64,000 bases of DNA from the IMG/VR virus record IMGVR_UViG_3300026116_000005, positions 1 through 64,000 of that record. One strand, given 5' to 3'. The DNA is from a virus. Shown piece after piece: positions 1 through 64,000 of this stretch (within the stretch, counting starts at the first letter, position 1; each line of letters opens with the position of its first letter). The notes under the pieces were generated by a model. It saw only the letters and a list, made by a program, of their open reading frames with translations, was not told where the DNA came from and ran no database searches. The translations under genes were made by a program, and so were the position numbers.

Positions 1-222
1 ATTTGCATCGCCGCGAGACGACCGAGGGCGCTCGCCGTTGATCTTCGCCGTGATCTTGGCCGCGTTCTTTATCAGCTTGTCTGCGTCTTCAATGCATTGG
101 TCGCAGATGCTAAGAGCCTGAGTAACTGAAGTTACTGCACGCGTGTCTGAGCTAAGGTTCGATTTAACCTCGGGGCTCGTGCCGGTCGTGTCGGTGGATT
201 TGCCGGTGGATGGCGTCGCCAT
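1..222 (-). CDS. Hypothetical protein, N-terminal part only
   Basis: The gene reads leftward from an ATG at 222 and runs off the left edge after 74 codons. The first 30 residues are Ser/Thr/Gly-rich (starts MATPSTGKSTDTTGTS) and look disordered. After that comes a helical stretch with a CDQC pair near residues 40-43 and a basic tail. I do not recognise the family. An upstream palindrome at 265-288 may be part of its control region. Confidence 0.6.
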   Translation of the reverse strand, partial: MATPSTGKSTDTTGTSPEVKSNLSSDTRAVTSVTQALSICDQCIEDADKLIKNAAKITAKINGERPRSSRGDAN

Positions 223-264
223 GGGATGATTTGTAAATGAGACAGTTTTTTTGCGGAGCAATGT

Positions 265-288
265 AAAAGATCAATTTTTTGATCTTTT
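265..288. repeat. Perfect 10-bp inverted repeat with T4 loop
   Basis: AAAAGATCAA at 265-274 and TTGATCTTTT at 279-288 are perfect reverse complements around TTTT. The element lies 43 bases upstream of the leftward gene starting at 222. It could be an operator or a hairpin in that gene's leader. It is AT-rich with a GATC core on both arms. Confidence 0.55.
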
Positions 289-450
289 CCCTCACAGACT
301 GCTAGGGGTTTACCTATAAAAAGGCCAGCATAAGCGATTACGCGATTTCTTCATTGACCGATCATTCACGTTTTGCATTTCTCGCCTTGCTCTTCGTGGA
401 CAGACGTTGAAGCTGGATCAAATTTCCCTGCGGGGTAACACCCACTTGTG

Positions 451-495
451 AAAACCCGGTTTTGAAGGCTGTCCCCTTCGAGCCGGGTTTTTTGT
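451..495 (+). terminator. Rho-independent terminator-like hairpin
   Basis: AAAACCCGG (451-459) pairs with CCGGGTTTT (483-491), and T-rich sequence follows. Inside the loop GGCT and AGCC can also pair. No plus-strand gene lies upstream, so it either ends a small RNA from the intergenic region or acts as an attenuator for the genes at 0.95-3.1 kb. Confidence 0.55.
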
Positions 496-522
496 TGCCC
501 GTGTTCTTTGAGTTGAGCAGAG

Positions 523-720
523 GTGGGGAAAATCGCAGACCCACAAACACTGAAGCATAGGTCTGATCTGATAAACCTTGCCCATGCTTCGGAAGATGAA
601 CCTGTGCCACTGGCGGCGCGAATGGCCTTTATGCTCACGAAAGTGAGCGCGGTGCTGTCATCCACTACCTTAGCCGGATTAGCGACCGGCCTGCTCAATA
701 GAGTTTTCAAAATCGGGTGA
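523..720 (+). CDS. Possible small protein (weak)
   Basis: A GTG start at 523 opens 65 codons that encode a charged N-terminus and a hydrophobic, helix-prone C-terminal half (around AFMLTKVSAVLSS). It follows the 451-495 hairpin on the same strand. A competing antisense frame (366-710) crosses that hairpin. Neither frame resembles a family I know, so this may simply be non-coding DNA. Confidence 0.22.
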   Translation: MGKIADPQTLKHRSDLINLAHASEDEPVPLAARMAFMLTKVSAVLSSTTLAGLATGLLNRVFKIG

Positions 721-867
721 GCAGGATTCGGTGTAAATCCGAGGCGTTCACAAAATGGCTCAGGCGCTTTTCCCGCGACCTGATAGGCATCAACTCTTCA
801 TTAGAACCCGGCAAAACGTGGGGCCATACCCGACCGGATGAGAGTGGATAAAAAACCGGCCAATAAA

Positions 868-961
868 CTTTTTTGCGAATTAACTACTCGCTCTCTTACC
901 TCCTTTTTTGAGGGGGTAAGGGGGTGCTTTTCCGACCTCACCTTTTTTGCGAAATGACTAC
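868..961. repeat. 20-bp direct repeat covering the HNH start codon
   Basis: CTTTTTTGCGAA followed by three bases and ACTAC occurs at 868-887 and again at 942-961. The copies differ at two positions. The second copy contains the ATG of the HNH gene (954-956). The 74-base spacing is seven helical turns, so the pair could be operator sites for autoregulation or the footprint of an insertion. Confidence 0.5.
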
Positions 962-1622
962 CGATAAACCTAGGGCGGTAACGCGGAGACGGCGCGATCA
1001 ATATCTCGACTACTTAAAATCAGGTCATTGGAAATCGCTTCGCCAGGATGCACTTAAAACAACCGATCACCTTTGCGCAGCATGCGCCTCAGCGTTTTCT
1101 ATAGATGTGCATCATTTGGTTTATAGAAACCTTTACGACTGCACCACTTCAGATGTGATGCCGCTTTGCAGAAAATGCCACTATGCTGTTCATAAATCTG
1201 AAAGGCTAAGAGCGATGAAGGCGGCTACAGCATTAGAAAAGCGGACCGCTATTTTGGATCACATTAAAAAGCTCCGTGGTCCAAGCCTAGGTGAGGCCCA
1301 AAGGATATGGGAAAGAGTAAAAGACAAAAGAAAAACGTTACCTCCTAAATCCAATATATCAAAGCAGGAGTTCATCTCCTTTGTTAGAATGTCCGTCCAA
1401 ATTAAGGAGGTCAGGGATCGCATTCGTAAGCGCGAAGAGAAGCTTCGCTCGATTGAAAAACGTAACAGACTTAAACTCCTAAGACTTGAGCGAAACGCCG
1501 TAAGTCTGCCTTTACCTTTTATTGATAGCATGTCCGATCAGCTATCGCTTGAGGCGTTAGTATTTCTTTCAAAGAAATTATCCAAAAGACTTCATTCATC
1601 GCTTTTAATTACAACTAACTAG
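954..1622 (+). CDS. HNH endonuclease with basic coiled-coil tail
   Basis: This 222-residue protein has an N-terminal HNH/zinc module: CAAC near residues 45-48, the metal-binding VHH near 55-57 and CRKCH near 74-78 followed by VH. Residues 80 onward are a long Arg/Lys/Glu-rich helix, probably coiled coil, suited to DNA binding. I chose the ATG at 954 over one at 924 because the TTDKPRAVTRRRRDQY start leads directly into the HNH fold. It lies six bases upstream of the DnaB gene on the same strand. Free-standing phage HNH enzymes act as homing endonucleases or in genome packaging; terminase lies nearby but on the other strand, so the role is open. Confidence 0.8.
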   Translation: MTTDKPRAVTRRRRDQYLDYLKSGHWKSLRQDALKTTDHLCAACASAFSIDVHHLVYRNLYDCTTSDVMPLCRKCHYAVHKSERLRAMKAATALEKRTAILDHIKKLRGPSLGEAQRIWERVKDKRKTLPPKSNISKQEFISFVRMSVQIKEVRDRIRKREEKLRSIEKRNRLKLLRLERNAVSLPLPFIDSMSDQLSLEALVFLSKKLSKRLHSSLLITTN

Positions 1623-1628
1623 ATTGCG

Positions 1629-3065
1629 ATGGTGTCCTCTAATCTCACCCCGGCCAATGAACGCATCCAACCTTGCAGCATTGAAAGTGAAGAAGCGATT
1701 TTATCTTCGATCTTCTTAGATGGTATTCAAAGCCTGAATACATGCCTGGAACACCGGATCACGGACAAATGTTTTTACTCTCCAGCAAACCGGCTAATTT
1801 TCGCTTTGCTGATGGAGTTAGCTGAATCGGGAAAACCGTTAAGCCTCGATGTTGTAGCTGAAGAACTAAGAAGGCGGGGAGAATTAAACCTAGTGGGAGG
1901 ATTCGCCTATCTGATGCAAATCAGTCAGATCGTTTCCGGGACAACGCAGCTCCATTACTTCATCGAGAGAGTTAAAAAAACTTTCATCAGTAGGAGACTG
2001 ATCCTCACCTCATCACAGGTTATAGATTTAGCTTACGATGAAAATGCCGAGGTTGAGTCGTTCTCCTCAGCGGTCTCGGAAATCCTTTCTCTTCGCTACT
2101 CCACAGACCGGACGATTTCGGTTCAAGAAGCGGCAAGCGAAACTCTTGCTCAGCTTGAGCGATTCAAAACCAAAACGGCCACCGAGGAAGATTTGGGCTA
2201 CGAATACCCATGGGCTAAATTTACCCAGGTTTTCGGAGGACACCAAAGAGGGGCGATGACCGTCCTTGCGGCCAGACCCGGCGGAGGTAAGTCCTCACTC
2301 GCTCGCCAGGCTCTCGATCACCTCTCCAGAAAATATGGAAATGTGATGCTCTTTAGCCGCGAGATGCTATCGCGTGAATTGCCTCCTCTTTTCGTGCAAA
2401 GCCGAACCGGCATATCCTGGAAAGCGATCAAAGAGGGAAGGGCTCACGAAAAAGAAATCGAAGAGTTCCAAGAGGCCTTACTCCAATTCCAAAAAGAGAA
2501 GCACCTCCACGTTTTCGACAGAGAGAGAACGCTCGCGCAGGTCGTGGCCCGCGCTACCTCCTTTGCGCAGCTTCACGACGTGAAGGCCATCTGCGTCGAC
2601 TATCTTCAGCGGTACGATCCAGAGAGCCATAAAGGCGAATCGAGGGATCAAGCGATTGGGCGCATGACGACGCGTTTCAAGGACCTGGCGATGGACCTTA
2701 AAATCCCGATCCTTCTTCTTTGCCAGGTAAACCGCTCCGCCGAAAAAGAATTTCGCCCACTGCAAATGAGCGACCTTCGCGAGTCAGGGAATATCGAGCA
2801 AGACGCGGACAATATCATTTTCCTGGAAGTCCCCAAGATCGACCCTCTGACCAACTGCCCGCAAAACCCGGAGGACGAAGACACAACTCAGCTTTACGTC
2901 AGCGCCAGACAGGTGAAGGGCCGAAGCGCCGGGCGCGGCATGGTCGGTCTTTACTTCAACCTTCCGACAACGACTTTCCGATCAGCAGTTCAGGCACCGA
3001 AAGCTTCACCCCCTCAAAGTTCGAGTTCATCCAACAAATCGTGGGCGAGTCGGCACGAGGATTGA
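1629..3065 (+). CDS. dnaB: Replicative DNA helicase, DnaB family
   Basis: The protein unwinds the fork 5' to 3' as a hexameric ATPase. At 478 residues it has the usual DnaB length. Residues 10-110 form the all-helical N-terminal domain (SIESEEAILSSIF). The RecA-like domain has Walker A ARPGGGKSS around 215-223, Walker B AICVDYLQ around 320-327 and the DnaB motif DLRESGNIEQDADNIIF around 382-398. No primase or DNA polymerase is visible, so the phage may recruit host enzymes or encode them elsewhere. The 3' end overlaps a convergent minus-strand gene by 110 bases. Confidence 0.95.
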   Translation: MVSSNLTPANERIQPCSIESEEAILSSIFLDGIQSLNTCLEHRITDKCFYSPANRLIFALLMELAESGKPLSLDVVAEELRRRGELNLVGGFAYLMQISQIVSGTTQLHYFIERVKKTFISRRLILTSSQVIDLAYDENAEVESFSSAVSEILSLRYSTDRTISVQEAASETLAQLERFKTKTATEEDLGYEYPWAKFTQVFGGHQRGAMTVLAARPGGGKSSLARQALDHLSRKYGNVMLFSREMLSRELPPLFVQSRTGISWKAIKEGRAHEKEIEEFQEALLQFQKEKHLHVFDRERTLAQVVARATSFAQLHDVKAICVDYLQRYDPESHKGESRDQAIGRMTTRFKDLAMDLKIPILLLCQVNRSAEKEFRPLQMSDLRESGNIEQDADNIIFLEVPKIDPLTNCPQNPEDEDTTQLYVSARQVKGRSAGRGMVGLYFNLPTTTFRSAVQAPKASPPQSSSSSNKSWASRHED

Positions 3066-3576
3066 TCGCGTTGCGGTTGCGATAAACCGCCACGCGGCTG
3101 TCCCACTGGTGATGAAGGCAGAAGCCAAGGTTTGATGGACGGCCCTTGCGAAGAAGAAAAGAGCGGCGCTCCACTTCGTCTTTTAGGATGTCATCACTTT
3201 TGGGATACGGAAGATTTAAGGGGCACTGCGAACAGATTTTTGTCTGCTCTAAAGCCTGCTCGTATGGCACATCTCCGGGGTTAGTTAGGTGTGAGATCGA
3301 GACGAGCCAGTTCCACACCTTCTCGTAAACAGGGTGATCCTTCGGCGCGGCTGGCGGCTCCTCCGCGTTCTCTACGAGGTTCGGCCAACGCGTAGCGGTG
3401 AAGTTTAGCAAATCTTGCATCGGGTTTCCCGGCGGGATGCCGTTGCGAATCCGGTAGTCGAGGAGCTTCCCCTCCACTTCTTCGGGAGTCTCGCCTCGAA
3501 TCGTGGTTTTATCCTCGATGAAGTGCCAGCCGCCCGGAGGCCGCATGGCGAGACGTTCTTTGAAACGGATCGGCAT
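2956..3576 (-). CDS. Cysteine-rich protein upstream-linked to terminase
   Basis: This 206-residue soluble protein follows TerL by two bases in the same transcription direction. Its second half has cysteines in a zinc-site pattern: CSQCPLN, then LGFCLHH, then TICWMN. The N-terminal part (PIRFKERLAMRPPGGWHF) is basic and aromatic. The last 36 codons overlap the convergent dnaB gene. I do not recognise the family; its place directly after terminase suggests a role in packaging or head assembly. Confidence 0.7.
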   Translation of the reverse strand: MPIRFKERLAMRPPGGWHFIEDKTTIRGETPEEVEGKLLDYRIRNGIPPGNPMQDLLNFTATRWPNLVENAEEPPAAPKDHPVYEKVWNWLVSISHLTNPGDVPYEQALEQTKICSQCPLNLPYPKSDDILKDEVERRSFLLRKGRPSNLGFCLHHQWDSRVAVYRNRNAINPRADSPTICWMNSNFEGVKLSVPELLIGKSLSEG

Positions 3577-3578
3577 TT

Positions 3579-5459
3579 TCAGTCGAGGTGTTCAGCGTGA
3601 TCGGCGGTAGCCATTTCATCTAAGTAGTCCGGCGGAGGAATGTCGTTCACGTCGTCGTTTTCCTCTTTTGGTTCTGGCGCTGGAGCGGATTCAACTTGAA
3701 TGCCAGGGAGAATTTCATGGCGAGAGCGAATGAGGAAGGGCAGCTCGATGAAACTGTCCGCTTCGTCCGGCGATGGGTTGCCGCGAGATTTGTATTCGAG
3801 CTTCGATTCCGCGCGCATGAGCCCGCCGCGCACGCGCCCGTAGCGGCGGCTGGAGAGCTGGTTATTGATCGGCTGAGTCTCGATGTTGTTCGAGATCACG
3901 ATGGCTCCCGACTCGAACCAGCGCCGGACCGTGAACCACATTTCCGAAATGATGTTATCGTACACCTGATTGGCGTTCAGGGTGTCCTCGTTGAGGACGC
4001 GCATCTCAGTTGCTTTCTGGCCCCACTGAATCAGAAGCACCGGCCCCCAATAGTGCTTCAAATGCGAGTAGGTGCCAAAGCCGTTGCCCGTTCCGTCTAT
4101 CGCGAAAAAGTTAGGCTCAATCCCGAGCTGGCGCGCCATTTCCCGGGCCTCCTGCGCGAGAATAACGGTGTCTTCTTTCTCATGCAGAGGGATGAGCTGA
4201 TCGTACTGCAAAATGTGCCTAGGAAGCGGTTCTGCGGGGCTCAGCGGGTTCATGTAAACCACCTTGTCCCCATTCGCCTTTATCCAGCCTGAGGCGAGGC
4301 CATACCGACCGACCGCGAGCACAGCACTATCCTCACCCTGATAGGCGCAGTCCAGGGCTCCGCAAGCGACCGGCTTTTCAATGAAGATCGCTTCGCCCCG
4401 AGACTCGGTGGGGTAGTTCGCGGGAATGATCGTATTTTGCGCCGACTTGATCGGCGGAAAGCCGCGCAGCTTCTCAAAGTAGTCGGAAGAGGTGTCGCCT
4501 CCGCCTTTGATGAACTTCATCGCCGCTTCGTAGGTGATGATCCCTGGATAGATCGTTTTGCGCTGAACGACATTTTCGCAGCGAAGGCCGTCCAATCTAA
4601 GCACATCCCACCCCTCCTTTGAGGTCCAGCGGTAGAGTGTATCAATTTCTTCGATACGCCAGTCTTCCACTGGCTGCGCTTTGCGGACAACTGGCGTTTC
4701 CCGCGAGTTGGGGTTGTAGCTGATAATGATTTTCACCGGGTCCGGGCCGTCCATCGAGGACTGTAAAGAGCCGATGTCGGCGAAGAGACCGTCCTTCCAG
4801 GACTGGCCTTCGTCCCCAAGGAAGCGAACACGGGTCATTAGGCCAAAGCGCGGATGACGCACGCGGCGGTAGGGCTTGGGCTTGTAGCCACGAATGCGCG
4901 AAGTGGGGTCCGATCCCTGCGGGAAAAGGACGCCAGCAAAACCGAAGTCAGCACCGGCTGACTCAAGGCCAAGATACATCTCCGATTCTTTTGCCTGGAG
5001 CGGGATCGAGGCGCGGCGATGAAGGGCAAGGATATGCGCGAAGCAGTTACGCTTCAAATGCTCTTCGTTGACCGCTGCGACTTTGATCGTCGTGTACTCC
5101 GGGTCACGCCGCCAATCGAGGTAAAGCCATCCGGCAGCCGTGTATGTTTTGGACACCGAGGTCGCGCCCTGAAGGAGCACCTGATTTCTCGGTGGGATAA
5201 ATTCAAAGATGTCCCGCGTATACTGCGGCCTCACATCGAAGAGATCGACCGACCAAAGAAGGCGCGCGGCGAAAAGATAGTTATCGCTATCGAGGAAGCC
5301 CTGAAGGAGCGCCCGGAGGATCATGTCGGCTTGTGAGGGATCGGTGATCGTCCCTTCCGCTCCAGAGAGCTTAAGCGTCAGATTTGCCGCTGAGACCAGC
5401 TCATCTGGCGTGCGGTCGCCGATGGCGGTGAAGATCAGTCCAACGTCACTTAGCTGCAT
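3579..5459 (-). CDS. terL: Terminase large subunit
   Basis: The packaging motor cuts concatemeric phage DNA and pumps it into the prohead. In the 626 residues, QGATSVSKT (97-105) is the Walker A-like P-loop, RFLGDEGQS (212-220) is the Walker B acidic strand, and the C-terminal nuclease shows the expected aspartates in GALDCAY (D370), FFAIDGTGNG (D455) and SPDEADSF (D565). The start overlaps the upstream TerS-like gene by 14 bases. The C-terminus is acidic and Pro-rich. Its position far from the capsid gene (57 kb) makes sense if the genome is circularly permuted. Confidence 0.92.
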   Translation of the reverse strand: MQLSDVGLIFTAIGDRTPDELVSAANLTLKLSGAEGTITDPSQADMILRALLQGFLDSDNYLFAARLLWSVDLFDVRPQYTRDIFEFIPPRNQVLLQGATSVSKTYTAAGWLYLDWRRDPEYTTIKVAAVNEEHLKRNCFAHILALHRRASIPLQAKESEMYLGLESAGADFGFAGVLFPQGSDPTSRIRGYKPKPYRRVRHPRFGLMTRVRFLGDEGQSWKDGLFADIGSLQSSMDGPDPVKIIISYNPNSRETPVVRKAQPVEDWRIEEIDTLYRWTSKEGWDVLRLDGLRCENVVQRKTIYPGIITYEAAMKFIKGGGDTSSDYFEKLRGFPPIKSAQNTIIPANYPTESRGEAIFIEKPVACGALDCAYQGEDSAVLAVGRYGLASGWIKANGDKVVYMNPLSPAEPLPRHILQYDQLIPLHEKEDTVILAQEAREMARQLGIEPNFFAIDGTGNGFGTYSHLKHYWGPVLLIQWGQKATEMRVLNEDTLNANQVYDNIISEMWFTVRRWFESGAIVISNNIETQPINNQLSSRRYGRVRGGLMRAESKLEYKSRGNPSPDEADSFIELPFLIRSRHEILPGIQVESAPAPEPKEENDDVNDIPPPDYLDEMATADHAEHLD

Positions 5460-5973
5460 TTTTCACGGCGGCTGCGGAAGCCACTTTACTTAAGATGTCG
5501 GTCATCGTCGCGCCGGTTTGCCCGCCGCCTAAGATCACATTTCCAATGTTGGTCTGGTTATTCTGCACATTCTGTGGGGACGGAAGCTCCGGGATTGGCT
5601 TCTCTTTATCGACCACATCGCCGTGCGCGCGGTATGTGACCTGTGTGACCTTCTCCAAGGCCTGACTTGTTTCGAGGAGGTCTTTGGGCGTCAGCTTCTC
5701 GCCGGTTATCGTGCCATCGAGATAGAGGTCGACTTGCTTCTCGATCAGATTTCTCAGCTTCGAGGCGACAATAATGTTTTCCAGCCGGTTGTCTTTGGCT
5801 GATGCAGCGACGTGCGAGAGACGCGCCCCTTTGCCCACACCGTCACGGATCGTGATGACCTCGACGTAGCGCCGCCGGTTGAGCCTGCGAAGCATCTTTG
5901 GTTTTTGCGGAGCTGGCAGCGCCAGGTTTTTTGGGAGCGGATCACGCTCGCCGCTCGTAACGGAGTCTTCCAT
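5446..5973 (-). CDS. Putative terminase small subunit or TerL partner
   Basis: A 175-residue protein encoded immediately before TerL and overlapping it by 14 bases. The N-terminus is Pro/Lys/Arg-rich with LRRLNRRRY. The middle is helical and charged (KLRNLIEKQVDLYL, LLETSQALEKVTQVTY), and the tail is Asn/Gly-rich. Small size, position and helical centre fit a DNA-recognition TerS subunit. I see no clear helix-turn-helix, so the assignment rests mostly on context. Confidence 0.55.
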   Translation of the reverse strand: MEDSVTSGERDPLPKNLALPAPQKPKMLRRLNRRRYVEVITIRDGVGKGARLSHVAASAKDNRLENIIVASKLRNLIEKQVDLYLDGTITGEKLTPKDLLETSQALEKVTQVTYRAHGDVVDKEKPIPELPSPQNVQNNQTNIGNVILGGGQTGATMTDILSKVASAAAVKNAAK

Positions 5974-5974
5974 G

Positions 5975-6274
5975 TTATTTGCGAGGTCTAATCGTTCGGT
6001 AAATTATCACCGATCCGCCCGCCATGCCGATAAAAAATAACGGCATGATGCGCCATGAGATCATGTGGGCAGCGGAGAAGTAGAGGGAAATGATAAGCGA
6101 CATCCAAATCCCCATGCAGTAAAAGCACTCTACCAGCTCATCGAGCTGGCTGTCCTGTGGGAAGATGTTGCGGATTTTCTCGAATATGTGGAAGGGGCCG
6201 CGATCTATTGTCACCATTTCCGCGAGGCGAAAAACGGCTATCGCACCGGCTATGAAGAGGAAGAAGAGGTACAT
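5975..6274 (-). CDS. DUF1360-like small membrane protein
   Basis: The 99 residues contain an N-terminal hydrophobic helix with the DUF1360 pattern RLAEMVTIDRGPF, a CFYCMGIW motif near residue 50 and two further hydrophobic helices. DUF1360 proteins are inner-membrane proteins of unknown function found in bacteria and phages. The ATG follows an A-rich leader (GAAAATTAA) with no Shine-Dalgarno site. It ends one base before the TerS-like gene, so it leads the packaging operon. Confidence 0.75.
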   Translation of the reverse strand: MYLFFLFIAGAIAVFRLAEMVTIDRGPFHIFEKIRNIFPQDSQLDELVECFYCMGIWMSLIISLYFSAAHMISWRIMPLFFIGMAGGSVIIYRTIRPRK

Positions 6275-6330
6275 TTAATTTTCGGGAATATATCTTGATT
6301 TGTACGCACAGCTAACCAGAGATCGGCAGC

Positions 6331-6498
6331 GTGGCAAAGACATACCGCTTTCACGCGCGGCTCGACCCCAATCTGATCGCCCAAGTTGTGCCCCAGCTTA
6401 AGAGGAAAGAAACCATGACCTCATTTGTTGAGCAGGCCATGGCACGCCTAGCGCACGAGCGGAAAGAATCCAAGACTCGCAAACGTCAAAACGCATGA
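6331..6498 (+). CDS. Small ribbon-helix-helix-like protein
   Basis: A GTG start encodes 55 residues. YRFHARLDPNLIAQV is a beta-strand and first helix, and TMTSFVEQAMARLAHERK is the second helix, the arrangement of Arc/MetJ-type DNA-binding dimers. The stop overlaps the next start as ATGA. An in-frame stop at 6313 limits the upstream extent. It heads a three-gene rightward operon facing the terminase operon across 56 bases, so it may repress one or both promoters. Confidence 0.6.
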   Translation: MAKTYRFHARLDPNLIAQVVPQLKRKETMTSFVEQAMARLAHERKESKTRKRQNA

Positions 6499-6815
6499 GC
6501 CGTCTCTCTGCTAAAATCCTCGCTGTCGAGGAAGCTGAAAAGTCGTTCATTGAATACATTGACAGATACACTGAACTTTCACAAGAGGAGAAGGCCTCGC
6601 TTCTTGAAGCGATAAAAAAGGGCGCGCTCTCCTACTATTCGCCAGGTATGGTTTGGAGCAAAGCTCTTGGCGACGGGAAACCCGTGCTCGATGGAGTTAA
6701 AGACGGTATTTGGCGGCTGATGTGCCACTGGCGTGAACTCGAAGCTGTCGAGTCTGCGGCGCTCCATGAATGGGAAATTTTATGCGGAACCACCACATAT
6801 CCTACGAAGTGTTAG
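6495..6815 (+). CDS. Hypothetical protein
   Basis: A 106-residue acidic, helical protein coupled by ATGA overlap to the RHH-like gene upstream. Visible segments are a charged N-terminal helix (AVEEAEKSFIEYIDRY), a central aromatic stretch (YYSPGMVWSKALGDG) and a Trp-rich end. It has no signal peptide or membrane segment. I do not recognise the family. Confidence 0.65.
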   Translation: MSRLSAKILAVEEAEKSFIEYIDRYTELSQEEKASLLEAIKKGALSYYSPGMVWSKALGDGKPVLDGVKDGIWRLMCHWRELEAVESAALHEWEILCGTTTYPTKC

Positions 6816-7165
6816 CCAAGGGCTTTGAAGGCCCAAGGGAAGAGCGGTTCTACTGCTCTGGCCCGGTCATCGCTCTCAACGAATTTCATCGGCTAGTTCA
6901 GGGAAACCGCGAGATCGCCAGCGACCGCAAGACCGTGCTTCGGCCCAAGCTGAAGCCAACAGAGTACAGAATACTTCGCGTATACGAAAAGTATCTCGAT
7001 GCGGAGGGGAATGCGGTCTGCTCGGACTTCGATCTCCCGAACACCGCCAATCCCGACATCATCGAGAGCCGCCAGGAGCTTTGGGCGGCGCGCAAGGCGG
7101 AGAAAAATCCCGCCAACTTCTTCGGCTTTTACGAAGAGGCGAAGAGCGAGAAACCCGGCCAATAA
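6782..7165 (+). CDS. Hypothetical protein
   Basis: The 127-residue frame reads MRNHHISYEVLAKGF, with an alternative ATG 12 bases upstream at 6770. It overlaps the previous gene by more than 30 bases. The middle (KPTEYRILRVYEKY) looks like a beta-rich small domain and the end is charged. Family unknown. The plus-strand operon ends here at a hairpin shared with the convergent operon. Confidence 0.65.
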   Translation: MRNHHISYEVLAKGFEGPREERFYCSGPVIALNEFHRLVQGNREIASDRKTVLRPKLKPTEYRILRVYEKYLDAEGNAVCSDFDLPNTANPDIIESRQELWAARKAEKNPANFFGFYEEAKSEKPGQ

Positions 7166-7192
7166 AAACCCCACCCCCGCTAAAGGGTGGGG
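7163..7192 (-). terminator. Intrinsic terminator of the leftward 7.2-11.9 kb operon
   Basis: CCCCACCC (7169-7176) pairs with GGGTGGGG (7185-7192). Read on the minus strand the stem is followed by TTTTT, so it ends leftward transcripts coming from the gene at 7248. On the plus strand it has no T-run but lies just after the rightward operon. Confidence 0.8.
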
Positions 7193-7247
7193 AAACAAAT
7201 GAATGCCTCTAAACGCTGGAGGAGATTTGTTTGGTTTTTACAATCTG

Positions 7248-7649
7248 TCAAGAGAGGTCTTGAGGCCTCGGGAGTGCTATGGCCTTACCAGTCGTAAGAT
7301 CGAGCTGAACCATGGAGCACGCCGATTTAAGGACGCGCATGCGGTCTGCTTCTTCTACGGATTGAAGCGCGGCCACAATCTGATTGAAGGCGCGCATTTC
7401 GGTAACGCTTTTCGTTTGAGGGCCACGGCGACGTTTCGCCGGAGCCGGGTTTTCTGGAGTAGTTTGATTTTCAGGCATAAATCTTTGGTTGGCGCAGGCG
7501 CGTGAACAAAACATACGCCTGCGAAAATGGCTGATAGATTCGATTGATTTTGGGTAGGTATGACGGAACAGAGGCTTGCCGCATTTACGGCAGCCTGGGG
7601 CCACAGTGGGCGGCAGGTTAAAGCACTCGAAGTCAGGCTGCGTCTCCAC
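7248..7649 (-). CDS. Zinc-finger-like hypothetical protein
   Basis: The N-terminal half carries CRKCG and, about 25 residues later, CSRAC, a four-cysteine zinc site like those that identify FCS/MYM or HNH-associated fingers. The C-terminal half is helical (RAFNQIVAALQSVEEADRM). No ATG precedes the cysteines; I favour the GTG at 7649, which overlaps the upstream gene by 17 bases, over a TTG at 7673. Function unknown, probably nucleic-acid or protein binding. Confidence 0.6.
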   Translation of the reverse strand: METQPDFECFNLPPTVAPGCRKCGKPLFRHTYPKSIESISHFRRRMFCSRACANQRFMPENQTTPENPAPAKRRRGPQTKSVTEMRAFNQIVAALQSVEEADRMRVLKSACSMVQLDLTTGKAIALPRPQDLS

Positions 7650-8031
7650 CTTGATGAAGGTTAGGACCAACAAGAATAGAAGGAGGGCGAGGAGCTTCGA
7701 CGCCGACCTGGCGAAACAAATGAAGGACGTGCGGATGTAGGTTCACGTAGTCGGACCTCGGCGGATGGAACTGAAGGACCGTTTCCTCTTCGTCCCAAAA
7801 GAGATTTTTGAGCCAGCACATTTCTTCCCATGTCGGGCAGCGCTCTTTCTTTCCTGCGAGGGTTCGCATGGAAACGTGCTCCCATCCGCTTTGCTCTCCA
7901 TCGTCGGCAACGATAATAAATTTCTCGTTGCCGTGAGATATATAAAACGCACCAAAACGATCTCCAGCCTTGCTATCGAGTGGAGGCCTTGTGCGACGAA
8001 AGCGTTCTAGGTGAGTCCAGTCGGCTTTCAT
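7633..8031 (-). CDS. DUF7694-like protein
   Basis: The 132 residues include WEHVSM, CPTWEEMCWLKNLFWDEEETVLQFHPP, a spaced NLHPHVLHLFR and PPSILVG, the order I associate with the DUF7694 family of phage proteins. Function is unknown. It overlaps its upstream neighbour by four bases (ATGA) and belongs to the long leftward operon. Confidence 0.75.
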   Translation of the reverse strand: MKADWTHLERFRRTRPPLDSKAGDRFGAFYISHGNEKFIIVADDGEQSGWEHVSMRTLAGKKERCPTWEEMCWLKNLFWDEEETVLQFHPPRSDYVNLHPHVLHLFRQVGVEAPRPPSILVGPNLHQGGDAA

Positions 8032-8513
8032 TTTTTCTCAAACTTTTTGTGAATCCAGTCTTTCTCGGAGTGCATCATGGCGTAGGTCATTTTCTCGCTA
8101 TCGCCTTTTACTATAAGGAAATCAGCGCAACCCATTTCCGACATATTCATGAGCGACATTTCTATGCCTAGATCGCGAAGATTTTTCTCCCATTTAGAAC
8201 CTACCTCGATCTCCGGGCCATGCATGACGGCGTGCCGCCACATTTTACGATCCTCGCCTCCCCATGGGTCTGTGTTAGCGCCTCCGTAGGTACGAACGCG
8301 AAATATCAAGTGCCATGTCTCCGGCTCTCCGTCATAACGCCAGAGCTGAGATAAAATATCTCCGCCGTACTTGGTGATGGCTCCTGGCCTTGTATATACA
8401 AATCCGAGGCCATAGTAATACCGGCCTGGCACAGAGACCATACAGTTATAGTTCGCAGGAAGAGCTGCCATTTCTTCCGGCGTCATATCCAGAATACTTT
8501 TTTCAGTCTTCAT
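8028..8513 (-). CDS. Hypothetical protein
   Basis: A 161-residue soluble protein with an aromatic beta-rich core (RYYYGLGFVYTRPG, ETWHLIFRVRTYGG) and a helical end. It lacks recognisable catalytic motifs. The stop overlaps the next start as ATGA and its own start lies inside the upstream gene's end by 11 bases, so it is translationally coupled on both sides. Confidence 0.65.
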   Translation of the reverse strand: MKTEKSILDMTPEEMAALPANYNCMVSVPGRYYYGLGFVYTRPGAITKYGGDILSQLWRYDGEPETWHLIFRVRTYGGANTDPWGGEDRKMWRHAVMHGPEIEVGSKWEKNLRDLGIEMSLMNMSEMGCADFLIVKGDSEKMTYAMMHSEKDWIHKKFEKK

Positions 8514-8865
8514 TGTTAATCTCTTTTATGGCAGACTTAACAAAGTCCGATACCGACATGCCTTTCTTCCATGCGAGGTAATTAGCGGAGAACCGAGTGT
8601 GGGTCATGTCGATGATCTCTTCGCCTCGACCGAGGAGGAAATTTTGCCACGGCTCAAAATTCCCATTGGCAACGTCGGCCTTTACCTTCTGAAAAAGATG
8701 AATCAGCCCGTCAATATCCGCAATAGTTCTATGTTTTAGAATTTCGTCGGTTACGACCTGCTCACTCTCTTTTTCCACCCTTTCCTTATCCTCGGTGCTC
8801 ATGGCCGAGATTTGCTTACTCAAGATTTCGCCGAGTGTCTTATTGTTATTCACGAGGGATTTCAT
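8503..8865 (-). CDS. Hypothetical helical protein
   Basis: The 120 residues are almost entirely helix-forming and charged (KERVEKESEQVVTDEIL, DGLIHLFQKVKADV). No motif is recognised. It overlaps both neighbours (20 bases upstream, 11 downstream). Confidence 0.6.
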   Translation of the reverse strand: MKSLVNNNKTLGEILSKQISAMSTEDKERVEKESEQVVTDEILKHRTIADIDGLIHLFQKVKADVANGNFEPWQNFLLGRGEEIIDMTHTRFSANYLAWKKGMSVSDFVKSAIKEINNED

Positions 8866-9283
8866 TGGAAGTCCTGAGCATAAGGACGGGCGTTTTAGTT
8901 TTAATCCACAGCTCGGCCTCTTTGAAGTGCTTCGCGGGAACGTTTTCTAGGGCCTCTCCTACCGTTTTGGCTGGATAGAGACGGCCTTTCTTCGAGGCGT
9001 TGTAGTCATAGACCGCGCGGAAGATTCGGTCCTGAGTTGTCGCGGGGCTCTCGTTATCTGGAATCTGAAGCACCCAGCCCGAGAAGTCCGCTTTCTTGGG
9101 AAGCTTTTCATCGGAGTCTGAGATCAAGATGACGAACTGCTTTTTCAGCGCGGGCGGCTTCTCTTCTTCGGCCTCCGCCTGCGTAAGCATATTCATCTCC
9201 TCGACAACTTGCCGAAGTAGCTTTGGTTCGAGCTGATTTTTCTTCAGGATTTCAGCGACCTTATTAACCTCGATCTTAGGCAT
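8846..9283 (-). CDS. Hypothetical protein
   Basis: The 145 residues start with a coiled-coil-like charged segment (IEVNKVAEILKKNQLEPKLLRQ) followed by an alpha/beta-looking part (QFVILISDSDEKLPKKADFSGWVLQIP). The second part resembles no family I can name. The start lies within the stop region of a small upstream gene (8-base overlap). Confidence 0.6.
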   Translation of the reverse strand: MPKIEVNKVAEILKKNQLEPKLLRQVVEEMNMLTQAEAEEEKPPALKKQFVILISDSDEKLPKKADFSGWVLQIPDNESPATTQDRIFRAVYDYNASKKGRLYPAKTVGEALENVPAKHFKEAELWIKTKTPVLMLRTSNEIPRE

Positions 9284-9449
9284 TTTCTTTCGCGTCTAAG
9301 GTTTTCTCTAGGACGCGAATCGCCTTGGCCACGACCTCTCCTTGAGAGTTCACGCCGAGGCGCGTGCGAAGCTTTTTGATTTTTGCCTTCACCATATTGG
9401 GGAGCTGGCAGTTGAACTGATTTGGATTCTGGACTTGTTTAGCTGTCAT
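9276..9449 (-). CDS. Small ribbon-helix-helix-like protein
   Basis: A 57-residue protein begins MTAKQVQNPNQFNCQLPN and continues as a basic double helix (MVKAKIKKLRTRLGV, then GEVVAKAIRVLEKTL). The strand-helix-helix pattern and size fit RHH regulators. The coding frame is closed, starts at ATG 9449 and overlaps the next gene by eight bases. It may be a DNA-binding regulator of the leftward operon. Confidence 0.5.
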   Translation of the reverse strand: MTAKQVQNPNQFNCQLPNMVKAKIKKLRTRLGVNSQGEVVAKAIRVLEKTLDAKENA

Positions 9450-9473
9450 GTCTTTGGGTTTATAGTTTATGAC

Positions 9474-9830
9474 TCAGTAAGCTTTTCCATGAAGACGCTC
9501 GCGCGTCGCGTTGAACTTCATCTTCGCAACCAGGGCTTCGGCCACGCGGTAATTGTGACCTCCAGCCAGGTCCATAATTCTGACGATCACATCAGCCAGC
9601 TCGGCCTCGATGCCAGAGAACTCAGGCACCTTATCGTCGGGTGGATTGCCGTGCCGGGATGCTTCCAACGCCTCCGAAAGCTCGGAGTGCATGAGAGCAA
9701 TCGCCTCGCCTTCGTTGCGAGGCTTATCCCAAAATCCCTTTTCCACTGCGTTTTGGTGCGCCTTTTTCTGGATCGCGTTGAAAGCAATAATGAAGGCCTC
9801 TTCGGCTGTCGTTTGATCGGGTGATGACAT
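9474..9830 (-). CDS. MazG-like nucleotide pyrophosphohydrolase
   Basis: The 118-residue all-alpha protein has EAIALMHSELSEALEA and, about 30 residues later, EAELADVIVRIMDLA. These are the paired helices whose Glu/Asp residues bind Mg2+ in MazG-type NTP pyrophosphohydrolases. Phage MazG enzymes hydrolyse NTPs or alarmones and can adjust host metabolism or clean the nucleotide pool. The acidic ladder is complete. Confidence 0.8.
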   Translation of the reverse strand: MSSPDQTTAEEAFIIAFNAIQKKAHQNAVEKGFWDKPRNEGEAIALMHSELSEALEASRHGNPPDDKVPEFSGIEAELADVIVRIMDLAGGHNYRVAEALVAKMKFNATRERLHGKAY

Positions 9831-9831
9831 T

Positions 9832-10062
9832 TTAACGGATTAACGGTTGTGGGTATCGACGTATCAGGATTTCCAATACATCATCAGGAGAAAGTGATTC
9901 GTGGGCATAGACAGCCCATCTTCCTAACGGGGTGAAATAGTACCTCTCGCGGATCACGTTTTTACCACCAGCTTCAAACAGCTCGGTGGCGTGTTGGCCA
10001 TCAGGGATGCGAATCCTTCGGCCATCGTGTGTGCCTCCCACAAAGAGGGTAAGATTTTCCAT
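9832..10062 (-). CDS. Small conserved phage protein
   Basis: The likely start MENLTLFVGGTHDGRR at 10062 gives 76 residues. FVGGxxDGRRxxxPDG followed by a strand with YYF is a pattern I have seen in many short phage proteins without known function. An upstream in-frame start at 10104 would run through the hairpin 10069-10101 and is less likely. Confidence 0.65.
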   Translation of the reverse strand: MENLTLFVGGTHDGRRIRIPDGQHATELFEAGGKNVIRERYYFTPLGRWAVYAHESLSPDDVLEILIRRYPQPLIR

Positions 10063-10068
10063 AAATGG

Positions 10069-10101
10069 CTCCGCGCGCCGGTTAGGGCGGGACGCGCGGA
10101 G
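10069..10101. promoter_or_regulatory. GC-rich hairpin just upstream of a start codon
   Basis: CTCCGCGCG (10069-10077) and CGCGCGGAG (10093-10101) are perfect reverse complements. On the minus strand the hairpin sits between the AAA+ gene and the start at 10062 with only six bases to the ATG. It lacks a T-run, so it is more likely an mRNA-processing, stability or translation-control element than a terminator. Confidence 0.5.
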
Positions 10102-10137
10102 CACGCTTCAAAACGGGCAGGCTCTTAACCTTTGCAG

Positions 10138-11589
10138 TCAGATGCCAAGACGATTGGCAATTTGTTCGCCCTGGATTTTCAGTGGGTCCAGGTTGTATTC
10201 GCGCAGCGCGTTGATATGGCCGAGTAATTTCTCATCTGGCGTCTCAGGGCGCGTATTGAGAAGCTGGACGTGCTTTGCGACCGACTGCGCGGCAAGAAGA
10301 AGATCGTCGGCAGTCACTTTGCCAATGATGTTCGCACTCCCTGTGCGATGGATCGCGTATCGCTTAGCCTTGCTCACGGCCTCGCAGATGAAGGCAGGAA
10401 CCAGGCCAGCAAGAGCTTCCCCGACCTTGGTGAGGTCTTCGCCCTGCTTCAAATTTTCGCCGCCGTAAACGCGAACAAATTCCATCGCGGTGTCGGCTTC
10501 CGGGGCGGCAAAAGTGATAACCGAGTCGATACGGCCAGCGCGCAGGAAAGATGGCTCGATGTCGTCAGGCTTGTTGGTCGTGAGGATCGTAATGATCGGA
10601 GCGTCCTTCGTGTCCACGCCGTCAATCGTATTGAGGAGATCGTTCATATCCTCGTCACGCTCGCTCACCACGGTGTCGATGTCCTCAGCGAAGATCACCG
10701 CTGGAGCGTACATCTTGGCCAGGCGAAGGCCTTCGGCGAGTTGGTTGGCGCGCTTCAGATAGATGAACGTCCAGCCGTTATCGACCGACTTTTTCGCGAT
10801 GCACTTTGCCGTCATCGTCTTGCCCACGCCGAACGTGCCTTTGAGGAGAGCACCATGCTTGATAGGAATGCCATTCTTTCGGCATTCTTCCGTGTGCTCG
10901 ATCAGCATGAAAATGGAGGTCTCCAGCTCGAATTTTGTGATCTTGTTAAGGATTAGGTTCGTATTGCTTAACTCCATGAATTTCGGGGCGTCGCTCACTG
11001 GATCGAAGCCCTCATCCTCAAGGAGCCATTCAAGGTCAACCTGGATTGCTTGCCCGCGATAGATCGACTTTGCTCGCAGCAATTCTTTCGTGCGCTCGAT
11101 CACGGTCTGAACTTCCCGCTCAAACATGCGGCGCACTTCGCCGTTAATCACGATGGCAGCAGAACTAAATTCAGCGCGGAGCCATCCGCCTTCCCACTTA
11201 GGAGGCATCATTTGGCCGTAGGGCGCAGACTCGATGCCGGTGGGTGTCGCTACTTCAATGAAGACCGGCGGAGCGGACTCGCGGCCAAATAAACCCTCCT
11301 TAAAATTCTGGAGATCGGTGAAACCATAGATTTCACGGAAGGCGCGAGAGAGGGCAATGAGTCCGTCCAGCGGATAGCACTCAATTGTGCTGTGGATTTT
11401 AACAACTGTCATCTCCGCCTTTTCTTGGCGGTCAATCCACACCTTCGCGTCCTTATAGGTCATCCCCTCAGGGAGAAGGATTTTGTCGCCCTGATGAATA
11501 ACCGGAACGGGCTCCTTCAAGTTTTCTTGGGCAGTCATCACTTCGTTAATCAGTTTGCCGACAGCCATAGCAGCGTTTTGAACAGGCAT
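10138..11589 (-). CDS. AAA+ ATPase
   Basis: The 483-residue protein has a 200-residue N-terminal region of unknown fold and one AAA+ module: Walker A GTFGVGKT (251-258), Walker B VIFAED (298-303), sensor-1 in TILTTN (N339) and arginine-finger region FLRAGRID (349-355). This matches FtsH/CDC48-like ATPases without a protease domain, so it probably remodels proteins. I chose ATG 11589 (leader CCCAAAAAACAAA) over 11661 because the upstream extension is low-quality sequence and covers an inverted repeat. Confidence 0.85.
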   Translation of the reverse strand: MPVQNAAMAVGKLINEVMTAQENLKEPVPVIHQGDKILLPEGMTYKDAKVWIDRQEKAEMTVVKIHSTIECYPLDGLIALSRAFREIYGFTDLQNFKEGLFGRESAPPVFIEVATPTGIESAPYGQMMPPKWEGGWLRAEFSSAAIVINGEVRRMFEREVQTVIERTKELLRAKSIYRGQAIQVDLEWLLEDEGFDPVSDAPKFMELSNTNLILNKITKFELETSIFMLIEHTEECRKNGIPIKHGALLKGTFGVGKTMTAKCIAKKSVDNGWTFIYLKRANQLAEGLRLAKMYAPAVIFAEDIDTVVSERDEDMNDLLNTIDGVDTKDAPIITILTTNKPDDIEPSFLRAGRIDSVITFAAPEADTAMEFVRVYGGENLKQGEDLTKVGEALAGLVPAFICEAVSKAKRYAIHRTGSANIIGKVTADDLLLAAQSVAKHVQLLNTRPETPDEKLLGHINALREYNLDPLKIQGEQIANRLGI

Positions 11590-11650
11590 TTTGTTTTTTG
11601 GGTTATGTTTTGTGTGGGGACTACGCCCCAGGAAATCTAGCGAGGTCGCA

Positions 11651-11689
11651 AGAAAAGTCATCGAACTAATGTGCTGTCCAGACTTTTCT
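11651..11689. repeat. 9-bp inverted repeat upstream of the AAA+ gene
   Basis: AGAAAAGTC (11651-11659) and GACTTTTCT (11681-11689) are perfect reverse complements separated by 21 bases. They lie 62-100 bases upstream of the AAA+ start and just after the preceding gene. The spacing suits a repressor operator or a long-loop hairpin. Confidence 0.45.
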
Positions 11690-11704
11690 ATAAAAAACTA
11701 TAAT

Positions 11705-11941
11705 TTAAGGAAAGAGCGAAGAGGTGATCGCAGCCACTAGAGCTATAAGACCGATGAAGTAAAAAACATTGACCGTGTACGCCAGGGCAACCGTTGACTT
11801 CACTCTGTCTTCCGGCTCGCCCCCAAGGTCGACCACCAGGCCCACGCATGGCAGTGGGAAGAATTGAAGGCGCTTGATGCTCGGGTTCCAGCGGACACCG
11901 ATAAAGCAGTGTGAGAGGGAGAATATAAACCAGGCTTTCAT
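11705..11941 (-). CDS. Small membrane protein
   Basis: The 78 residues begin MKAWFIFSLSHCFIGVRW, then PLPCVGLVVDLG, and end in a strong membrane helix (FYFIGLIALVAAITSSL). The WFIFSLSHCFIGVRW pattern recurs in phage proteins of unknown function as far as I recall. The leader is A-rich. It is divergent from the gene at 12008. Confidence 0.65.
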   Translation of the reverse strand: MKAWFIFSLSHCFIGVRWNPSIKRLQFFPLPCVGLVVDLGGEPEDRVKSTVALAYTVNVFYFIGLIALVAAITSSLFP

Positions 11942-12007
11942 TTTGTTTGGTTGTTTTGGGTATTCGCGGTTGCGGTTGGTGGCTCGCCTGCTCTACCGTT
12001 GCAGACG

Positions 12008-12439
12008 ATGAAAGATCAAACCTGGCGTCAGCATTTCGGGTCGCTGGATCGCCCGGTCACTACCCGAGACCTGTTAATTGTCGCCGAGCTTTTGTTCTCG
12101 GCTATAGAAGAAGCGAAGACACATATCATGGCATCCATTGACGATCTGATTAGCGAAGTGAATGACGAGACCACCGTGACTGATAGCGTGGTGACTCTCT
12201 TGAACAACATTGAGACTCAACTAAAGAACGCGCTGGCGAACTCCGTACCGCCAGCCGTTGCTCAGAAAATCGACCAGGCCTTTGCGACCTTGAAGGCCAA
12301 CAAGCAGAAGCTCGCCGATGCGATCACGGCTAACACCCCAGTCGATAATGGCGGCGGAGACCAAAATACCGACACGGAGTCGGGCGGTGTTGACGGCGGC
12401 GACGCTGGTGATACTGGTTCGTCTAACGCTTCGGCGTAA
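12008..12439 (+). CDS. Hypothetical coiled-coil protein with acidic Gly-rich tail
   Basis: From ATG 12008 the frame encodes 143 residues. A later ATG at 12128 gives MASIDDLISEVNDET and 103 residues, which resembles the usual start of this small phage family (helix, then TLLNNIETQLKNAL, then ADAITANTP). The C-terminus is Gly/Asp/Asn-rich. It is an isolated rightward gene inside the leftward operon and ends at its own terminator. Function unknown. Confidence 0.65.
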   Translation: MKDQTWRQHFGSLDRPVTTRDLLIVAELLFSAIEEAKTHIMASIDDLISEVNDETTVTDSVVTLLNNIETQLKNALANSVPPAVAQKIDQAFATLKANKQKLADAITANTPVDNGGGDQNTDTESGGVDGGDAGDTGSSNASA

Positions 12440-12456
12440 TTGGTTTCCAAGGGTCA

Positions 12457-12499
12457 AAAGGCGCAGGTGGGTTATCCCGCTTGCGCCTTTCTTTTTATT
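12457..12499 (+). terminator. Intrinsic terminator, usable from both sides
   Basis: AAAGGCGCA (12457-12465) pairs with TGCGCCTTT (12482-12490), and GGG/CCC can extend the stem inward. CTTTTTATT follows on the plus strand, ending the gene at 12439. The reverse reading has TTTT after the stem and lies just beyond the stop of the leftward gene at 12495. Confidence 0.85.
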
Positions 12500-12809
12500 C
12501 AGTCGATTTCTTTTGGTAGCAAGCAGTGGCGTCAAAGAGATGCCAAACCCCTGCGTGGTGCGTGGCGACGGTGGCGTTGTATTCGGCGAATTTATATTCG
12601 GGAGGCAGGCCTACACCAGTGGGCATCACGAGATAGTGTTTATTCATGGTTGCTGGCACCTCGGTTTCCACGAGCATCCACGCCACAAGCGTATCACCCT
12701 CGACTCCCGCTGTCATAAACATGGATTCATTCGGGACGGCCAGCTCCATGATGAGCGGGGGCGGATTTACGGTTAGAGAGCAGATAGGGTATTTGTAAAC
12801 GATCCTCAT
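12495..12809 (-). CDS. Hypothetical protein
   Basis: The start MRIVYKYPI at 12809 overlaps the upstream stop as ATGA and gives 104 residues. The sequence is beta-rich (PLIMELAVPNES, TLVAWMLVETEV) with a His-rich end. Family unknown. An upstream ATG at 12875 would run through the neighbouring gene and is unlikely. Confidence 0.65.
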   Translation of the reverse strand: MRIVYKYPICSLTVNPPPLIMELAVPNESMFMTAGVEGDTLVAWMLVETEVPATMNKHYLVMPTGVGLPPEYKFAEYNATVATHHAGVWHLFDATACYQKKSTE

Positions 12810-12976
12810 TCCTTGGGCTCCTCTAGTTTCTTTTTGAAGCGAAGTAGCGACTCGAAAACTTCGGGATCGAGACAAATCCGATTCCTGGGATCGTCTGGAT
12901 AGCCATTGTTCGTCGTGAGGACGATGTGATAGCCGTCGAAATCCGCGTAAACGGAATCTCCAAGATACTCAGGCAT
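12806..12976 (-). CDS. Small acidic protein
   Basis: A 56-residue frame begins MPEYLGDSVYADFDGYHI and ends LRFKKKLEEPKE. It starts directly after the A-rich leader GTATCCAAAAAATAAATAC and overlaps the next gene by ATGA. YADFDGYHIVLTTNNG is the kind of short conserved phage protein often seen without function. Coupling on the downstream side supports it being real. Confidence 0.65.
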   Translation of the reverse strand: MPEYLGDSVYADFDGYHIVLTTNNGYPDDPRNRICLDPEVFESLLRFKKKLEEPKE

Positions 12977-12995
12977 GTATTTATTTTTTGGATAC
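12977..12995 (-). promoter_or_regulatory. A-rich leader element, copy 1
   Basis: The minus strand reads GTATCCAAAAAATAAATAC directly before the ATG at 12976. The same 19-mer occurs before the ERF gene and, with one change, before the gene at 15868 and on the plus strand at 22164. It has no Shine-Dalgarno sequence. Here it overlaps the last codons of the upstream gene. Confidence 0.6.
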
Positions 12996-13154
12996 TTTAC
13001 TTGGGGCCTTCTTCACAAGGCCCTGCTGGATGAAAACGTGTTCGATGGCCTCTCCCTGCGAATAGCGGCGCAGGTTGGACTTCATCAGCGTGTGCTGAAT
13101 CTCCGTGAGAGCAGCATAAACGTTATCATGGATTTGAACCGTGATCTTTTTCAT
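12981..13154 (-). CDS. Small ribbon-helix-helix-like protein
   Basis: The 57-residue frame starts MKKITVQIHDNVYAALTEIQ at 13154. A strand with alternating ITVQI, then two helices and a basic end, fits an RHH regulator or antitoxin-like protein. The last codons (KVSKK) are formed by the A-rich leader of the following gene. An upstream start at 13247 is less plausible because it would overlap the neighbouring frame heavily. Confidence 0.5.
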   Translation of the reverse strand: MKKITVQIHDNVYAALTEIQHTLMKSNLRRYSQGEAIEHVFIQQGLVKKAPSKVSKK

Positions 13155-13359
13155 AAAATGAAAGGCGCTGCCGAAGCAGGGCGTTCTCCGCCTCAAGCTC
13201 GAAGACTTCATTGAACTCCGCGAGTTCAAGCGCGTCATGCAGCGCACTCTCGGCCTGAAGGATGTTGCGGGCGTACTCCCGAGTCGCTGACGTGTAACTC
13301 CCGTGACCCGCCGCCACAGCGTTCAGCCATGGATCGCTGATGCAGTCATCAAACTTCAC
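13126..13359 (-). CDS. Small coiled-coil protein
   Basis: I favour the GTG at 13359, which overlaps the upstream gene by 11 bases and gives 77 residues ending in a heptad-like segment (ELEAENALLRQRLSFYEKD). ATG codons further upstream (13434, 13569) would overlap the cysteine-cluster gene by 86 bases or more. Family unknown. Confidence 0.5.
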   Translation of the reverse strand: MKFDDCISDPWLNAVAAGHGSYTSATREYARNILQAESALHDALELAEFNEVFELEAENALLRQRLSFYEKDHGSNP

Positions 13360-13735
13360 CCTTTGGAGAACTCTCAGCAGAAACCGGACTATGTGCCGGA
13401 ATCTTTTCGGCTCTATCGAGAAGATCGAAGGCATCTCTCTCTGAGAGGAATTTCTTTGGAGTGCAACCAAACGGGCACCGCATTCCTTTGACAGCTCCGA
13501 AGAGGCGGCAGATGAGGGGCCTGTCTTGATAGATTGAGCAGCGTCCATGAGAGAGCTTATCGCAAACAAGGCCCATCGCCTCAGGCGGTGAGCCGTGTTT
13601 TTCGGTTATGATTTTTTCTTCGATTGGTGAGCAAGGGATAATGCTGCAATTCTGGTAGCACAATCCCTTGCAGTTGACTTCGGGCACCTGTTTATAGATG
13701 GCCCGAAGTTTTTCAATGGGTTGCGCGGAAGACAT
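13349..13735 (-). CDS. YkgJ-like cysteine-cluster protein
   Basis: The 128-residue frame starts MSSAQPIEKLRAIYKQ. Cysteines appear as NCKGLCYQNCSIIPC, then CDKLSHGRCSIYQDRPLICRLFG, then CPFGC. This is the YkgJ/zinc- or iron-cluster pattern (CxxxC, C...C.iY..RP..CR). Such proteins are thought to bind Zn or Fe-S and their role is unclear. The longer start at 13837 would duplicate the upstream gene's coding region. Confidence 0.75.
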   Translation of the reverse strand: MSSAQPIEKLRAIYKQVPEVNCKGLCYQNCSIIPCSPIEEKIITEKHGSPPEAMGLVCDKLSHGRCSIYQDRPLICRLFGAVKGMRCPFGCTPKKFLSERDAFDLLDRAEKIPAHSPVSAESSPKGEV

Positions 13736-14054
13736 CCAGGAGGATAGCAGCCGCGCCCGCGATAAAGCCGAACGCGAAATACTTCCACGCGCGGCGGGTT
13801 GAGCCATGAGCCCGCATAGCAGTCCAGCGGAGATCATAAGCCGAGAGTAGGGGTGAGTCCTCCCGGCCCTTGATCGCAGCGACCTCTTGAGGGCTCATGG
13901 CGTCGGAAAAGTTGACTACCCGCTGTATTGTCCAGCGCGTACTCATCACCGATTTCCAGTCGGTGTTTTTAGAAAATGGAACTCGCGGCGCAGCGGGACC
14001 GTAATCCTGTGGGCCACGAGAAATATATCGTTCTGTCATGGTCGTGTCCTTCAT
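13713..14054 (-). CDS. Hypothetical protein with one membrane helix
   Basis: The 113 residues are mostly polar (IKGREDSPLLSAYDLRW) and end in a hydrophobic helix (FAFGFIAGAAAILLDVF). The start at 14054 follows an A-rich leader (TTAAAAAACC). It overlaps the next gene by 23 bases. Family unknown; it is probably tail-anchored in the inner membrane. Confidence 0.6.
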   Translation of the reverse strand: MKDTTMTERYISRGPQDYGPAAPRVPFSKNTDWKSVMSTRWTIQRVVNFSDAMSPQEVAAIKGREDSPLLSAYDLRWTAMRAHGSTRRAWKYFAFGFIAGAAAILLDVFRATH

Positions 14055-14069
14055 GGTTTTTTAAGAACG

Positions 14070-14294
14070 TTAGTCGTTCTTGTGATATGCGTCGCCGATC
14101 TTGCCGAAGAGCCCGGTGGCGAACGCCTCAACAGCGGGCTTCATGTGTTCTGCGATGTGGACGTAAGTGAAGAATGCGAAGCATCCAGCACAACCTACAG
14201 CCGCCCACGCGCAGACCTTGATGAAGTGTGTATTGATTTTGATTTCAATCACCTTCACTCCAGGGGCCTTCTTCTTTTTATTCTTGGCGGTCAT
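14070..14294 (-). CDS. Small membrane protein
   Basis: The 74-residue protein has a Lys-rich N-terminus, a membrane helix (KVCAWAAVGCAGCFAFF) and a polar C-terminus. Unlike most genes here it has a clear Shine-Dalgarno site (AAAGGA, about six bases before the ATG). Family unknown. Confidence 0.6.
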   Translation of the reverse strand: MTAKNKKKKAPGVKVIEIKINTHFIKVCAWAAVGCAGCFAFFTYVHIAEHMKPAVEAFATGLFGKIGDAYHKND

Positions 14295-14503
14295 AGGATT
14301 CCTTTCTTTGAGTTTCTACTCACCATCAAAGCTGGCGAAGCTGGCAAAACTGGTAAAGGAAAAACCAGGCGATTTTGGAATCCCCGACTAACCATCAGAA
14401 ACCCTTCAGGTAAAACCTTAGCAACTATTGCTTGGCCTACTGAAAAAATCGGCTTACCCGTGCGCTGATTCCTTAGGGATAATTGAATCGATCCCGGCGC
14501 AGT

Positions 14504-14896
14504 TTACACCAGTCCACACGGATCGGGCTGCGTCGGGCTTTCTCCCTCGCGCGTGCCAATGGCTGCTTTGGCAAATGCGGCCAGACCCTTCGCGCATTCG
14601 GCGTCGGACGTGTAAAGCTCGCTGCGTGCTTCGTAGCTGTCTATGATATTTTGGTGTAGAGCCCGCAGCCGCGCGTTGTCGGCATTCACTTTAATTAGCT
14701 TCTCGCCCCCTTGATAAGCGAGATCACGGAAGCGGCTAAGGTCTTTCTGAAGCTCCGCGATTCGCTGGCTCGCGGCGGTGAGCTGGGCCTCTGCATTGCA
14801 CGCGCGTTCTACTTGGTGGCAGAACTGCTCGACGTGCCAATCAGTGAGTGGTCTGCCAGAGCGCACCCAATCAATTAAGTCACGAGATGCGGACAT
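14504..14896 (-). CDS. Hypothetical coiled-coil protein
   Basis: The 130 residues include a long heptad-rich helix (AEAQLTAASQRIAELQKDLSRF) typical of coiled coils, then a Gly/Pro-rich end. It overlaps the upstream gene by 17 bases. About 200 bases downstream, before the next gene, no convincing gene is seen. Function unknown. Confidence 0.6.
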   Translation of the reverse strand: MSASRDLIDWVRSGRPLTDWHVEQFCHQVERACNAEAQLTAASQRIAELQKDLSRFRDLAYQGGEKLIKVNADNARLRALHQNIIDSYEARSELYTSDAECAKGLAAFAKAAIGTREGESPTQPDPCGLV

Positions 14897-15104
14897 ATCT
14901 GGTTTTCTCTTTCTGTTTTTTGGTGAGCTTGAGCCATCGCTCGATTATCTTCTGATCCTTGCTGGTGAATCTTCGGGCGGACGACTCACCATTTTTCTTG
15001 CAAAGAAAAGGCCCAAGATAGGGGTGCCACTCAAAGATCAACCCTTCGAAATTATAGGTGTCGCCCATCCTAAAGATGGCACACGCCATTTTAAACGTGG
15101 TCAT
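14880..15104 (-). CDS. Hypothetical protein
   Basis: The ATG at 15104 overlaps the upstream stop as ATGA and gives 74 residues. GDTYNFEGLIFEWHPYLG and a basic helical end (KIIERWLKLTKKQKEK) are the main features. Internal ATGs at 15089 and 15068 are alternatives. Confidence 0.6.
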   Translation of the reverse strand: MTTFKMACAIFRMGDTYNFEGLIFEWHPYLGPFLCKKNGESSARRFTSKDQKIIERWLKLTKKQKEKTRYVRIS

Positions 15105-15313
15105 ATTTCAGTGAGGTCAGAAAGTGCGCATACGTAAGGCATGGCGTGAGGGCGTCGCACCATCGCGTAACCTTCGGCTACGGCCATAACGCGAACCACC
15201 CAGGACTCATGTTTATATACATGTCCTTCCTCCTTATTGTGCCTGACCCAGGTTTTCCGATTGTACGTCATTTTCTTGCCCGGCTTCACCACCTCCCCAG
15301 GTAGTCCAGCCAT
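15101..15313 (-). CDS. Small conserved phage protein
   Basis: The favoured ATG at 15313 gives 70 residues (MAGLPGEVVKPGKKMTYNRK); a second ATG at 15271 is possible. The end WVVRVMAVAEGYAMVRRP with MPYVCALSDL is a beta-barrel-like pattern I have seen in other short phage proteins. It overlaps the upstream gene by 80 bases. Confidence 0.65.
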   Translation of the reverse strand: MAGLPGEVVKPGKKMTYNRKTWVRHNKEEGHVYKHESWVVRVMAVAEGYAMVRRPHAMPYVCALSDLTEI

Positions 15314-15485
15314 GGATGGCAGAGATTTCATCAAGGGCGTCCGCAGCAGTTTGCGCTGCCGTGATTTGGTTGAGGTGAGAGCTGCGCGCTTTGATTCGCT
15401 CAAGGGCCTTGACGGCGACAATGAGAGATCGGGCGCACTTACTGAGTTTGAAAAGTTCACTGGATGGTTCGTTTTGATCGGGCAT
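15234..15485 (-). CDS. Hypothetical helical protein
   Basis: The 83 residues form a helical bundle-like sequence (KCARSLIVAVKALERIKA, AAQTAADALDEISAI) with a Gly/Trp-rich end. It overlaps both neighbours, by 29 and 80 bases. No family recognised. Confidence 0.55.
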   Translation of the reverse strand: MPDQNEPSSELFKLSKCARSLIVAVKALERIKARSSHLNQITAAQTAADALDEISAIHGWTTWGGGEAGQENDVQSENLGQAQ

Positions 15486-15612
15486 AAACTATAATGGTGA
15501 GCCACTGGGCGAAGACGAATATCCAGCACGCCGCAGGCTTGCCCATGCGGCTCGCCGTGAAGGCCAGCGCAGAGCAAGCGGTGAGCGTGATGAAATAAAC
15601 CTTCCTACTCAT
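15457..15612 (-). CDS. Small membrane protein
   Basis: The frame from ATG 15612 encodes 51 residues with two hydrophobic segments (VYFITLTACSALAFTA, CWIFVFAQWLTIIVYA). The start overlaps the upstream stop by eight bases. It could be a holin-like or accessory membrane protein; the size is small for a holin. Confidence 0.5.
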   Translation of the reverse strand: MSRKVYFITLTACSALAFTASRMGKPAACWIFVFAQWLTIIVYARSKRTIQ

Positions 15613-15868
15613 TCGCAAGCATCTCGTCCTGATCGACGGTCGAAGATAGGCTGACGTTGATGGTATATTTTCGATCTCCACTCATCTGCCACTTACTCAC
15701 CTTTATTGACAGGCTCACGACTGGCTCATTCTCCAGGATTTCATTAGGGATATTGCAAAGCCCCACCATCATACAGTGGATTGCCTTACCCAGTTCCGTT
15801 GGTTCGAACCCAACTGGGAACGGCATGTTAGCGGTGACGTATTCTTTGCGCGGTTGTTCTTCAGACAT
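15605..15868 (-). CDS. Hypothetical protein
   Basis: The true start is probably MSEEQPRKEYVTA at 15868, directly after the A-rich leader GTATCCAAAAAACAAATAC. It gives 87 residues with a helical first half and a beta-rich end (SLSIKVSKWQMSGDRKYTI). No family recognised. Confidence 0.65.
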   Translation of the reverse strand: MSEEQPRKEYVTANMPFPVGFEPTELGKAIHCMMVGLCNIPNEILENEPVVSLSIKVSKWQMSGDRKYTINVSLSSTVDQDEMLANE

Positions 15869-15869
15869 T

Positions 15870-15888
15870 GTATTTGTTTTTTGGATAC
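15870..15888 (-). promoter_or_regulatory. A-rich leader element, copy 2
   Basis: The minus strand reads GTATCCAAAAAACAAATAC one base before the ATG at 15868. It differs from copies 1 and 4 by one T-to-C change. Unlike copy 1 it does not overlap an upstream gene, so coding does not explain its conservation. Confidence 0.6.
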
Positions 15889-15905
15889 TAATTGCTACCA
15901 TAAGC

Positions 15906-16016
15906 TTATCTAGCCAGGGCATTCTCGAACTCTTCCATGTCGGGCTTAAAATCTTTGGGAGTAAGATCGCTCACGATGACTTCGGGACTGAAAATAGATT
16001 GGAGGAATTTTTTCAC
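15906..16016 (-). CDS. Very small protein (36 residues)
   Basis: A GTG at 16016 overlaps the upstream stop as GTGA and opens 36 codons: MKKFLQSIFSPEVIVSDLTP, then an acidic helix (MEEFENALAR). Coupling and a sensible amphipathic composition support it. Function unknown. Confidence 0.5.
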   Translation of the reverse strand: MKKFLQSIFSPEVIVSDLTPKDFKPDMEEFENALAR

Positions 16017-16207
16017 GGCTTTGGCGGGTACTCCTTGATGCAGCGCCACACAGCGAAGCTAAATGATTCAAGGAAGGTTGCGGCTCTTTCCGCTGACTCA
16101 GTATTTGGAATCACGCCGATTACTTTATGCGACAGACCATCTTTTCCGAGGTACTCAAATTTAAGCGACTGACCTTTTTCGGAGGCTTCAGTGGAAAAGA
16201 AATTCAT
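16013..16207 (-). CDS. Hypothetical protein
   Basis: The 64 residues begin MNFFSTEASEKGQSLKFEYL. It starts one base after the lipoprotein stop and is coupled to the next small gene by GTGA. An in-frame ATG at 16222 would overlap the lipoprotein gene. No family recognised. Confidence 0.6.
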   Translation of the reverse strand: MNFFSTEASEKGQSLKFEYLGKDGLSHKVIGVIPNTESAERAATFLESFSFAVWRCIKEYPPKP

Positions 16208-16208
16208 G

Positions 16209-16484
16209 TTACTTAGTTTCAATTACTACGGTGCCGGTGATCCGCACGAGTTTCCCCGAGGCCCTGTCCTGAAAATAGTAGCCGCTGCCAGAGTCTTCGG
16301 CGTGAACTTTTCCGGTGGAGGTCCACTCCCCGACTTTTTCATCGCCGGAGTAGAGGGTGACATGCGCTTCTGATCCATAGGCGGTCCACTGCGCTTGTTC
16401 GGAATTGGTGCAGGCCGATAAAAGAGCCATGGCGATAACGAGCGCGCCGAGGCCGCAAAACATTCCTTTGGTGAAGTCTCTCAT
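16209..16484 (-). CDS. Small lipoprotein
   Basis: The 91-residue precursor has a basic start, a hydrophobic segment and the lipobox LLSAC with Cys at residue 25. The mature part is beta-rich (AHVTLYSGDEKVGEWTSTGK, then YYFQDRASGKLVRITGTVV). This is a short lipoprotein type found in many phages, as far as I recall, with unknown role. It should sit in a host membrane, possibly for superinfection immunity. The start overlaps the upstream stop as ATGA. Confidence 0.8.
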   Translation of the reverse strand: MRDFTKGMFCGLGALVIAMALLSACTNSEQAQWTAYGSEAHVTLYSGDEKVGEWTSTGKVHAEDSGSGYYFQDRASGKLVRITGTVVIETK

Positions 16485-17155
16485 AGCTCGTCATCCTTCG
16501 GGTCTTTGAGTGTGCCCTCGCTGGCGGCGGAGTGCGGGTGAGGCATCGAGGGATCGGCGTGCTGGATATGGCTGTCTGTAATTTGGGTGCTCACGCCGCC
16601 TGCTGCATACTGCGGGCGCTGCTCCACGCGGATCGGCTTATAGAAAGCTATCTCATCGGGCTTTGCTTCCCCCCGCGCTCTTAGCCATGTCACCGCCTCG
16701 CCTGCCTCAAAAATAGCTGCCTCATTCTCCTGGGGAGTGAAGATCGGAGAGGCTTCTTTTTCGCCAGGGTCATTTTTCACGCAGACCCAGGTGGCCTGGA
16801 CATCGAGGGCTACAGTCCTCAGGATTTTGTAGAACAATGACTCATGGCCGATGTGGGTGTCACCGGGCTGCGGAGAAGCCGGTGATGGATCGGCAGAGTA
16901 AGCCGAAGGCCCGGGAGATTTGGCCATGGCTTCAGCCTCTTTCATAACCTCGGGTTCAGGGGCAATAAAACCTGGAGGGGGAATGTCCAGGGGCTCTCTT
17001 TTAAACCGCTGGGGAAGGGGGCAACCAGCCATCACCCATTCGCTGAAAACCTGCTCCTGAGAGAGCACCATTTTCCTTCGGGCGGATTCTTCTAAGACAA
17101 AGAGTTTGAACTGTTCCCCTACGGTGTCATCGACTACGAACCTAAAATGTTTCAT
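16481..17155 (-). CDS. Hypothetical protein
   Basis: MKHFRFVVDDTVGEQFKLFV at 17155 opens 224 residues. A folded N-terminal domain of about 60 residues is followed by a Pro/Glu-rich linker (PGFIAPEPEVMKEAEAM) and a second domain (SLFYKILRTVALDVQATWVC, AIFEAGEAVTWLRARGE). The His/Pro-rich end looks disordered. Family unknown. Confidence 0.6.
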   Translation of the reverse strand: MKHFRFVVDDTVGEQFKLFVLEESARRKMVLSQEQVFSEWVMAGCPLPQRFKREPLDIPPPGFIAPEPEVMKEAEAMAKSPGPSAYSADPSPASPQPGDTHIGHESLFYKILRTVALDVQATWVCVKNDPGEKEASPIFTPQENEAAIFEAGEAVTWLRARGEAKPDEIAFYKPIRVEQRPQYAAGGVSTQITDSHIQHADPSMPHPHSAASEGTLKDPKDDEL

Positions 17156-17203
17156 GGTCACAGGTAGTGACCTAAGGTGATGGTGTGTGTCAATCACCAA
17201 TCT

Positions 17204-17632
17204 TCACACATGCCACCCCTTGATCGACTTCGTGATGGAGCGCAGCACTTTGCTCACATTGCTTTTGTCGGTGCCGATCCACTTCCCCGCGCATCCAATC
17301 GAAGGAAAATGCACGGGTGTGCCCTCGGGGCTCACGAGCCAAAAACTCTTCGCCAGAGTGGCCTCTCCCTTCTCTTTGCGTGGGTAGCGCCGAAGCCTCG
17401 TGTACCGCTGAATGATCTGCGGAAGGTACTTTGGGACGTTTGTGTCATGCCACTCATTGTGGTGCCTGCGGCAGAGCCAGCGCACCTCCAGCGGCTTATT
17501 GTAGTCGTCGTGATGGGCCTCCACGATCTCCGACTGGCAGACCTCGCAGGGCTGAGGAACTAATAGGCCAAGCTTCCTTGCGCGGCAGACTGCCTTCAAA
17601 ATTTTCCTACGCCAAGGAGGGTCTTTTGCCAT
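17204..17632 (-). CDS. HNH-like homing endonuclease with NUMOD-like tail
   Basis: In the 142 residues CEVCQSEIVEAHHDDYNKPL and LCRRHHNEWH form a zinc/HNH site. The C-terminal 45 residues (WLVSPEGTPVHFPSIG, then GTDKSNVSKVLR) resemble NUMOD1-type DNA-binding repeats attached to homing endonucleases. The AHHxDYxKPLxVxWLCxxHH string is shared with the HNH protein at 31223-31699. It begins a leftward operon at the edge of the 1 kb non-coding region. Confidence 0.7.
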   Translation of the reverse strand: MAKDPPWRRKILKAVCRARKLGLLVPQPCEVCQSEIVEAHHDDYNKPLEVRWLCRRHHNEWHDTNVPKYLPQIIQRYTRLRRYPRKEKGEATLAKSFWLVSPEGTPVHFPSIGCAGKWIGTDKSNVSKVLRSITKSIKGWHV

Positions 17633-17940
17633 GGCCAGATGGTTTCAATTTTTTATAGGGGGTGGTCAAGCAAAATGGCCTGGGGGTGTTTTTATAAGTC
17701 ATTATTTATGTGGTCTTCGTGTGTGCCGTGATCCGTAGGTGACTCTATTGATGACTGGGAGGGTGAATTGGGTGGTATGGGGGAGTGGGTACTCGGCCCT
17801 CCGGCTTCACCTTCCTGCGCGCTCCATCCGGCACGCTGAAACCCTCTGGGAACTTTGAACCGATCCGCACGCGTTTACCTAGGCGACTAGACATAAGACA
17901 TATTGTGTAACCTCTTATTGAGACGAGAGAAGAGAAACCA

Positions 17941-18000
17941 ATGACTTACGGAAGAAACTTGGGAGTAAAGGCAATCAATTGGAATTTAACTGAGACATGA
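17941..18000 (+). CDS. Possible leader peptide (19 residues, weak)
   Basis: ATG at 17941 opens MTYGRNLGVKAINWNLTET and a TGA. A purine-rich AGAGAAGAGAAACC precedes the start. Three bases after the stop begins an A/T hairpin whose second arm ends in a run of seven T (AAAAAGCTTG, then CTTTTTTT). The layout resembles an attenuator leader, but a frame this short can occur by chance. Confidence 0.25.
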   Translation: MTYGRNLGVKAINWNLTET

Positions 18001-18039
18001 ACGAAAAAGCTTGCTTTTTTTGTCACAGTCGACGGGTTT

Positions 18040-18460
18040 GGAATACGTTGAACACCCCCGAGCCATAGAGCCTCGGCTTCGGGCCTCGGCTGTGCGCTGC
18101 TTCGCAACGCTTGGTGTAATTGAAAAGCATCCGTCCCGCAGGAGATTCTACGGTTTCCCTCCCTTCGTTTTGCGTGAGTCTTCACGTTGCCCGGCCTGTT
18201 CGTTCCCTCTCCGCAAGTGCAATGCGTTAGACGTTGGCTTGCGGGGTTGCTCGGCTCGCTCTCGTTTCCCTGGGAGATTCGGTGTTTCCTCGGCTGGTCT
18301 ATGCGCAAGGCATGCAGTAATCCCCGGAAAAACTCGGGGTTTAACCGCGTTCCGGCTCGATTCACCTCTCAGGGTTTCCCTACCTGTTAAGTAGGGTTTA
18401 CAGAGAAGTTAACCAGCTTGCCAGATAGCACGCTTTCCGGGTTGTGAGCATGCTCCGAAC
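18040..18460 (+). ncRNA. Candidate structured RNA
   Basis: Perfect short stems are spread along this gene-free stretch: CCGCAAG/CTTGCGG (18211-18217, 18238-18244), ATGC/GCAT (18301-18304, 18310-18313), CCCCG/CGGGG (18322-18326, 18335-18339), CCCTAC/GTAGGG (18378-18383, 18391-18396) and the palindrome GAGCATGCTC (18446-18455). The strand is assumed from the downstream operon. I cannot match it to a known family; large ornate phage RNAs such as GOLLD or ROOL are of similar size and are the natural comparison. Confidence 0.35.
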
Positions 18461-18585
18461 AAAAGAAATAAATCTTACTCTTTAACTCTCTGGAAAACCG
18501 TGAGTTAGTGCGAGGCGTCTAGTTTTCTGCTCGATTCGGTGCCGCTTGTTCCGCTATTGTCTCCATCGTTGTAACTTTGGGATGC

Positions 18586-18665
18586 CCCGGAGCGGTCAGA
18601 GTAACAAACGGCAAAGATGCGCGTTTGTGCCGCTCCGGGAGCTACACCTAAGCCCAACGCTCCGG
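18586..18665 (+). promoter_or_regulatory. Nested stem-loop with alternative partner at the start codon
   Basis: CCCGGAGCGG (18586-18595) pairs perfectly with CCGCTCCGGG (18630-18639), and inside it ACAAACG (18604-18610) pairs with CGTTTGT (18622-18628). A second CGCTCCGG at 18658-18665, three bases before the ATG at 18668, could pair with the same 5' arm. The two structures exclude each other, so this may be a translation or transcription switch for the operon. Confidence 0.6.
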
Positions 18666-18667
18666 TT

Positions 18668-18952
18668 ATGGCTCTTGACGCAAAACAAATGAAAGAGGCT
18701 CGCGATTCTATCGCCTCTCACCTCCGCTCTCTCGAATCCACTCTCGAAACGTGCGAAGTCTTCACCGCAAGTGAAGTTGCCGCACTCTTAGCTTGCCGCT
18801 TGGCTGACGTGCCCGCTCGCCTTTCCAAAATGCGCGAGGAAGCGAGTTTCTTCCGCTCGGTGCTCAATCCGGTTGTGGTTCCTGTGACCGAGATTTCCCC
18901 CGAGCCCTTGCCGTCCGAATGGTCCGCCCGCCTCAACACGCCCCGCAAATGA
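18668..18952 (+). CDS. Hypothetical protein, first gene of rightward operon
   Basis: The ATG at 18668 gives 94 residues (MALDAKQMKEARDSIASH). It is helical and charged; TASEVAALLACRLADVPARL looks like a helix-turn-helix or MerR-like segment, so DNA binding is possible. An upstream ATG at 18617 lies inside the hairpin loop and is less likely. The stop overlaps the next start as ATGA. Confidence 0.6.
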   Translation: MALDAKQMKEARDSIASHLRSLESTLETCEVFTASEVAALLACRLADVPARLSKMREEASFFRSVLNPVVVPVTEISPEPLPSEWSARLNTPRK

Positions 18953-19185
18953 ACGATCAAGCAAAATACAGCGTGCGCGCGTATCGTTCGCGGGCCGATT
19001 TTGAAACCTCTTACGGCTACGAAACCGAACGCGAGGCCCAAAACCTCAAAGAGGCGAAGAAAATCGCCGCTTACTTTCTCTCCGCGACTTACCGGGACGT
19101 TTGCGAGGCCTCTGAATGCCTGGGATTCGCGCAAGTCATTAACCGGGCGGGAGAGTCTATTTTCGAAACAGAGGCCCGCAAATGA
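18949..19185 (+). CDS. Hypothetical protein
   Basis: The 78-residue frame (MNDQAKYSVRAYRSRADF) is ATGA-coupled on both sides. It is alpha/beta-like: a strand, a long charged helix (EAQNLKEAKKIAAYFLSA) and a strand. No family recognised. Confidence 0.65.
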   Translation: MNDQAKYSVRAYRSRADFETSYGYETEREAQNLKEAKKIAAYFLSATYRDVCEASECLGFAQVINRAGESIFETEARK

Positions 19186-19325
19186 CCCCGAAACGAATCA
19201 TTCGGCGCGGGCTCTGGTGCGCGTGTCATCCTACAGGCCGGGCCTTTTGGTTTGGCTCATATTCTGAGTGTGTCCGCAAGGCTGGAAAGCGCGGGTCTGT
19301 CCGCAAAGCGGAGGCGAGCCGATGA
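19182..19325 (+). CDS. Small basic protein
   Basis: The 47-residue frame begins MTPKRIIRRGLWCACHP and is Arg/Lys-rich, with a CAC pair and two Trp. It is ATGA-coupled to both neighbours, which is the main evidence that it is a gene. Confidence 0.55.
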   Translation: MTPKRIIRRGLWCACHPTGRAFWFGSYSECVRKAGKRGSVRKAEASR

Positions 19326-19504
19326 ACTCTTACCCTCGCAAAGCGGTTTCCGACTCCATCCGCGCGCACGCGCTCCGCGCCGCCAAAGGCTCGCCAGAGC
19401 TTGACGCCATCCGCACCGCTTGCCCCTTCCCGCGCGTTTCTCTCCGCAAGGCCGAATCCGGCCCGCGTAAAATCCCTTCCCTTTTCAACCAGTCGCCAAA
19501 ATGA
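19322..19504 (+). CDS. Small hypothetical protein
   Basis: MNSYPRKAVSDSIRAHALRA opens 60 residues that are basic and Pro/Ser-rich toward the end. Start and stop overlap neighbours as ATGA. No family recognised. Confidence 0.55.
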   Translation: MNSYPRKAVSDSIRAHALRAAKGSPELDAIRTACPFPRVSLRKAESGPRKIPSLFNQSPK

Positions 19505-19782
19505 GCCGAGCAATTTTGACCAAAGTTTTGCCCGCCACTAACTCGCGCCCTACCCGCATAAAAGCACAAGCCGAGCGCGGGTCTATCGTCGTCTCCCATG
19601 ACTTTGCAGGCCCCCTTGACAGTGAGGCGACGCACCGGGCCGCAGCGCACGCTCTGATCCGCAAATTTCTTTACGAGGACAAAGGCATTTACGGCACCGA
19701 AGAAACTAAAAACCCGTGGGCGCGCCCATTTGTCACGGGTTGCCTTCCTAGCGGTGAATTCTGTCACGTATTTACAAAATGA
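19501..19782 (+). CDS. Hypothetical protein
   Basis: The 93 residues start MSRAILTKVLPATNSRPTRI. A helix with DSEATHRAAAHALIRKF is central and the end is aromatic. It is ATGA-coupled on both sides. I do not recognise the family. Confidence 0.65.
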   Translation: MSRAILTKVLPATNSRPTRIKAQAERGSIVVSHDFAGPLDSEATHRAAAHALIRKFLYEDKGIYGTEETKNPWARPFVTGCLPSGEFCHVFTK

Positions 19783-20027
19783 ATACACCAGCTCTCAAAC
19801 TCTCTGTTTTTGTCTGCCCCGGCGGACGCTTTGCCGAATGGGAAATTCCCGGAAATGGCAAAGGCTCCATTCTCATGCAAGACGGTGAAACCCTTCCCGA
19901 ATGCTTTGCCCGGGCCATGAATGAAGCGCGGGCCGAGGCGCACGCGCAAACCGTCCGCGCGGATCGTTTCCGCCTTTTCGCTTCCGAAGCCTTGGCTCGT
20001 GAAGCCTTCGAAACTTCTAAAGCCTAA
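19779..20027 (+). CDS. Hypothetical protein
   Basis: The 82 residues begin with strands (LKLSVFVCPGGRFAEWEIP) and end with a long helix (CFARAMNEARAEAHAQTV). It is ATGA-coupled to the gene upstream. Its place in this operon suggests an early host-takeover role, which is inference only. Confidence 0.6.
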   Translation: MNTPALKLSVFVCPGGRFAEWEIPGNGKGSILMQDGETLPECFARAMNEARAEAHAQTVRADRFRLFASEALAREAFETSKA

Positions 20028-20030
20028 GCC

Positions 20031-20270
20031 ATGACGACGCGCGAAAATTCTCCCGTCGTCACTTGCGACAAATGCAAGGGAGCGGGCCATTACGTGTGCC
20101 AAGTCCGCAACCATGGGACCGGAGAAACCCGCGCGACTCACGTCGCGTGCGACATGCCCGGTTGCCATGGCGGAAAGGTCAACCTCTGGGAAAACACGGA
20201 AATTTTATGGGGTCACGAAAATTTGCGCGCCCTCCGCTCGCACGTTCGCCCCGCACAACGCCATCAGTGA
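20031..20270 (+). CDS. DnaJ-type zinc-finger-like small protein
   Basis: In 79 residues CDKCKGAGHYVC and, some 25 residues later, CDMPGCHGGKV give a DnaJ-central-domain-like zinc site (CxxCxGxG). Such small zinc proteins bind unfolded proteins or nucleic acids. It is the last gene before the structured leader of the DUF932 gene. Confidence 0.6.
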   Translation: MTTRENSPVVTCDKCKGAGHYVCQVRNHGTGETRATHVACDMPGCHGGKVNLWENTEILWGHENLRALRSHVRPAQRHQ

Positions 20271-20278
20271 GGCCAAAC

Positions 20279-20382
20279 CTAACGCTTGCGGTGAGCCGTG
20301 AGCGTTAGCCTCTGCCCTTACTCGCCTAGCCGTTCCATTTCTACCCGTCCGACTCCTCACTTTGTGAGAGTAGCCGAAACGG
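20279..20382 (+). promoter_or_regulatory. Structured leader of the DUF932 gene
   Basis: Two hairpins fill the 153-base gap. The first is CTAACGC (20279-20285) with GCGTTAG (20302-20308). The second is a three-layer nest: CCGTT/AACGG (20330-20334, 20378-20382), CTAC/GTAG (20341-20344, 20370-20373) and CTCAC/GTGAG (20356-20360, 20364-20368). Neither has a T-run, so they look like leader structure or mRNA-processing sites. Confidence 0.5.
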
Positions 20383-20423
20383 GCCTTGCGATAGGTTAAA
20401 GCGGGCCGGACAGTATTAAGAAA

Positions 20424-21530
20424 ATGAATACAGAAACAACTACGCTCTGGGAAGCTAACAAAGAATGGGCGAGCCGTCCGGCTGACCAAAGGTTTCAGAC
20501 CTTGGCCGACCTTCGGGCCGCTGTTCACTCGCGCCGTCTGCGCTCGCGTTCGGTCGACATTGATTTGCCGAAAATTCACGTTGAACTCGGCGAAAATAAC
20601 GCGCTCACGATCAATTCGGCTATCGCGCCTAGCTCGCCTTCCCACTGGAGCTTTGGACAGTTTGCGGGCCTACTCCGCGCGCCTGCTAACTATCTCCGCA
20701 CCCTTCCGCCGGAAACCCTCCGCGACTGCTTAAACCATGGCATAAAATCCGCGCCGCGCGATGCCGTCAAATTTATGACCGTTGCGAGCGAAGACGGCGG
20801 ACTAAACACGCTCCAGGCCGTTACCTCGCCCACTTATGGCCGCATCTGGGATGCTGATTGCGTCGACGCGGTGGCGCGCCTGGTTGAGCGTACCGGCGGG
20901 AAATTCAGAAACCCGCTTGCATGGGCCTCCGGTGGCTCAACTAACACGCTAGGGGGCGCGACCGTTCCAAGCGGACTTTATGCCTCGGATCGTGATGTTT
21001 TCATGTTTATGATTGACGGCGGGAGTCAGCTTGACGCGGGACCGCGCGCGAAGCTCAACCGGGGATTTTTCGTTAAAAATTCCGAAGTGGGAGCGGCTAC
21101 GTTCACCCTCACAACGTTTCTTTTTAACACGGTCTGCGGGAATCATATTATCTGGGGCGCGCAGGACGTAAACACGCTTTCGATTCGGCACACGAAGGGC
21201 GGACCCTATCGCTTTGATTCTGAAGCGGCCCCCACCCTGATGCAGTACGCGCAAAGCTCCGCCGTGAAAGAAGAAACCGCCATTCACAAGGCCATGGAAT
21301 ACCGTTTGCCGAAAGATGCGGACGAACTAGACAAGCTTCTTGCGCCTTTCAAATTCACGAAAAGCGAGCTGAAAAGCGCGTTTGACTTCGCCAAGGCTGA
21401 AGAGGGCAAGTGCGCAACCCTTTGGGACCTCGTGCAAGGCTTCACGGCCTACGCTCGCGGTTTTGACTACCTAGACGCGCGAGTCGACCTAGAGAAACGC
21501 GCGGGCGCGCTCCTCAAAATGGTTGCCTGA
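20424..21530 (+). CDS. DUF932 phage/plasmid-like protein
   Basis: The 368-residue protein matches the DUF932 layout: an N-terminal helix-rich part, HWSFGQFAGLLRAPANYLR, the conserved FNTVCGN segment and a C-terminal helical half. DUF932 proteins are widespread in phages and plasmids, often near early genes, with unknown biochemistry. The start follows TTAAGAAA, an A-rich leader. It is followed by an intrinsic terminator. Confidence 0.8.
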   Translation: MNTETTTLWEANKEWASRPADQRFQTLADLRAAVHSRRLRSRSVDIDLPKIHVELGENNALTINSAIAPSSPSHWSFGQFAGLLRAPANYLRTLPPETLRDCLNHGIKSAPRDAVKFMTVASEDGGLNTLQAVTSPTYGRIWDADCVDAVARLVERTGGKFRNPLAWASGGSTNTLGGATVPSGLYASDRDVFMFMIDGGSQLDAGPRAKLNRGFFVKNSEVGAATFTLTTFLFNTVCGNHIIWGAQDVNTLSIRHTKGGPYRFDSEAAPTLMQYAQSSAVKEETAIHKAMEYRLPKDADELDKLLAPFKFTKSELKSAFDFAKAEEGKCATLWDLVQGFTAYARGFDYLDARVDLEKRAGALLKMVA

Positions 21531-21539
21531 GTTCAAATC

Positions 21540-21591
21540 GAATCCCTAAGCCGCGCGTTAAATAGGGCGGGCGGTTTGGGGATTCTCTTTT
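21540..21591 (+). terminator. Intrinsic terminator after DUF932 gene
   Basis: GAATCCC (21540-21546) pairs with GGGATTC (21579-21585), and CCGC with GCGG inside it; TCTTTT follows. The loop contains GCGTTAAATAGGGCGGGC (21555-21572), which recurs at 22630 and 23823. Confidence 0.75.
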
Positions 21592-21614
21592 GCACTCTCA
21601 ACCTACAAAACAAA

Positions 21615-21809
21615 ATGAGCCGAAAGATTCTATTTAAACTCCTATGGCGCGACGCTTGGCGCTCCGCCGTATATATCGCACTTGTTTACGCCGTCTCGAA
21701 AGGGCTCGCGCCGGACGAATGCGAATCAATAACCCTAGGAACGATCATCGTTTGCTTTATGTTTTGCTCCGCTCAATACAGCGACAGAAAGCGAGGGGCT
21801 ATCAAATGA
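21615..21809 (+). CDS. Small membrane protein
   Basis: The ATG at 21615 follows an A-rich leader (CTACAAAACAAA) and opens 64 residues: a basic start (MSRKILFKLLWRD), then two hydrophobic stretches (AVYIALVYAVSKGL, TLGTIIVCFMFC). It is ATGA-coupled to the next gene. Family unknown. Confidence 0.6.
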   Translation: MSRKILFKLLWRDAWRSAVYIALVYAVSKGLAPDECESITLGTIIVCFMFCSAQYSDRKRGAIK

Positions 21810-22144
21810 AGCGGCAAAATTTTCCATGGCGCGAAAGCGGGGCGAACTATTGCACCGGCTTAAACGGCGAGCGCATTTGCACTGGCGCAAAGATGGGTCG
21901 ACGGGATGAGATTCCGTCAGACAAGAGTGAGGTGCTTACCCTTCATTTGCGCAAGGTCCGAATGACTTCGGACGGCTGTTACGATCAAGGCGGAGCATAC
22001 TGGGGGCAAAGCGAAACGCTTTATTGTTCCTATGGCTGGAGTCATACCGAAGAAAAGAGAGTAGTGATTTATGTTCGCGCTCAAAATAGAGAGGAAGCTA
22101 AGGCTCAAATTCGAGAGGAATTACCTAATGTCCTTTTTTACTAA
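21806..22144 (+). CDS. Hypothetical protein
   Basis: MKRQNFPWRESGANYCTG at 21806 opens 112 residues, coupled by ATGA. It has several Tyr/Trp/Cys residues and a strand-helix end (RVVIYVRAQNREEAKAQIREE) resembling small ferredoxin-like folds. No family recognised. Confidence 0.6.
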   Translation: MKRQNFPWRESGANYCTGLNGERICTGAKMGRRDEIPSDKSEVLTLHLRKVRMTSDGCYDQGGAYWGQSETLYCSYGWSHTEEKRVVIYVRAQNREEAKAQIREELPNVLFY

Positions 22145-22148
22145 TTTT

Positions 22149-22183
22149 CCCGGCGCTAACCGGGTATTCAAAAAACAAATACA
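22149..22183 (+). promoter_or_regulatory. Short hairpin plus A-rich leader element, copy 3
   Basis: CCCGG (22149-22153) pairs with CCGGG (22160-22164). Immediately after, GTATTCAAAAAACAAATACA (22164-22183) matches the leader 19-mer found on the minus strand before three other genes, with one or two changes. The ATG follows at 22190. Confidence 0.55.
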
Positions 22184-22189
22184 AAACCA

Positions 22190-22456
22190 ATGAATGCAAC
22201 AGAAGAGACAAAAACAGAAAGTAACCGCGAGAAATTCAAGCGGCTTTATATCGAATCGCTAAAAGAGGCCGTAGTTAAATATCCAGAGCAATACTACTGG
22301 CCAGCCAGCGACGCGGAGAAAGTTGCCGCCAGAATGCTTTCCGCTATCGAGAATAACACGCCATGGGCTCACGACTCCCAGGCCTTTAAAATCCTGGCTA
22401 AAAAGCTAGGGATCAAGCCAACGAAAACCGCCCTCTTAGCAGCTTGGAACGCCTAA
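22190..22456 (+). CDS. Conserved phage protein
   Basis: The 88 residues have a helical charged first half and a second half (WPASDAEKVAARMLSAIEN, then SQAFKILAKKLGIKPT) that looks like a small conserved phage DNA-binding-like helix pair. I have seen this arrangement in phage proteins but know no function. It is followed directly by the next start. Confidence 0.65.
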   Translation: MNATEETKTESNREKFKRLYIESLKEAVVKYPEQYYWPASDAEKVAARMLSAIENNTPWAHDSQAFKILAKKLGIKPTKTALLAAWNA

Positions 22457-22615
22457 ATGAAACTCCATACCTTTGAGGCGTATCTTGCCGCTGTGATCCT
22501 GCTTTGCGTTTACGATATTGCAGCGGAGCGCGGAGGACCAAGGCCTTTTGATGCGTCGCGCGCGGAGTCGGTCCGCACTGCAATCCACTTTTACGAGCAA
22601 GCCGCAATCGCCTAA
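22457..22615 (+). CDS. Small hypothetical protein
   Basis: The start codon directly abuts the previous stop. The 52 residues begin MKLHTFEAYLAAVILLCVYD, a short hydrophobic helix, and end with a polar helix. It could be membrane-associated. A terminator follows ten bases after the stop. Confidence 0.55.
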   Translation: MKLHTFEAYLAAVILLCVYDIAAERGGPRPFDASRAESVRTAIHFYEQAAIA

Positions 22616-22624
22616 AATTCAGCT

Positions 22625-22659
22625 AGAGCGCGTCAAATAGGGCGCGCTCTTTTTCTTTT
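22625..22659 (+). terminator. Intrinsic terminator
   Basis: AGAGCGCG (22625-22632) pairs perfectly with CGCGCTCT (22643-22650), and TTTTCTTTT follows. The loop contains the shared GTCAAATAGGG string. Confidence 0.88.
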
Positions 22660-22661
22660 CC

Positions 22662-23042
22662 ATGAAGTTCAAAGTTACCCCACCCGATGAAAACTTTCCG
22701 ATTCTCCGCATGGTTTCCGAAGGCGGAAAATGGGAAGTCGGTTACGTGCCTATGATTTTCGGGGTTCGTGTTCGCCTTGGCCAAGTCGGAAACGGATGGG
22801 TTGAATGCGATCTCTGTTGCGGACCTTCGCTCCTTTTAAGAGCCAAGGTCCTTTGTTATATCCTTGCCACTCTTCTGACGGCAGACGAGGCAGGGATAGA
22901 CTCCAAAATGATGCGCCAGCTCTTTCCTCAGCCAACCAGAAAGCCGTTAGACCTTGACCCGATTTGGGAAAAGAAGCTTGAGGCCGTCGACATGATAGGC
23001 CCGAATCCTATCTCAACCCTAATGCTGCAAGCCTATGCCTAA
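22662..23042 (+). CDS. Hypothetical protein
   Basis: The 126 residues begin with strands (MKFKVTPPDENFPILRM), then a Cys-containing beta region (WVECDLCCG) and a helical C-terminal half. It starts just after the terminator, so it needs its own promoter or readthrough. It overlaps the next gene by eight bases. Confidence 0.6.
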   Translation: MKFKVTPPDENFPILRMVSEGGKWEVGYVPMIFGVRVRLGQVGNGWVECDLCCGPSLLLRAKVLCYILATLLTADEAGIDSKMMRQLFPQPTRKPLDLDPIWEKKLEAVDMIGPNPISTLMLQAYA

Positions 23043-23274
23043 GTTCTGTCTCACCGTAGGCCAGCAATACCGGCGCGAGCTTCATCCTGATGGACTGCAC
23101 CCTGATGGGTGGGTGGAAATCGAAGCGCAGAGCGAGAGCGAAGCGCAGAAATTCGCGTTTATGACCTACGGAAAACAGTGGTCAAACATCTATCCTGAAA
23201 ACAGATTTAACCCTCAATTTTATCCGCGCGGTTGTATCCGTTCGGTAACTACAAAACAAACCAATGAAAAGTAA
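23035..23274 (+). CDS. Hypothetical protein
   Basis: The 79-residue protein contains a tandem DGLHPDGW-type repeat and a short helix (SESEAQKFAFMTYG). It overlaps both neighbours by about ten bases. Family unknown. Confidence 0.6.
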   Translation: MPKFCLTVGQQYRRELHPDGLHPDGWVEIEAQSESEAQKFAFMTYGKQWSNIYPENRFNPQFYPRGCIRSVTTKQTNEK

Positions 23275-23650
23275 CGTACCAGAAGACGACGATGAGATTC
23301 CGACTCCGCTAAAAGCATTCCTTAATCATATCAAAAAGGTCACGGGTCACGATGACGATGACGGCCTTTGTGATTGCGATAAAAAGGCTAAGGCAGAGCA
23401 CGAAAAGGCCGTCAGGGACATGGCCCAAAAAATACTCGCTGCAAGCTACGCCGGTCCTAGCCCGGTGGCGATTAAGCGCGCGTTTATACTGGCCGAAAGC
23501 TACGCTAAAGAATGCGAGGAGCGCATGCAGAAACTATTCCCCGAGGAGTATAAAGAGCATGCGGACCATATCGCGGAAGTCGCTGCCAAGCGCGCCGCTT
23601 TAGAAGAGGCCAAAAAAGCGGTCAATTCCGACCCTGACAAGGTGGAGTGA
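23264..23650 (+). CDS. Acidic helical protein
   Basis: The 128 residues open with an acidic segment (MKSNVPEDDDEIPTPL), contain DDDDGLCDCDKK and continue as long charged helices (AFILAESYAKECEERMQKL). The start follows CTACAAAACAAACC. It is coupled to the next gene by GTGA. No family recognised. Confidence 0.6.
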   Translation: MKSNVPEDDDEIPTPLKAFLNHIKKVTGHDDDDGLCDCDKKAKAEHEKAVRDMAQKILAASYAGPSPVAIKRAFILAESYAKECEERMQKLFPEEYKEHADHIAEVAAKRAALEEAKKAVNSDPDKVE

Positions 23651-23913
23651 ACTGCTTTTTATGCCAATGTCCGCTGGGCGGTTCAAACCCGCCAGCGGAG
23701 CCAAGAGGCGAAGCATCCCAGGCCGAGCGCGATCTATTCATCGCCCGGCCTCGTTGCGTTTCATGTGAGCAGAATTTTCAGAGGAATTTGTTTCTCCAAG
23801 GCGAGGCCATCCGAGAGCTGGAACGTCAAATAGGGCGGGCAAATTCTATAAACCTTGAGCCTCACGAGGCGAGAAGGCCGAGACCATTTCGAACCAATCC
23901 ACACGATGCCTGA
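23647..23913 (+). CDS. Zinc-ribbon-like small protein
   Basis: A GTG start coupled as GTGA opens 88 residues. CFLCQCP near the N-terminus and CVSCEQNF later form a plausible four-cysteine zinc site. The gene contains the third copy of the AAATAGGGCG string (23823-23840). Function unknown. Confidence 0.55.
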   Translation: MNCFLCQCPLGGSNPPAEPRGEASQAERDLFIARPRCVSCEQNFQRNLFLQGEAIRELERQIGRANSINLEPHEARRPRPFRTNPHDA

Positions 23914-24217
23914 AATAGAAATCACCGAATTTATCCCGCCCATGGGGCAGACCCGTCAAATCACTCTGGAGGTTCCAGAGAAGATTTTTAAAAAGTGGGA
24001 AGCAATTAAGGCCCTAGGCCTTAGGATCACCACGGAAACCCTTTCCACGGGCGAAGTGAATGTTTGCATTGAAGAACCGCGTCTAGGCGACTTTGATTTG
24101 TTCGTCGCGCCAAACAAGGCCGACACCGTGACAAAGCTGCTCTGCTCGATGATCGAGCATTTTAACGAACAGGATTTCACTCACTGGAAAATGATGGTTT
24201 CAGACGATCAGGACTAA
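23906..24217 (+). CDS. Conserved phage protein
   Basis: MPEIEITEFIPPMGQTRQI at 23906 gives 103 residues. The IEITEFIPPxGxTRQITLEVP strand pair and KWEAIKALGLRITTETL helix are, to my recollection, a recurring short phage protein of unknown role. It overlaps the previous gene by eight bases. Confidence 0.7.
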   Translation: MPEIEITEFIPPMGQTRQITLEVPEKIFKKWEAIKALGLRITTETLSTGEVNVCIEEPRLGDFDLFVAPNKADTVTKLLCSMIEHFNEQDFTHWKMMVSDDQD

Positions 24218-24218
24218 A

Positions 24219-24719
24219 ATGGAAGTTACCAATCCCGATTTAAAAACTATCTCTGCTATCTCGCTCGATCAAAAGGTCGAGGAGATCAATAAAGACGCGC
24301 AGCGGATCATTTACGCGGTGCCCGGCGTGTCGCCGATGAAACCGCCGAAGAAAAGAAAGCGGTCGCAATATAACGCCATCCAGCTCAAAGAGGCGGTTGA
24401 ACTCGCGGCGGTCGTGGGCGTCGCAAAAGCTTCCGAGCGAAGCGGGGTCAAGCCCTCCAGTATCTATAAATTCGCCGAGCAATCAGGCCGAACGATCACC
24501 CATATGCGCGGGCGCGCCACGGTCATGCCTCAGCGCAAATACGCGGCCAGCCTGCTACGCGAGGCGTTTAACGTGGGGATGGAGTGGCATAAAAACACCG
24601 AGGTCGGCCTTCGGACGTGCATTTACCGGGCTGCCCAAAAGTACCGGATTAATGAAAACTATCTTTGGTCGCTCTACTGCTCGAAAGACCCGGTGCTCGG
24701 ATTTGGAGGGGCGCAATGA
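24219..24719 (+). CDS. Putative helix-turn-helix protein
   Basis: The 166-residue basic protein has KKRKRSQYNAIQLKEAVELA followed by VAKASERSGVKPSSIYKF, which reads as a helix-turn-helix like those in transposase- or TerS-like proteins. The C-terminal half is helical with aromatic residues. It may regulate transcription or recognise phage DNA. It is ATGA-coupled to the last operon gene. Confidence 0.55.
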   Translation: MEVTNPDLKTISAISLDQKVEEINKDAQRIIYAVPGVSPMKPPKKRKRSQYNAIQLKEAVELAAVVGVAKASERSGVKPSSIYKFAEQSGRTITHMRGRATVMPQRKYAASLLREAFNVGMEWHKNTEVGLRTCIYRAAQKYRINENYLWSLYCSKDPVLGFGGAQ

Positions 24720-24931
24720 GTTGGATCGCTGTGAGTCTTCCTGAGGCGGCACTCAACGCAATCGCGGCCTACAAAGCGAACCCGACCCCGAGTAAACCAC
24801 CGCAGCGCGTGACGCTTAAATGCGAGAACTGCGGTGCCAACCTTCCCGAGAATGAAAAGTGCGCCTATTGCGGCGGGATTAGCCGAATGGAGCCAAGCTC
24901 GCGGCTAGGTACGTCGACGATGAGCTTGTGA
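24716..24931 (+). CDS. Zinc-ribbon-like small protein
   Basis: The 71-residue frame has CENCGANLPENEKCAYCG, a compact zinc ribbon. It is the last gene of the rightward operon, and its 3' end overlaps the convergent HNH gene by 67 bases. Confidence 0.6.
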   Translation: MSWIAVSLPEAALNAIAAYKANPTPSKPPQRVTLKCENCGANLPENEKCAYCGGISRMEPSSRLGTSTMSL

Positions 24932-25221
24932 GCCCTGGCCCATGAAGCGTGCGTTTCGAGGTAGTGGTGGCAATCGCGGCACGACGCCAGCCACGTCGAT
25001 TCATCGAGGAGTCCGTAAGAACGTGGGCGGAGCGTATGATGGACCTCGCTGGAAGCGCGCCGACATTCCAAAACCTCGCATTTGTCGTGAAGAGCGAGAA
25101 AAGCTACCCGCTTGCGAGAATACTCCCGATCATCTTTTTCTCGTTGAGCTGATCTAGGTTTGAGCCGGGACCGTTTCACGGCCCATCGTCTTGCCTCCTC
25201 TGCTCGGGAGTCGCGAGCCAT
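24865..25221 (-). CDS. HNH endonuclease-like protein
   Basis: MARDSRAEEARRWAVKRS at 25221 gives 118 residues. CEVLECRRASSEVHHTLRPRS and CRDCHHYLETH supply the zinc cysteines and the HH..N/H metal site. The N-terminus is basic. It is convergent with the rightward operon and overlaps it by 67 bases. A start at 25350 would overlap the upstream gene more and is less likely. Confidence 0.7.
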   Translation of the reverse strand: MARDSRAEEARRWAVKRSRLKPRSAQREKDDREYSRKRVAFLALHDKCEVLECRRASSEVHHTLRPRSYGLLDESTWLASCRDCHHYLETHASWARAHKLIVDVPSRELGSIRLIPPQ

Positions 25222-25469
25222 ATCTGCCACTCGGCCATGCGCCGCTTCGCCTCCGGGACATGCCAGCAATAGCGAAGGTTTTGCGTCTGGCCTTTGATGA
25301 TCTTCGACTTCACTTGCTTCACGAAGTAGTCGCACGTACAGACGCCCCACCCGTTATTTCCGGCAAGATCGACAAGATAAGCGGCCTGGAGATCGGTGCG
25401 CGAGTTAATGAGCCAGCGCGTGATGTGATCGTAAGGCTCGTGCTCGGGCTTGGGTTTGGGAGGTATCAT
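25176..25469 (-). CDS. Small SWIM-like phage protein
   Basis: In 97 residues NNGWGVCTCDYF and, about 25 residues later, YCWHV give a CxC...CxH arrangement similar to SWIM zinc fingers. It overlaps the downstream HNH gene by 46 bases. Function unknown. Confidence 0.6.
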   Translation of the reverse strand: MIPPKPKPEHEPYDHITRWLINSRTDLQAAYLVDLAGNNGWGVCTCDYFVKQVKSKIIKGQTQNLRYCWHVPEAKRRMAEWQIWLATPEQRRQDDGP

Positions 25470-25523
25470 GCAGAGGGATTTCGCCTGATGGCGCTTTCTA
25501 CGGCGGTGGACTACCGTTGCCCG

Positions 25524-25754
25524 ATGAACACCCTACTCCTTGCGGCGGTCGTCGTCAGTGGCGGCGGCTTTATCCAGTTCTTCGTTGGGCTGATTATTGT
25601 TTGGCTGCTCTTCTACGTGCTCACGATCATTCCGGGCGTCGATGCAGCTATTTTGAAGATTGGCCGAGTCGTTGCGATCATCGCGAGCGCCGTCTTGTTT
25701 ATCAATTGGCTGCTCGGGATTGGCGGTCATCCGCTGTTTGTTTTGTACGGCTGA
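25524..25754 (+). CDS. Holin-like small membrane protein
   Basis: The 76 residues form two membrane helices (FIQFFVGLIIVWLLFYVLTI and VVAIIASAVLFINWLLG) with a short loop and GGHPLF end. This matches a small holin-like membrane protein type I have seen in phages. It is an isolated rightward gene between leftward genes; a 144-codon antisense frame covers it. No endolysin was recognised nearby. Confidence 0.65.
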   Translation: MNTLLLAAVVVSGGGFIQFFVGLIIVWLLFYVLTIIPGVDAAILKIGRVVAIIASAVLFINWLLGIGGHPLFVLYG

Positions 25755-25824
25755 TTTCCGCTTTCTATAAACGTAGCCCTTGCGGCGTCTCTTAATTGTG
25801 ACGCCCAAGGCCTTTAGCGTTTTG

Positions 25825-26127
25825 CTACTGGAGGCATCGAGGTCCAGAGTCCGTCCAGGGGAGATCGTGATAAGCGTTTTCGCGAATTGTTTTCGCGACC
25901 TTCTCGAAAGCTTTCGAGAGGCGGCTTCTGATTTCAAGGGCGCGCTCGGCGTCTTCGACTTTTCCATAGGCCTTGGAACAAACTATAAACCGAATTCCGT
26001 CTGCGGTTTTGACGACGATATATTTCGCGCCGTCGTGACACTTGCGAATCATAAAGCGGTACGTCGAGGGGTGTGAATCGAGTGCCGCGCTGACTTGCTC
26101 AGGTTCTAGCTCAATGAATTTACTCAT
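25825..26127 (-). CDS. Hypothetical protein
   Basis: The 100 residues combine a strand-rich centre (YRFMIRKCHDGAKYIVVKTAD) and a helix (AERALEIRSRLSKAFEKV). It begins directly downstream of the PEP-CTERM terminator. Family unknown. Confidence 0.6.
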   Translation of the reverse strand: MSKFIELEPEQVSAALDSHPSTYRFMIRKCHDGAKYIVVKTADGIRFIVCSKAYGKVEDAERALEIRSRLSKAFEKVAKTIRENAYHDLPWTDSGPRCLQ

Positions 26128-26129
26128 GG

Positions 26130-26167
26130 GATAAAAAGAATGGCCCCCAGCTTTCGCCAGGGGCCAT
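26130..26167 (-). terminator. Intrinsic terminator of the PEP-CTERM gene
   Basis: ATGGCCCC (26140-26147) and GGGGCCAT (26160-26167) pair perfectly; on the minus strand TTCTTTTTAT follows. It lies 56 bases after the PEP-CTERM stop, so that gene ends its transcript before the next leftward gene. Confidence 0.85.
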
Positions 26168-26223
26168 CAGTATCACTTCAGCGGGTGAACGCACCTACAA
26201 AAGAACATCCACCAGCCAAATAA

Positions 26224-26964
26224 TTAGGCAGTCGCAACCTTACTGCGGCGACGAGCGCGGATAGCAGTGAGTCCGATCAGCGCGGCGGCACCCCAAAGGG
26301 TGAACGTCGAAGCCTCAGGAACTGGCGTGCCAAAACCGATCTCAGCCGTGTTGACCCGAACGATAAAGTTGAAATCGTTGTGGTCGTTATCGTAGGTGCC
26401 CTTGCGGTCTTCGTCGCCAAAGACGAAATAATTATAGTTCGGATCGTCCGTGGACTCGAAAACCTTTACGCCAGCGGCATCAAACTGAGTGGCGCTCTGC
26501 CCGGTGGAAAGGTCATTCCAAAGAAACGTAACCAAGTTCGCCGGGCTGGCGCTAGAGCCGGTGCCGGAAATCTTGATCGTGTTGAGCAGGCCAGCAGCGT
26601 TAGCCGAGCTGTAAAGCGTGTTATCGGTGCCAGCGAGGCCGAACGTAGTGAGCGTATCGGTATCGGCAGCGTTGCGAAACACGAATGCAACCTCGGCGCT
26701 CACGTCGAAAGAGCCGTTGTTTCCAACAGCAAAATCAGTCGGGAGAAGCGTGCCGGTCACATCGCTAAACGTCAGACCTGGAAGGGAACTGAGCGTGAAG
26801 CTAGACTGCGACCCGAGCGTGTTGAAGATTGCCTGATCTGAAGCGTTGGCGCGCTGGTCGCCACCGAAAGCAGTCGTCCCCTCGTTGGTGTAGGAGAGCT
26901 GCGCGAAGAGGGCACTGCCCGACAGAAGGGCGAGGGCCAAATAACTTGCGAACTTAAGTTTCAT
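26224..26964 (-). CDS. PEP-CTERM surface/exported protein
   Basis: The 246-residue protein has a signal peptide (MKLKFASYLALALLSGSALF), a beta-rich Ser/Thr/Gly/Asp secreted body with GTYDNDHNDFNFIVRV near 189-204 (an Asp/Asn-rich motif like DUF4114-type domains), and a C-terminal sorting signal: VPEAST (215-220), a membrane helix, and RARRR (236-240). Such signals are cut by exosortase, and the proteins go to the surface or extracellular matrix. No exosortase is seen here, so the host must supply it. It lies 37 bases after the protease gene and has its own terminator. It is unusual cargo for a phage. Confidence 0.85.
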   Translation of the reverse strand: MKLKFASYLALALLSGSALFAQLSYTNEGTTAFGGDQRANASDQAIFNTLGSQSSFTLSSLPGLTFSDVTGTLLPTDFAVGNNGSFDVSAEVAFVFRNAADTDTLTTFGLAGTDNTLYSSANAAGLLNTIKISGTGSSASPANLVTFLWNDLSTGQSATQFDAAGVKVFESTDDPNYNYFVFGDEDRKGTYDNDHNDFNFIVRVNTAEIGFGTPVPEASTFTLWGAAALIGLTAIRARRRSKVATA

Positions 26965-26990
26965 GTTGTGGTGTGATATATCGTTAACGA

Positions 26991-27009
26991 CCCTCTGAGT
27001 TTCAGAGGG
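26991..27009. promoter_or_regulatory. Tight hairpin between protease and PEP-CTERM genes
   Basis: CCCTCTGA (26991-26998) and TCAGAGGG (27002-27009) pair perfectly around a three-base loop. The minus-strand stem contains the protease stop codon and precedes the PEP-CTERM ATG by about 26 bases. Without a T-run it is more likely an mRNA-stability or attenuation element. Confidence 0.55.
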
Positions 27010-27838
27010 AATTGATTTTGGGGATGGTGGGAGAAACCATGTTCACGTCGAGTGACGTGCCGACCTTTCGGTTGGAGCCAATGTAATAAGCCTGTCCTCC
27101 GAGAGTGATAAAGTTGGGCGCGCCACTGTCTCCATATTCCAAATACGAGCCCGCAGGCTGAGGCGTGATCGTGGCATCCCAAACTCCGCCGGTGCCCTGT
27201 AGAGCGCGGGCAATCGTCGATTGCGTTGCGGCTGGCGTCCAGTTGTACGGCGCTTGTGTGCGGCTTCCAACGAGCCCGAAACTCACAGCCTGCTTTCCAG
27301 TGTAATCACCCAGTGCAAGAGAGCTGGTGAGGAGAGCTGGACTAACGCTCGTGACGTTGGCGGAGAGGTAGTAGAGTTCCAAATCGCCAAAGGTGAGCGC
27401 AACGCTTTTGACCGTGGCAGTCTCGACGCCAGTGGAACTATAGAACGAAATTCTATCGCCAGGCTTGAGCGCGTAGTGCTGCGCGGCTGCAACGACATTC
27501 GGACGAACGAGACAGCAAAGCTTAGGTGGGTTTCCAGCAACAACGCCGACCGACTCATAGAGATTACGAACGGTGATTGTCGCAGGCTTGTCGACCATCA
27601 CTGTTTGCGGCGGAGGATTCACCGTTACCTGGACCGGAGCAGGCGTGACCATCACTGTTTCACCGCCCACGTTTGCCTGAAAAGGCGGAGGCGTCACCGT
27701 CGCCACATACGAGGGCGGCGTGATTTGAACCGGGACCTTTTGCGCCGCAGCTTGCTGACTCTGAGCGCCAAAAAATGCGGAGTTAACCGCATTGTTTGCG
27801 AATGGCTGATTTGCCGAAGAGTATGATTGAATGACCAT
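27002..27838 (-). CDS. Trypsin-like serine protease
   Basis: The 278 residues have no signal peptide. Residues 30-90 are a Pro/Val-rich stalk with alternating VTV and PPP segments. The catalytic domain then shows VVAAAQHYAL (His121), TFGDLELYYL (Asp152) and EYGDSGAPNF (Ser238), the order and local motifs of chymotrypsin-fold enzymes. The stalk suggests display on the virion or a multimeric structure. It directly precedes the PEP-CTERM gene. Substrate unknown; candidates are host surface proteins or phage structural proteins. Confidence 0.75.
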   Translation of the reverse strand: MVIQSYSSANQPFANNAVNSAFFGAQSQQAAAQKVPVQITPPSYVATVTPPPFQANVGGETVMVTPAPVQVTVNPPPQTVMVDKPATITVRNLYESVGVVAGNPPKLCCLVRPNVVAAAQHYALKPGDRISFYSSTGVETATVKSVALTFGDLELYYLSANVTSVSPALLTSSLALGDYTGKQAVSFGLVGSRTQAPYNWTPAATQSTIARALQGTGGVWDATITPQPAGSYLEYGDSGAPNFITLGGQAYYIGSNRKVGTSLDVNMVSPTIPKINSL

Positions 27839-27930
27839 GCGAGCGGAATGCCGGAACGCTCACACTATAGCAACCTTTCGGATCAAAAAATGTAGGGGTT
27901 TAACTGGCGAGCGGCACGGTGCGCGCACTA

Positions 27931-28488
27931 TTACGCTCGACCGAAATACGCCTTCGCCTCCCGCCAGGCCCGGTTGACGATTGCCATCGTGTTTGCATTG
28001 CCGCCTTTGTCAGGGTGATGGCGAAGTGCCGCACTTCTATAAGCTTCATTCACTTCATCAAAAGTAGCCGACACTCCCACTTGGAGGACATCGCGCCATG
28101 GTGTCGAGTCCGTGATGGGCGGAGGAAGCGCGACATAGCCCGCATAATCTTTCTCCATTGATCCAACACCCCAGCCGCGCTGAAGCCTGGTTGATTCAAC
28201 GTACTTCGCGAGAGCCCAAAGATTGTCCTCGATCTTACTCCACTTGTCACAAGGAAGCGCGTAGCGACGGCCCCTTAGCTTAAAATATATACAGACGCCT
28301 TTGTCTTTCGGAATATGACCGAGCGTCATGTTAGAGGATATGACAAGATCGCTCGCGTTAGAGATTTCGAGCTGCCTCTTAAGTTCGTCGATGGCCTGCG
28401 AAAGCGTGTGCGGCTTAAATCGCGACGCCGTTGGAACGGAAGTGCGCGGGAAATCGATTGGCCACGCGAGAGGGTAGGCAGTGCTCAT
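27931..28488 (-). CDS. J-domain protein
   Basis: The 185-residue frame from MSTAYPLAWP has an N-terminal domain with SDLVISSNMTL and CDKWSKIEDNLWALAKYVE, and a C-terminal J domain with HHPDKGG (HPD at 158-160). J domains recruit and stimulate Hsp70 (DnaK), so the phage may redirect the host chaperone to replication or virion assembly. The domain order, J at the C-terminus, differs from DnaJ itself. Confidence 0.85.
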   Translation of the reverse strand: MSTAYPLAWPIDFPRTSVPTASRFKPHTLSQAIDELKRQLEISNASDLVISSNMTLGHIPKDKGVCIYFKLRGRRYALPCDKWSKIEDNLWALAKYVESTRLQRGWGVGSMEKDYAGYVALPPPITDSTPWRDVLQVGVSATFDEVNEAYRSAALRHHPDKGGNANTMAIVNRAWREAKAYFGRA

Positions 28489-28685
28489 TTTTCCCACCCA
28501 ATTTTCTTTGAGACATCAACAGGGTCGATGATTTCAGACCGCTTGCGTGCCATGGCCTTTATGGCGTACTCGCCTGATTCGCCACCCCAAAAGGGCGATC
28601 CAAGCGGATCGAATCGATTCCTCGATAAAAGCTGTTCATAGCTCATGGCATCAATCTTGGATTTCAGTTCGTCGGTGAGTTTCAT
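28485..28685 (-). CDS. Small conserved phage protein
   Basis: MKLTDELKSKIDAMSYEQLL at 28685 opens 66 residues; FDPLGSPFWGGESGEY follows. I recall similar MSYEELLxRxRF...GESGEYW proteins in phages. It is ATGA-coupled to the nuclease upstream and to the J-domain gene downstream. Confidence 0.65.
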   Translation of the reverse strand: MKLTDELKSKIDAMSYEQLLSRNRFDPLGSPFWGGESGEYAIKAMARKRSEIIDPVDVSKKIGWEK

Positions 28686-29473
28686 ATAAACAACCTTGGG
28701 GGCTTCCCATTGGGAAAATAATTTCTCGACCAATGCCAATACTGCGCGACATGCCGATAAGCCTGATAGGCGTCGTCAAGTTCTTGAGTCGCCCACTCGC
28801 GCACGTAGAACGGCTCCGGCCTTAGCGAGTTAATCACGACAGAAAAACAACGGACTCCTAGCGGGAGAGAGAACATTTTTCGATGGGCCTCTCTGTAGGC
28901 GGCAAGCTGCATAAGCCAGGACTCTCGCCAATCTGGTTTTTCACCCGGCTTCACCGTGGTGCTCTTGTAATCTAACATGCAAATCTCATCGAATGGATTC
29001 ATATAAATAAGATCGCACCGACCGGCTGACGGCACGTCGTGATCGACAAGGATCAATTCCGCGTCAATCGAATGGTTTATATATCGCTCTCTGAAGTCCT
29101 CGTAAAATGGTATATAAGGCTGATAGGTTTCATTGACATGCTGACCCTTCTCATACGCTTCAAAAGCCTCGTGGCATCCAGTGCCCCAGTCCGCTGCGGC
29201 CTCGGCGTGTTTCTTGGAGTCTAGGTTAACGCGCTTTGCAAAAGAAGTATCGTCTTCACCGGGGTAACGCGGAAGCGTTAGGCAAGAGTGAAGGACTTGA
29301 TTCATTTTATATAACTCAAGTCCGTAGTTCCGCATTTCTCCGCAAATCGTCGAAACAGAAGCATAGAGCAGTTCCTTCCGCGCTACGCGCAAGTCAACGC
29401 CGTAGCGCGGATCACCGTTCTTACGATACCAGTGACTACCGCGCGGCGGCGTGATAAATTTAAGGTCGCTCAT
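28682..29473 (-). CDS. PD-(D/E)XK nuclease, RecB/Cas4-like
   Basis: The 263-residue frame (MSDLKFITPPRGSHW) has TGCHEAFEAY with His101, AGRCDLIYM with Asp154, CMLDYKSTT with Asp168 and Lys170, and QLAAY with Gln189 and Tyr193. This is the full RecB/Cas4 nuclease pattern including QxxxY. The enzyme probably works as the 5'-3' exonuclease partner of the ERF annealing protein encoded 3 kb upstream. There is no obvious CxxC iron-sulfur cluster. The start is ATGA-coupled to an HNH gene. Confidence 0.8.
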   Translation of the reverse strand: MSDLKFITPPRGSHWYRKNGDPRYGVDLRVARKELLYASVSTICGEMRNYGLELYKMNQVLHSCLTLPRYPGEDDTSFAKRVNLDSKKHAEAAADWGTGCHEAFEAYEKGQHVNETYQPYIPFYEDFRERYINHSIDAELILVDHDVPSAGRCDLIYMNPFDEICMLDYKSTTVKPGEKPDWRESWLMQLAAYREAHRKMFSLPLGVRCFSVVINSLRPEPFYVREWATQELDDAYQAYRHVAQYWHWSRNYFPNGKPPRLFI

Positions 29474-29940
29474 TTTTTGGATGCCTCCCATTGTCTGTGG
29501 GTAATCCGATAACATTTCCTGCAATAGGAATTATGCCCGCGCGATGCTGATCTATTTGGCGGAAACTTATAGCGCGACTGCACAAGGCCGCACCGGGAAC
29601 ACCTGCTCATTTCATCCGGGAGGTCCTTATTCCTTTTGCGCGAATTGCGATGCGACTCTAGCCACCGAATGTTTCCTGGAACATATCCAGCCGAATCGAT
29701 AATTCTATCTATAGAAGGTCTCTCCATGTTAATTGGCGGAGGATTATCCATAACCCATGCGATCAACTCCGCCCTAGTAAATCCAATCGGAACATTCCTA
29801 TAGCTGGGATCACTCCGCTTTCGATCAACAATCGCGGTCCACTTCGTGCCCGCCCAACAACGAAAGCAATACTTGCCGCGATAACGCGGGCGAGTACACC
29901 CTCCATTTCCGCAGGTACTTATAAACTTGAGATCACTCAT
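29470..29940 (-). CDS. HNH-type homing endonuclease-like protein
   Basis: The 156 residues contain CGNGGCTRPRYRGKYCFRC, a central PSIDRIIDSAGYVPGNIRWL stretch typical of phage HNH proteins, and a C-terminal four-cysteine finger (CSRCGLVQSRYKF then YCRKC). The first seven residues, MSDLKFI, are the same as those of the nuclease just downstream although codons differ. The gene sits between an 8-base and a 4-base overlap, as if inserted at the nuclease start. Confidence 0.75.
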   Translation of the reverse strand: MSDLKFISTCGNGGCTRPRYRGKYCFRCWAGTKWTAIVDRKRSDPSYRNVPIGFTRAELIAWVMDNPPPINMERPSIDRIIDSAGYVPGNIRWLESHRNSRKRNKDLPDEMSRCSRCGLVQSRYKFPPNRSASRGHNSYCRKCYRITHRQWEASKK

Positions 29941-30298
29941 CTCGGAGAACGTGACGAACTTCTTGGTAGTGGCTCGTAATTGCTCCAGATAACATTGCCA
30001 TTTGTTCCGATGCCCGATTTGCAAGCTCTCCAAGCCCATAGACCATGCCCAGGGAGTCCTCCGCCACTTTCTTTTGATCGTCAACCGATTTATAGTTTTC
30101 CAGTTTACTCTTAAATCGGATCGACTTAACCACTCCGTCATCTCCTTTCTCGATCTCAAGGCACGCCCACGTCGGCGTGATCTCATAGAGATATTCCATG
30201 TGGGTTTGAGAGCATAGCAGGATAATCCCGGCGGCGTTATATTTTTTTAACACCTCCGAGATTTCGGCAGCGGCAAGCTTAAGATTCGGGTCTGGCAT
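29933..30298 (-). CDS. Conserved phage protein
   Basis: MPDPNLKLAAAEISEVLKKY at 30298 opens 121 residues, continuing AAGIILLCSQTHMEYLYEI. A similar order is, as I recall, common in small phage replication-region proteins of unknown function. The longer start at 30439 overlaps another gene. It is coupled to the HNH gene by an eight-base overlap. Confidence 0.65.
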   Translation of the reverse strand: MPDPNLKLAAAEISEVLKKYNAAGIILLCSQTHMEYLYEITPTWACLEIEKGDDGVVKSIRFKSKLENYKSVDDQKKVAEDSLGMVYGLGELANRASEQMAMLSGAITSHYQEVRHVLRDE

Positions 30299-30515
30299 GG
30301 TGAGGGCTGTTGAGCGGTCCAGTAAATTTTGATCCTTGAACAAAGCGACCGGGATGAAGTTCGGCTTCCACTTGCATGGCAAATAACCGCCCATTGGTTG
30401 ACCAAATCGGAACGACCTCCTCAGGCCTTTCATCGACATACGCCAACCACAGGCCGGGACTGCGAATCATTTCCTTTACGCCGGGCAGAAGTTTATTAGA
30501 TGGGATTTCTTGCAT
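30279..30515 (-). CDS. Small hypothetical protein
   Basis: The 78 residues include PGLWLAYVDERPEEVVPIWS, GRLFAMQVEAELHPGRF and a Pro/Gly-rich end. Beta-rich and acidic. It overlaps both neighbours by about 20 bases. Family unknown, though the pattern feels conserved. Confidence 0.6.
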   Translation of the reverse strand: MQEIPSNKLLPGVKEMIRSPGLWLAYVDERPEEVVPIWSTNGRLFAMQVEAELHPGRFVQGSKFTGPLNSPHHARPES

Positions 30516-30837
30516 TGTTGATGGGTTTGATTTCTTCAGGGCTAGCCACGACGGGCGAATCCATTTTCAATTTAGTTCGGTCGTATAAACCGATGCGCTC
30601 ACATATCCGCATCATTTGCGAAGGCTGATCCATCTTCTCTAGCATAATGAGGGCACCAGCGCAGTGCTGTTCCTTGCCCTGGTTGCGCCGACTATGGTTC
30701 ACGGTCTTGTGGCATGGAAACTCCCCGCGAACCAAGCCCCTAGCGATCTCGTCAATTCTTCCGCGACGAAGAGGCACGCCCTTCCCATCGTTTCGAAAAG
30801 GGCAGTTCTCACATGGCTTTGTAAGTTCGTATTTCAA
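30496..30837 (-). CDS. Cysteine-containing phage protein
   Basis: TTG at 30837 overlaps the upstream stop as TTGA and opens 113 residues: CENCPFR, PCHKTVNH and QHCAGALIMLEK. This resembles a DUF6283-like CxxCPFR...CHKT...CAGA protein. An ATG at 30894 would overlap the upstream gene by 60 bases. The Cys/His set suggests zinc binding. Confidence 0.65.
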   Translation of the reverse strand: MKYELTKPCENCPFRNDGKGVPLRRGRIDEIARGLVRGEFPCHKTVNHSRRNQGKEQHCAGALIMLEKMDQPSQMMRICERIGLYDRTKLKMDSPVVASPEEIKPINNARNPI

Positions 30838-31241
30838 GAGCGGATATAAAGCGGAGCGAGCTGCGCGGTTTCTGGCCACGCGTTGCTCGCGCATGCGGCC
30901 ATGTGACGAAGCTGAGAAAGTTGACTAGGGTTGAGATCAGTGCGGCGCGAAAGCTCCGTAAGGAATGCCATCACGCACACGCGTTTTTGAATTGCTGGGA
31001 CATCATCCCAAGAGGGCCAGTGCTTGAATGGTCTGAGCTTCATTTCCTCCGGCGCAGTATGATTGAAGATCATTCGCACACAGTTGAAAATATGGCTCGT
31101 CTCCATTTCTGGAGGAGTCAGCACCTCGCCCTCCTGAGTGCGCCAGTGGAAATTTTCTACGTAATACTCGAAGTCTCCTTCATAAGAAGAATCATCGAAA
31201 TCGCTCCACGGATCATCTCCGTTTAGGCAGTCGTCGAACAT
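30834..31241 (-). CDS. Conserved phage protein
   Basis: The 135 acidic residues include YVENFHWRTQEGEVLTPPEM and ETSHIFNCVRMIFNH. I have seen this kind of protein in phage replication regions without function. It overlaps the HNH gene upstream by 19 bases. Confidence 0.65.
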   Translation of the reverse strand: MFDDCLNGDDPWSDFDDSSYEGDFEYYVENFHWRTQEGEVLTPPEMETSHIFNCVRMIFNHTAPEEMKLRPFKHWPSWDDVPAIQKRVCVMAFLTELSRRTDLNPSQLSQLRHMAACASNAWPETAQLAPLYIRS

Positions 31242-31699
31242 ACTCGCTTTCTATCGGCTTCCTTGTGGTGTTTGGGGCAAAGCCATTGTACTTGGAGTGG
31301 TTTAGAATAATCCGGGTGGTGAGCCTGAGCGCGCTCGCCGCACTTCTCACATGGCTGACGAACTATCTTTCCATCACGCAAGGCGTTATTGAGTGTGATT
31401 TGTGCGCGACGCTTCTCTGGGTTGAATTCGATCCATCGAGCGTTTGCTTTATTGTGAGCGCTTACGCCCGCCGGACTTTTGGCGTATTCCTCGCGCGCGG
31501 CGACGCGATGAGGGAGCATGGAACGAGATCGGTCGTGCTCTCGCACGCGATCCAAGTTTTTATTTCGGTGGTCAACAGAGTCCTTCTTTGTGCATTGCTT
31601 ACACTTCCCAAGATGACCATCAGCCATCTTGGGGTGTTTATAAAATTCAGAGAGCGGCTTTTGAGTGCCGCACTTGAAGCATGTTTTTAAGGAGGTCAT
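31223..31699 (-). CDS. HNH-like endonuclease with zinc finger
   Basis: MTSLKTCFKCGTQKPLSEFY at 31699 opens 158 residues. An N-terminal finger (CFKCG...CKQC) is followed by a basic helical linker and a C-terminal HNH-like site (CEKCGERAQAHHPDYSKPL, then WLCPKHHKEAD). The AHHxDYxKPLxVxWLC string is shared with the protein at 17204-17632. It sits next to SSB like an inserted mobile gene. Confidence 0.7.
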   Translation of the reverse strand: MTSLKTCFKCGTQKPLSEFYKHPKMADGHLGKCKQCTKKDSVDHRNKNLDRVREHDRSRSMLPHRVAAREEYAKSPAGVSAHNKANARWIEFNPEKRRAQITLNNALRDGKIVRQPCEKCGERAQAHHPDYSKPLQVQWLCPKHHKEADRKRVCSTTA

Positions 31700-31706
31700 G
31701 CGCCTC

Positions 31707-32201
31707 CTAATTAAAAGGCACGTCTTCCAGGTCGTCGCCTGCCGGAGGATGGAATGCCGATCCATCCGCTGGTGGCTTTCCACGAGGAGGAGTAGGCCCA
31801 AATCCGCTACGCTCTCGGCTTGGAGGTGGCGGCTCATCGCCTTCTGTATCCGAATTCTGAGTACGTTGGCCGCTACTCAAAAACTGCACATTCTCGGCAA
31901 TGACCTTGAGCTTACTCCGCTTTTGTCCGCTTTGCTTATCTTCCCATTGGTCCATTTTAAGACGCCCCTCAACCATGGAAGGAGAGCCTTTGGATAAATA
32001 CTTCGCCACGAGTTCACCCGTCTTGCCCCATGCTTCGATGTCAATGAAGGACGTTTCGTCCCGCGTCTGCCCTGACTCGTCTTTGAACTGGCGATTAACC
32101 GCGAGCCCAAACTGACAGATTACAGTGCCCTTCGGGGTGACGCGCAACTCAGGATCGCGCGTTAGGTTTCCGATTAAAAATACCTTGTTTAAGGTGGCCA
32201 T
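31707..32201 (-). CDS. ssb: Single-stranded DNA-binding protein
   Basis: The 164 residues have an OB-fold start (MATLNKVFLIGNLTRDPELR), the internal SSB motifs SFIDIEAWGKTGELVAKYL and GSPSMVEGRLKMDQWED, a Pro/Gly-rich linker and an acidic tip ending LEDVPFN, the site that recruits replication partners. Length and tip are typical. It follows the ERF gene by one base. Confidence 0.95.
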   Translation of the reverse strand: MATLNKVFLIGNLTRDPELRVTPKGTVICQFGLAVNRQFKDESGQTRDETSFIDIEAWGKTGELVAKYLSKGSPSMVEGRLKMDQWEDKQSGQKRSKLKVIAENVQFLSSGQRTQNSDTEGDEPPPPSRERSGFGPTPPRGKPPADGSAFHPPAGDDLEDVPFN

Positions 32202-32202
32202 G

Positions 32203-32961
32203 TTAGGAGGCTGGAGTTGTTGGTTTTGCTGCCTCGGTCGCAGCGTCTAGTTTGTTATTGATCCACTCGATTGATTTTTCCGCATAGCCCCGTTCAAGCT
32301 GCGCAGCGGTCTCGACCCCCGCATTTGCGAGAATCTTTTCCACCCATTTTTTCCCGGTTGGCTCGGCGGAGAACTGCGCGAACTGGCGAAGCTGATCCGC
32401 CGTTGCTAACTCAACGTTTTTCCTGGGCTCTGGAGGGGTTGGCTTGGCTGGAACGGCAGGCTTCCGCGCGGGCGGCTTCTCTGGTTTGTCTTCGGGTTTT
32501 TGGTATCCAGCAAGTTCATACGTGCTGGCATCGGCGTCATTGTCGCCTTCAGTCGGAATACAGAAGACTTGGAAGTAACAATACTTGAGAGCGGCGCTCA
32601 TTGCTTTGTTGCTGCTCTTGTCACCTGAATCCATCGCCTCACCCACCATGCGGACGGTATGCATTGATCCGTCTATGACCGAGACGAAATCAAACTCCAC
32701 GTCGAGGACGGTATAAAAAAGCGTGCCACCTGTCTTGGTCTGGACTTCGCGCACATCGCGACTCATCACGCGCGGGAGCACGCAGAGCTGATGCTTCGCG
32801 AGCTGCGGGCCGACTGCGGCGTAGCAATCGTCAATTCCGCGAAACTTGTAATGCTGGGTAGAATTTTCTCTGGTCTTACCAATGCCCTCGATGGACATGG
32901 CAGCTTGAACCGCGTTGATCGCAGAGTAAACCTTGGGAGTTTGGGTCTGAGTCTCACTCAT
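32203..32961 (-). CDS. erf: ERF-family single-strand annealing protein
   Basis: The 252-residue protein shows YKFRGIDDCYAAVGPQL and GEAMDSGDKSSNKAMSAALK, signatures of the ERF superfamily, which anneals complementary single strands in phage recombination. A Pro/Lys-rich linker leads to a C-terminal helical domain. It begins right after the A-rich leader element and forms a replication/recombination unit with SSB and the PD-(D/E)XK nuclease. Confidence 0.9.
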   Translation of the reverse strand: MSETQTQTPKVYSAINAVQAAMSIEGIGKTRENSTQHYKFRGIDDCYAAVGPQLAKHQLCVLPRVMSRDVREVQTKTGGTLFYTVLDVEFDFVSVIDGSMHTVRMVGEAMDSGDKSSNKAMSAALKYCYFQVFCIPTEGDNDADASTYELAGYQKPEDKPEKPPARKPAVPAKPTPPEPRKNVELATADQLRQFAQFSAEPTGKKWVEKILANAGVETAAQLERGYAEKSIEWINNKLDAATEAAKPTTPAS

Positions 32962-32980
32962 GTATTTATTTTTTGGATAC
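32962..32980 (-). promoter_or_regulatory. A-rich leader element, copy 4
   Basis: The minus strand reads GTATCCAAAAAATAAATAC immediately before the ERF ATG, identical to copy 1 over 19 bases. It lies outside any gene here, so the identity is not explained by coding. Confidence 0.6.
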
Positions 32981-32986
32981 TAAGAA

Positions 32987-33253
32987 TTAACCGCCTAGAT
33001 CAGGCGGCGTTGTGGGAAACATTCTTTTCGCGCGTTCCTCAGCCGCTAAGGCCTTGGCGATCTTCCGCGCGTTGCTCTTGGTCTTCTTTTTTTGACGGGC
33101 TTCGATAGAGGCCTGCGTCATCTTCTCGATGTGGCCCGGCTTCTTTGCAGTTGTCTGCCCGCCTTTGCGACCGATCTCGCGCATGTGGTCGCGGTTCTCG
33201 GAGGTTTTCAGACCGCCGAGCCGCCCGGTAACTTTTCGGTATGGCTCTGACAT
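32987..33253 (-). CDS. Small basic KGG-like protein
   Basis: The 88 residues include GRLGGLKTSENRDHMREIGRKGG, similar to the Gly-Gly repeats of stress-induced KGG proteins, and a Lys/Ala-rich helix (NARKIAKALAAEERAKRM). Probably nucleic-acid binding. Function unknown. Confidence 0.6.
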   Translation of the reverse strand: MSEPYRKVTGRLGGLKTSENRDHMREIGRKGGQTTAKKPGHIEKMTQASIEARQKKKTKSNARKIAKALAAEERAKRMFPTTPPDLGG

Positions 33254-33319
33254 TGCTCGCCAGTTACGGCGGCGGCTCCCTCGCCAGCAAGTTAAAACAT
33301 TGCACTCTCGTACAAAATT

Positions 33320-36300
33320 TTAGTTCTTGCCAAGCGAATGCAATTGATGGGGCTTTGCGCTCTTGGGCAGTCCAGCGCCTAATCCTTTGCCGCCCAAGAT
33401 TTTTGTCTTACCCTCTTCCGCTCCAGGTCCAAACCAGTTGTAAAGGAATGGGCCGATAAATGGGGTCGCTCGCAGCGTCTTTGCCTGAAGCGGATCATCG
33501 GCGATCTTATCGAGATGGAGCACGTCATCGGCCACGCCAAACGCGTTGCCAAGGCTTGGCGAGATCATGTCTGTCGCGGCGCGACCAAGGCCCTCGCGGT
33601 AGGCGTTGTAAAGCTGATACCGGCTGATTCCGCCGAGCTTAAGCAGGTTGGAAAGAACGTAGTCTGGCGGGTTAATTTCGCGCCCCAGCATCAAATCTTT
33701 CACGAGATCGGTGGTCGCACCGGCCATGGTGAGAAAAAGCCCGAAACGCACCATATTGCCCACGCCTCGCGCCGTGTTCCCGGCCTTGATCTCTTGGAAG
33801 ACTTCTCGGCGGAAGAGATCGAGCTGCTTAATTTGGAAGGTGCGCATCTGATAGAAGATGCGCCCATTTGGATTTTGAAGATACTTAAGCGGCATCTCCG
33901 AGAGCGTGACCGGGTGAACGTCACAGACACGCGAGAAGACGGCCATCTTCACATTTTCCGAGACCTTGCCTTGCTGGAGGTCTTTAACAAATTCCGGGAA
34001 TTGGCTGCCATAGATCGGCTCATACCTTTCTTGGAAGCGTTTGAACCGCGCTGAAGTTGTATCCGCAACAGCCTTACGCATGTCGAATAGCGCAGCATTG
34101 AGAATGTTATTTTTCCCGAGGGTATCGACCTTTTGAAATCCAGAGACTTCGAACGCCTTGTTCACGAAGTTCGCTACGCCGGATCGGCTCTGGAGTTCGT
34201 GGGCGATATTATTTGTTCCGAAATCTGCCATCGTAATCTCGCGCTTCTTAAAGATCGCCGAGATCGAGTTGAACGTACCGTTCATCATTGCGGACTGCGC
34301 GAAGTTGATGAACTGAGTCGTTGCGGAAACTGGATTAGCGAGGATCGCAGTGAAGTTCAGGTCTTTGACGCGCTGGAGATTTTTATCGCCCGACTGTTCG
34401 CCAACACCAAAGCGGTCCGAAATATATTTCTGGAGCGTGTCCTCCATAGGCCCCGTGATTTTATTTTCGTCGCGGAGCCGCGAGACGATTGCGCCAATCG
34501 AGTTGGCGACGGTTTCCGGGTGCTTCCCGAAGAGGCTGCGCTTTTCGACATTACTGACGACGCGGTTGACGTAATCGACCGCCGACTTTTTATAGTCTTC
34601 ATAGAACGGCTCAAGGTCCTTGGTGACGTTTTGGATTTTGCGCTCTTTGAAGATGCCCGGTTTTGCCGTGATACCGGCGCGGGCTTCATTCTTAATTGCA
34701 GCGTTGGCAATAGAAACTTTTTCTTCATCGTTTAATGGACGGCCCAGCTCTTTCTCGCGCTCTTTAATCACATCTCGGATCGCTCCTTTTTCATCAGCGC
34801 CGAGGTACTTTAAGAATTCAGCGAAGCGTTCACGGATGACCTCACGCGGCCAGAACTGACTCAGCTCGTTCACGTCCACGCCCGAGCGCACGGCTTTCTC
34901 ATGAAGCTCTTTAAACACGGCCCGAGCGTCATGGAAACTATCCAGCGCCGCTTTTGTTCCGGTGGGATCGAGCGCAGCGTGCGCCTTAATGCCGTTCTCC
35001 ACTTCGTCAAACCGGCCATTGATAAGCGCGTTGCCCATCGCCGATTTTTCGTGAGTGGTTAAGAGGCCATCGGTTGCCTTGAAGAAGCCTCCGAGACGTT
35101 TTAGATAGGGCTGAGACTCCGTGCGAATGCGCGTTTCATACCGCTGAAGACGGCCATAAATCTCGGGGTTGATTCGCCTGATCTCGGTACTAACCGGCGC
35201 AAGAAAGTCCGCCACAAAGCCGGGCTTTTTATAGTCAGGGCTCTTGGGGTTTTCAGATTCCACTTGGACTTTACTATCCGGCTTATCGAGTTCCGGCACC
35301 GGCTTCTCTTCTGCGGCTTCGCTCAGTCCCTCATCAGCGGCGGCGTCACCTGTGCGCGGCTGAACCCGGCGGATGTCGTCCTTTGCATTCTGGAATTCTT
35401 TCGCAACTCCATCGCGGGCTTTTTGAATTGCATCCTTAACCCCGGTGAGGCGATGGTACTCCTGCGCGTCCTCAGGACTCCAACGCTCAACTGGCGTGTA
35501 ATTGTTGCGCTGCTGAAGTGTTCCGATGTCTGTATTCACATCTTCAATACGAGAATCCAGATTTCGGATACGAGCGTTGTAACGTCCGGCGTCCGGGCCT
35601 TGAGTGTCGGTAACAGTAGAGGCCCGACTAAACTCATCGGGAGCGTTCGCTATTTCCTTTTCCCCTTGCGGGATTTGCCCGCCTTGTTCAGAGCTATTGC
35701 TACGGCCTGCTTCTGCGGGTAGTCGTTCTTGATTAACTCCCGGATGTTGGCTGAGATCACTTTCGGCGCTCGTCCCTTTTTGAGTGGCATTTGTTTTGGT
35801 GGTTTCGGATTCAGCGTCGGGAAGAAGCTTAAGACCGCGAAGAGCCCCGACAGTATTTTGCCCTTCAGGAATCTTGGAAATATCTGGAACCTTATATCCC
35901 GCTCTCTGAATCGCGGCAGGATCGCCACTTGCGAGCACCCGATCAGAAATTCCTTTTGAGAGCGGGTTGGGAATATCGATTTGGGTGAACTGCTTTGGAC
36001 CGTTTGGCGTATCATAACGCTGCACGGTGAACTGCGCATCATCAGGAAGCGGCTGAAGCTTGAGGTCCGCCAACGGGGAGCGCGCAGTGGGCGGCGTGCC
36101 AGCGCGACTCTGAAGATAACGGCGAAATTGCTCCTGCTCTGGCAAGTCATCAGTGAGACGGACGTTTGCGAGAATGTTATTTTGCGGAGGCCCTTCGGTC
36201 GTACCTGGTGCAAGCGTGATGTTTTCGCCTTGCCCAATTTGGTTCGAGGTGAGCGCATCCTTAAGACTCGATGCTGTGGCCTGCCGATTAAGCTCGTCCC

Positions 36301-37711
36301 GCGCGGCTTGAAAATCACGGGCGCGAATATCCTCAGGAACAGCGGTGCGACCTTCGCGCAAATCAGCCGCGAGAGCCAACCCACCAAGGGGAGACTGGCG
36401 CAGTGCTGTTTCTCGCGTGGCTTCGTCCGAAAGCGAGATCGCACGCCGCGTGTCTGGCGTCCCACTTAAAATCGCATCGCGCTGTGGGGCGCGTGCGGAC
36501 TCAAGCAGGCCTTGAGAGGTTCGGCTGTCGCGTTGCTCATTCGCTAAATCATCGCTTGTGAGACCTTGAAAATCGCTCTGATTCTTCGCGAGATCATCAG
36601 CCGAAATATCGACCTTCATTCCATCGGGAACGGGCGGAGTATCGGGGACAGAGTAACCAGCCGCCTCCAGTCGATCACGGCCAATCGTGCCGCCTTTTTT
36701 AATATCAAGCTCTGGAATATCCGTCGTGGCGCGAAACAATTCTGAGCGCGCGGGCTGACTGGTCGATGGATCAATATAATTCGTATTGCCCACATAGCTG
36801 ACCGGGGCAGTGCCAAGGGAGCCGGGCTTTGGCGCTTCGGGAGCTGGCGCGGCTTCGCGGGGCCGAGCAGCTTCCGCCACATCGCCAAGCACCGCCTTGC
36901 CGCCAAGGGTTGCGAGAAAGCCGGAAGCGCCCGCGTCGATCAGCGCCTCTATATTCTTTTGGGTGTCGCCCTTCCCGCTGATAAGATCGCCCGCCGCCTT
37001 GATTGTTTCGGGGGCCTGTCCGGCAAGTTGGCGAACCTGATCCGCAGTGAATAATCCCTCAACCGAGGCCTTGACGCCATGAGCCAAATCAGCGGCCTCA
37101 CCACCAGCTTTTGCCACTGCGCCAAGCTCGCCACCAAGGCCGAAGGTGAGAAGGCTGCCTGGACTGGTGAGTGTGTTTGCCGTGCGTGCGCCGCTGTTAA
37201 TCGCTGCGGCGGTGAGATTGGGAAAGCGAGACGCGAAGGCTCCGCCAGCGCCAGGCACGATCAGATTTGAAATGAGCTGAAGCCTTCCGCTGTCGTTCGC
37301 ACTTGTGTTGTCGGGAATCTTCCAAGGCGTATTATTTTCAAAGGCCGCTGGAATGAGTCCCTTGGTTTTCGAGGCGTCGGCCTCCGGCAATTCGTTGAGA
37401 CCTAAAGTCCGTTTGAGAAAGGCGGAGTCGACGCGCTGCTGCTCGCGCTGGTTTTCAGTTGGCCCGATGATCGGTGACAACCCTTCACGAACAGCAGTGT
37501 ACGCGCGGGAGAGAAGGCCTGGTGTCGGCGCGGACGAAATTGTCGGCCCATCATAGTTCGGGCTTCTGGGATCGAGGTGATCGTCTGGTGGCAGGTCGTG
37601 AAACGCGTTGCGTGGCTTCTCCGCCTGCTCAGGAGGGAGATCAGCAAAAGCGTTTTGCTGCGGAGCGGGAGCCGCTACCGTCGCCGGAAGATCATCGAAT
37701 GCTGTAGCCAT
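33320..37711 (-). CDS. Large internal virion protein
   Basis: The 1463-residue protein starts with three FxDLP repeats (FDDLP, FADLP, FHDLP at about residues 5-41), has long disordered linkers, and ends in helical domains including [18 protein letters not shown]. This fits the large internal/ejection proteins of podovirus-like phages or phage large polyvalent proteins. A second gene is nested at 35650-35790 in a linker. The start overlaps the upstream stop as TAATG. It probably enters the host with the DNA. Confidence 0.75.
35650..35790 (-). CDS. Nested small basic protein in a second frame
   Basis: A 46-residue gene lies wholly inside the 1463-residue gene on the same strand in another frame. 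It reads [19 protein letters not shown], then [16 protein letters not shown] and a Lys/Arg tail. This is the pattern of a well-known type of small phage protein (MPL.kg.s.k.is.Ni...[11 protein letters not shown]). The start follows ACCACCAAAACAA, the same A-rich context as confirmed genes. The host frame here is a disordered linker. Confidence 0.7.
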
Positions 37712-39219
37712 TATGGATTAAGGTACTGCGCTGGATCGACACCGTAGGCCTGCTGGAAGTCTTGTGCGAGGCCAGGATTAGCCCGGAGACGAGCAATCGC
37801 GGCGGCTGGAATTTGGACCGCAGTGGCCGCACGAGGAACAGGCGCGGGCGTAGGCGCGGGCGGCGCAATCGAGATCGAGCGAAGGAGCGGAGTGCCATTA
37901 CCCAAAAGAGAGGTACGAGCAGCGCCGGGACTCCGCAATGCGGCGGGCGGAGGAGTCGTGCTTCCAGCACCCTGGGGCTGGGTCGTCGGCAAGACGCTGG
38001 CATCTGGAGCGCCCGCTCCCAACGTATTCGAAAGTTGGATATACCGCTGAACGATTGCGTCGCGCTGAGGATTTGGCTCGGGGTGGTGTTGTCCCGGTTT
38101 AATATCCCGGAACTTCCATTCATACCCGATAACATTTCCAGCGTCGTCGGTCTTTTGTTTACGATCAGCCACGTCGCCCACAAACTGAGCAATAGTCTGA
38201 TTTGGACCAGCCGGTAAATCGCCGAGCTGTGTGATCTCTTCTCGTAGCGCCTTTGCTTGGGCTTGACGTGCTTGAGCTTGCTCCAAACCAATCTTTGCCT
38301 GTCCCTGAACTTCACCAGGAGTCAAGCCTCCGAGACTCGCCTCGGTTTGCGCACGCGCGGCGGCAGCGACGGTCTGACTATAGTTTTGCAATGCGCGCTG
38401 TTTATATTCATCTGGCGCACCAGCGGCGGTTAATTGATCGTTAAGCGCCTTCGTCGCCTGCAAACCTTTAACCGCTGCGTCCGAAGTAAGTAACTTCGCC
38501 TGAAGTTCGTCTTCATTCCATTCGGGGTGCTGCGTAATGAATTGCTGCCTCTGTGCGGCGAGGTCGTTAGCAACCTGCTGGTTGATCGTGTCAGCCTTGT
38601 TTTTGAGGGCTTCGAGCTGTTGCTGACTGATTTCGCCTTGGACCGCACCAGCCGCCGCAGTGTTCTTTGCCGCTGCGAGGTTAGGGGCCGCACTCGCGGT
38701 GATCGCCCCAGCCTGATTATTTGCGTGCTCGGCAAATTGCAGCGTGGGTAACTCGCCTTCTTTGAAGCCGAGATTCGAGGAGTCGATAGCGAGCCTCTTT
38801 CCTTCATTCGCCGCTGCCGGTGCAACGTTAGGGAGGGCCGCAGTATCAGTTGCGCCGCGAAGTGTATTGGCAGCGATCCCTGCGCTCGTGGAGCTTGGAA
38901 GAAGAGAGAGCTTAGACGCTGTGTCAGCCGCCCGCAGTTGAGTGTCCTGGGGGAGGAGTTGAAGGTTCGCTAGGCTTTGCGCGCCGGTGAATTGATTCGC
39001 AGCGTTAAGCGCGGCGATGCGCGCGGCTTGCGTCTGTTCAACTTGCTGGCGAGCGAGGGCTTGATCTCGAATCGCGCCCACATCTTTCACCGTGTCGAGG
39101 CCCTGATTCACCCCCGTGAGAACACGAGTATAGTCAGGCACCATCAAGCGCGGATCGAGCCAGTTGATCGTCGGGAGGTTGGTGACTTGAAAGCCACCCG
39201 TGTTGATTGGGGAGGGCAT
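37711..39219 (-). CDS. Putative internal virion protein
   Basis: The 502 residues are Ala/Gln-rich with long helical segments (QQQLEALKNKADTINQQVAN) and a Pro-rich C-terminal part, a makeup typical of podovirus internal core proteins. It is the middle of three such genes. It overlaps the large protein by one base (TAATG). Confidence 0.65.
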   Translation of the reverse strand: MPSPINTGGFQVTNLPTINWLDPRLMVPDYTRVLTGVNQGLDTVKDVGAIRDQALARQQVEQTQAARIAALNAANQFTGAQSLANLQLLPQDTQLRAADTASKLSLLPSSTSAGIAANTLRGATDTAALPNVAPAAANEGKRLAIDSSNLGFKEGELPTLQFAEHANNQAGAITASAAPNLAAAKNTAAAGAVQGEISQQQLEALKNKADTINQQVANDLAAQRQQFITQHPEWNEDELQAKLLTSDAAVKGLQATKALNDQLTAAGAPDEYKQRALQNYSQTVAAAARAQTEASLGGLTPGEVQGQAKIGLEQAQARQAQAKALREEITQLGDLPAGPNQTIAQFVGDVADRKQKTDDAGNVIGYEWKFRDIKPGQHHPEPNPQRDAIVQRYIQLSNTLGAGAPDASVLPTTQPQGAGSTTPPPAALRSPGAARTSLLGNGTPLLRSISIAPPAPTPAPVPRAATAVQIPAAAIARLRANPGLAQDFQQAYGVDPAQYLNP

Positions 39220-39221
39220 GA

Positions 39222-40322
39222 TTAGGCGTACATATTGATGCCGCTACCAGCACCAAGAGAAGACGTGGTTGAAGTTGGAATATAGGTCGCTCCGCCGCCG
39301 CTGGTGCCCGCGTAATTCCCGAGATAAGGATTGTTCGAGATATTCAACGTCGGAAGCGGCTGTGTGTTATAGTTGTAGGCCGTTGGAGTTGTATTCGCCG
39401 CCTTCAGGTAATTTGCGCCAGCGCCAATAAGACCGCCCGCCGCCTGGCCGTAAAGCTGATTGGCTTGGGTCTGTCCTTGCGCCTTGATCGCCGCAGCCTG
39501 TTGCGCGCCGCCCGCCGCGAGATTGGAATTTCCGATAGCGATGTTTGCCGCCGAGCCCGGATCGATGCCGACCGTTGGACCCTGAATCCCCTGAGTGAAC
39601 TGGCCGACATTGAGCTGGTTTTGAAACTGCTGCTGACCGAGACTATTAAGAAGCGAGCTGATGTTGAGCCGGTTCGTTTGGTTCGTCTGGTTGAGCTGAT
39701 TCTGTAGCTGCTGCTGAGTGCTGTTGATCCCCTGGTCGACCTGACCGAGATTCGAAGCATCATTGAGGCGTTGCTGCTCCAGTTGCAGAGAGGTGAGCCC
39801 GAGATCGCGAGCCGTCACATCGCGGCCAAGACCGAGCCCAGTGCCTCCCTGCACCGTACCGGCCTTCGCGAGCGCCGCGCGCGTGACTGAATTTTGCGTG
39901 TCGGTATCGAGCTTCCCGCCGAGTGCCAGATTGTTCTGAGCGGTCTGAATCGCTCCGTTGAGAAGAGCTGAACGCTGGAGGTCTGGCAGCGTTTGCGGCG
40001 TGTTAAGGTCCTTGGTGAGGCCCGCGCTCAAAGCTTGCTGCTGCGCGCTCGGGACAAGGCTGTTAAGCAGCGCCGCCGTGGACGCGGAGCGAAGCTGAGT
40101 CACCCCCGGGTTTAGCTGATCTTCGAGCTGTTGCGAAAGGACGGCGTTTTTAGACGCCATGTCATTCACCTGATCGTTAAGATCACCGATATTAATCTGT
40201 GCTTTAGAGGCAGCCTGTTGGGCCGCATTGGCCGCACCTTTTGCGGCCTGCTTTTGCTGGTTGGCTTCGACGCCTCCAATCACCGCGCCAGCGACGGTTG
40301 TTCCAATTGCTACCCATGCCAT
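39222..40322 (-). CDS. Putative internal virion protein with N-terminal membrane-active helix
   Basis: The 366 residues open with a hydrophobic Gly/Val-rich helix (MAWVAIGTTVAGAVIGGV), then Gln/Asn/Ala-rich coiled coil (QQQLQNQLNQTNQTN). This resembles T7 gp14-like core proteins, which insert in the host envelope to eject DNA. No sequence family is certain. Confidence 0.6.
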   Translation of the reverse strand: MAWVAIGTTVAGAVIGGVEANQQKQAAKGAANAAQQAASKAQINIGDLNDQVNDMASKNAVLSQQLEDQLNPGVTQLRSASTAALLNSLVPSAQQQALSAGLTKDLNTPQTLPDLQRSALLNGAIQTAQNNLALGGKLDTDTQNSVTRAALAKAGTVQGGTGLGLGRDVTARDLGLTSLQLEQQRLNDASNLGQVDQGINSTQQQLQNQLNQTNQTNRLNISSLLNSLGQQQFQNQLNVGQFTQGIQGPTVGIDPGSAANIAIGNSNLAAGGAQQAAAIKAQGQTQANQLYGQAAGGLIGAGANYLKAANTTPTAYNYNTQPLPTLNISNNPYLGNYAGTSGGGATYIPTSTTSSLGAGSGINMYA

Positions 40323-40326
40323 AGTT

Positions 40327-40902
40327 TTAGTGAGTTAAAAATTTATTGAGTGCTTCGCGGAGGGTGCCGCTTTTATCGTCGGCGAGCGCGATCATTTCTT
40401 CATCAGAAAGCCGGAGGCCTGCATTGAAATCGTGGGGCACAATAACCTGCTCTTCGATCAGGCTTAAATCTTGGGTGTTGGTTGGATGGATTGTGGTCCA
40501 AACCGTGTCTTCTTCAATCAGTAGTAATCGACGCGTGCCCGCCTCCGTAATCCCTCGGTGGCCAGCCTCAATAATCTGGACCTCTCCATTCGGACTCCAG
40601 ACGAGGCAACGTCCCTTGGTCACAAAAAACTGATGCTCGGTGCGGTGAATCTTCGAGGTGATAAGAAGGCCACGGCGCATCGTGATTGTGCGTGTGTAAA
40701 CCCACTCGCCAAGCCGTAGTCCAGGAGTGAATACATGCTCAAGAGGGCAATCAACCTGTGGCCTCCGGCATGCCACTTTCTCGATGTCATCAATCCAAGG
40801 TGCGTCCGTTTTTTCTCTCACCTCATCGTCACGAAGCGGAGCAAGCACACGGGCAATCGGGTGCTCCCAAACCTCTAACGAGACATCTTGTTTTTCTTCC
40901 AT
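40327..40902 (-). CDS. Cupin-like phage protein
   Basis: The 191 residues contain CPLEHVFTPGLRLGEWVYT, HRTEHQFFVTKGRCLVWS and GTRRLLLIEEDTVWTTIHPT, a beta-barrel pattern with metal-type His/Glu residues as in cupins. Similar proteins occur among phage structural genes. An upstream TTG at 40905 is possible, but the ATG at 40902 overlaps the preceding stop as TGATG. Confidence 0.7.
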   Translation of the reverse strand: MEEKQDVSLEVWEHPIARVLAPLRDDEVREKTDAPWIDDIEKVACRRPQVDCPLEHVFTPGLRLGEWVYTRTITMRRGLLITSKIHRTEHQFFVTKGRCLVWSPNGEVQIIEAGHRGITEAGTRRLLLIEEDTVWTTIHPTNTQDLSLIEEQVIVPHDFNAGLRLSDEEMIALADDKSGTLREALNKFLTH

Positions 40903-41873
40903 CAAGAAAGCTGCTGAATCATATATCCACTAAACCGATTTGATCCGTTGTTAATCACTCGGCCTTGCGCTGTCGTGTCATTCAGGGCTGTGACGTAAAC
41001 ATCGACCTTATCGCCCACATTTAGCACACACTGAATCGTGTGATGATAGGTGCGCTGATTTCCGTCGTTTAATCCTGGACCATTATTATAGATCGCAAGC
41101 CCTCCGTGGATTCCGCCATTAACGCGAAATCCAATATAATACCCGGTATCGTTAAACGTTCCTGATGTAAGTTCCATCGCGAGCGTAACCTCAAACTCGT
41201 AAACGCCGTGAGCCTTCGCGAGGTATTGATTCGCACTAAACGCCGACCCGGTGTCGTAATCGGTGGCATCCCAAGTGACCTGGAAGTTTCCACCGAGCGC
41301 AACGGCAGCGAAAAGCTGATCGCCGGTTTTGATTGCGGTGAAAGCAGTCCGGTCAGCCGTTAGACCGCCGCCTGTCGAAATGCCGTCGATGGCCGCAGCA
41401 ATCGCTGCATTCACATCGGTCGTTTTTGCGTAGTCCGCAAGACTTGGAATCCCGGCGGTGACAGCGGCGAACTGATCTTCGTAAACATCGTGCCATGCCC
41501 CATCATAATAAATTTCAACAGCGGTCGCCTTGCCCGATCCATTAAGCTTAAACCAAACATCGTATTTCGTGTTGTCTGGAGTGTCCGCAGAAAGAATGTA
41601 CCTAAGGCTAAGAGGATCGAGCGCCATCGGCACGTATCGGCCAGTGATATAATCAAACGCCTTCCACATGCCCACGGTCGAAGACGTGTCCATCCACGGA
41701 CCAATATCGGACGAAGGCTCGGAAGCCCCGCGCTGGAAAAGTGCAAATTGCTGCGCAGCCAAAATCTCAAGCCCTTCGGCAATTGCGTCGGCAAGCTCCT
41801 GCGGCGTCCCCTGAAAATTATTTGGGAGCGACGTAAAGCGAATGTAGAGAGGGAGTGCGTTTGTATCAGCCAT
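40902..41873 (-). CDS. Fibre protein with C1q-like tip
   Basis: The 323 residues begin with a structural domain (LPLYIRFTSLPNNFQ, then a carbohydrate-module-like WMDTSSTVGMWK). From about 175 onward FTAIKTGDQLFAAVALGGNF, HGVYEFEVTLAMEL and KVDVYVTALNDTT form a C1q/TNF-like jelly roll, a trimeric receptor-binding tip. It probably binds a host surface glycan or protein. Confidence 0.65.
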   Translation of the reverse strand: MADTNALPLYIRFTSLPNNFQGTPQELADAIAEGLEILAAQQFALFQRGASEPSSDIGPWMDTSSTVGMWKAFDYITGRYVPMALDPLSLRYILSADTPDNTKYDVWFKLNGSGKATAVEIYYDGAWHDVYEDQFAAVTAGIPSLADYAKTTDVNAAIAAAIDGISTGGGLTADRTAFTAIKTGDQLFAAVALGGNFQVTWDATDYDTGSAFSANQYLAKAHGVYEFEVTLAMELTSGTFNDTGYYIGFRVNGGIHGGLAIYNNGPGLNDGNQRTYHHTIQCVLNVGDKVDVYVTALNDTTAQGRVINNGSNRFSGYMIQQLS

Positions 41874-42849
41874 GTGGAAGCTCCGGCGAAAGCGGCGTTA
41901 TATGTTGGGCGTGGTTGCGAACTTGAGCGACGCGGTAGTCAGAAACTCGGTATCCGTGCGGCGTGCCGTTAGCCCTCCACTCAATTGTGGTGGCTGGAGC
42001 GATGGGGCTACTAAGCGGGAAAACCGGAAATCCATTATCATCCAATGGAATTAGGAAATACGTTGTGTCTGGGCCGCTATTGGGAGGCTGAATGTCGGTC
42101 GAAACATCGGGGTCTCCTCCTTCTATGAGGTCCACAGGCATCTCGATAGTCTTCTCCCCTCCCATGCCATCAGGAACATTATATATAACGGTCGCGAAGA
42201 ACTGCTGCGCCAAAGCCGAATTTAAACCGAAGGTGTTTGCAACAGGGCGCTGGCCGATAGGGAGGCTAAGATCGAGATCGCCATACCCAACTTCGTCACC
42301 AGGATGATAAGGCGTTCCATTCCCCTCGTCACCAACATAGGTATCGTCAAATCCAGCGAAGTACCTGCGCTGATCGGGGCCGGTGATATTCCAAAAGTAA
42401 AATCTCGATTTGGGAGCGACGCCGCCAATAAGAGTGTTCCACCCCGCCACACCGAGAGAATCGAGCGAGTATTTATGAACGAATACCGTCACGTCATCAC
42501 TGATAATTCCTTCGCTACTATTGAAGGTCATTCGAAAAACAAATGGCCCCATATAGTGATTGAAATGAACTGTCGGAGTAAGGGTATCAGCGTCATCAAT
42601 CGTGACCGAAGCAGGCCCCGAGATCATAGTCCAAGAGATGATGCCTTGATTTGAGCTATCAACAGTTCCTCTCGTGACATGCCCGTTTAATTGCAGTGGG
42701 CTATCCGTGCCAAATCCGTTCGGCATAAACAAGAGGTCGGGTCCGGCATCGATTTCAAAGCCAACGCAGCACGCTCCAGCAGGCGCGACGTAATTCATCT
42801 CGAAGAACCGAGGCGAAAAAGGAGAGAGCGATTTAAATGGCGTCGTCAT
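41866..42849 (-). CDS. PKD-like structural protein
   Basis: MTTPFKSLSPFSPRFFEMNY at 42849 opens 327 residues. QGIISWTMISGPASVTIDD and VHFNHYMGPFVFRMTFN follow the PKD/REJ-like Ig fold (W..vSGP..v). The rest is beta-rich. It overlaps the upstream gene as ATGA. Probably a tail appendage. Confidence 0.65.
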   Translation of the reverse strand: MTTPFKSLSPFSPRFFEMNYVAPAGACCVGFEIDAGPDLLFMPNGFGTDSPLQLNGHVTRGTVDSSNQGIISWTMISGPASVTIDDADTLTPTVHFNHYMGPFVFRMTFNSSEGIISDDVTVFVHKYSLDSLGVAGWNTLIGGVAPKSRFYFWNITGPDQRRYFAGFDDTYVGDEGNGTPYHPGDEVGYGDLDLSLPIGQRPVANTFGLNSALAQQFFATVIYNVPDGMGGEKTIEMPVDLIEGGDPDVSTDIQPPNSGPDTTYFLIPLDDNGFPVFPLSSPIAPATTIEWRANGTPHGYRVSDYRVAQVRNHAQHITPLSPELPHG

Positions 42850-45671
42850 GGTGCGGCGGAATGAATGGCCATGTTGATCGGGTCTGATCCAATCGTGACT
42901 GCGAACGTGTACTGCGTGCCTCCGATAGTCGGGCCGGTAAACGGTGCGTCGCAATCAAACGCCACGAACGTTCCGTCGTACAGGTCGAAGGTGAAGTTGA
43001 CGACTTGCCCGGAAGTGAATGGGCTCCCTTGGAAAGTCAGGCCTTGGCTGCTAAAATCAAAATCAACTCCAGACGGATCAGTGACCATAACGATATTGTT
43101 ATAGTCTGGCGCGTTGACTGTGATGAGTGGCGCAAAATTAACCTGGATCGTGGTGTTTGCGCTGACCGAATTTCCGCGAGGATCAAAGCCCGTGAGCTTC
43201 AGCACGTAGGTTCCAGCTTCAAAGAAATTCACCTGGGTCGCTGGATCGGTGTCGTCCACAAATCCAACCGCTGCGGGTCCGCTCACTTGGCTCCATTTGG
43301 CGAGATTTCCATAGGGAACTCCACCATTCAAAACCAGGCCTATAACATCGCTAGTCAGCACGAGCGGATCATACGTTCCAGGAGATGAGACTGCCGCAGC
43401 CACATGAACCGTCATGTCCGCTGACGTATATAAAGCACCGTCAAACGCCGCAAGACGAAGCACGTAATCACCAATTTGGAAGAATGTGATATTTGTTTCT
43501 GGCTGCGCCTGGTTATCGTAAGACACGGGACCAGGACCGCTCACGACCGACCATTGCTGAGAAAGCTGCGCATGCGGATTTCCGTCATCGGTAACGGTTC
43601 CGGCGAAGTCGGATGTGACGTAATCCTTAAACAGGAAAATGGTACGCTCATCGGGCACCGTGACCACCGGAGCGGCGTTATCTGGCGTGTCCGGCGTCGA
43701 TGGGGTGATAATGTCGGAGCATTCGCATAGCTGCTCAGAAAGAAGCTGTGCATACCCCAGCGCGCCGCGATCCGCGTCCTTCTGAGAAATGAAGCTCTCC
43801 CAAGTAGCCGTCGAAGTGATGGGAGCGCCGGTGCGATCACACTGAATCGTCGCGCTCTTGGTTGAGGTGAACTTTTCGAAGGGGCAGGTATAGACATTCC
43901 TCTCCAAGGCCGAGCAGCCATTCTCAGAAAGCGAGCGATCCTCGTCCTCGTCAGGCTCGCAAATGCCAGAAATCCGGTCGTCATCGAGCGACGCAACGAT
44001 GTCCACGCCCCAAACACCAAACCGCCCGGACCACATCACGAGAACCGAGAAGGCTCGGTCCACGTTATTTGGATGCGGGGATTCAACGCCGCCTTGATTG
44101 CAGGGTCCAAGCGGAACGTCGGCTTGAGTCAGAATCAAACGACTTTGAGGACGGTGGCCATTCATACACGTCGTCCGGTCGTAAAGCTGATCGTTATATA
44201 TACCGCCTGGATTAGCGCGGATTTCCTTCGTGCAAATCTTGGTCCATCCGCCGCGCGTTCCGCAGACTGAAACCATGAGCGAAACGTCTCCAAGAATTTC
44301 AGAGGCGTGAACGCGAGCAAAGTGAAACCGCTTCATCGCGAGCGGAGAGACGCCGTTATCGCTAGAGCTGGCGGGGCGAGAAAGGTTGTGCTCGCGAAGC
44401 TGAACAAAGCACGGGATGTTTTGGCCGTTGTCTTTGTGGTCTCGCTGGAACGCCTCCCAAATTCGGTTGCATCCGTCTTCGTCTCTCGAAGCGAAAAAGA
44501 TGCGCTGCTCTCCGTCGACCATGAGCTTGATCCATTGCACAGGCCTCCAGCCTGTCCAGTAGGATGCCCAGGCCTTCTGGCCACCATCGAGCGCCGCTTG
44601 ATCCATGCACCACGTATGCCGATTATATTTCGATCCAGACGGCACCGACATCAAAAGATAATTTTCGTGAGCCACTGAGCAAACGCCCGAGAGGTTCGGC
44701 CCAAGGTTAGCCTTGGAGCACATCATTTCATTGTCCTGGATGTCCATCCGGGAAGTGCGATTGAGCGCGAGGGCTTGGTCAGAATTGATAAGACCAACCG
44801 AACTCATCCACCAGATAAGTCCGTACTGCGTGACAATGGAAAGCGGCGCGACGCACCCAACGTTATTAAAGCACGGTGCCTGAAAGTTTGCGGTCGATAG
44901 CCATGTAGTGCGATCTTGAATACTGCTTTGGAAGTATGTCGCCTGGGCCTCCGTAAAAACAATGATCCCGAGCTTGTCCGGGGTCTCGACGATTCCAGTG
45001 CAATCACTCGGAAGATAAAATGCACGAGCTTCGTTAAGATACTGGGTCTCGGTGAACTTAGTCGGATTGCCCGCATCCGAAGCGAAGAGCATCGGACCGC
45101 GAGCGACCCACAAACGATTTCCCGACCACTTCATCCACAGGCCTATAAACGTTTCATCGAAGCCCGGCGGCGTCGCATCTTGGTTTGAAGGTGTTGGGTT
45201 GAGATGGCGAGAAGTGCCGCCATCCCAAAATGCAGCGCGAGTCACGCCATCTTGCATCATGAGCACTTGGTAAGGTCTATCGAGCGAAACGAGCGTACCG
45301 TCCGGCTCGTAGTCGGTGCTCTTTAAGCAGCTCTCAAAAGTGACGTGCTTGCTGTTAGGGTTGAACTGAATGTTCGGCAACCGGCGCACCACTTTAAACG
45401 GAGCTGGGGAAACATAGACAAGTCCATCGATTGCATAGACGATATGCGGGACGCCCGATGACGGCGTAAATCCAGTTGCTCCCTGCAAATTATTTCCGCC
45501 AATCAGAAGCCTAGAAATCGAGCCCGGTCGCGTCTGGATAATGCCACCACGGTTAACGCAATTCATCGCCGCAACGTACTCGCTGGCGCTCAGTGAATCC
45601 GCAGCCGAGTAGGAATCGCACCCCGCGACAAAATAACTACTGGCGTCGGAAAGTAACTGGCTATCTGGCAT
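42846..45671 (-). CDS. Large tail protein with C-terminal PKD-like repeats
   Basis: The 941 residues start with a beta-propeller-like part (NRGGIIQTRPGSISRLLIGG, LWMKWSGNRLWVARGPMLFA), the makeup of phage tail nozzle or tube proteins. From about residue 664, three Ig/PKD-like units follow (QLSQQWSVVSGPGPVSYDN, AKWSQVSGPAAVGFVDD). The fusion of nozzle-like and PKD repeats suggests an adhesive tail tip. Confidence 0.65.
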   Translation of the reverse strand: MPDSQLLSDASSYFVAGCDSYSAADSLSASEYVAAMNCVNRGGIIQTRPGSISRLLIGGNNLQGATGFTPSSGVPHIVYAIDGLVYVSPAPFKVVRRLPNIQFNPNSKHVTFESCLKSTDYEPDGTLVSLDRPYQVLMMQDGVTRAAFWDGGTSRHLNPTPSNQDATPPGFDETFIGLWMKWSGNRLWVARGPMLFASDAGNPTKFTETQYLNEARAFYLPSDCTGIVETPDKLGIIVFTEAQATYFQSSIQDRTTWLSTANFQAPCFNNVGCVAPLSIVTQYGLIWWMSSVGLINSDQALALNRTSRMDIQDNEMMCSKANLGPNLSGVCSVAHENYLLMSVPSGSKYNRHTWCMDQAALDGGQKAWASYWTGWRPVQWIKLMVDGEQRIFFASRDEDGCNRIWEAFQRDHKDNGQNIPCFVQLREHNLSRPASSSDNGVSPLAMKRFHFARVHASEILGDVSLMVSVCGTRGGWTKICTKEIRANPGGIYNDQLYDRTTCMNGHRPQSRLILTQADVPLGPCNQGGVESPHPNNVDRAFSVLVMWSGRFGVWGVDIVASLDDDRISGICEPDEDEDRSLSENGCSALERNVYTCPFEKFTSTKSATIQCDRTGAPITSTATWESFISQKDADRGALGYAQLLSEQLCECSDIITPSTPDTPDNAAPVVTVPDERTIFLFKDYVTSDFAGTVTDDGNPHAQLSQQWSVVSGPGPVSYDNQAQPETNITFFQIGDYVLRLAAFDGALYTSADMTVHVAAAVSSPGTYDPLVLTSDVIGLVLNGGVPYGNLAKWSQVSGPAAVGFVDDTDPATQVNFFEAGTYVLKLTGFDPRGNSVSANTTIQVNFAPLITVNAPDYNNIVMVTDPSGVDFDFSSQGLTFQGSPFTSGQVVNFTFDLYDGTFVAFDCDAPFTGPTIGGTQYTFAVTIGSDPINMAIHSAAP

Positions 45672-45674
45672 GGC

Positions 45675-46652
45675 TTATCTTGGGTAGTGGAGGCCTCGGC
45701 ATCCGCCTCGACCATCCCAAATAGAATCATATTCGTTGATCGTATCGTAAACAATCTGGGGACCGATTGCCGTGGGCGTCTTATTCACGTCTTCTTCTTC
45801 AGAGAGCATGCGAGCGCCCTCCTCTTCGGCCTGGCGGGCACTGTCGTATTTGTCCTGCTCATACAGCTTCACCGCTTTGACGGCGAGCTGAAGGGCGAGA
45901 GTGTTCTGGATATTGATCCAGTCATTGAGGGAGCGAATTTCGGTGTAAGACTTACGATATTTGATCCGCGCCCATTTTGCGCCTTGGGCAATTCTGATTC
46001 GCTTATAGCGAGGGTTCGTATCGGTTGGCTCATAATAACCAACCAGTACCTTCGTGTTCGTGACCGGATCAATCGCAACCAGACGGATAAATCCGTTTGT
46101 AACCACTTTTGTGATACGTTCAATCCTGGCAATCAGCGGAGCGGATGGATTGACGAGCGGGTATCCAACCACAGTTGGAACGAGAAAGCCTTCCTCCAGA
46201 TTCCCGTTTGCGCCTGGAGTATAAATTTTTTTTCCGTTCACATCATAACCGAAAACACGGACTGCCTTATTATTGTCCGAAGTGCTTTCGACGACCGCAA
46301 CCAGCTTACTCGGAGCCGCTGGATCGCGAAACGTCACCACGTCCCCAAGGACATCGGTATAGCCTGGATCAGTCCACTTCTCGCTACCCACGCCACCAGA
46401 ATGAAATTGATACCAGTCGTCCCGAAGAAAGGTCGTGCCGCACGCCGTGTTCACGCCGAGCACCGCCTGAACAAAATTCGGAAGCGTGACGCATTCATCG
46501 CACACCGAAATATCGAGCACGCCCAGGCTCGCATCGTAGTTCGCCTTCTTTTCGAGAAGGCGGATCGCTTTCGTGATCGCAGCGAAGACAGCGACCTGAT
46601 CGCAACTTTGATACTCCCTCTTGGCGGTCTCGTAAAAATCGGCGGTGAGCAT
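45675..46652 (-). CDS. Putative tail-tube or head-tail adaptor protein
   Basis: The 325 residues include a helical start (KREYQSCDQVAVFAAITKAI), a beta-rich middle (DVVTFRDPAAPSKLVAVVE, RVFGYDVNGKKIY) and a helical end with KSYTEIRSLNDWINIQNTL. This is a recurring phage protein next to the tail nozzle; role inferred from position. Confidence 0.55.
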   Translation of the reverse strand: MLTADFYETAKREYQSCDQVAVFAAITKAIRLLEKKANYDASLGVLDISVCDECVTLPNFVQAVLGVNTACGTTFLRDDWYQFHSGGVGSEKWTDPGYTDVLGDVVTFRDPAAPSKLVAVVESTSDNNKAVRVFGYDVNGKKIYTPGANGNLEEGFLVPTVVGYPLVNPSAPLIARIERITKVVTNGFIRLVAIDPVTNTKVLVGYYEPTDTNPRYKRIRIAQGAKWARIKYRKSYTEIRSLNDWINIQNTLALQLAVKAVKLYEQDKYDSARQAEEEGARMLSEEEDVNKTPTAIGPQIVYDTINEYDSIWDGRGGCRGLHYPR

Positions 46653-46656
46653 GAGC

Positions 46657-47022
46657 TTAATCCTCCTCGTTCGTTTCCTCGGCGTTGATCTCTTTCGCCT
46701 GCGCTTTTTGAATTTTCTTGTCCTGCAATTCGTCGAGCGTGTCGGACAAACCCTTAGACGAAGATTTTGGTTTCTTATTCAAAGATTTGATCGCAGTGAC
46801 CTCGAAGCTGTGGGAATGGTGTTCTCCATTCTTGTCTTTGCGAGTCGTCGTCTCGTGCTTACGAAAGCGGATGTGAGCTTCGCCCTCCTCGGGGAGGTTT
46901 AGCTTTCCATCAAAGTGCATCGAGGGATAATACTTCTTGTCCTCTTTGTCTTCGCGCGGGACCTCTTTGAGCGGCATCGGCTCGCGTCCAAGGTCTAAGA
47001 ATCCATCAGTTGAGTCGTTCAC
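46657..47022 (-). CDS. Small conserved structural-region protein
   Basis: The 121 residues contain KKYYPSMHFDGKLNLP, GEAHIRFRKHETTTR and a charged helical tail. A YYPSxxxDGKLDLPxxGE pattern recurs in phages near capsid and tail genes; a capsid-staple role has been proposed for similar proteins. Role here is inferred. Confidence 0.6.
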   Translation of the reverse strand: MNDSTDGFLDLGREPMPLKEVPREDKEDKKYYPSMHFDGKLNLPEEGEAHIRFRKHETTTRKDKNGEHHSHSFEVTAIKSLNKKPKSSSKGLSDTLDELQDKKIQKAQAKEINAEETNEED

Positions 47023-47110
47023 GGATTTTACGATGTTTTTAAGCCTATGAAAGGCGAGGGGTTACGAGTGCAATGAATGAGAGTTTTACGAAGGTAAATC
47101 CAGCAAGAAA

Positions 47111-48328
47111 TTAGATGTGAATCGCGCCAGGCGGACGATAGCCGTCTTTGAGGTTCACGAGATGCGCTTTCACCCAGCAAACCTCGCGCTGATCTTTTTC
47201 AGTTGTATAGAGTCTGACCGCCTGAAATCTAACTGGCGTGTCTATATACTTTGCCCAATTTCTGTCCGTGTAATATAAAAAAGAATTCTCGTTCCAAAAC
47301 GAAACGTGCGTCGGGTCTTGGAATGCTCCTCGTCCATCAGTCGAGGGGACCTGGCAAAATAACCACCCGCCGGGAACAAGCACGCGGCGAACCTCTTTCA
47401 TTGTGTGAACTGAATCTAGAAGATGTTCGAAGGTGTCGAAAGATCGGATCACTCCTACGCTATTGTCTTCGAGCTTCCATGTTTCGTTTAGATCGGAAAT
47501 TATATCGGCATCTTTAAGATCAACCGTGGTATATCCATTCTTTGCGTTCATCCTTCCTCCGACCTCAATCTTTAGGAGTTTGTTTTCATCGCTCCACTTC
47601 TCGACCATGCCTTCTATATATTGGTCATAGATTCGCATGACGTTCTCCTGAATCTCTCTGTTGTGAATGAAGGAGGCGTTCTCTCGGGTGTGACGGTAAA
47701 TATATAATGGCCTGTCGATATGCCTAAACTTAGTGACCATGAAAAAACGGCACATTAAATCCTGGTCATCTAATACCCTCATCTCTGTGCTGTAGCCTCC
47801 AATCGCATCGTAAACTGATTTCCTGAAAGCGCGAAGATGGTTTGGCGCATACCAGATTCGAGATACCGCCTCGGGTGACGGAGGAAATTGGACAGTCTCA
47901 TTAACCTTCACATCTCCGATTTCAATCGTCCTGTACTTCCAGCCAAAAACATCGGAGTAAGGGACTGGCGACTCGCCCTTGTCGTCAAGGTCAACCGTAT
48001 TTGAATAGACAAATCCAATTTCAGGATCGCGAAAGGCCTCGATAACCTCAGAGACCGCGCCTCGTCCTAAGAGGTCATCGTGATCCAACTCCAGAAGAAT
48101 ATCTCCCTCGGCCTTGCTACATGCGAATGCCTTCAAAGGGCCAACCCATCCGCGAGTGTCTTCGCAGTAAAAATGCTTAATCCGATGATCCCGTAGCGAC
48201 TCAACTTTCCTGGCTCCGTTATTATATACGATGATCCACTCGTGAAACGGCTGGTCTTTGATCGACTGCCAAATTTGTTCGAGAAACTTGGCGTTGTGCG
48301 TTGGCGTAAAAATACTGACTTTAAGCAT
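47111..48328 (-). CDS. Glycosyltransferase family 2 fused to a SAM methyltransferase
   Basis: The 405 residues hold a GT2 domain (VSIFTPTHNAKFLEQIW; DxD in LLELDHDDLL around residue 97; residues 1-230) and a class I methyltransferase (IEVGGRMNAKNGYTTVDL, SFDTFEHLLDSVHTMKEVRRVLVPGG; residues 250-405). It could add a sugar and methylate it. It sits between structural genes, so the virion fibres are likely substrates. Confidence 0.8.
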   Translation of the reverse strand: MLKVSIFTPTHNAKFLEQIWQSIKDQPFHEWIIVYNNGARKVESLRDHRIKHFYCEDTRGWVGPLKAFACSKAEGDILLELDHDDLLGRGAVSEVIEAFRDPEIGFVYSNTVDLDDKGESPVPYSDVFGWKYRTIEIGDVKVNETVQFPPSPEAVSRIWYAPNHLRAFRKSVYDAIGGYSTEMRVLDDQDLMCRFFMVTKFRHIDRPLYIYRHTRENASFIHNREIQENVMRIYDQYIEGMVEKWSDENKLLKIEVGGRMNAKNGYTTVDLKDADIISDLNETWKLEDNSVGVIRSFDTFEHLLDSVHTMKEVRRVLVPGGWLFCQVPSTDGRGAFQDPTHVSFWNENSFLYYTDRNWAKYIDTPVRFQAVRLYTTEKDQREVCWVKAHLVNLKDGYRPPGAIHI

Positions 48329-48347
48329 AGGGGTTAAACCAAATCAC

Positions 48348-51300
48348 TCAGGCGATCCAAGTTCCACAGAAATAAGTGTATGCCCCATATCGGGTGCAGG
48401 TTGTGTCAGTTGCGCCGTAAACCTGGACTGTGTCTCCAGCCGTTAACGACAAAACGATTGATGAATTCGCCATTCGAGTCCCGATACCACGGCTCCCGGC
48501 AATGGCGCTTCCATTTTTATAGAACGTGAGATAATGCATTGCGCTTCCATCTCCAGCCCACCCCGCGCTAAAACTATAAATTCCGGTCACGGGAGCGGTG
48601 AACGTGCTTGTGCTAGTATTCCACGTACTCAGCGGGTCGGTTTGAACGGAATCAAATGCGAGTAACCTATCCGCTCCAGAGGTGAGCGTCGCGTTTGAAA
48701 CAAGTGTGACAGAGAAGCCGTACTGGACTCCGCTTCCAACGGTCCTAAGCCCTCCTATATAGCTTGGATCAGACGTGAAGTACCGGAAGAAATCCACCAT
48801 GAATTGTGGAGTTGGGCTTTCACTCGCATCGTTCGAAACGCCAAAAGATATTCCGATTTGATTGACCGTGATCGCGAGCGTGCCGGAGTAGAAAATAATC
48901 CAGCCACTACCAGTTAACGAAATCCAGAACGTGAACGTCGTTCCAACCCGCTTAACCTTTAAGTAAACGGAATCGTAAATTTTATCGGTAAGAGTCGACT
49001 CTGAAACCACCGATCCGAACGTGGTTGAGTTTGTATAGTTTAGAATCGAAGCCGTCGTATTCGGGCTTCCTGAGTGGCGCATAATACCCCACGTCACGAG
49101 GGCCGATGTGGTTGGCGCTGAAACGAGGTTGGTCCCTAGGAGGAAACCAATGCGCCAGTCGCCCGCCGGAGAGCCATTCACCGCTATGCGCAAAACGGCT
49201 GAGAAATCTCCCGATGGGAGGGTTTGAAAAATGCCCTGAATTTTTTCGCCCGAGTGAACAGTCATCACTGCTTTGATGAGGCTGTCCGCCTGAGTTAGCG
49301 TCATTCCACTCGAATTAAGCTGAGTCCACCGCGCATTGAGCGATGCGTCCGTGAAATCATCGTCGAGAGAACTTGGCGAAGTCGCAGGCTTGTTAGGGTC
49401 GTAATAAGTGAAAGAAGTGCCGCCTCCACCGCCTCCACCGCCTCCAGATGCGCCTTGCGCGCCCTGAGCGCCCTGCGGCCCCTGGACGGTGCTTGCAGCG
49501 CCTTGATTGCCCTGGTTGCCCTGGTTTCCTTGGGTCCCCTGATTTCCTTGATTTCCTTGGGTCCCCTGTGGCCCTTGCGCGCCGGTAGAGCCCTGTGCGC
49601 CTTGCGGACCTGTCGATCCCGTGGCCCCCTGCGGACCTTGCGGGCCAGTAGAGCCGGTCGCGCCGGTGCTTCCCTGCGGTCCCGCTGAACCCGTCGCGCC
49701 TTGTGGCCCCTGCACGGTCGACGCCGCGCCTTGCGGACCTTGAGGACCAGTGCTTCCGGTCGCACCTTGGTTGCCTTGATTTCCTTGAGAGCCAGTCGAT
49801 CCGGTCGAACCTTGAGGACCTGCGGAGCCCGTAGCGCCTTGTGGTCCAGTGGAACCTGCTGCGCCTTGCGGACCTTGATTTCCACTATATACAAATGACA
49901 ATATAACCTCTTCACCATTGGTGAATGGATTTAGAGCGGACGCGATATAAGTAACGTCTAGCTGCTTATATCCTCCAGACCCCGTGCCGACCGACCCAGT
50001 CAGCATGAGGATAGCCCACCGAGCATTATTAGAAACGGCTGTGACTTTAATGATCCCTCGATTTGAAGATGTGCCTTGATCGTCGAAGGCGTTAAGCCAT
50101 CCAGACACGTCGGTCCCTGCCTCATTATACATACTCACATACAGGTGAGCGTAAGAGGCTGGCGTGAGAGTATCGAAGTTAAGATTGCCCGACCCCGGAT
50201 CGCTATTGCTGGTCGCGTTGCTAAATTTAAACTGGTGACTATCGCCGCCAAAAAGTCCGTAGCCCTGAGCGCCCTGGTTGCCTTGTGAGCCTTGATTACC
50301 CTGAGAACCTTGGCTTCCAGTTGCGCCTTGCGCCCCTTGCGCTCCAGTCGATCCCTGTGGTCCAGTCGAACCAGTAGCTCCCTGTGATCCGGTCGAGCCT
50401 TGCGGACCGGCCGCGCCCGTTGAGCCCTGAGGCCCAGTTGATCCGGTAGCACCTTGCGGACCCTGCACCGTACTCGCCGCACCTGTCGCGCCTTGCGGAC
50501 CGGTGCTGCCAGTTGATCCTTGAGCGCCCTGTGGGCCTTGCGCGCCCTGTGGGCCGGGGTCTCCACTATAGCAAAACGACATGACGACTTCTTCGCCATC
50601 TATAAAAGGATTATTCGCCGAGTAGGTATATATGACTCCGATTTTTCTGTAGCCTCCCGTTTTGATTTCAACGTCACCCGTCACAATCAAAACAGCATAA
50701 CGCTCATTATCCGCAACTGCGGTGAGCTTAATGATTCCGTGATTTGTAGGAGCGCCGTGGTAATCGAAAGAATCGAGCCAGCCTGAAACCTCAGTTCCAG
50801 ACTCATCGTAAAGGCTTGCGTATATAAATGCGTAGTCAGCCGGAGTAGCAGAGTCTAAGCGAATGTATCCACTTCCTGGATCGCTATCAGTGGTAGAGGT
50901 GGAAAATAAAAACTGGAAGCTATCTCCTCCGTAGAGCCCGGTGAGACCTTGATTGCCCTGGCTGCCTTGTGATCCGGTCGAGCCCTGCGGCCCCTGCGAT
51001 CCAGCCGCGCCAGTTGCACCTTGGCTGCCTTGCGGACCAGTCGAGCCGGTTGCACCCTGCGGACCCGTAGAGCCAGCCGCGCCCTGAGCGCCTTGGCTGC
51101 CCGATCCCGTTGCGCCCTGTGGGCCTTGGGGGCCGGTCGATCCAGTCGAGCCCTGTGGGCCAGCGCCGCCAGTCGCGCCAGTCGAGCCCTGCGCTCCGGG
51201 GACACCTTGCGCGCCGCCCTCGCCTTGGTAGCCCTGATTGCCCTGCGGCCCCTGGTAGCCCATATCTCCCATCGGACCCTGAGCGCCTTGGGCACCCTGC

Positions 51301-51980
51301 GCGCCCGCGCTGCCCTGTGCGCCCTGCGGGCCTTGTGCTCCACCCGGAGAACCCGCCGGACCCTGGGGGCCTTGGACCGTGCTCGCCGCTCCAACGACGC
51401 CCTGTGGGCCTTGTGATCCGGTCGCACCCTGAGCGCCTTGTGCGCCCGCAGCCCCTTGAGGCCCAGCCGTGCCGCTGCCCGTGCGCTTCAGTTCATCGAG
51501 AGCGTCTGCGACGTTGCTCGCGAGAATTCCCGAGACCGATTGAAAATCGACTTCCTTCGCATCGACATCTCCGACCGACCATCCGGTGTTGGTTCTCCTT
51601 AAGTAGCCGGTCCCAAGAATCGCCGCAATTTGCGCGAGCGACAAACTGAAGGGCTGCGCGCCAATGATGCCAGCCGCCGAAGTTTTATCGGCAGCATTTA
51701 GTATCGAACGACCCAGCTCTGTTGAAGGGAATGCCTTGGCTTGATTTGGGGTATTAAAATAAACCATCGAACCAGGCTGAGGATTCGATACGAGCGAGAG
51801 CGCATCGAGAATTGCGCTGTGCTCTTGAGAAACATCTCCAATGCCAAGCTTTTGACGAAAGTACGCCTGATTAAGAGCGATCTTTCTTCGAAAGTCGTCG
51901 ACCGTATCTTTCAGCGTGGGCTGTTGCGGCCCTGCCTGTTCAACAAGAGTGGTTCGAAGAATTTCGTAATCAGTCGCCAT
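48348..51980 (-). CDS. Giant fibre: collagen repeats, lectin-like and C1q-like domains
   Basis: The 1210-residue protein has an N-terminal virion-attachment part (1-160), three Gly-X-Y collagen segments rich in GPQG and GAQG (about 165-350, 471-573, 699-845) separated by two related beta domains (GDSFQFLF... and GDSHQFKF...), then a LamG/ConA-like domain ([20 protein letters not shown]; 873-1073) and a C1q-like end (about 1080-1210). This should form a long trimeric receptor-binding fibre. The collagen DNA is highly repetitive. Confidence 0.85.
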
Positions 51981-53098
51981 TAGAAATCAGCCGGAACGGA
52001 ATAGTATTCCAGGAGTATATTTGCAGTGAGTGTGAAGGTATAACTATAGGCCCCTCCAAATCCCTCTCCGTCAGGAGGTGTGACCGTCACGAGTGATCCA
52101 TTGCTAAAGACTCCGTTTATCTTAAATCCCTCAAACGCGACACTACCATTGTTTGTGAATGTGATCGTGATAGACGTGCCCTCATCCCAATCGTGCGTAT
52201 AGGTTTCATCACCAGAGCCCCGCGTATCATCGAAATCCCACCCCGAAGGAGAAGACACAACATGCGCTCCAGCGCCGTGCGTCGTGAGCGTGACGGTATG
52301 CGTTGGCACCTCTCCGGGGTTTACCGTGATCGTGACCTGGGACGGCGTCGCATCCCCAATGCTATCTCGCGCATCAAGCTGAAGAACGTAGGTTCCGGTG
52401 GCCGTGAAATGCATCCCGGTTCGAAGGGTGTTAACGTCATCAAAGATCACATCCGCCGGACCGCTCACCTTACTCCAAGTCACAACTGCGGGCTCGGGGA
52501 TTTCGTCGTCGGTTAAAGTTGCATCCGGCGATTCAAAATAAACCGAATCTCCATCGAGCGTAATGGTTTGGTCTTCCCCCGCATCAACGACCGGCACGTC
52601 ATTGTGAATGACAGTGATCGTTGTGGTGCCAAAGCCTTCTTTATCCCCATCTGACGCCACCAAGCGAAGAACGTAAGTACCGGGCACGGAGAAGTGCGCA
52701 GCGGTCGTCGGATTCGTTGGGTCATCGAAAACAACAGCTCCAGGTCCACTGTCAACCGACCACGCAAATGTAACAGTTCCGTTAGGAAGTCCGTCGTCCG
52801 TGACAGTGGGATTGAACACCACAAAATCGAATTCTCCGTTAGGGATATAAATAGGGGCATAGCTGCCAGCGATCACAACGGGAGGCTGATTGACAAAATC
52901 AAACCTAGGAACCGGCTCCGAAACAGGATCAGAGCAGCAAGCCCGGGATTGAGCTGGTCGACTGTATCTAACTTTGAATACACGCCCATCCACCGTAGGG
53001 GTAACGTCGATGTCGGCGCAGTCCTGCGGCAGTGGAATAGGCTGTGAAAACCCTTTCGCTGTCGCGAGATTCAGGGGGATGGGGCAAGGTTTATTCAC
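51980..53098 (-). CDS. PKD-repeat protein
   Basis: The GTG-started 372-residue protein has two PKD/REJ-like units ([17 protein letters not shown] at 70-160, [16 protein letters not shown] at 165-258) and a C-terminal beta domain ([17 protein letters not shown]). There is no signal peptide, so a virion appendage is likelier than secretion. It overlaps the giant fibre by one base. Confidence 0.7.
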
Positions 53099-53100
53099 GG

Positions 53101-53304
53101 TTAAATCGCCAGTGCCACGCCTTCATCAATGAGAAGACGACCGCCGCTTTGCAGGTTAAGAAACTCTCGATCTGAAGTGGGTGGAGCGGGTGGATTCGTC
53201 GACCAAACCACCTGGCCATTAACAACGGTTGAGACTGCATCAAATCCCTCGGGGATCGTTGCTCCGTCCATTGGATCGGGAAGTGCGTCGCATGGATTGC
53301 TCAT
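53101..53304 (-). CDS. Small hypothetical protein
   Basis: The 67 residues are Pro/Asp-rich (MSNPCDALPDPMDGATIPEG) with a short strand. It is ATGA-coupled to the receiver gene upstream. Family unknown. Confidence 0.6.
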   Translation of the reverse strand: MSNPCDALPDPMDGATIPEGFDAVSTVVNGQVVWSTNPPAPPTSDREFLNLQSGGRLLIDEGVALAI

Positions 53305-53735
53305 TTTTTATCGTTATATATTTCCTTGAATCCAAGACGGCGGAAGAGGTCGTCAATCGAACCATCCGCAAGGCCGGTAGGCTTTTCTATGAAAGCGACA
53401 ATAGAATACCCCTTCAGCTCTTCGCGCACTCTAGCGTCGATGTAACCCGAAAGAATGGATACGAGAATTTCTCTATCCAAATCGTATATATGTTTAAACA
53501 GGTCGATACCTCCCATCCCAGGGAGCTTTAGATCGATGATTGCTAAATCATAAACCCCAGGCCTAAAAGAGGCCAGTGCCGCCTCCGCATCTCCGAATGT
53601 TGAAACCGAAATGTTGTAGTTTTTAGTCCGATACTTGAAAGCGTATTGCACACCTTCGTCGTCTTCCACGAGAAGGATTTTCTTGGGGCGGGCCAGCGCC
53701 CGGATGTAATCGGCTTCTGTCTCGATGGTTTTCAT
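53301..53735 (-). CDS. Stand-alone response-regulator receiver domain
   Basis: The 144-residue protein is a CheY-like receiver: acidic pocket EDD (24-26), phosphoacceptor Asp68 in LAIIDLKLPGMGG, Ser96 in SILSGY and Lys118 in FIEKP. All active residues are present, so it should be phosphorylated by a host kinase or phosphodonor. There is no output domain. It lies among structural genes and is coupled to both neighbours by ATGA. Confidence 0.85.
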   Translation of the reverse strand: MKTIETEADYIRALARPKKILLVEDDEGVQYAFKYRTKNYNISVSTFGDAEAALASFRPGVYDLAIIDLKLPGMGGIDLFKHIYDLDREILVSILSGYIDARVREELKGYSIVAFIEKPTGLADGSIDDLFRRLGFKEIYNDKK

Positions 53736-54097
53736 TTCTTCGAGAAGTAATGCTCAAGAAGCCAGGAAACAATTGCTGGGCCAAAAAGAGTGATAATCGC
53801 TCCGATGATGACCAGGGGGCTCTTCACTTTTGCCACTAATATATCAAATCGACGGTCCCAACCATCCAGCCGTTTATTCACGCCTTGGACTTCTTTTTTC
53901 AGTCTTTCGAGTTCTTCATTTTGATCCACGACAGCATTGTTTAACGCCAAGGTTTGATCGTTGTTCCACTCAATCGCTTGGTGCAGCTCAGAATTTTTCC
54001 GGGCGATGTACGCGTCGGTTGGGTCCATTTTCGCCAGTTCGTACTCATCTATTTTATGAGGAAAAACCGGCACGCTTCTGAGCCGTTCAAGTGGCAT
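53732..54097 (-). CDS. Coiled-coil protein with C-terminal membrane helix
   Basis: The 121 residues have a long coiled coil (QNEELERLKKEVQGVNKRLD) and a C-terminal membrane helix (PLVIIGAIITLFGPAIVSW). It could be a spanin or holin-associated protein, or a tail-anchored signalling partner of the receiver encoded next to it. Confidence 0.6.
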   Translation of the reverse strand: MPLERLRSVPVFPHKIDEYELAKMDPTDAYIARKNSELHQAIEWNNDQTLALNNAVVDQNEELERLKKEVQGVNKRLDGWDRRFDILVAKVKSPLVIIGAIITLFGPAIVSWLLEHYFSKK

Positions 54098-54099
54098 GT

Positions 54100-55203
54100 T
54101 TATGCGGGCGTGACCTGTGTGACTGCGGCGGCTGGCGTCGCCGAAACAACGGGGGCTGGAGAAGGATTCAAAACGTTAGCGAGTTTTTTCGCCTGCTGAA
54201 CAATGTAGCTTTTATCTATATTGTCTTCGGCCTCCTCGATAATCGTTTTGTGCGCGGCGTCCAAATTATCCGCCTGGTAGTTTTTCGTGAGATCAGCGGC
54301 AGCGGCGGGATTATCCACCTTCTGTTCGGCAATTGATTGAACGGTTTTCTGGAGCGTCGTGTCGCTCTGTTTTGCGCGCCAAAGGAGGATGGCTACGCCA
54401 GCGATGATAAGAAGAATTGCGCCACCGACCACCCATAGAAACCAGGGCTGAGAGACGATAAATCCAGAGCCGATAAGAACGAGGCTCCCGGCCCACGCAG
54501 CGATGCCTTTTTTGATGACGGTGAGTCCGCCTGTTCCAAAGGAAAGCCAAACCAGAACGCCGGTGCCCACAACGCCGAGAATTCCAGCGATCACGAGAAT
54601 TCGAGCCGTCCACTGCTGAAGACTCTTTCGGTGCGCGTCGTTGATCTCTTTGATCTTCGCATTCAGCGAATCGATCACCTTTTGGTTTGCGGCCTGGTTC
54701 TTAACCAGCTCGTCATCCTTGGCGGATATTTTCGCCGCGAGATCAGTGCGAAGCTGATCGTTCTGTGCGCGTAATTTTCCAACGTCCTCGCTCGCCTTGG
54801 TCGCAGCGGCAACGGCGGTATCATACGCCTTGGAGGCTTCTGCGGTCTTGCCTTGATCGAAGAGAGAGGCGCGATCCTGCGCGGCTTTAAGCGCAATCAA
54901 ATCTGGATCAACACCCAGCTCTTTGAGAGCAACGTCAATCTCCCGGCTGATGACCTGGAGCGAAATTGGGTCGGTGTTCTTTTTATTGTAGTCCCGAATC
55001 ACATACAGCGAAGCCGCCGTTCGAGCGCCCTGCGCTTTCACAGCGGTCTCGACAGCTTGATTTTTATCCGCGAGAGACTGTTCGCTATTCCTGATTTCCC
55101 CCAGCGGAGTCGCCCCGGCCACAGGCGCAGCTTTCGGCGTTGTCTTGCACGAGGGCGCTAGGGACGCGAGCGCCAAGAGGAGGATGATCTTCAATCGGTA
55201 CAT
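54100..55203 (-). CDS. Large lipoprotein with coiled coil and membrane helices
   Basis: The 367-residue precursor has a lipobox (LASLAPSC, Cys19), a long Ala/Lys/Glu coiled coil (residues 60-195) and three membrane helices (about 205-285), then a polar tail. Such a mix suggests an envelope-spanning protein, perhaps spanin-like. The first 119 bases overlap the upstream gene in another frame. Confidence 0.65.
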   Translation of the reverse strand: MYRLKIILLLALASLAPSCKTTPKAAPVAGATPLGEIRNSEQSLADKNQAVETAVKAQGARTAASLYVIRDYNKKNTDPISLQVISREIDVALKELGVDPDLIALKAAQDRASLFDQGKTAEASKAYDTAVAAATKASEDVGKLRAQNDQLRTDLAAKISAKDDELVKNQAANQKVIDSLNAKIKEINDAHRKSLQQWTARILVIAGILGVVGTGVLVWLSFGTGGLTVIKKGIAAWAGSLVLIGSGFIVSQPWFLWVVGGAILLIIAGVAILLWRAKQSDTTLQKTVQSIAEQKVDNPAAAADLTKNYQADNLDAAHKTIIEEAEDNIDKSYIVQQAKKLANVLNPSPAPVVSATPAAAVTQVTPA

Positions 55204-55585
55204 CGATAAGGATGGGCGCGAGGCCCTTTTGAACGGACAACGGAACGGGGTTCGTATCGAAGTGGAAAAGGTCTTCAGCCACCCGATAAACGTTCACTGG
55301 AATATCTTGGTTGAGAATATCGATCCAACCTTGCTCAAAAGCGATAAACCGGGGATCGCTCTTATCCATCTTCACCGACTGCTCACCATCTGGAATTAGC
55401 TTTCGCATATTCCTTTTTCGAGTGGCGTGCAGGTCTTTGACGTGACCTTCCAGCAGTCTGATATTTTTTGCGATGGCGTGGTTGGCCATCGGCTCGAAAT
55501 CATACGGCACAAGCTTCCCGTCCTTTATATATCCGTCACATTGAATGAGGGCCTGATGCAAAGCGAAGATGACGTAATTTCTCAT
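55085..55585 (-). CDS. Conserved phage protein with long overlap
   Basis: The 166 residues include RNYVIFALHQALIQCDGY and AIAKNIRLLEGHVKDL, then VNVYRVAEDLFHFDTNPVPL. This order matches a phage protein type I have seen near head genes. The last 39 codons overlap the lipoprotein gene and look disordered (Pro/Gly/Ala-rich). Confidence 0.6.
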   Translation of the reverse strand: MRNYVIFALHQALIQCDGYIKDGKLVPYDFEPMANHAIAKNIRLLEGHVKDLHATRKRNMRKLIPDGEQSVKMDKSDPRFIAFEQGWIDILNQDIPVNVYRVAEDLFHFDTNPVPLSVQKGLAPILIDVPIEDHPPLGARVPSALVQDNAESCACGRGDSAGGNQE

Positions 55586-55586
55586 T

Positions 55587-56684
55587 TTAAGCTGGCTGCG
55601 CTGCGGCGATGATGTCGAATTTGTCGTCGGTCTCGTCGTATCTAACTTTTAGATACGTTGTTTTATTTGCAGTCGCATTCACCGTAAGTGATGCAACGAT
55701 GTCGGTGAAGCGATACTTTGTGCCGAGGGAAAGAGTAAATCCGCCAGTCGCGTTCTGGCGGATTCTGAACGTTAACTCCTGGCCGTCGATTGCGCCGGTG
55801 GGATTTCCTAACGTTCGGTTATCGGTGATCGTAACCTCCCCGATTGAACCGGGGATAAATTGGGTGGCATCGACGGCGATGGTTGCCGCGTCCGTCAGCT
55901 CGATGACTCCAGTCGGATCAAGCGTGCCATAATCAATCGACGATCCCGTGGATTTCAGAAACGTTCCCGCTGTGCTGCGAGGCTTCCGAACCCAGTCGGT
56001 GCCATCGAAGTAAATGAGATCACCTTCAACCGGAGTGGCCGGAGGGGCAAGGTAATCCGTGCCTGGAACCGCGATAGAAAGAACACCGCTAATCGTGGTG
56101 TTCTTAAGAATGCCGTTATCGAGAGCGCCTAACGCTTGCTCGTTCGTGAGCGTCCCATCGCCTTGCTGGACGATATATTTCGCGCCAACCGGAGCTGAGG
56201 TTGTTGGGCTGGCAATGGTGATCGTAACGTCGTCGCCGGTGTGCGAGACGGTTGCTCCAACGAAGTTGAGGGACGCGAGGGCCGTGGAGATGTTTGAGCC
56301 ATTATCTTTTAAAGTGATGTGACCAGACGCATCCGTGATTCCAAATCCCGCGAGCGTGGTCGGAGTTCCTGTGATCGTCTCCCAATACTGTGTGCCCGTA
56401 TGGTTCGCGCGGTTGAGAAAATAATCGATCCCATGACCAGAATCAGAAGTCTGGTGGCCTTGGGTGTCCGCAAAAAGAACGACGTTACCGATGGCAGACG
56501 AGTCTGGCCCGATCATATCACCAGCACCAACAGTGAGCTGGATGAATGATTTGAGCGTGCTGACTTTGCATTTCAGACTGGTGAGCGCGCTATATGGATA
56601 GCGAACAACGTATAGAAGATCGTCGTCGCCAAGTTCAAACGCCTCATCCAATTCATCGAGCAATCTCGGCTCTTCGTCGGCCAT
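55587..56684 (-). CDS. Putative head fibre or tail appendage protein
   Basis: The 365-residue protein has an acidic start (EEPRLLDELDEAFELGDDDLL), a beta-rich body with Gly/Thr/Ser repeats (GTFLKSTGSSIDYGTLDPTG) and a C-terminal jelly-roll-like section (GQELTFRIRQNATGGFTLSL). It has a real Shine-Dalgarno site (GAAGGA, seven bases). It follows the capsid gene's terminator. Confidence 0.6.
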   Translation of the reverse strand: MADEEPRLLDELDEAFELGDDDLLYVVRYPYSALTSLKCKVSTLKSFIQLTVGAGDMIGPDSSAIGNVVLFADTQGHQTSDSGHGIDYFLNRANHTGTQYWETITGTPTTLAGFGITDASGHITLKDNGSNISTALASLNFVGATVSHTGDDVTITIASPTTSAPVGAKYIVQQGDGTLTNEQALGALDNGILKNTTISGVLSIAVPGTDYLAPPATPVEGDLIYFDGTDWVRKPRSTAGTFLKSTGSSIDYGTLDPTGVIELTDAATIAVDATQFIPGSIGEVTITDNRTLGNPTGAIDGQELTFRIRQNATGGFTLSLGTKYRFTDIVASLTVNATANKTTYLKVRYDETDDKFDIIAAAQPA

Positions 56685-56704
56685 GGTAATTCCTTCGTTT
56701 AATC

Positions 56705-56744
56705 AATAAAGCCCGTCCCCGGATATTTCCAGTGACGGGCTCTT
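56705..56744 (-). terminator. Intrinsic terminator of the capsid gene
   Basis: GCCCGTC (56711-56717) and GACGGGC (56734-56740) pair perfectly; on the minus strand TTTATT follows. It separates the capsid gene from the downstream structural genes. Confidence 0.75.
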
Positions 56745-56767
56745 TATGCCTAGCTCAACGCGAACGG

Positions 56768-57994
56768 TTAACCGCCAAGATCGGTGTTGCAGGACACGAG
56801 GCCAAGCGTGTCGGCGCAACGCGTATAGAGGAAGGGAATGACGCCGTGCGGCACGATTGGCTGAATCGCGCGCTCCAGCTCCCAAATGAACTGGCCGAAG
56901 TCGCGGTACTTGTTACACGCGAGGTCTTGCGGGTTGATCCATTCCATTTGGCCAGGAGCCGCAATAGACGGCCACTCCATATCACCAATCTTGGTGAGGC
57001 GGGTTGGCGTCAGGTAGCGGAAGGCACCCTTCGAGATCAGGAAGCCCACTTCGTAAGGAGCGGTCTTCCAAGCCGGGTTGATGACGTTCTTCGCCTGACC
57101 GAAGGTCGGGGAGTTATCGACAATATATGGCTCAATAAAGATCGGGTTGCCGTTTCCGTCGACCGAGGAGAAGCGCAGCGGCTTCGGGTCGATACCGATG
57201 CGCAGACCGCGATAAAGCGGCTGGAACGCATAAGACCACAATTGATTGAGGGCTTCCTTGTTACCGCCGGTGACGGCAGCGCGGAAGTTCTCAATCGTCG
57301 GGTCTTCATCGCGCCATTTGTTAACCTGCGCGGAACCAGCGATCACGATGAAGTTTTCATCAGCACCATCACCGAAGGTCTGGATGTTGTTGAAATCGTA
57401 GCGGAGAACGTCCGCGAGGCCTTCGAGCGTTTTGAACGTCATCGCGGCGGTTGGGACACCCTGGCCGAAATTCGTGTTGGTCTGATTTTCACCGCCAACC
57501 AAATTGCCATCGATGGTGCCGTTTGCCTTCGCGACGTACTTCAGACCGGACAGGTCCAAAAGATTGATGCGGCGGTCAGCAAGGACAATTTCCTTGTTGG
57601 CGGCGCGCTGCGCGAGCGTGGCGGCTTGGTAGCCCTGCTCAACGACGATACGAGCGCCCTTAACGCAAACAAGGGGAGACTCGCCGCGAAGATTGCCGAG
57701 CACCGTGGTGAACTCGCTTTGACCAAACTGCGCCTGGGGTCCGACAGTTCCGCAAGCCTGGGTGGCGGCAGTGACGGCGGGACGGGTGAGCGAGTGGCCG
57801 GTGACAACGCGATCCATGATAAGCGTGCGGATCGTGTCGCCCTGATAGTTCGGGAACGTGCCAGCTTCGAAGACAGAAGCGTAGGGGTCGTTCTTAGCGT
57901 TGTTCTGAGCCATTTCCCAGGTGAGCTGGGGAATCTGAGTAGCGATTGCCGCCGCGAAATCGGACGGTTGAAGATCGCAAGTTGGGAGTGCCAT
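56768..57994 (-). CDS. Major capsid-like protein
   Basis: The 408-residue protein has features of phage major head proteins: QLTWEMAQNNAKNDPYASV, GDTIRTLIMDRVV, and a C-terminal half with NPIFIEPYIVDNSPTFG and APYEVGFLISKGAFRYL. It sits alone between a 390-base leader and a strong terminator, which suits very high expression. The HK97-fold assignment is by resemblance and context. Confidence 0.7.
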   Translation of the reverse strand: MALPTCDLQPSDFAAAIATQIPQLTWEMAQNNAKNDPYASVFEAGTFPNYQGDTIRTLIMDRVVTGHSLTRPAVTAATQACGTVGPQAQFGQSEFTTVLGNLRGESPLVCVKGARIVVEQGYQAATLAQRAANKEIVLADRRINLLDLSGLKYVAKANGTIDGNLVGGENQTNTNFGQGVPTAAMTFKTLEGLADVLRYDFNNIQTFGDGADENFIVIAGSAQVNKWRDEDPTIENFRAAVTGGNKEALNQLWSYAFQPLYRGLRIGIDPKPLRFSSVDGNGNPIFIEPYIVDNSPTFGQAKNVINPAWKTAPYEVGFLISKGAFRYLTPTRLTKIGDMEWPSIAAPGQMEWINPQDLACNKYRDFGQFIWELERAIQPIVPHGVIPFLYTRCADTLGLVSCNTDLGG

Positions 57995-58386
57995 GGGAGT
58001 AAGTAGCTAACGAGTTTTTGGTTTCGGTAGCCTACGCGCCCAAGCGTTCGCTGCGGGTCTCGCTTCAGCCACCAAGATGAACGAAAGATGTATTCAAAGC
58101 GCGGATACGCTCGGAATGAAAACACTTTGGTTTCTTGGCTGAGGAGAACCCTGATTTTACAGCCGTGCCCGGTGACGAACCGTGCGATGTAGGGGAGCCC
58201 CTACTACGTCCTAACGGGGAAGTACCTACACGCCCTTAACAAAATCATGCAAGCAAATCTTACTTGTCCTCTTGCAAATTATCGTAAAAGGTAAGGCCAG
58301 TTAATTGATCGAGCCGCCAAAAGTCTGCATATTGATGATGATTAGGCGGTGGGTGATCGAGAGCTTCCTGAGCCCGCCTATTCGCG
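57995..58386 (-). other. Long leader of the capsid gene
   Basis: About 390 bases without a credible gene precede the capsid ATG. It contains a perfect GTAGGGG/CCCCTAC palindrome near 58188-58203, repeated CCGTGC strings and a 9-bp hairpin GAGCCCGCC/GGCGGGCTC (58370-58378, 58390-58398) at its upstream edge covering the stop of the preceding gene. It probably holds the late capsid promoter and RNA structure. Confidence 0.55.
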
Positions 58387-58743
58387 TTAGGCGGGCTCAA
58401 CCTTTTTAATCAGGACATCAATCCCCTCTTCGCCCGGAGGCACGATCTTAAGGATCACTCGCTCATCAATGACCCACTTTCGGGAATCGTCCAGCGGCAT
58501 CGACAAGGCAATCCAGGATGGTAGAGAGAGCCCCGTCGAGGTCGCGATTCCTCTCGTCTGATATTCGAACAATAGCTGTGACTCGATACTTCGGGTGATT
58601 TTTTCCATCACCTCGGCGTACTCTTTTTTTGTGAACGTTCTTGGCGTTCCGTTCGTTACCGCGAGCTGCTTGCTGTTCTTGAACGACGGGATGTGACCCA
58701 CTCCCCGGATCGAGATTTTTATGGGTTGAGCTGGCAATTCCAT
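58387..58743 (-). CDS. RusA-like resolvase region, frame A
   Basis: The 118-residue frame has RusA-like ends: an N-terminal GHIPSFKNSKQLAV and a C-terminal LDDSRKWVIDERVILK with PPGEEGIDVLI. The middle lacks the RusA catalytic aspartates, which appear in the -1 frame at 58466-58795. I believe frame-A-like proteins exist in other phages, from memory. An A7 run (58624-58630) and an A6 run (58599-58604) lie upstream of the switch point. Confidence 0.6.
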   Translation of the reverse strand: MELPAQPIKISIRGVGHIPSFKNSKQLAVTNGTPRTFTKKEYAEVMEKITRSIESQLLFEYQTRGIATSTGLSLPSWIALSMPLDDSRKWVIDERVILKIVPPGEEGIDVLIKKVEPA

Positions 58744-58795
58744 ATCCGGGTTTCGAAAGAATTTTAGCTAAGTCTTCCGGCCTCATGCTGCACAA
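58466..58795 (-). CDS. RusA-like resolvase region, frame B
   Basis: This frame, -1 relative to frame A, encodes VTAIVRISDERNRDLDGALS and TILDCLVDAAGR, the central RusA motif with the RDLD aspartates that cut Holliday junctions. Upstream it is low-quality sequence (QEQQAARGNERNAKNVHKK). It can be reached from frame A by a -1 slip at the A7 run, or may start on its own at 58795 or 58786. Which product is made is unknown. Confidence 0.45.
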   Translation of the reverse strand: MCSMRPEDLAKILSKPGYGIASSTHKNLDPGSGSHPVVQEQQAARGNERNAKNVHKKRVRRGDGKNHPKYRVTAIVRISDERNRDLDGALSTILDCLVDAAGRFPKVGH

Positions 58796-59525
58796 GTTTT
58801 TCCCGGACGATAATTTGAGCAGACTCGTCTTTCACGCCGTGCAAGAAAACAGGCAGGCCCTTCACACCCTTGAGAAGGTGATCGCTAGGGTATTCACGAA
58901 TTGAATACAATTCATCTTCGACAATGCTTTTCTTCCGGTAGTCCGAAAAGATCAGCGGCGTGGCTCGCATTCTCCCAGCTAAGGTCTTGGCGTGAAAAAT
59001 GTCCCACGGATGCATCGAGGGGGACATGTAGAAATTTGGAATCTCTTTCTGGATGTGGGTAGAAACTAGGCAGTTTCCATTCAGGTGTGGGGTCCTAAAT
59101 TGCGACTGAGAAATCCAGTGACCAAGAATGAGCTGGCTTCCCGAGTACCAGTCTTTCTGAAGCTTCGCGATCCAGTCCTTATCGAGCGGCACGCAGTCGG
59201 CCTCAAAGAAAAGAGCCGCATCGTAGTCCCAAATTTTTCGCTTAACCATACTCGTGACGTGGGCAAGCGAATCGAAAAAAAGATCATTACATCCAGCGGG
59301 CCATCCGGCAGTGTTGTGCCTGGAATGATATAGATGCACCTCCTCAAATTTCTTCGTGAGATAAAGATAGGTGCCCATGTCGTCCTGTGTATCGTACCGA
59401 TAGGCGATCATGAAGTCCGCATGTTCGGACTTCTTTGGCTCGATGTCAGCAATCAACCTGGCGAGCTTCATCGCCATCAATCGGTCCCCGGCGTAGCACT
59501 GCAAAACCAGCAAGAGTTTTTTCAT
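58764..59525 (-). CDS. Glycosyltransferase-like protein
   Basis: The 253 residues look GT-A-like: MKKLLLVLQCYAGDRLMAMK, then WDYDAALFFEADCVPLDKDW with a DxD-type acidic cluster, and a C-terminal domain with FSDYRKKSIVEDELYSIREY. It likely transfers a sugar from a nucleotide sugar in the cytoplasm. ATGA-coupled to the next glycosyltransferase upstream. Confidence 0.7.
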   Translation of the reverse strand: MKKLLLVLQCYAGDRLMAMKLARLIADIEPKKSEHADFMIAYRYDTQDDMGTYLYLTKKFEEVHLYHSRHNTAGWPAGCNDLFFDSLAHVTSMVKRKIWDYDAALFFEADCVPLDKDWIAKLQKDWYSGSQLILGHWISQSQFRTPHLNGNCLVSTHIQKEIPNFYMSPSMHPWDIFHAKTLAGRMRATPLIFSDYRKKSIVEDELYSIREYPSDHLLKGVKGLPVFLHGVKDESAQIIVREKLVQHEAGRLS

Positions 59526-60295
59526 GGGTATAGGTTTCTTGCTGATGCGTCTTCATCCACCCAGCGCAGAAAGTTTTTCAATTTAACGGGCCACTTCCGC
59601 GTCATCTGAAGTATTTTCCACTGAAGGGCTAAATTTTCGTATCCGTAATACTTCTCTTTTAGCACGACCTGTGAATCCAAAACGTAGGCGTAATGATTGA
59701 AAACCAGACCGAGCTGGCGAGTTTCCTCGCGCTTTATTTCCATTCCCTTATTGCCGTCTAAGTTGGGCGGCTCATGGGTGATCCATTTCATTCCCGGCTT
59801 ATATCTCCACACCCTGAGCCATTCGTTCGTTTTGTTTCCGTAGGATTTTTCACCCTCGGTTACGATGTTCGGGCCAATAAAGTAATTACAAAAGAAACGC
59901 GCATGCGTCGCCTCAGGGTTTTCTCCGAATAGTTTTATGATCCCTCGGATTTGATCCGCAGTCCAAAATTCATCGCTGTCGACCTGGAGCAAGATCGCCT
60001 CTTCACTCATCTGAGGAATCGGCGCATTGACCATCTCGACCTTACCCTGCCAAAGCGGACTACGATAAACCTTCACGCGCGGGTGCCTGGAAATTGCGTC
60101 GAGGAATTGCACGGTGCCATCGGTCGACGGACCGCCAACTGGCTTTCGGCACCACTTCGTGTCTTTCACATTATTGGCCGGACCCTCTACAATATGCCAT
60201 CTCCAGTCTATCTCCGTGAGAGAATTTAAGATCGGAAGGTGATGCGCAAGCCATGGCATTCCGTTGTGAACTATCGTCAAGACCTCCAGCTTCAT
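59522..60295 (-). CDS. Glycosyltransferase family 2-like protein
   Basis: MKLEVLTIVHNGMPWLAHHL at 60295 opens 257 residues. The VLTIVHNGMPWL nucleotide-sugar site, LLQVDSDEFWT acidic site and a later WITHEPPNLDG fit a GT2-like fold. It is ATGA-coupled at both ends. Confidence 0.75.
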   Translation of the reverse strand: MKLEVLTIVHNGMPWLAHHLPILNSLTEIDWRWHIVEGPANNVKDTKWCRKPVGGPSTDGTVQFLDAISRHPRVKVYRSPLWQGKVEMVNAPIPQMSEEAILLQVDSDEFWTADQIRGIIKLFGENPEATHARFFCNYFIGPNIVTEGEKSYGNKTNEWLRVWRYKPGMKWITHEPPNLDGNKGMEIKREETRQLGLVFNHYAYVLDSQVVLKEKYYGYENLALQWKILQMTRKWPVKLKNFLRWVDEDASARNLYP

Positions 60296-60981
60296 ACCAT
60301 CCCCTTGATATGAAGGTCTCTTATCTCGTCTGGAGTAAAACGCTGCGCATACCAAACGGGATCATCAAAATTGATAGGCCTGGACCTGTCGTAACCAAAG
60401 CTAAACCTTTTATATTTTCGGTCGTCCATTCTCTCTAAGTTAGCGAACTTATGCTCAGGAAGATTTTGAATATCTCGGTCTCCTCCCATCGAAAGGTAGT
60501 CCTTAACAAAATCAGGAATGGCGGCGTGCTTAACCAGGAACAGCGATTGAGCGCACGGCATCCCCGTGTAGTTTCCGAAGATCATTCCAGCGTGTCCAAT
60601 TTCTGAATACATCGTGTCGATGTAAGGCCCGAAAGCCAACACGTCTTGCTCTCTGTAAACAAAGTCTAGTTCGGCGTTATAAGCCAGCATTGCCAGGGCT
60701 ATGATGCTCGCTGACCACCCACCAAATACGTGCGGCTTAATGTCGTTAATTAGGTGATGGACGTGGCCCAGGTTTCCGTCGAAATCAATCACCTGAGTTG
60801 GGCAAGGCATGGCATTCCTAACGTGCATGGGATAGATCGACCCTCCCACTGATATAATTATCGCCTTCCTTGGCCTTGGCTTGGTGTACCTCGTCAGATT
60901 TTGAACCCAAAGCGTTGCAAACTCCTCGGCGCGCTCCGCTGAGTTTCCTTCGTAATATCCGCTGCCAAGTAAGTAAGTCAT
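60292..60981 (-). CDS. Putative glycosyltransferase
   Basis: MTYLLGSGYYEGNSAERAEE at 60981 opens 229 residues. KAIIISVGGSIYP and DFVYREQDVLAFGPYIDTMY, with an acidic pair before a hydrophobic strand, suggest a nucleotide-sugar enzyme. Gene order supports this more than sequence does. Confidence 0.55.
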   Translation of the reverse strand: MTYLLGSGYYEGNSAERAEEFATLWVQNLTRYTKPRPRKAIIISVGGSIYPMHVRNAMPCPTQVIDFDGNLGHVHHLINDIKPHVFGGWSASIIALAMLAYNAELDFVYREQDVLAFGPYIDTMYSEIGHAGMIFGNYTGMPCAQSLFLVKHAAIPDFVKDYLSMGGDRDIQNLPEHKFANLERMDDRKYKRFSFGYDRSRPINFDDPVWYAQRFTPDEIRDLHIKGMV

Positions 60982-61577
60982 TTTGGGTTTTCCCATCTTT
61001 TATCCCACCAGTGGATTAGAAATGATTCTGGAGCAGCTTCGCGACATTCGGTTGGAGCGTCCCACGAGAACGGGTAAACCATAGTGGTCGGAATTATCGT
61101 AACCAATTGCCGTGGGGCCTGAGACATAAGATATACTCCCCACACCGCGTCTTTATTGGCGAAGGCTGGAACATTTCTAAGCTGCCATTCAACCCATGGG
61201 TGACGAGGCTCCGCACCAAAGAAGGCATTGCAGATTCGGTTCTCCTCCTTACCGCACGGGATGTTATCCTGAATCGACGCAATGCACGGGAAGATAATAA
61301 ATGGATCGAGCGGCCTGATGCACTCCATGTCTGTGTCGAGATAGATGCCGCCATGCTTCTGAACGACCACAAGTCTCGCTAGATTTGAAACGCTCGCCCA
61401 TGAGCCCAAATCATTAAACATGAAATCGATGTTTAATCCTAACGCCTCCAGTGAGTCTTTTCCCCACATCATATGCCGCCAATCGGGGTGCATTTTTATG
61501 ATGTTTGCGATAAACCCAGCGTTTCTATCTGGGATTTCACCTCCCAGCCAAATCTGATGGATAATCCTAGGAATCAT
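60978..61577 (-). CDS. GT32-like glycosyltransferase
   Basis: MIPRIIHQIWLGG at 61577 opens 199 residues. IPRIIHQIWLG, SNLARLVVVQKHGGIYLDTDMECIRPL (DTD is the DxD motif) and a His-rich end match the GT32/DXD sugar-binding family. These enzymes commonly transfer mannose, galactose or similar sugars. It overlaps the upstream gene by one base (TAATG). Confidence 0.85.
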   Translation of the reverse strand: MIPRIIHQIWLGGEIPDRNAGFIANIIKMHPDWRHMMWGKDSLEALGLNIDFMFNDLGSWASVSNLARLVVVQKHGGIYLDTDMECIRPLDPFIIFPCIASIQDNIPCGKEENRICNAFFGAEPRHPWVEWQLRNVPAFANKDAVWGVYLMSQAPRQLVTIIPTTMVYPFSWDAPTECREAAPESFLIHWWDKRWENPK

Positions 61578-62128
61578 TAAAACGCCCTCACCAACTGATA
61601 CGATGGCCACTCTTCATTGGTCAGCCTCACCAGCCTCCAGTCGTAATCATCGCAGAACCGCCTCACTGCGGAAGGAACATCAAATCCCATGGCGCGAGAG
61701 TAAGCGTTGTCCACGTAATCATGCCCCATGATAAACCCTCCTCGCTTCACCTTTGCGGACCACCGAATCAAGTCCTGAAAACACCCCTGGTAGGTGTGGT
61801 CTGCGTCTATATAAACCCAGTCTAACGACCCTGGTTCAAAATCATTGGCGGCATCGCTTGAAAATTTTCGATGGATCATGACCCTTCCTTGCATTATCTC
61901 CTTCGAGAATTTTTGCTGCACCTCCCGATGATTCGTATCTTGAGCGCCTTGATTAACGTTCGACGGGTCCTTCTCGTATTCACCTGGTTGAAACTGCCAG
62001 CAATCTATCAGATGAAGATGAGCCACGCCCGTCTCTAAAATTCTCTCCGAGAAAGCGCCGCGATAGACGCCAATCTCAGCGCCAACGGTTTTAGGGGGAA
62101 GCTCCCGGAATAAATCGATGCGTTCCAT
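61577..62128 (-). CDS. Class I SAM methyltransferase
   Basis: The 183-residue protein has VGAEIGVYRGAFSERIL (SAM-binding GxG-like loop), SLDWVYIDADHTYQG and GGFIMGHDY, the pattern of Methyltransf_24-type enzymes. It may methylate a sugar made by the neighbouring transferases. Confidence 0.8.
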   Translation of the reverse strand: MERIDLFRELPPKTVGAEIGVYRGAFSERILETGVAHLHLIDCWQFQPGEYEKDPSNVNQGAQDTNHREVQQKFSKEIMQGRVMIHRKFSSDAANDFEPGSLDWVYIDADHTYQGCFQDLIRWSAKVKRGGFIMGHDYVDNAYSRAMGFDVPSAVRRFCDDYDWRLVRLTNEEWPSYQLVRAF

Positions 62129-62584
62129 TTACTTGATCGCCTCGATGCGGGCGGTTTCCAGGTCGTCCTTTTGCTGCCCAATCACTTTAAAGTGACCGTC
62201 TATAGGGCTACGTCCAGTGGTGCGAATGTTCATTGGGTTGAAACCTGCGACCTGCAAAAACTTTTTAATCAGGTCGGTCGTGTACGCCGCTTGATGGCCG
62301 TGATTCATGATGATGTCTTTTGCCTGCGGACCATGAAGCCTATCGAGCACCGGCATGCAAATTCGCACAATGCCTCCCGGCCTGAGCACTCGGCGAATAT
62401 CTTCGAGTAAAAGAAGAAATTGCTGCGGAGTGATATGCTCGAAGGTGTGCTCACCAAAAAGGAAATCAACCGTGCTATTTGAGAAGGGCAGCGGAAGCTT
62501 CGTGAAATCCAGCTCTGAATCAAAATTCTGGAATCCTTCGAGGCGATTGCCGCCGCACCCTAGCTGAATCTTTACGAAGGGCAT
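62129..62584 (-). CDS. SAM-dependent methyltransferase
   Basis: The 151 residues show KIQLGCGGNRLEGFQNFD, LPFSNSTVDFLFGEHTFEHI and RRVLRPGGIVRICMP, the Methyltransf_11 signature. It overlaps the upstream glycosyltransferase by 13 bases. Confidence 0.8.
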   Translation of the reverse strand: MPFVKIQLGCGGNRLEGFQNFDSELDFTKLPLPFSNSTVDFLFGEHTFEHITPQQFLLLLEDIRRVLRPGGIVRICMPVLDRLHGPQAKDIIMNHGHQAAYTTDLIKKFLQVAGFNPMNIRTTGRSPIDGHFKVIGQQKDDLETARIEAIK

Positions 62585-64000
62585 ATTTGATCGTCGTTAT
62601 TGAATTTAAGGGTCGGCTGATTGCGCACAGCCCAATCACGAAAGAGCTTTCGGTTATGAACGTTCGCCGGGCTTGTCATCATCGAAGCCCAAGAACTCTC
62701 ATGCGGCTCGTGAAGCGCCATCCCTGCGGGCAGCTCGCACGGGAAAAAATCAGTGGAAAAGTTCCTGAAAGTCGAAGCGATTCCTCGGGTCTGTCGAATA
62801 TAAGCAGCGACACCTAAATCAAAGGCTTCGGTGCCAATGAAGTAATCAGGAATCTTCGGCAGGTGAAGGCGAAGCCACCCGGCACGGAAGGCGAAGAGTT
62901 CGCGTCCCATGTGTACGTCTTCCACGCCGGGCTCAAGCCTGCGCATCGAAACTGCGTCCCAAATAAGCACATGCTTGCGAAGCTCCTCCAACGATCCGGG
63001 CTTTAACTCCACGTCATCATTGATCCAAACAACGCAATCATCCTCGCTTTGAGCCAGCTCCAGCGCCGACTTAAAAATATCCGAAAGGTAGGGAAGGGCT
63101 CGCGGGTCCTTAATCTCGCGAGCTGTGCGACCCCAGCCTGAGCACAAATTTGTAACCGTGCTTTCGCTCCACGCAAGAGGCCAGGTCGATTGCGCACGGT
63201 AATGCCGGTCGGTTTTTCCATGCATGTGAACAACGTGAATCACGCGGCTGCTCACTTTCTTTCGATTGGCAGCGGCCTCGACCGCATCTCCTACCTTGAA
63301 TAAATCATGCCTGGCCTCACCATATCGAAACGCGGTCACAGACTGCGGAGGGGGAAGGCTCCCGAGCCACCCGTCGTTGAGAAGAGCAATGACGGGTGTT
63401 TTTGAAGCTCTTGCCAAATGCAGATGTAGTGTATCTATGGATACAAGAAGATCGGCGGCGTCGATCAAGCCAATGAGGTCGTAGGGGTGCCGGGCCTTAA
63501 CTTGAGAAAGATCGACAATCTGGTGGTCCGGGCATTTTGCCGTGATTAAATTCCGAAGCTCTTGCGCCAACGGGAACGGCGAAGACACTCCGTTTATCGC
63601 AATTAAAATCGCGGGCCTATCTGGCTCGATGTGCTTGGCGACTAGCTCCGTCTCTGCCTCGTGATCCCGTCGATCAAAGATAAGCGGGATCGCACCAAAG
63701 AGAGGCAAGACGCCAGCGATACGCCAGGCTTCCTTGCTGTACGAATCAGTTAGGCGCTGCTTATCGGGATGTTTATAGGCCTGGAAAACAAGCGGATTAA
63801 ACCCCTGTGATTTTTGAATTCTGATCGCCTCTGAAAGCTGCGTGTAATCGCCCTCAAACTCTACCGGATCAACATAGCTGACACCGTCGAGGATCGAGCG
63901 GAAATTCTTTGCCACGACAAAGCGCGGCCTAGCGCCCTTCCGCGCGAGCGAGTAAGCAGCGGGAAGGGCGTTCACCACATCACCCAGTCTTCCAAGCGCA
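62572..64000 (-). CDS. Two-domain glycosyltransferase (GT9-like plus GT2-like), 5' truncated
   Basis: The gene runs off the right edge; in frame with 63978 the sequence continues upstream as ALGRLGDVVNALPAAY, the usual GT9 start, so the visible GTG at 63978 is not the true start. Residues 1-230 look like a GT9 heptosyltransferase (LIDAADLLVSIDTLHLHLA, APxHxAxAxxxPxxAL pattern). Residues 250-468 carry VVWINDDVELKPGSLEELRK, a second GT-A-like domain. Confidence 0.7.
   Translation of the reverse strand, partial: ALGRLGDVVNALPAAYSLARKGARPRFVVAKNFRSILDGVSYVDPVEFEGDYTQLSEAIRIQKSQGFNPLVFQAYKHPDKQRLTDSYSKEAWRIAGVLPLFGAIPLIFDRRDHEAETELVAKHIEPDRPAILIAINGVSSPFPLAQELRNLITAKCPDHQIVDLSQVKARHPYDLIGLIDAADLLVSIDTLHLHLARASKTPVIALLNDGWLGSLPPPQSVTAFRYGEARHDLFKVGDAVEAAANRKKVSSRVIHVVHMHGKTDRHYRAQSTWPLAWSESTVTNLCSGWGRTAREIKDPRALPYLSDIFKSALELAQSEDDCVVWINDDVELKPGSLEELRKHVLIWDAVSMRRLEPGVEDVHMGRELFAFRAGWLRLHLPKIPDYFIGTEAFDLGVAAYIRQTRGIASTFRNFSTDFFPCELPAGMALHEPHESSWASMMTSPANVHNRKLFRDWAVRNQPTLKFNNDDQICPS

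Follow-up and report, generated by a model that had tools for sequence, protein, structure and literature searches.

Can a phage encode a protein that is sorted to the surface of the infected cell by an enzyme of the host? This question is raised by an open reading frame with an ATG start at 26224–26964 (minus strand) of the analysed window, which comprises bases 1–64000 of a 69,145-base IMG/VR virus record. In an initial annotation, its 246-residue product was described as a phage-encoded PEP-CTERM surface protein. The assignment as a gene for a PEP-CTERM-like exported protein draws on the reading frame, a full-length but sub-threshold match to PF07589, amino acid composition and codon usage.

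A PEP-CTERM-like protein at the end of a phage gene run

The protein (first residues MKLKFASYLALALLSGSALFAQ, last residues TPVPEASTFTLWGAAALIGLTAIRARRRSKVATA) shows only two hydropathy maxima, at approximately residues 5–23 and 221–235. The former corresponds to a predicted Sec signal peptide, MKLKFASYLALALLSGSALFA (26902–26964, minus strand), with the cleavage site placed by eye between ALFA and QLS; the latter lies in the C-terminal tail. The intervening body peaks at 0.84 on the Kyte-Doolittle scale and hence, by hydropathy alone, contains no membrane segment, as in PEP-CTERM proteins. The body is acidic and cysteine-free. Asparagine, threonine and serine account for 31% of its residues, a content that ranks top among 26 window genes, and lysine and arginine for 3.6%. 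This composition agrees with that described for bacterial PEP-CTERM bodies, which feature few basic residues, very low cysteine and raised threonine, serine and asparagine (Haft 2006, PMC1569441). No homologues of the body were found in viral contigs, species genomes, phages or plasmids. An Asp/Asn-rich stretch, FGDEDRKGTYDNDHNDF (26350–26454, minus strand), lies ahead of the tail and weakly resembles DUF4114 (PF13448, 10.9 bits, E = 0.05, under the 27-bit cut-off). The single-sequence AlphaFold model has a mean pLDDT of 35, which leaves the beta-rich body of the initial annotation unproved.

The sorting tail, VPEASTFTLWGAAALIGLTAIRARRRSKVATA (26248–26325, minus strand), is composed of a VPEAST motif, a hydrophobic stretch and a RARRR end. 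It covers all 24 positions of the Pfam PEP-CTERM model (PF07589), and the match stops 8 residues before the stop of the gene. Searched as a protein, the tail scored 13.8 bits, and the 69-kb record gave 18.2 bits (E = 3.3e-4), both below the curated gathering score of 20.7 bits; at E ≤ 0.01, none of the 14 control genomes gave a match. No NCBIfam model reached its cut-off against the protein. The near-invariant Pro-Glu-Pro reads Pro-Glu-Ala in the window tail, a replacement found in 4 of the 72 proteins of the signal-peptide-bearing set, window protein counted. Because both the score and the tripeptide depart from the family standard, the protein is best named PEP-CTERM-like; from its sequence, it plausibly works like a PEP-CTERM protein. 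The observation in the initial annotation was confirmed and its interpretation partly supported: the data support a phage-encoded, secreted protein with a tail of the PEP-CTERM type.

The same features could belong to an ordinary phage membrane-anchored protein, having a signal peptide, a C-terminal anchor and a basic end, which would resemble PEP-CTERM proteins by chance and never leave the inner membrane, where it might act in superinfection or lysis timing, for instance. Both the sub-threshold score and the PEA variant are compatible with such an anchor, and hydrophobic-plus-basic C-termini occur in 11 of the 476 window ORFs (all frames). However, the VPEAST motif, its spacing and the basic end jointly yield the E-value of 3.3e-4, the body has the composition of PEP-CTERM proteins, and VPEAST tails scoring above the Pfam cut-off exist in other phages, such as L002, L003 and L004. 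We consider a chance likeness of this kind unlikely.

The gene closes a same-strand gene run, following genes for recombination and DnaJ-like proteins. Upstream, on the minus strand, are an Erf-like single-strand annealing protein (32203–32961; phrog_155, E = 3.7e-35), a PD-(D/E)XK exonuclease (28682–29524; phrog_298, E = 4.6e-17; PF12705) and a phage DnaJ-like protein (27931–28497; phrog_9210, E = 2.8e-40; Pfam DnaJ) with relatives in 29 phages; the gene lies among phage genes, as annotated. The immediate upstream neighbour (27002–27838, minus strand), which encodes 278 residues of no assigned family, is separated by 37 nt from the PEP-CTERM-like gene, and the two probably share one transcript. 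A strong intrinsic terminator (26139–26168, minus strand; 13-pair stem and T-run, fold z-score -3.2) is located directly downstream. Codon usage is phage-typical, the PEP-CTERM-like gene being the third best fit among 26 genes in a leave-one-out comparison.

The 278-residue neighbour has no Pfam, PHROG or PDB relative and no signal peptide. A beta-repeat segment at about residues 40–80 is the sole confident part of an otherwise poor model (mean pLDDT 39). The order of its motifs, AAQHY, GDLELYYL and GDSGAP, recalls, at the motif level only, the His-Asp-Ser triad of trypsin-like proteases.

Elsewhere in the window, a DnaB helicase, a tail-fibre-like protein and an AAA-ATPase common to known tailed phages are encoded. 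Two Pfam models recognised no terminase, and the likely head proteins had no PHROG match; the phage nature of the window is therefore deduced from families of replication, recombination and tail proteins, together with the IMG/VR classification. Several glycosyltransferase genes are found among the structural genes (47111–48328, 59522–60355 and 62572–63978, minus strand), and encode a GT2 domain fused to a methyltransferase-like domain, a GT2 and a weak GT9; their products could glycosylate a protein of the virion or of the surface. Shine-Dalgarno-like sequences precede only 3 of the 26 well-supported window genes, approximately the chance level, hinting at a host phylum that makes little use of them. 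An exact scan of species genomes for VPEASTFT gave no match.

L116, an 8-kb IMG/VR fragment, is genuinely related to the window phage: it encodes an ATPase 62% identical to that of the window and has several other genes in common with it, but stops short of the PEP-CTERM region. Relatives retrieved through the ATPase revealed no PEP-CTERM protein, and three further proteins of the window phage had no relatives in viral contigs.

PEP-CTERM tails in other virus records

IMG/VR was screened by three motif scans, checked by reading frames; as certain motif spellings only were searched, the resulting total is a lower bound for the collection. PEP-CTERM tails were identified in about 91 other virus records. 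In 23 of these, found in the first two scans, the PF07589 match exceeds the curated cut-off. The other 68, judged by script, come from the 76 loci of the third scan and contain an ORF ending with PEP, a hydrophobic stretch and basic residues; a simple hydropathy rule detected a clear signal peptide in 49 of them. The arrangement seen in the window protein recurs in these records. After removal of signal peptide and tail, 87 sufficiently long proteins fell into 29 body clusters, the largest of which has 25 members; the window protein is a singleton.

Seven virus records, and likewise two further loci, carry two tail matches each. Paired, closely spaced PEP-CTERM genes are found in G006, G010, G011, G012, G014, G015 and G018, which include a 45–48-kb soil phage lineage. 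Terminase genes are present on 22 PEP-CTERM records (9 in the first set and 13 of the 45 tested in the second set). In L039 and L037, a portal gene is found within a few kb of the PEP-CTERM gene; in L031, L035 and L013, the PEP-CTERM gene is adjacent or close to a phage helicase gene (phrog_62). Polymerase, ParB, methyltransferase, portal and terminase are among the neighbour families of the second set. Some IMG/VR records are incomplete, and a few possibly represent host DNA, making absence counts soft. L062 (IMGVR_UViG_2784746777_000003) also carries a PEP-CTERM tail, and its record name suggests an isolate genome and not a metagenome; it may be a prophage amenable to culture. The presence of such genes on about ninety further virus sequences from the environment suggests that many phages remodel the surface of the infected cell via the host's own sorting enzyme. 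This recurrence is a stronger result than the window protein itself.

The recurrence bears on whether the window gene is merely a host gene captured by chance, namely a bacterial PEP-CTERM gene taken up and still intact but with no selected role in the phage. Chance capture would be easy, as PEP-CTERM genes are numerous in exosortase-bearing bacteria (65 in Verrucomicrobium spinosum, PMC1569441), and the window body is unlike other phage bodies. In contrast, the codon usage is fully phage-like, and the gene is part of a compact phage operon, 37 nt from its neighbour and followed by a dedicated terminator. In other phages, the recurrence of such genes, their tandem pairs and the body family of 25 members argue for selection; passive capture is, in our judgement, improbable.

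Exosortase (PF09721) is absent from the whole 69-kb record, which bears out the initial annotation on this point. None of 18 virus records had a match above the cut-off, and one weak sub-threshold match was seen. Tyrosine integrase was detected in 2 of the 26 PEP-CTERM virus records tested (G011 and G050), and neither in the window record nor in the 23 others. Because 24 of 26 records are devoid of it, we favour a role within lytic infection rather than lasting lysogenic conversion, through which a temperate phage would give its lysogen an altered surface or biofilm behaviour. Apart from the two integrases, ParB-like families that neighbour the PEP-CTERM genes of some other phages are in line with lysogenic conversion; the test covered tyrosine integrases, on records that may be incomplete. 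On balance, we regard lysogenic conversion as very unlikely.

A refuting circumstance named in the initial annotation, host DNA misjoined to phage DNA, is hardly credible: although the record is metagenome-derived and a second assembly of the region was not found, same-strand phage genes with tight spacing upstream, phage-like codon usage, the terminator after the stop and the recurrence of the arrangement on many independent virus contigs that also encode a terminase or portal protein all speak against it.

Comparison with known systems and a candidate mechanism

The window protein is like the bacterial proteins of the exosortase (EpsH, PF09721) system (PMC1569441; PF07589, TIGR02595) in the signal peptide and in the lack of an internal membrane segment. 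The two also share an acidic, cysteine-poor, Asn/Thr/Ser-rich body without homologues (PMC1569441), as well as a C-terminal PEP-like motif followed by a hydrophobic stretch and a basic end. In contrast to the bacterial proteins, the window protein is phage-encoded, and its tail scores below the cut-off and features PEA in place of PEP. Bacterial PEP-CTERM genes form single-gene operons after a large intergenic region, whereas the window gene is part of a compact phage gene run, and the record carries neither exosortase nor EPS genes.

Bacterial PEP-CTERM proteins tie polysaccharide to cells and drive flocculation (PMC9850573). A PEP-CTERM protein of Aquincola moves polysaccharide from the soluble to the bound fraction and restores flocs (PMC9850573). 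PepA of Aquincola tertiaricarbonis (PMC9850573), for which binding of polysaccharide to cells is the tested class function, is comparable to the window protein in architecture; unlike the phage gene, pepA is chromosomal and RpoN-regulated.

The nearest precedent seen is a single sentence on Yellowstone virus genes, in which 13 TIGR03118 proteins are mentioned as acquired horizontally and as having a putative tail for exosortase interaction (PMC11003980). These proteins are similarly virus-borne and have an exosortase-type C-terminus, but constitute a single defined family, are not treated as phage effectors, and their model (TIGR03118) gave no match to the window protein. Phage PEP-CTERM genes are not described in PMC12642866 or PMC4960237. 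No paper describing phage-encoded PEP-CTERM proteins was found in the full-text literature, most subscription journals being outside its scope, so priority is not proven. Five phage PEP-CTERM proteins had no match in 50,697 deposited phage genomes, and a tail query, possibly masked by the low-complexity filter, likewise gave none.

Phage proteins known to modify the surface or to exclude superinfecting phages are lipoproteins or membrane proteins. By description, they resemble the product of the window gene, as exported proteins with a presumed site of action at the envelope of the infected host; unlike them, the window protein would use a sorting enzyme of the host.

We give about an even chance to the explanation that we favour, in which the phage makes an exported protein with a host-type sorting tag that is sorted by the host exosortase to the surface or matrix, where it alters adsorption or matrix and aggregation properties. 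The 246-residue protein would be synthesized during infection and cross the inner membrane by Sec. The C-terminal helix would then anchor it in the inner membrane, with VPEAST at the periplasmic face, where the host exosortase would recognise the motif and cut there, following the model of PMC1569441. The released acidic, Ser/Thr/Asn-rich and probably glycosylated body would reach the outer surface or the exopolysaccharide matrix, and the resulting protein coat may lower the adsorption of competing phages, or alter matrix binding and aggregation. Surface display, blocking of other phages and effects on aggregation had been put forward in the initial annotation, and we infer them likewise.

The phage would benefit through either superinfection exclusion or changed polysaccharide and aggregation. 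Competitor exclusion is slightly favoured as the gain, because several phages carry the gene among replication or recombination genes and most are devoid of integrase; such placement and the scarcity of integrase would suit action during lytic infection. The sub-threshold tail score, PEA in place of PEP and the ATPase-linked relatives without PEP-CTERM count against host-assisted surface sorting of the window protein.

More broadly, phage PEP-CTERM proteins may be a widespread and so far undescribed class of infection-time surface effectors, with bodies that diverge and genes that occur in tandem. Through them, many unrelated phages of exosortase-bearing bacteria, most of them without integrase, would employ the host exosortase to give the infected cell a new coat; we rate this generalization slightly short of even. 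The PEP-CTERM/exosortase system has been described as bacterial, with few assigned functions. Should phages carry exosortase substrates repeatedly, phage and host would interact through the exosortase pathway, and recurrence across phages makes the question testable. If true, the phage genes would be compact single-gene tools for studying how exosortase-route display affects adsorption, matrix and aggregation in bacteria of soil, sediment and sludge.
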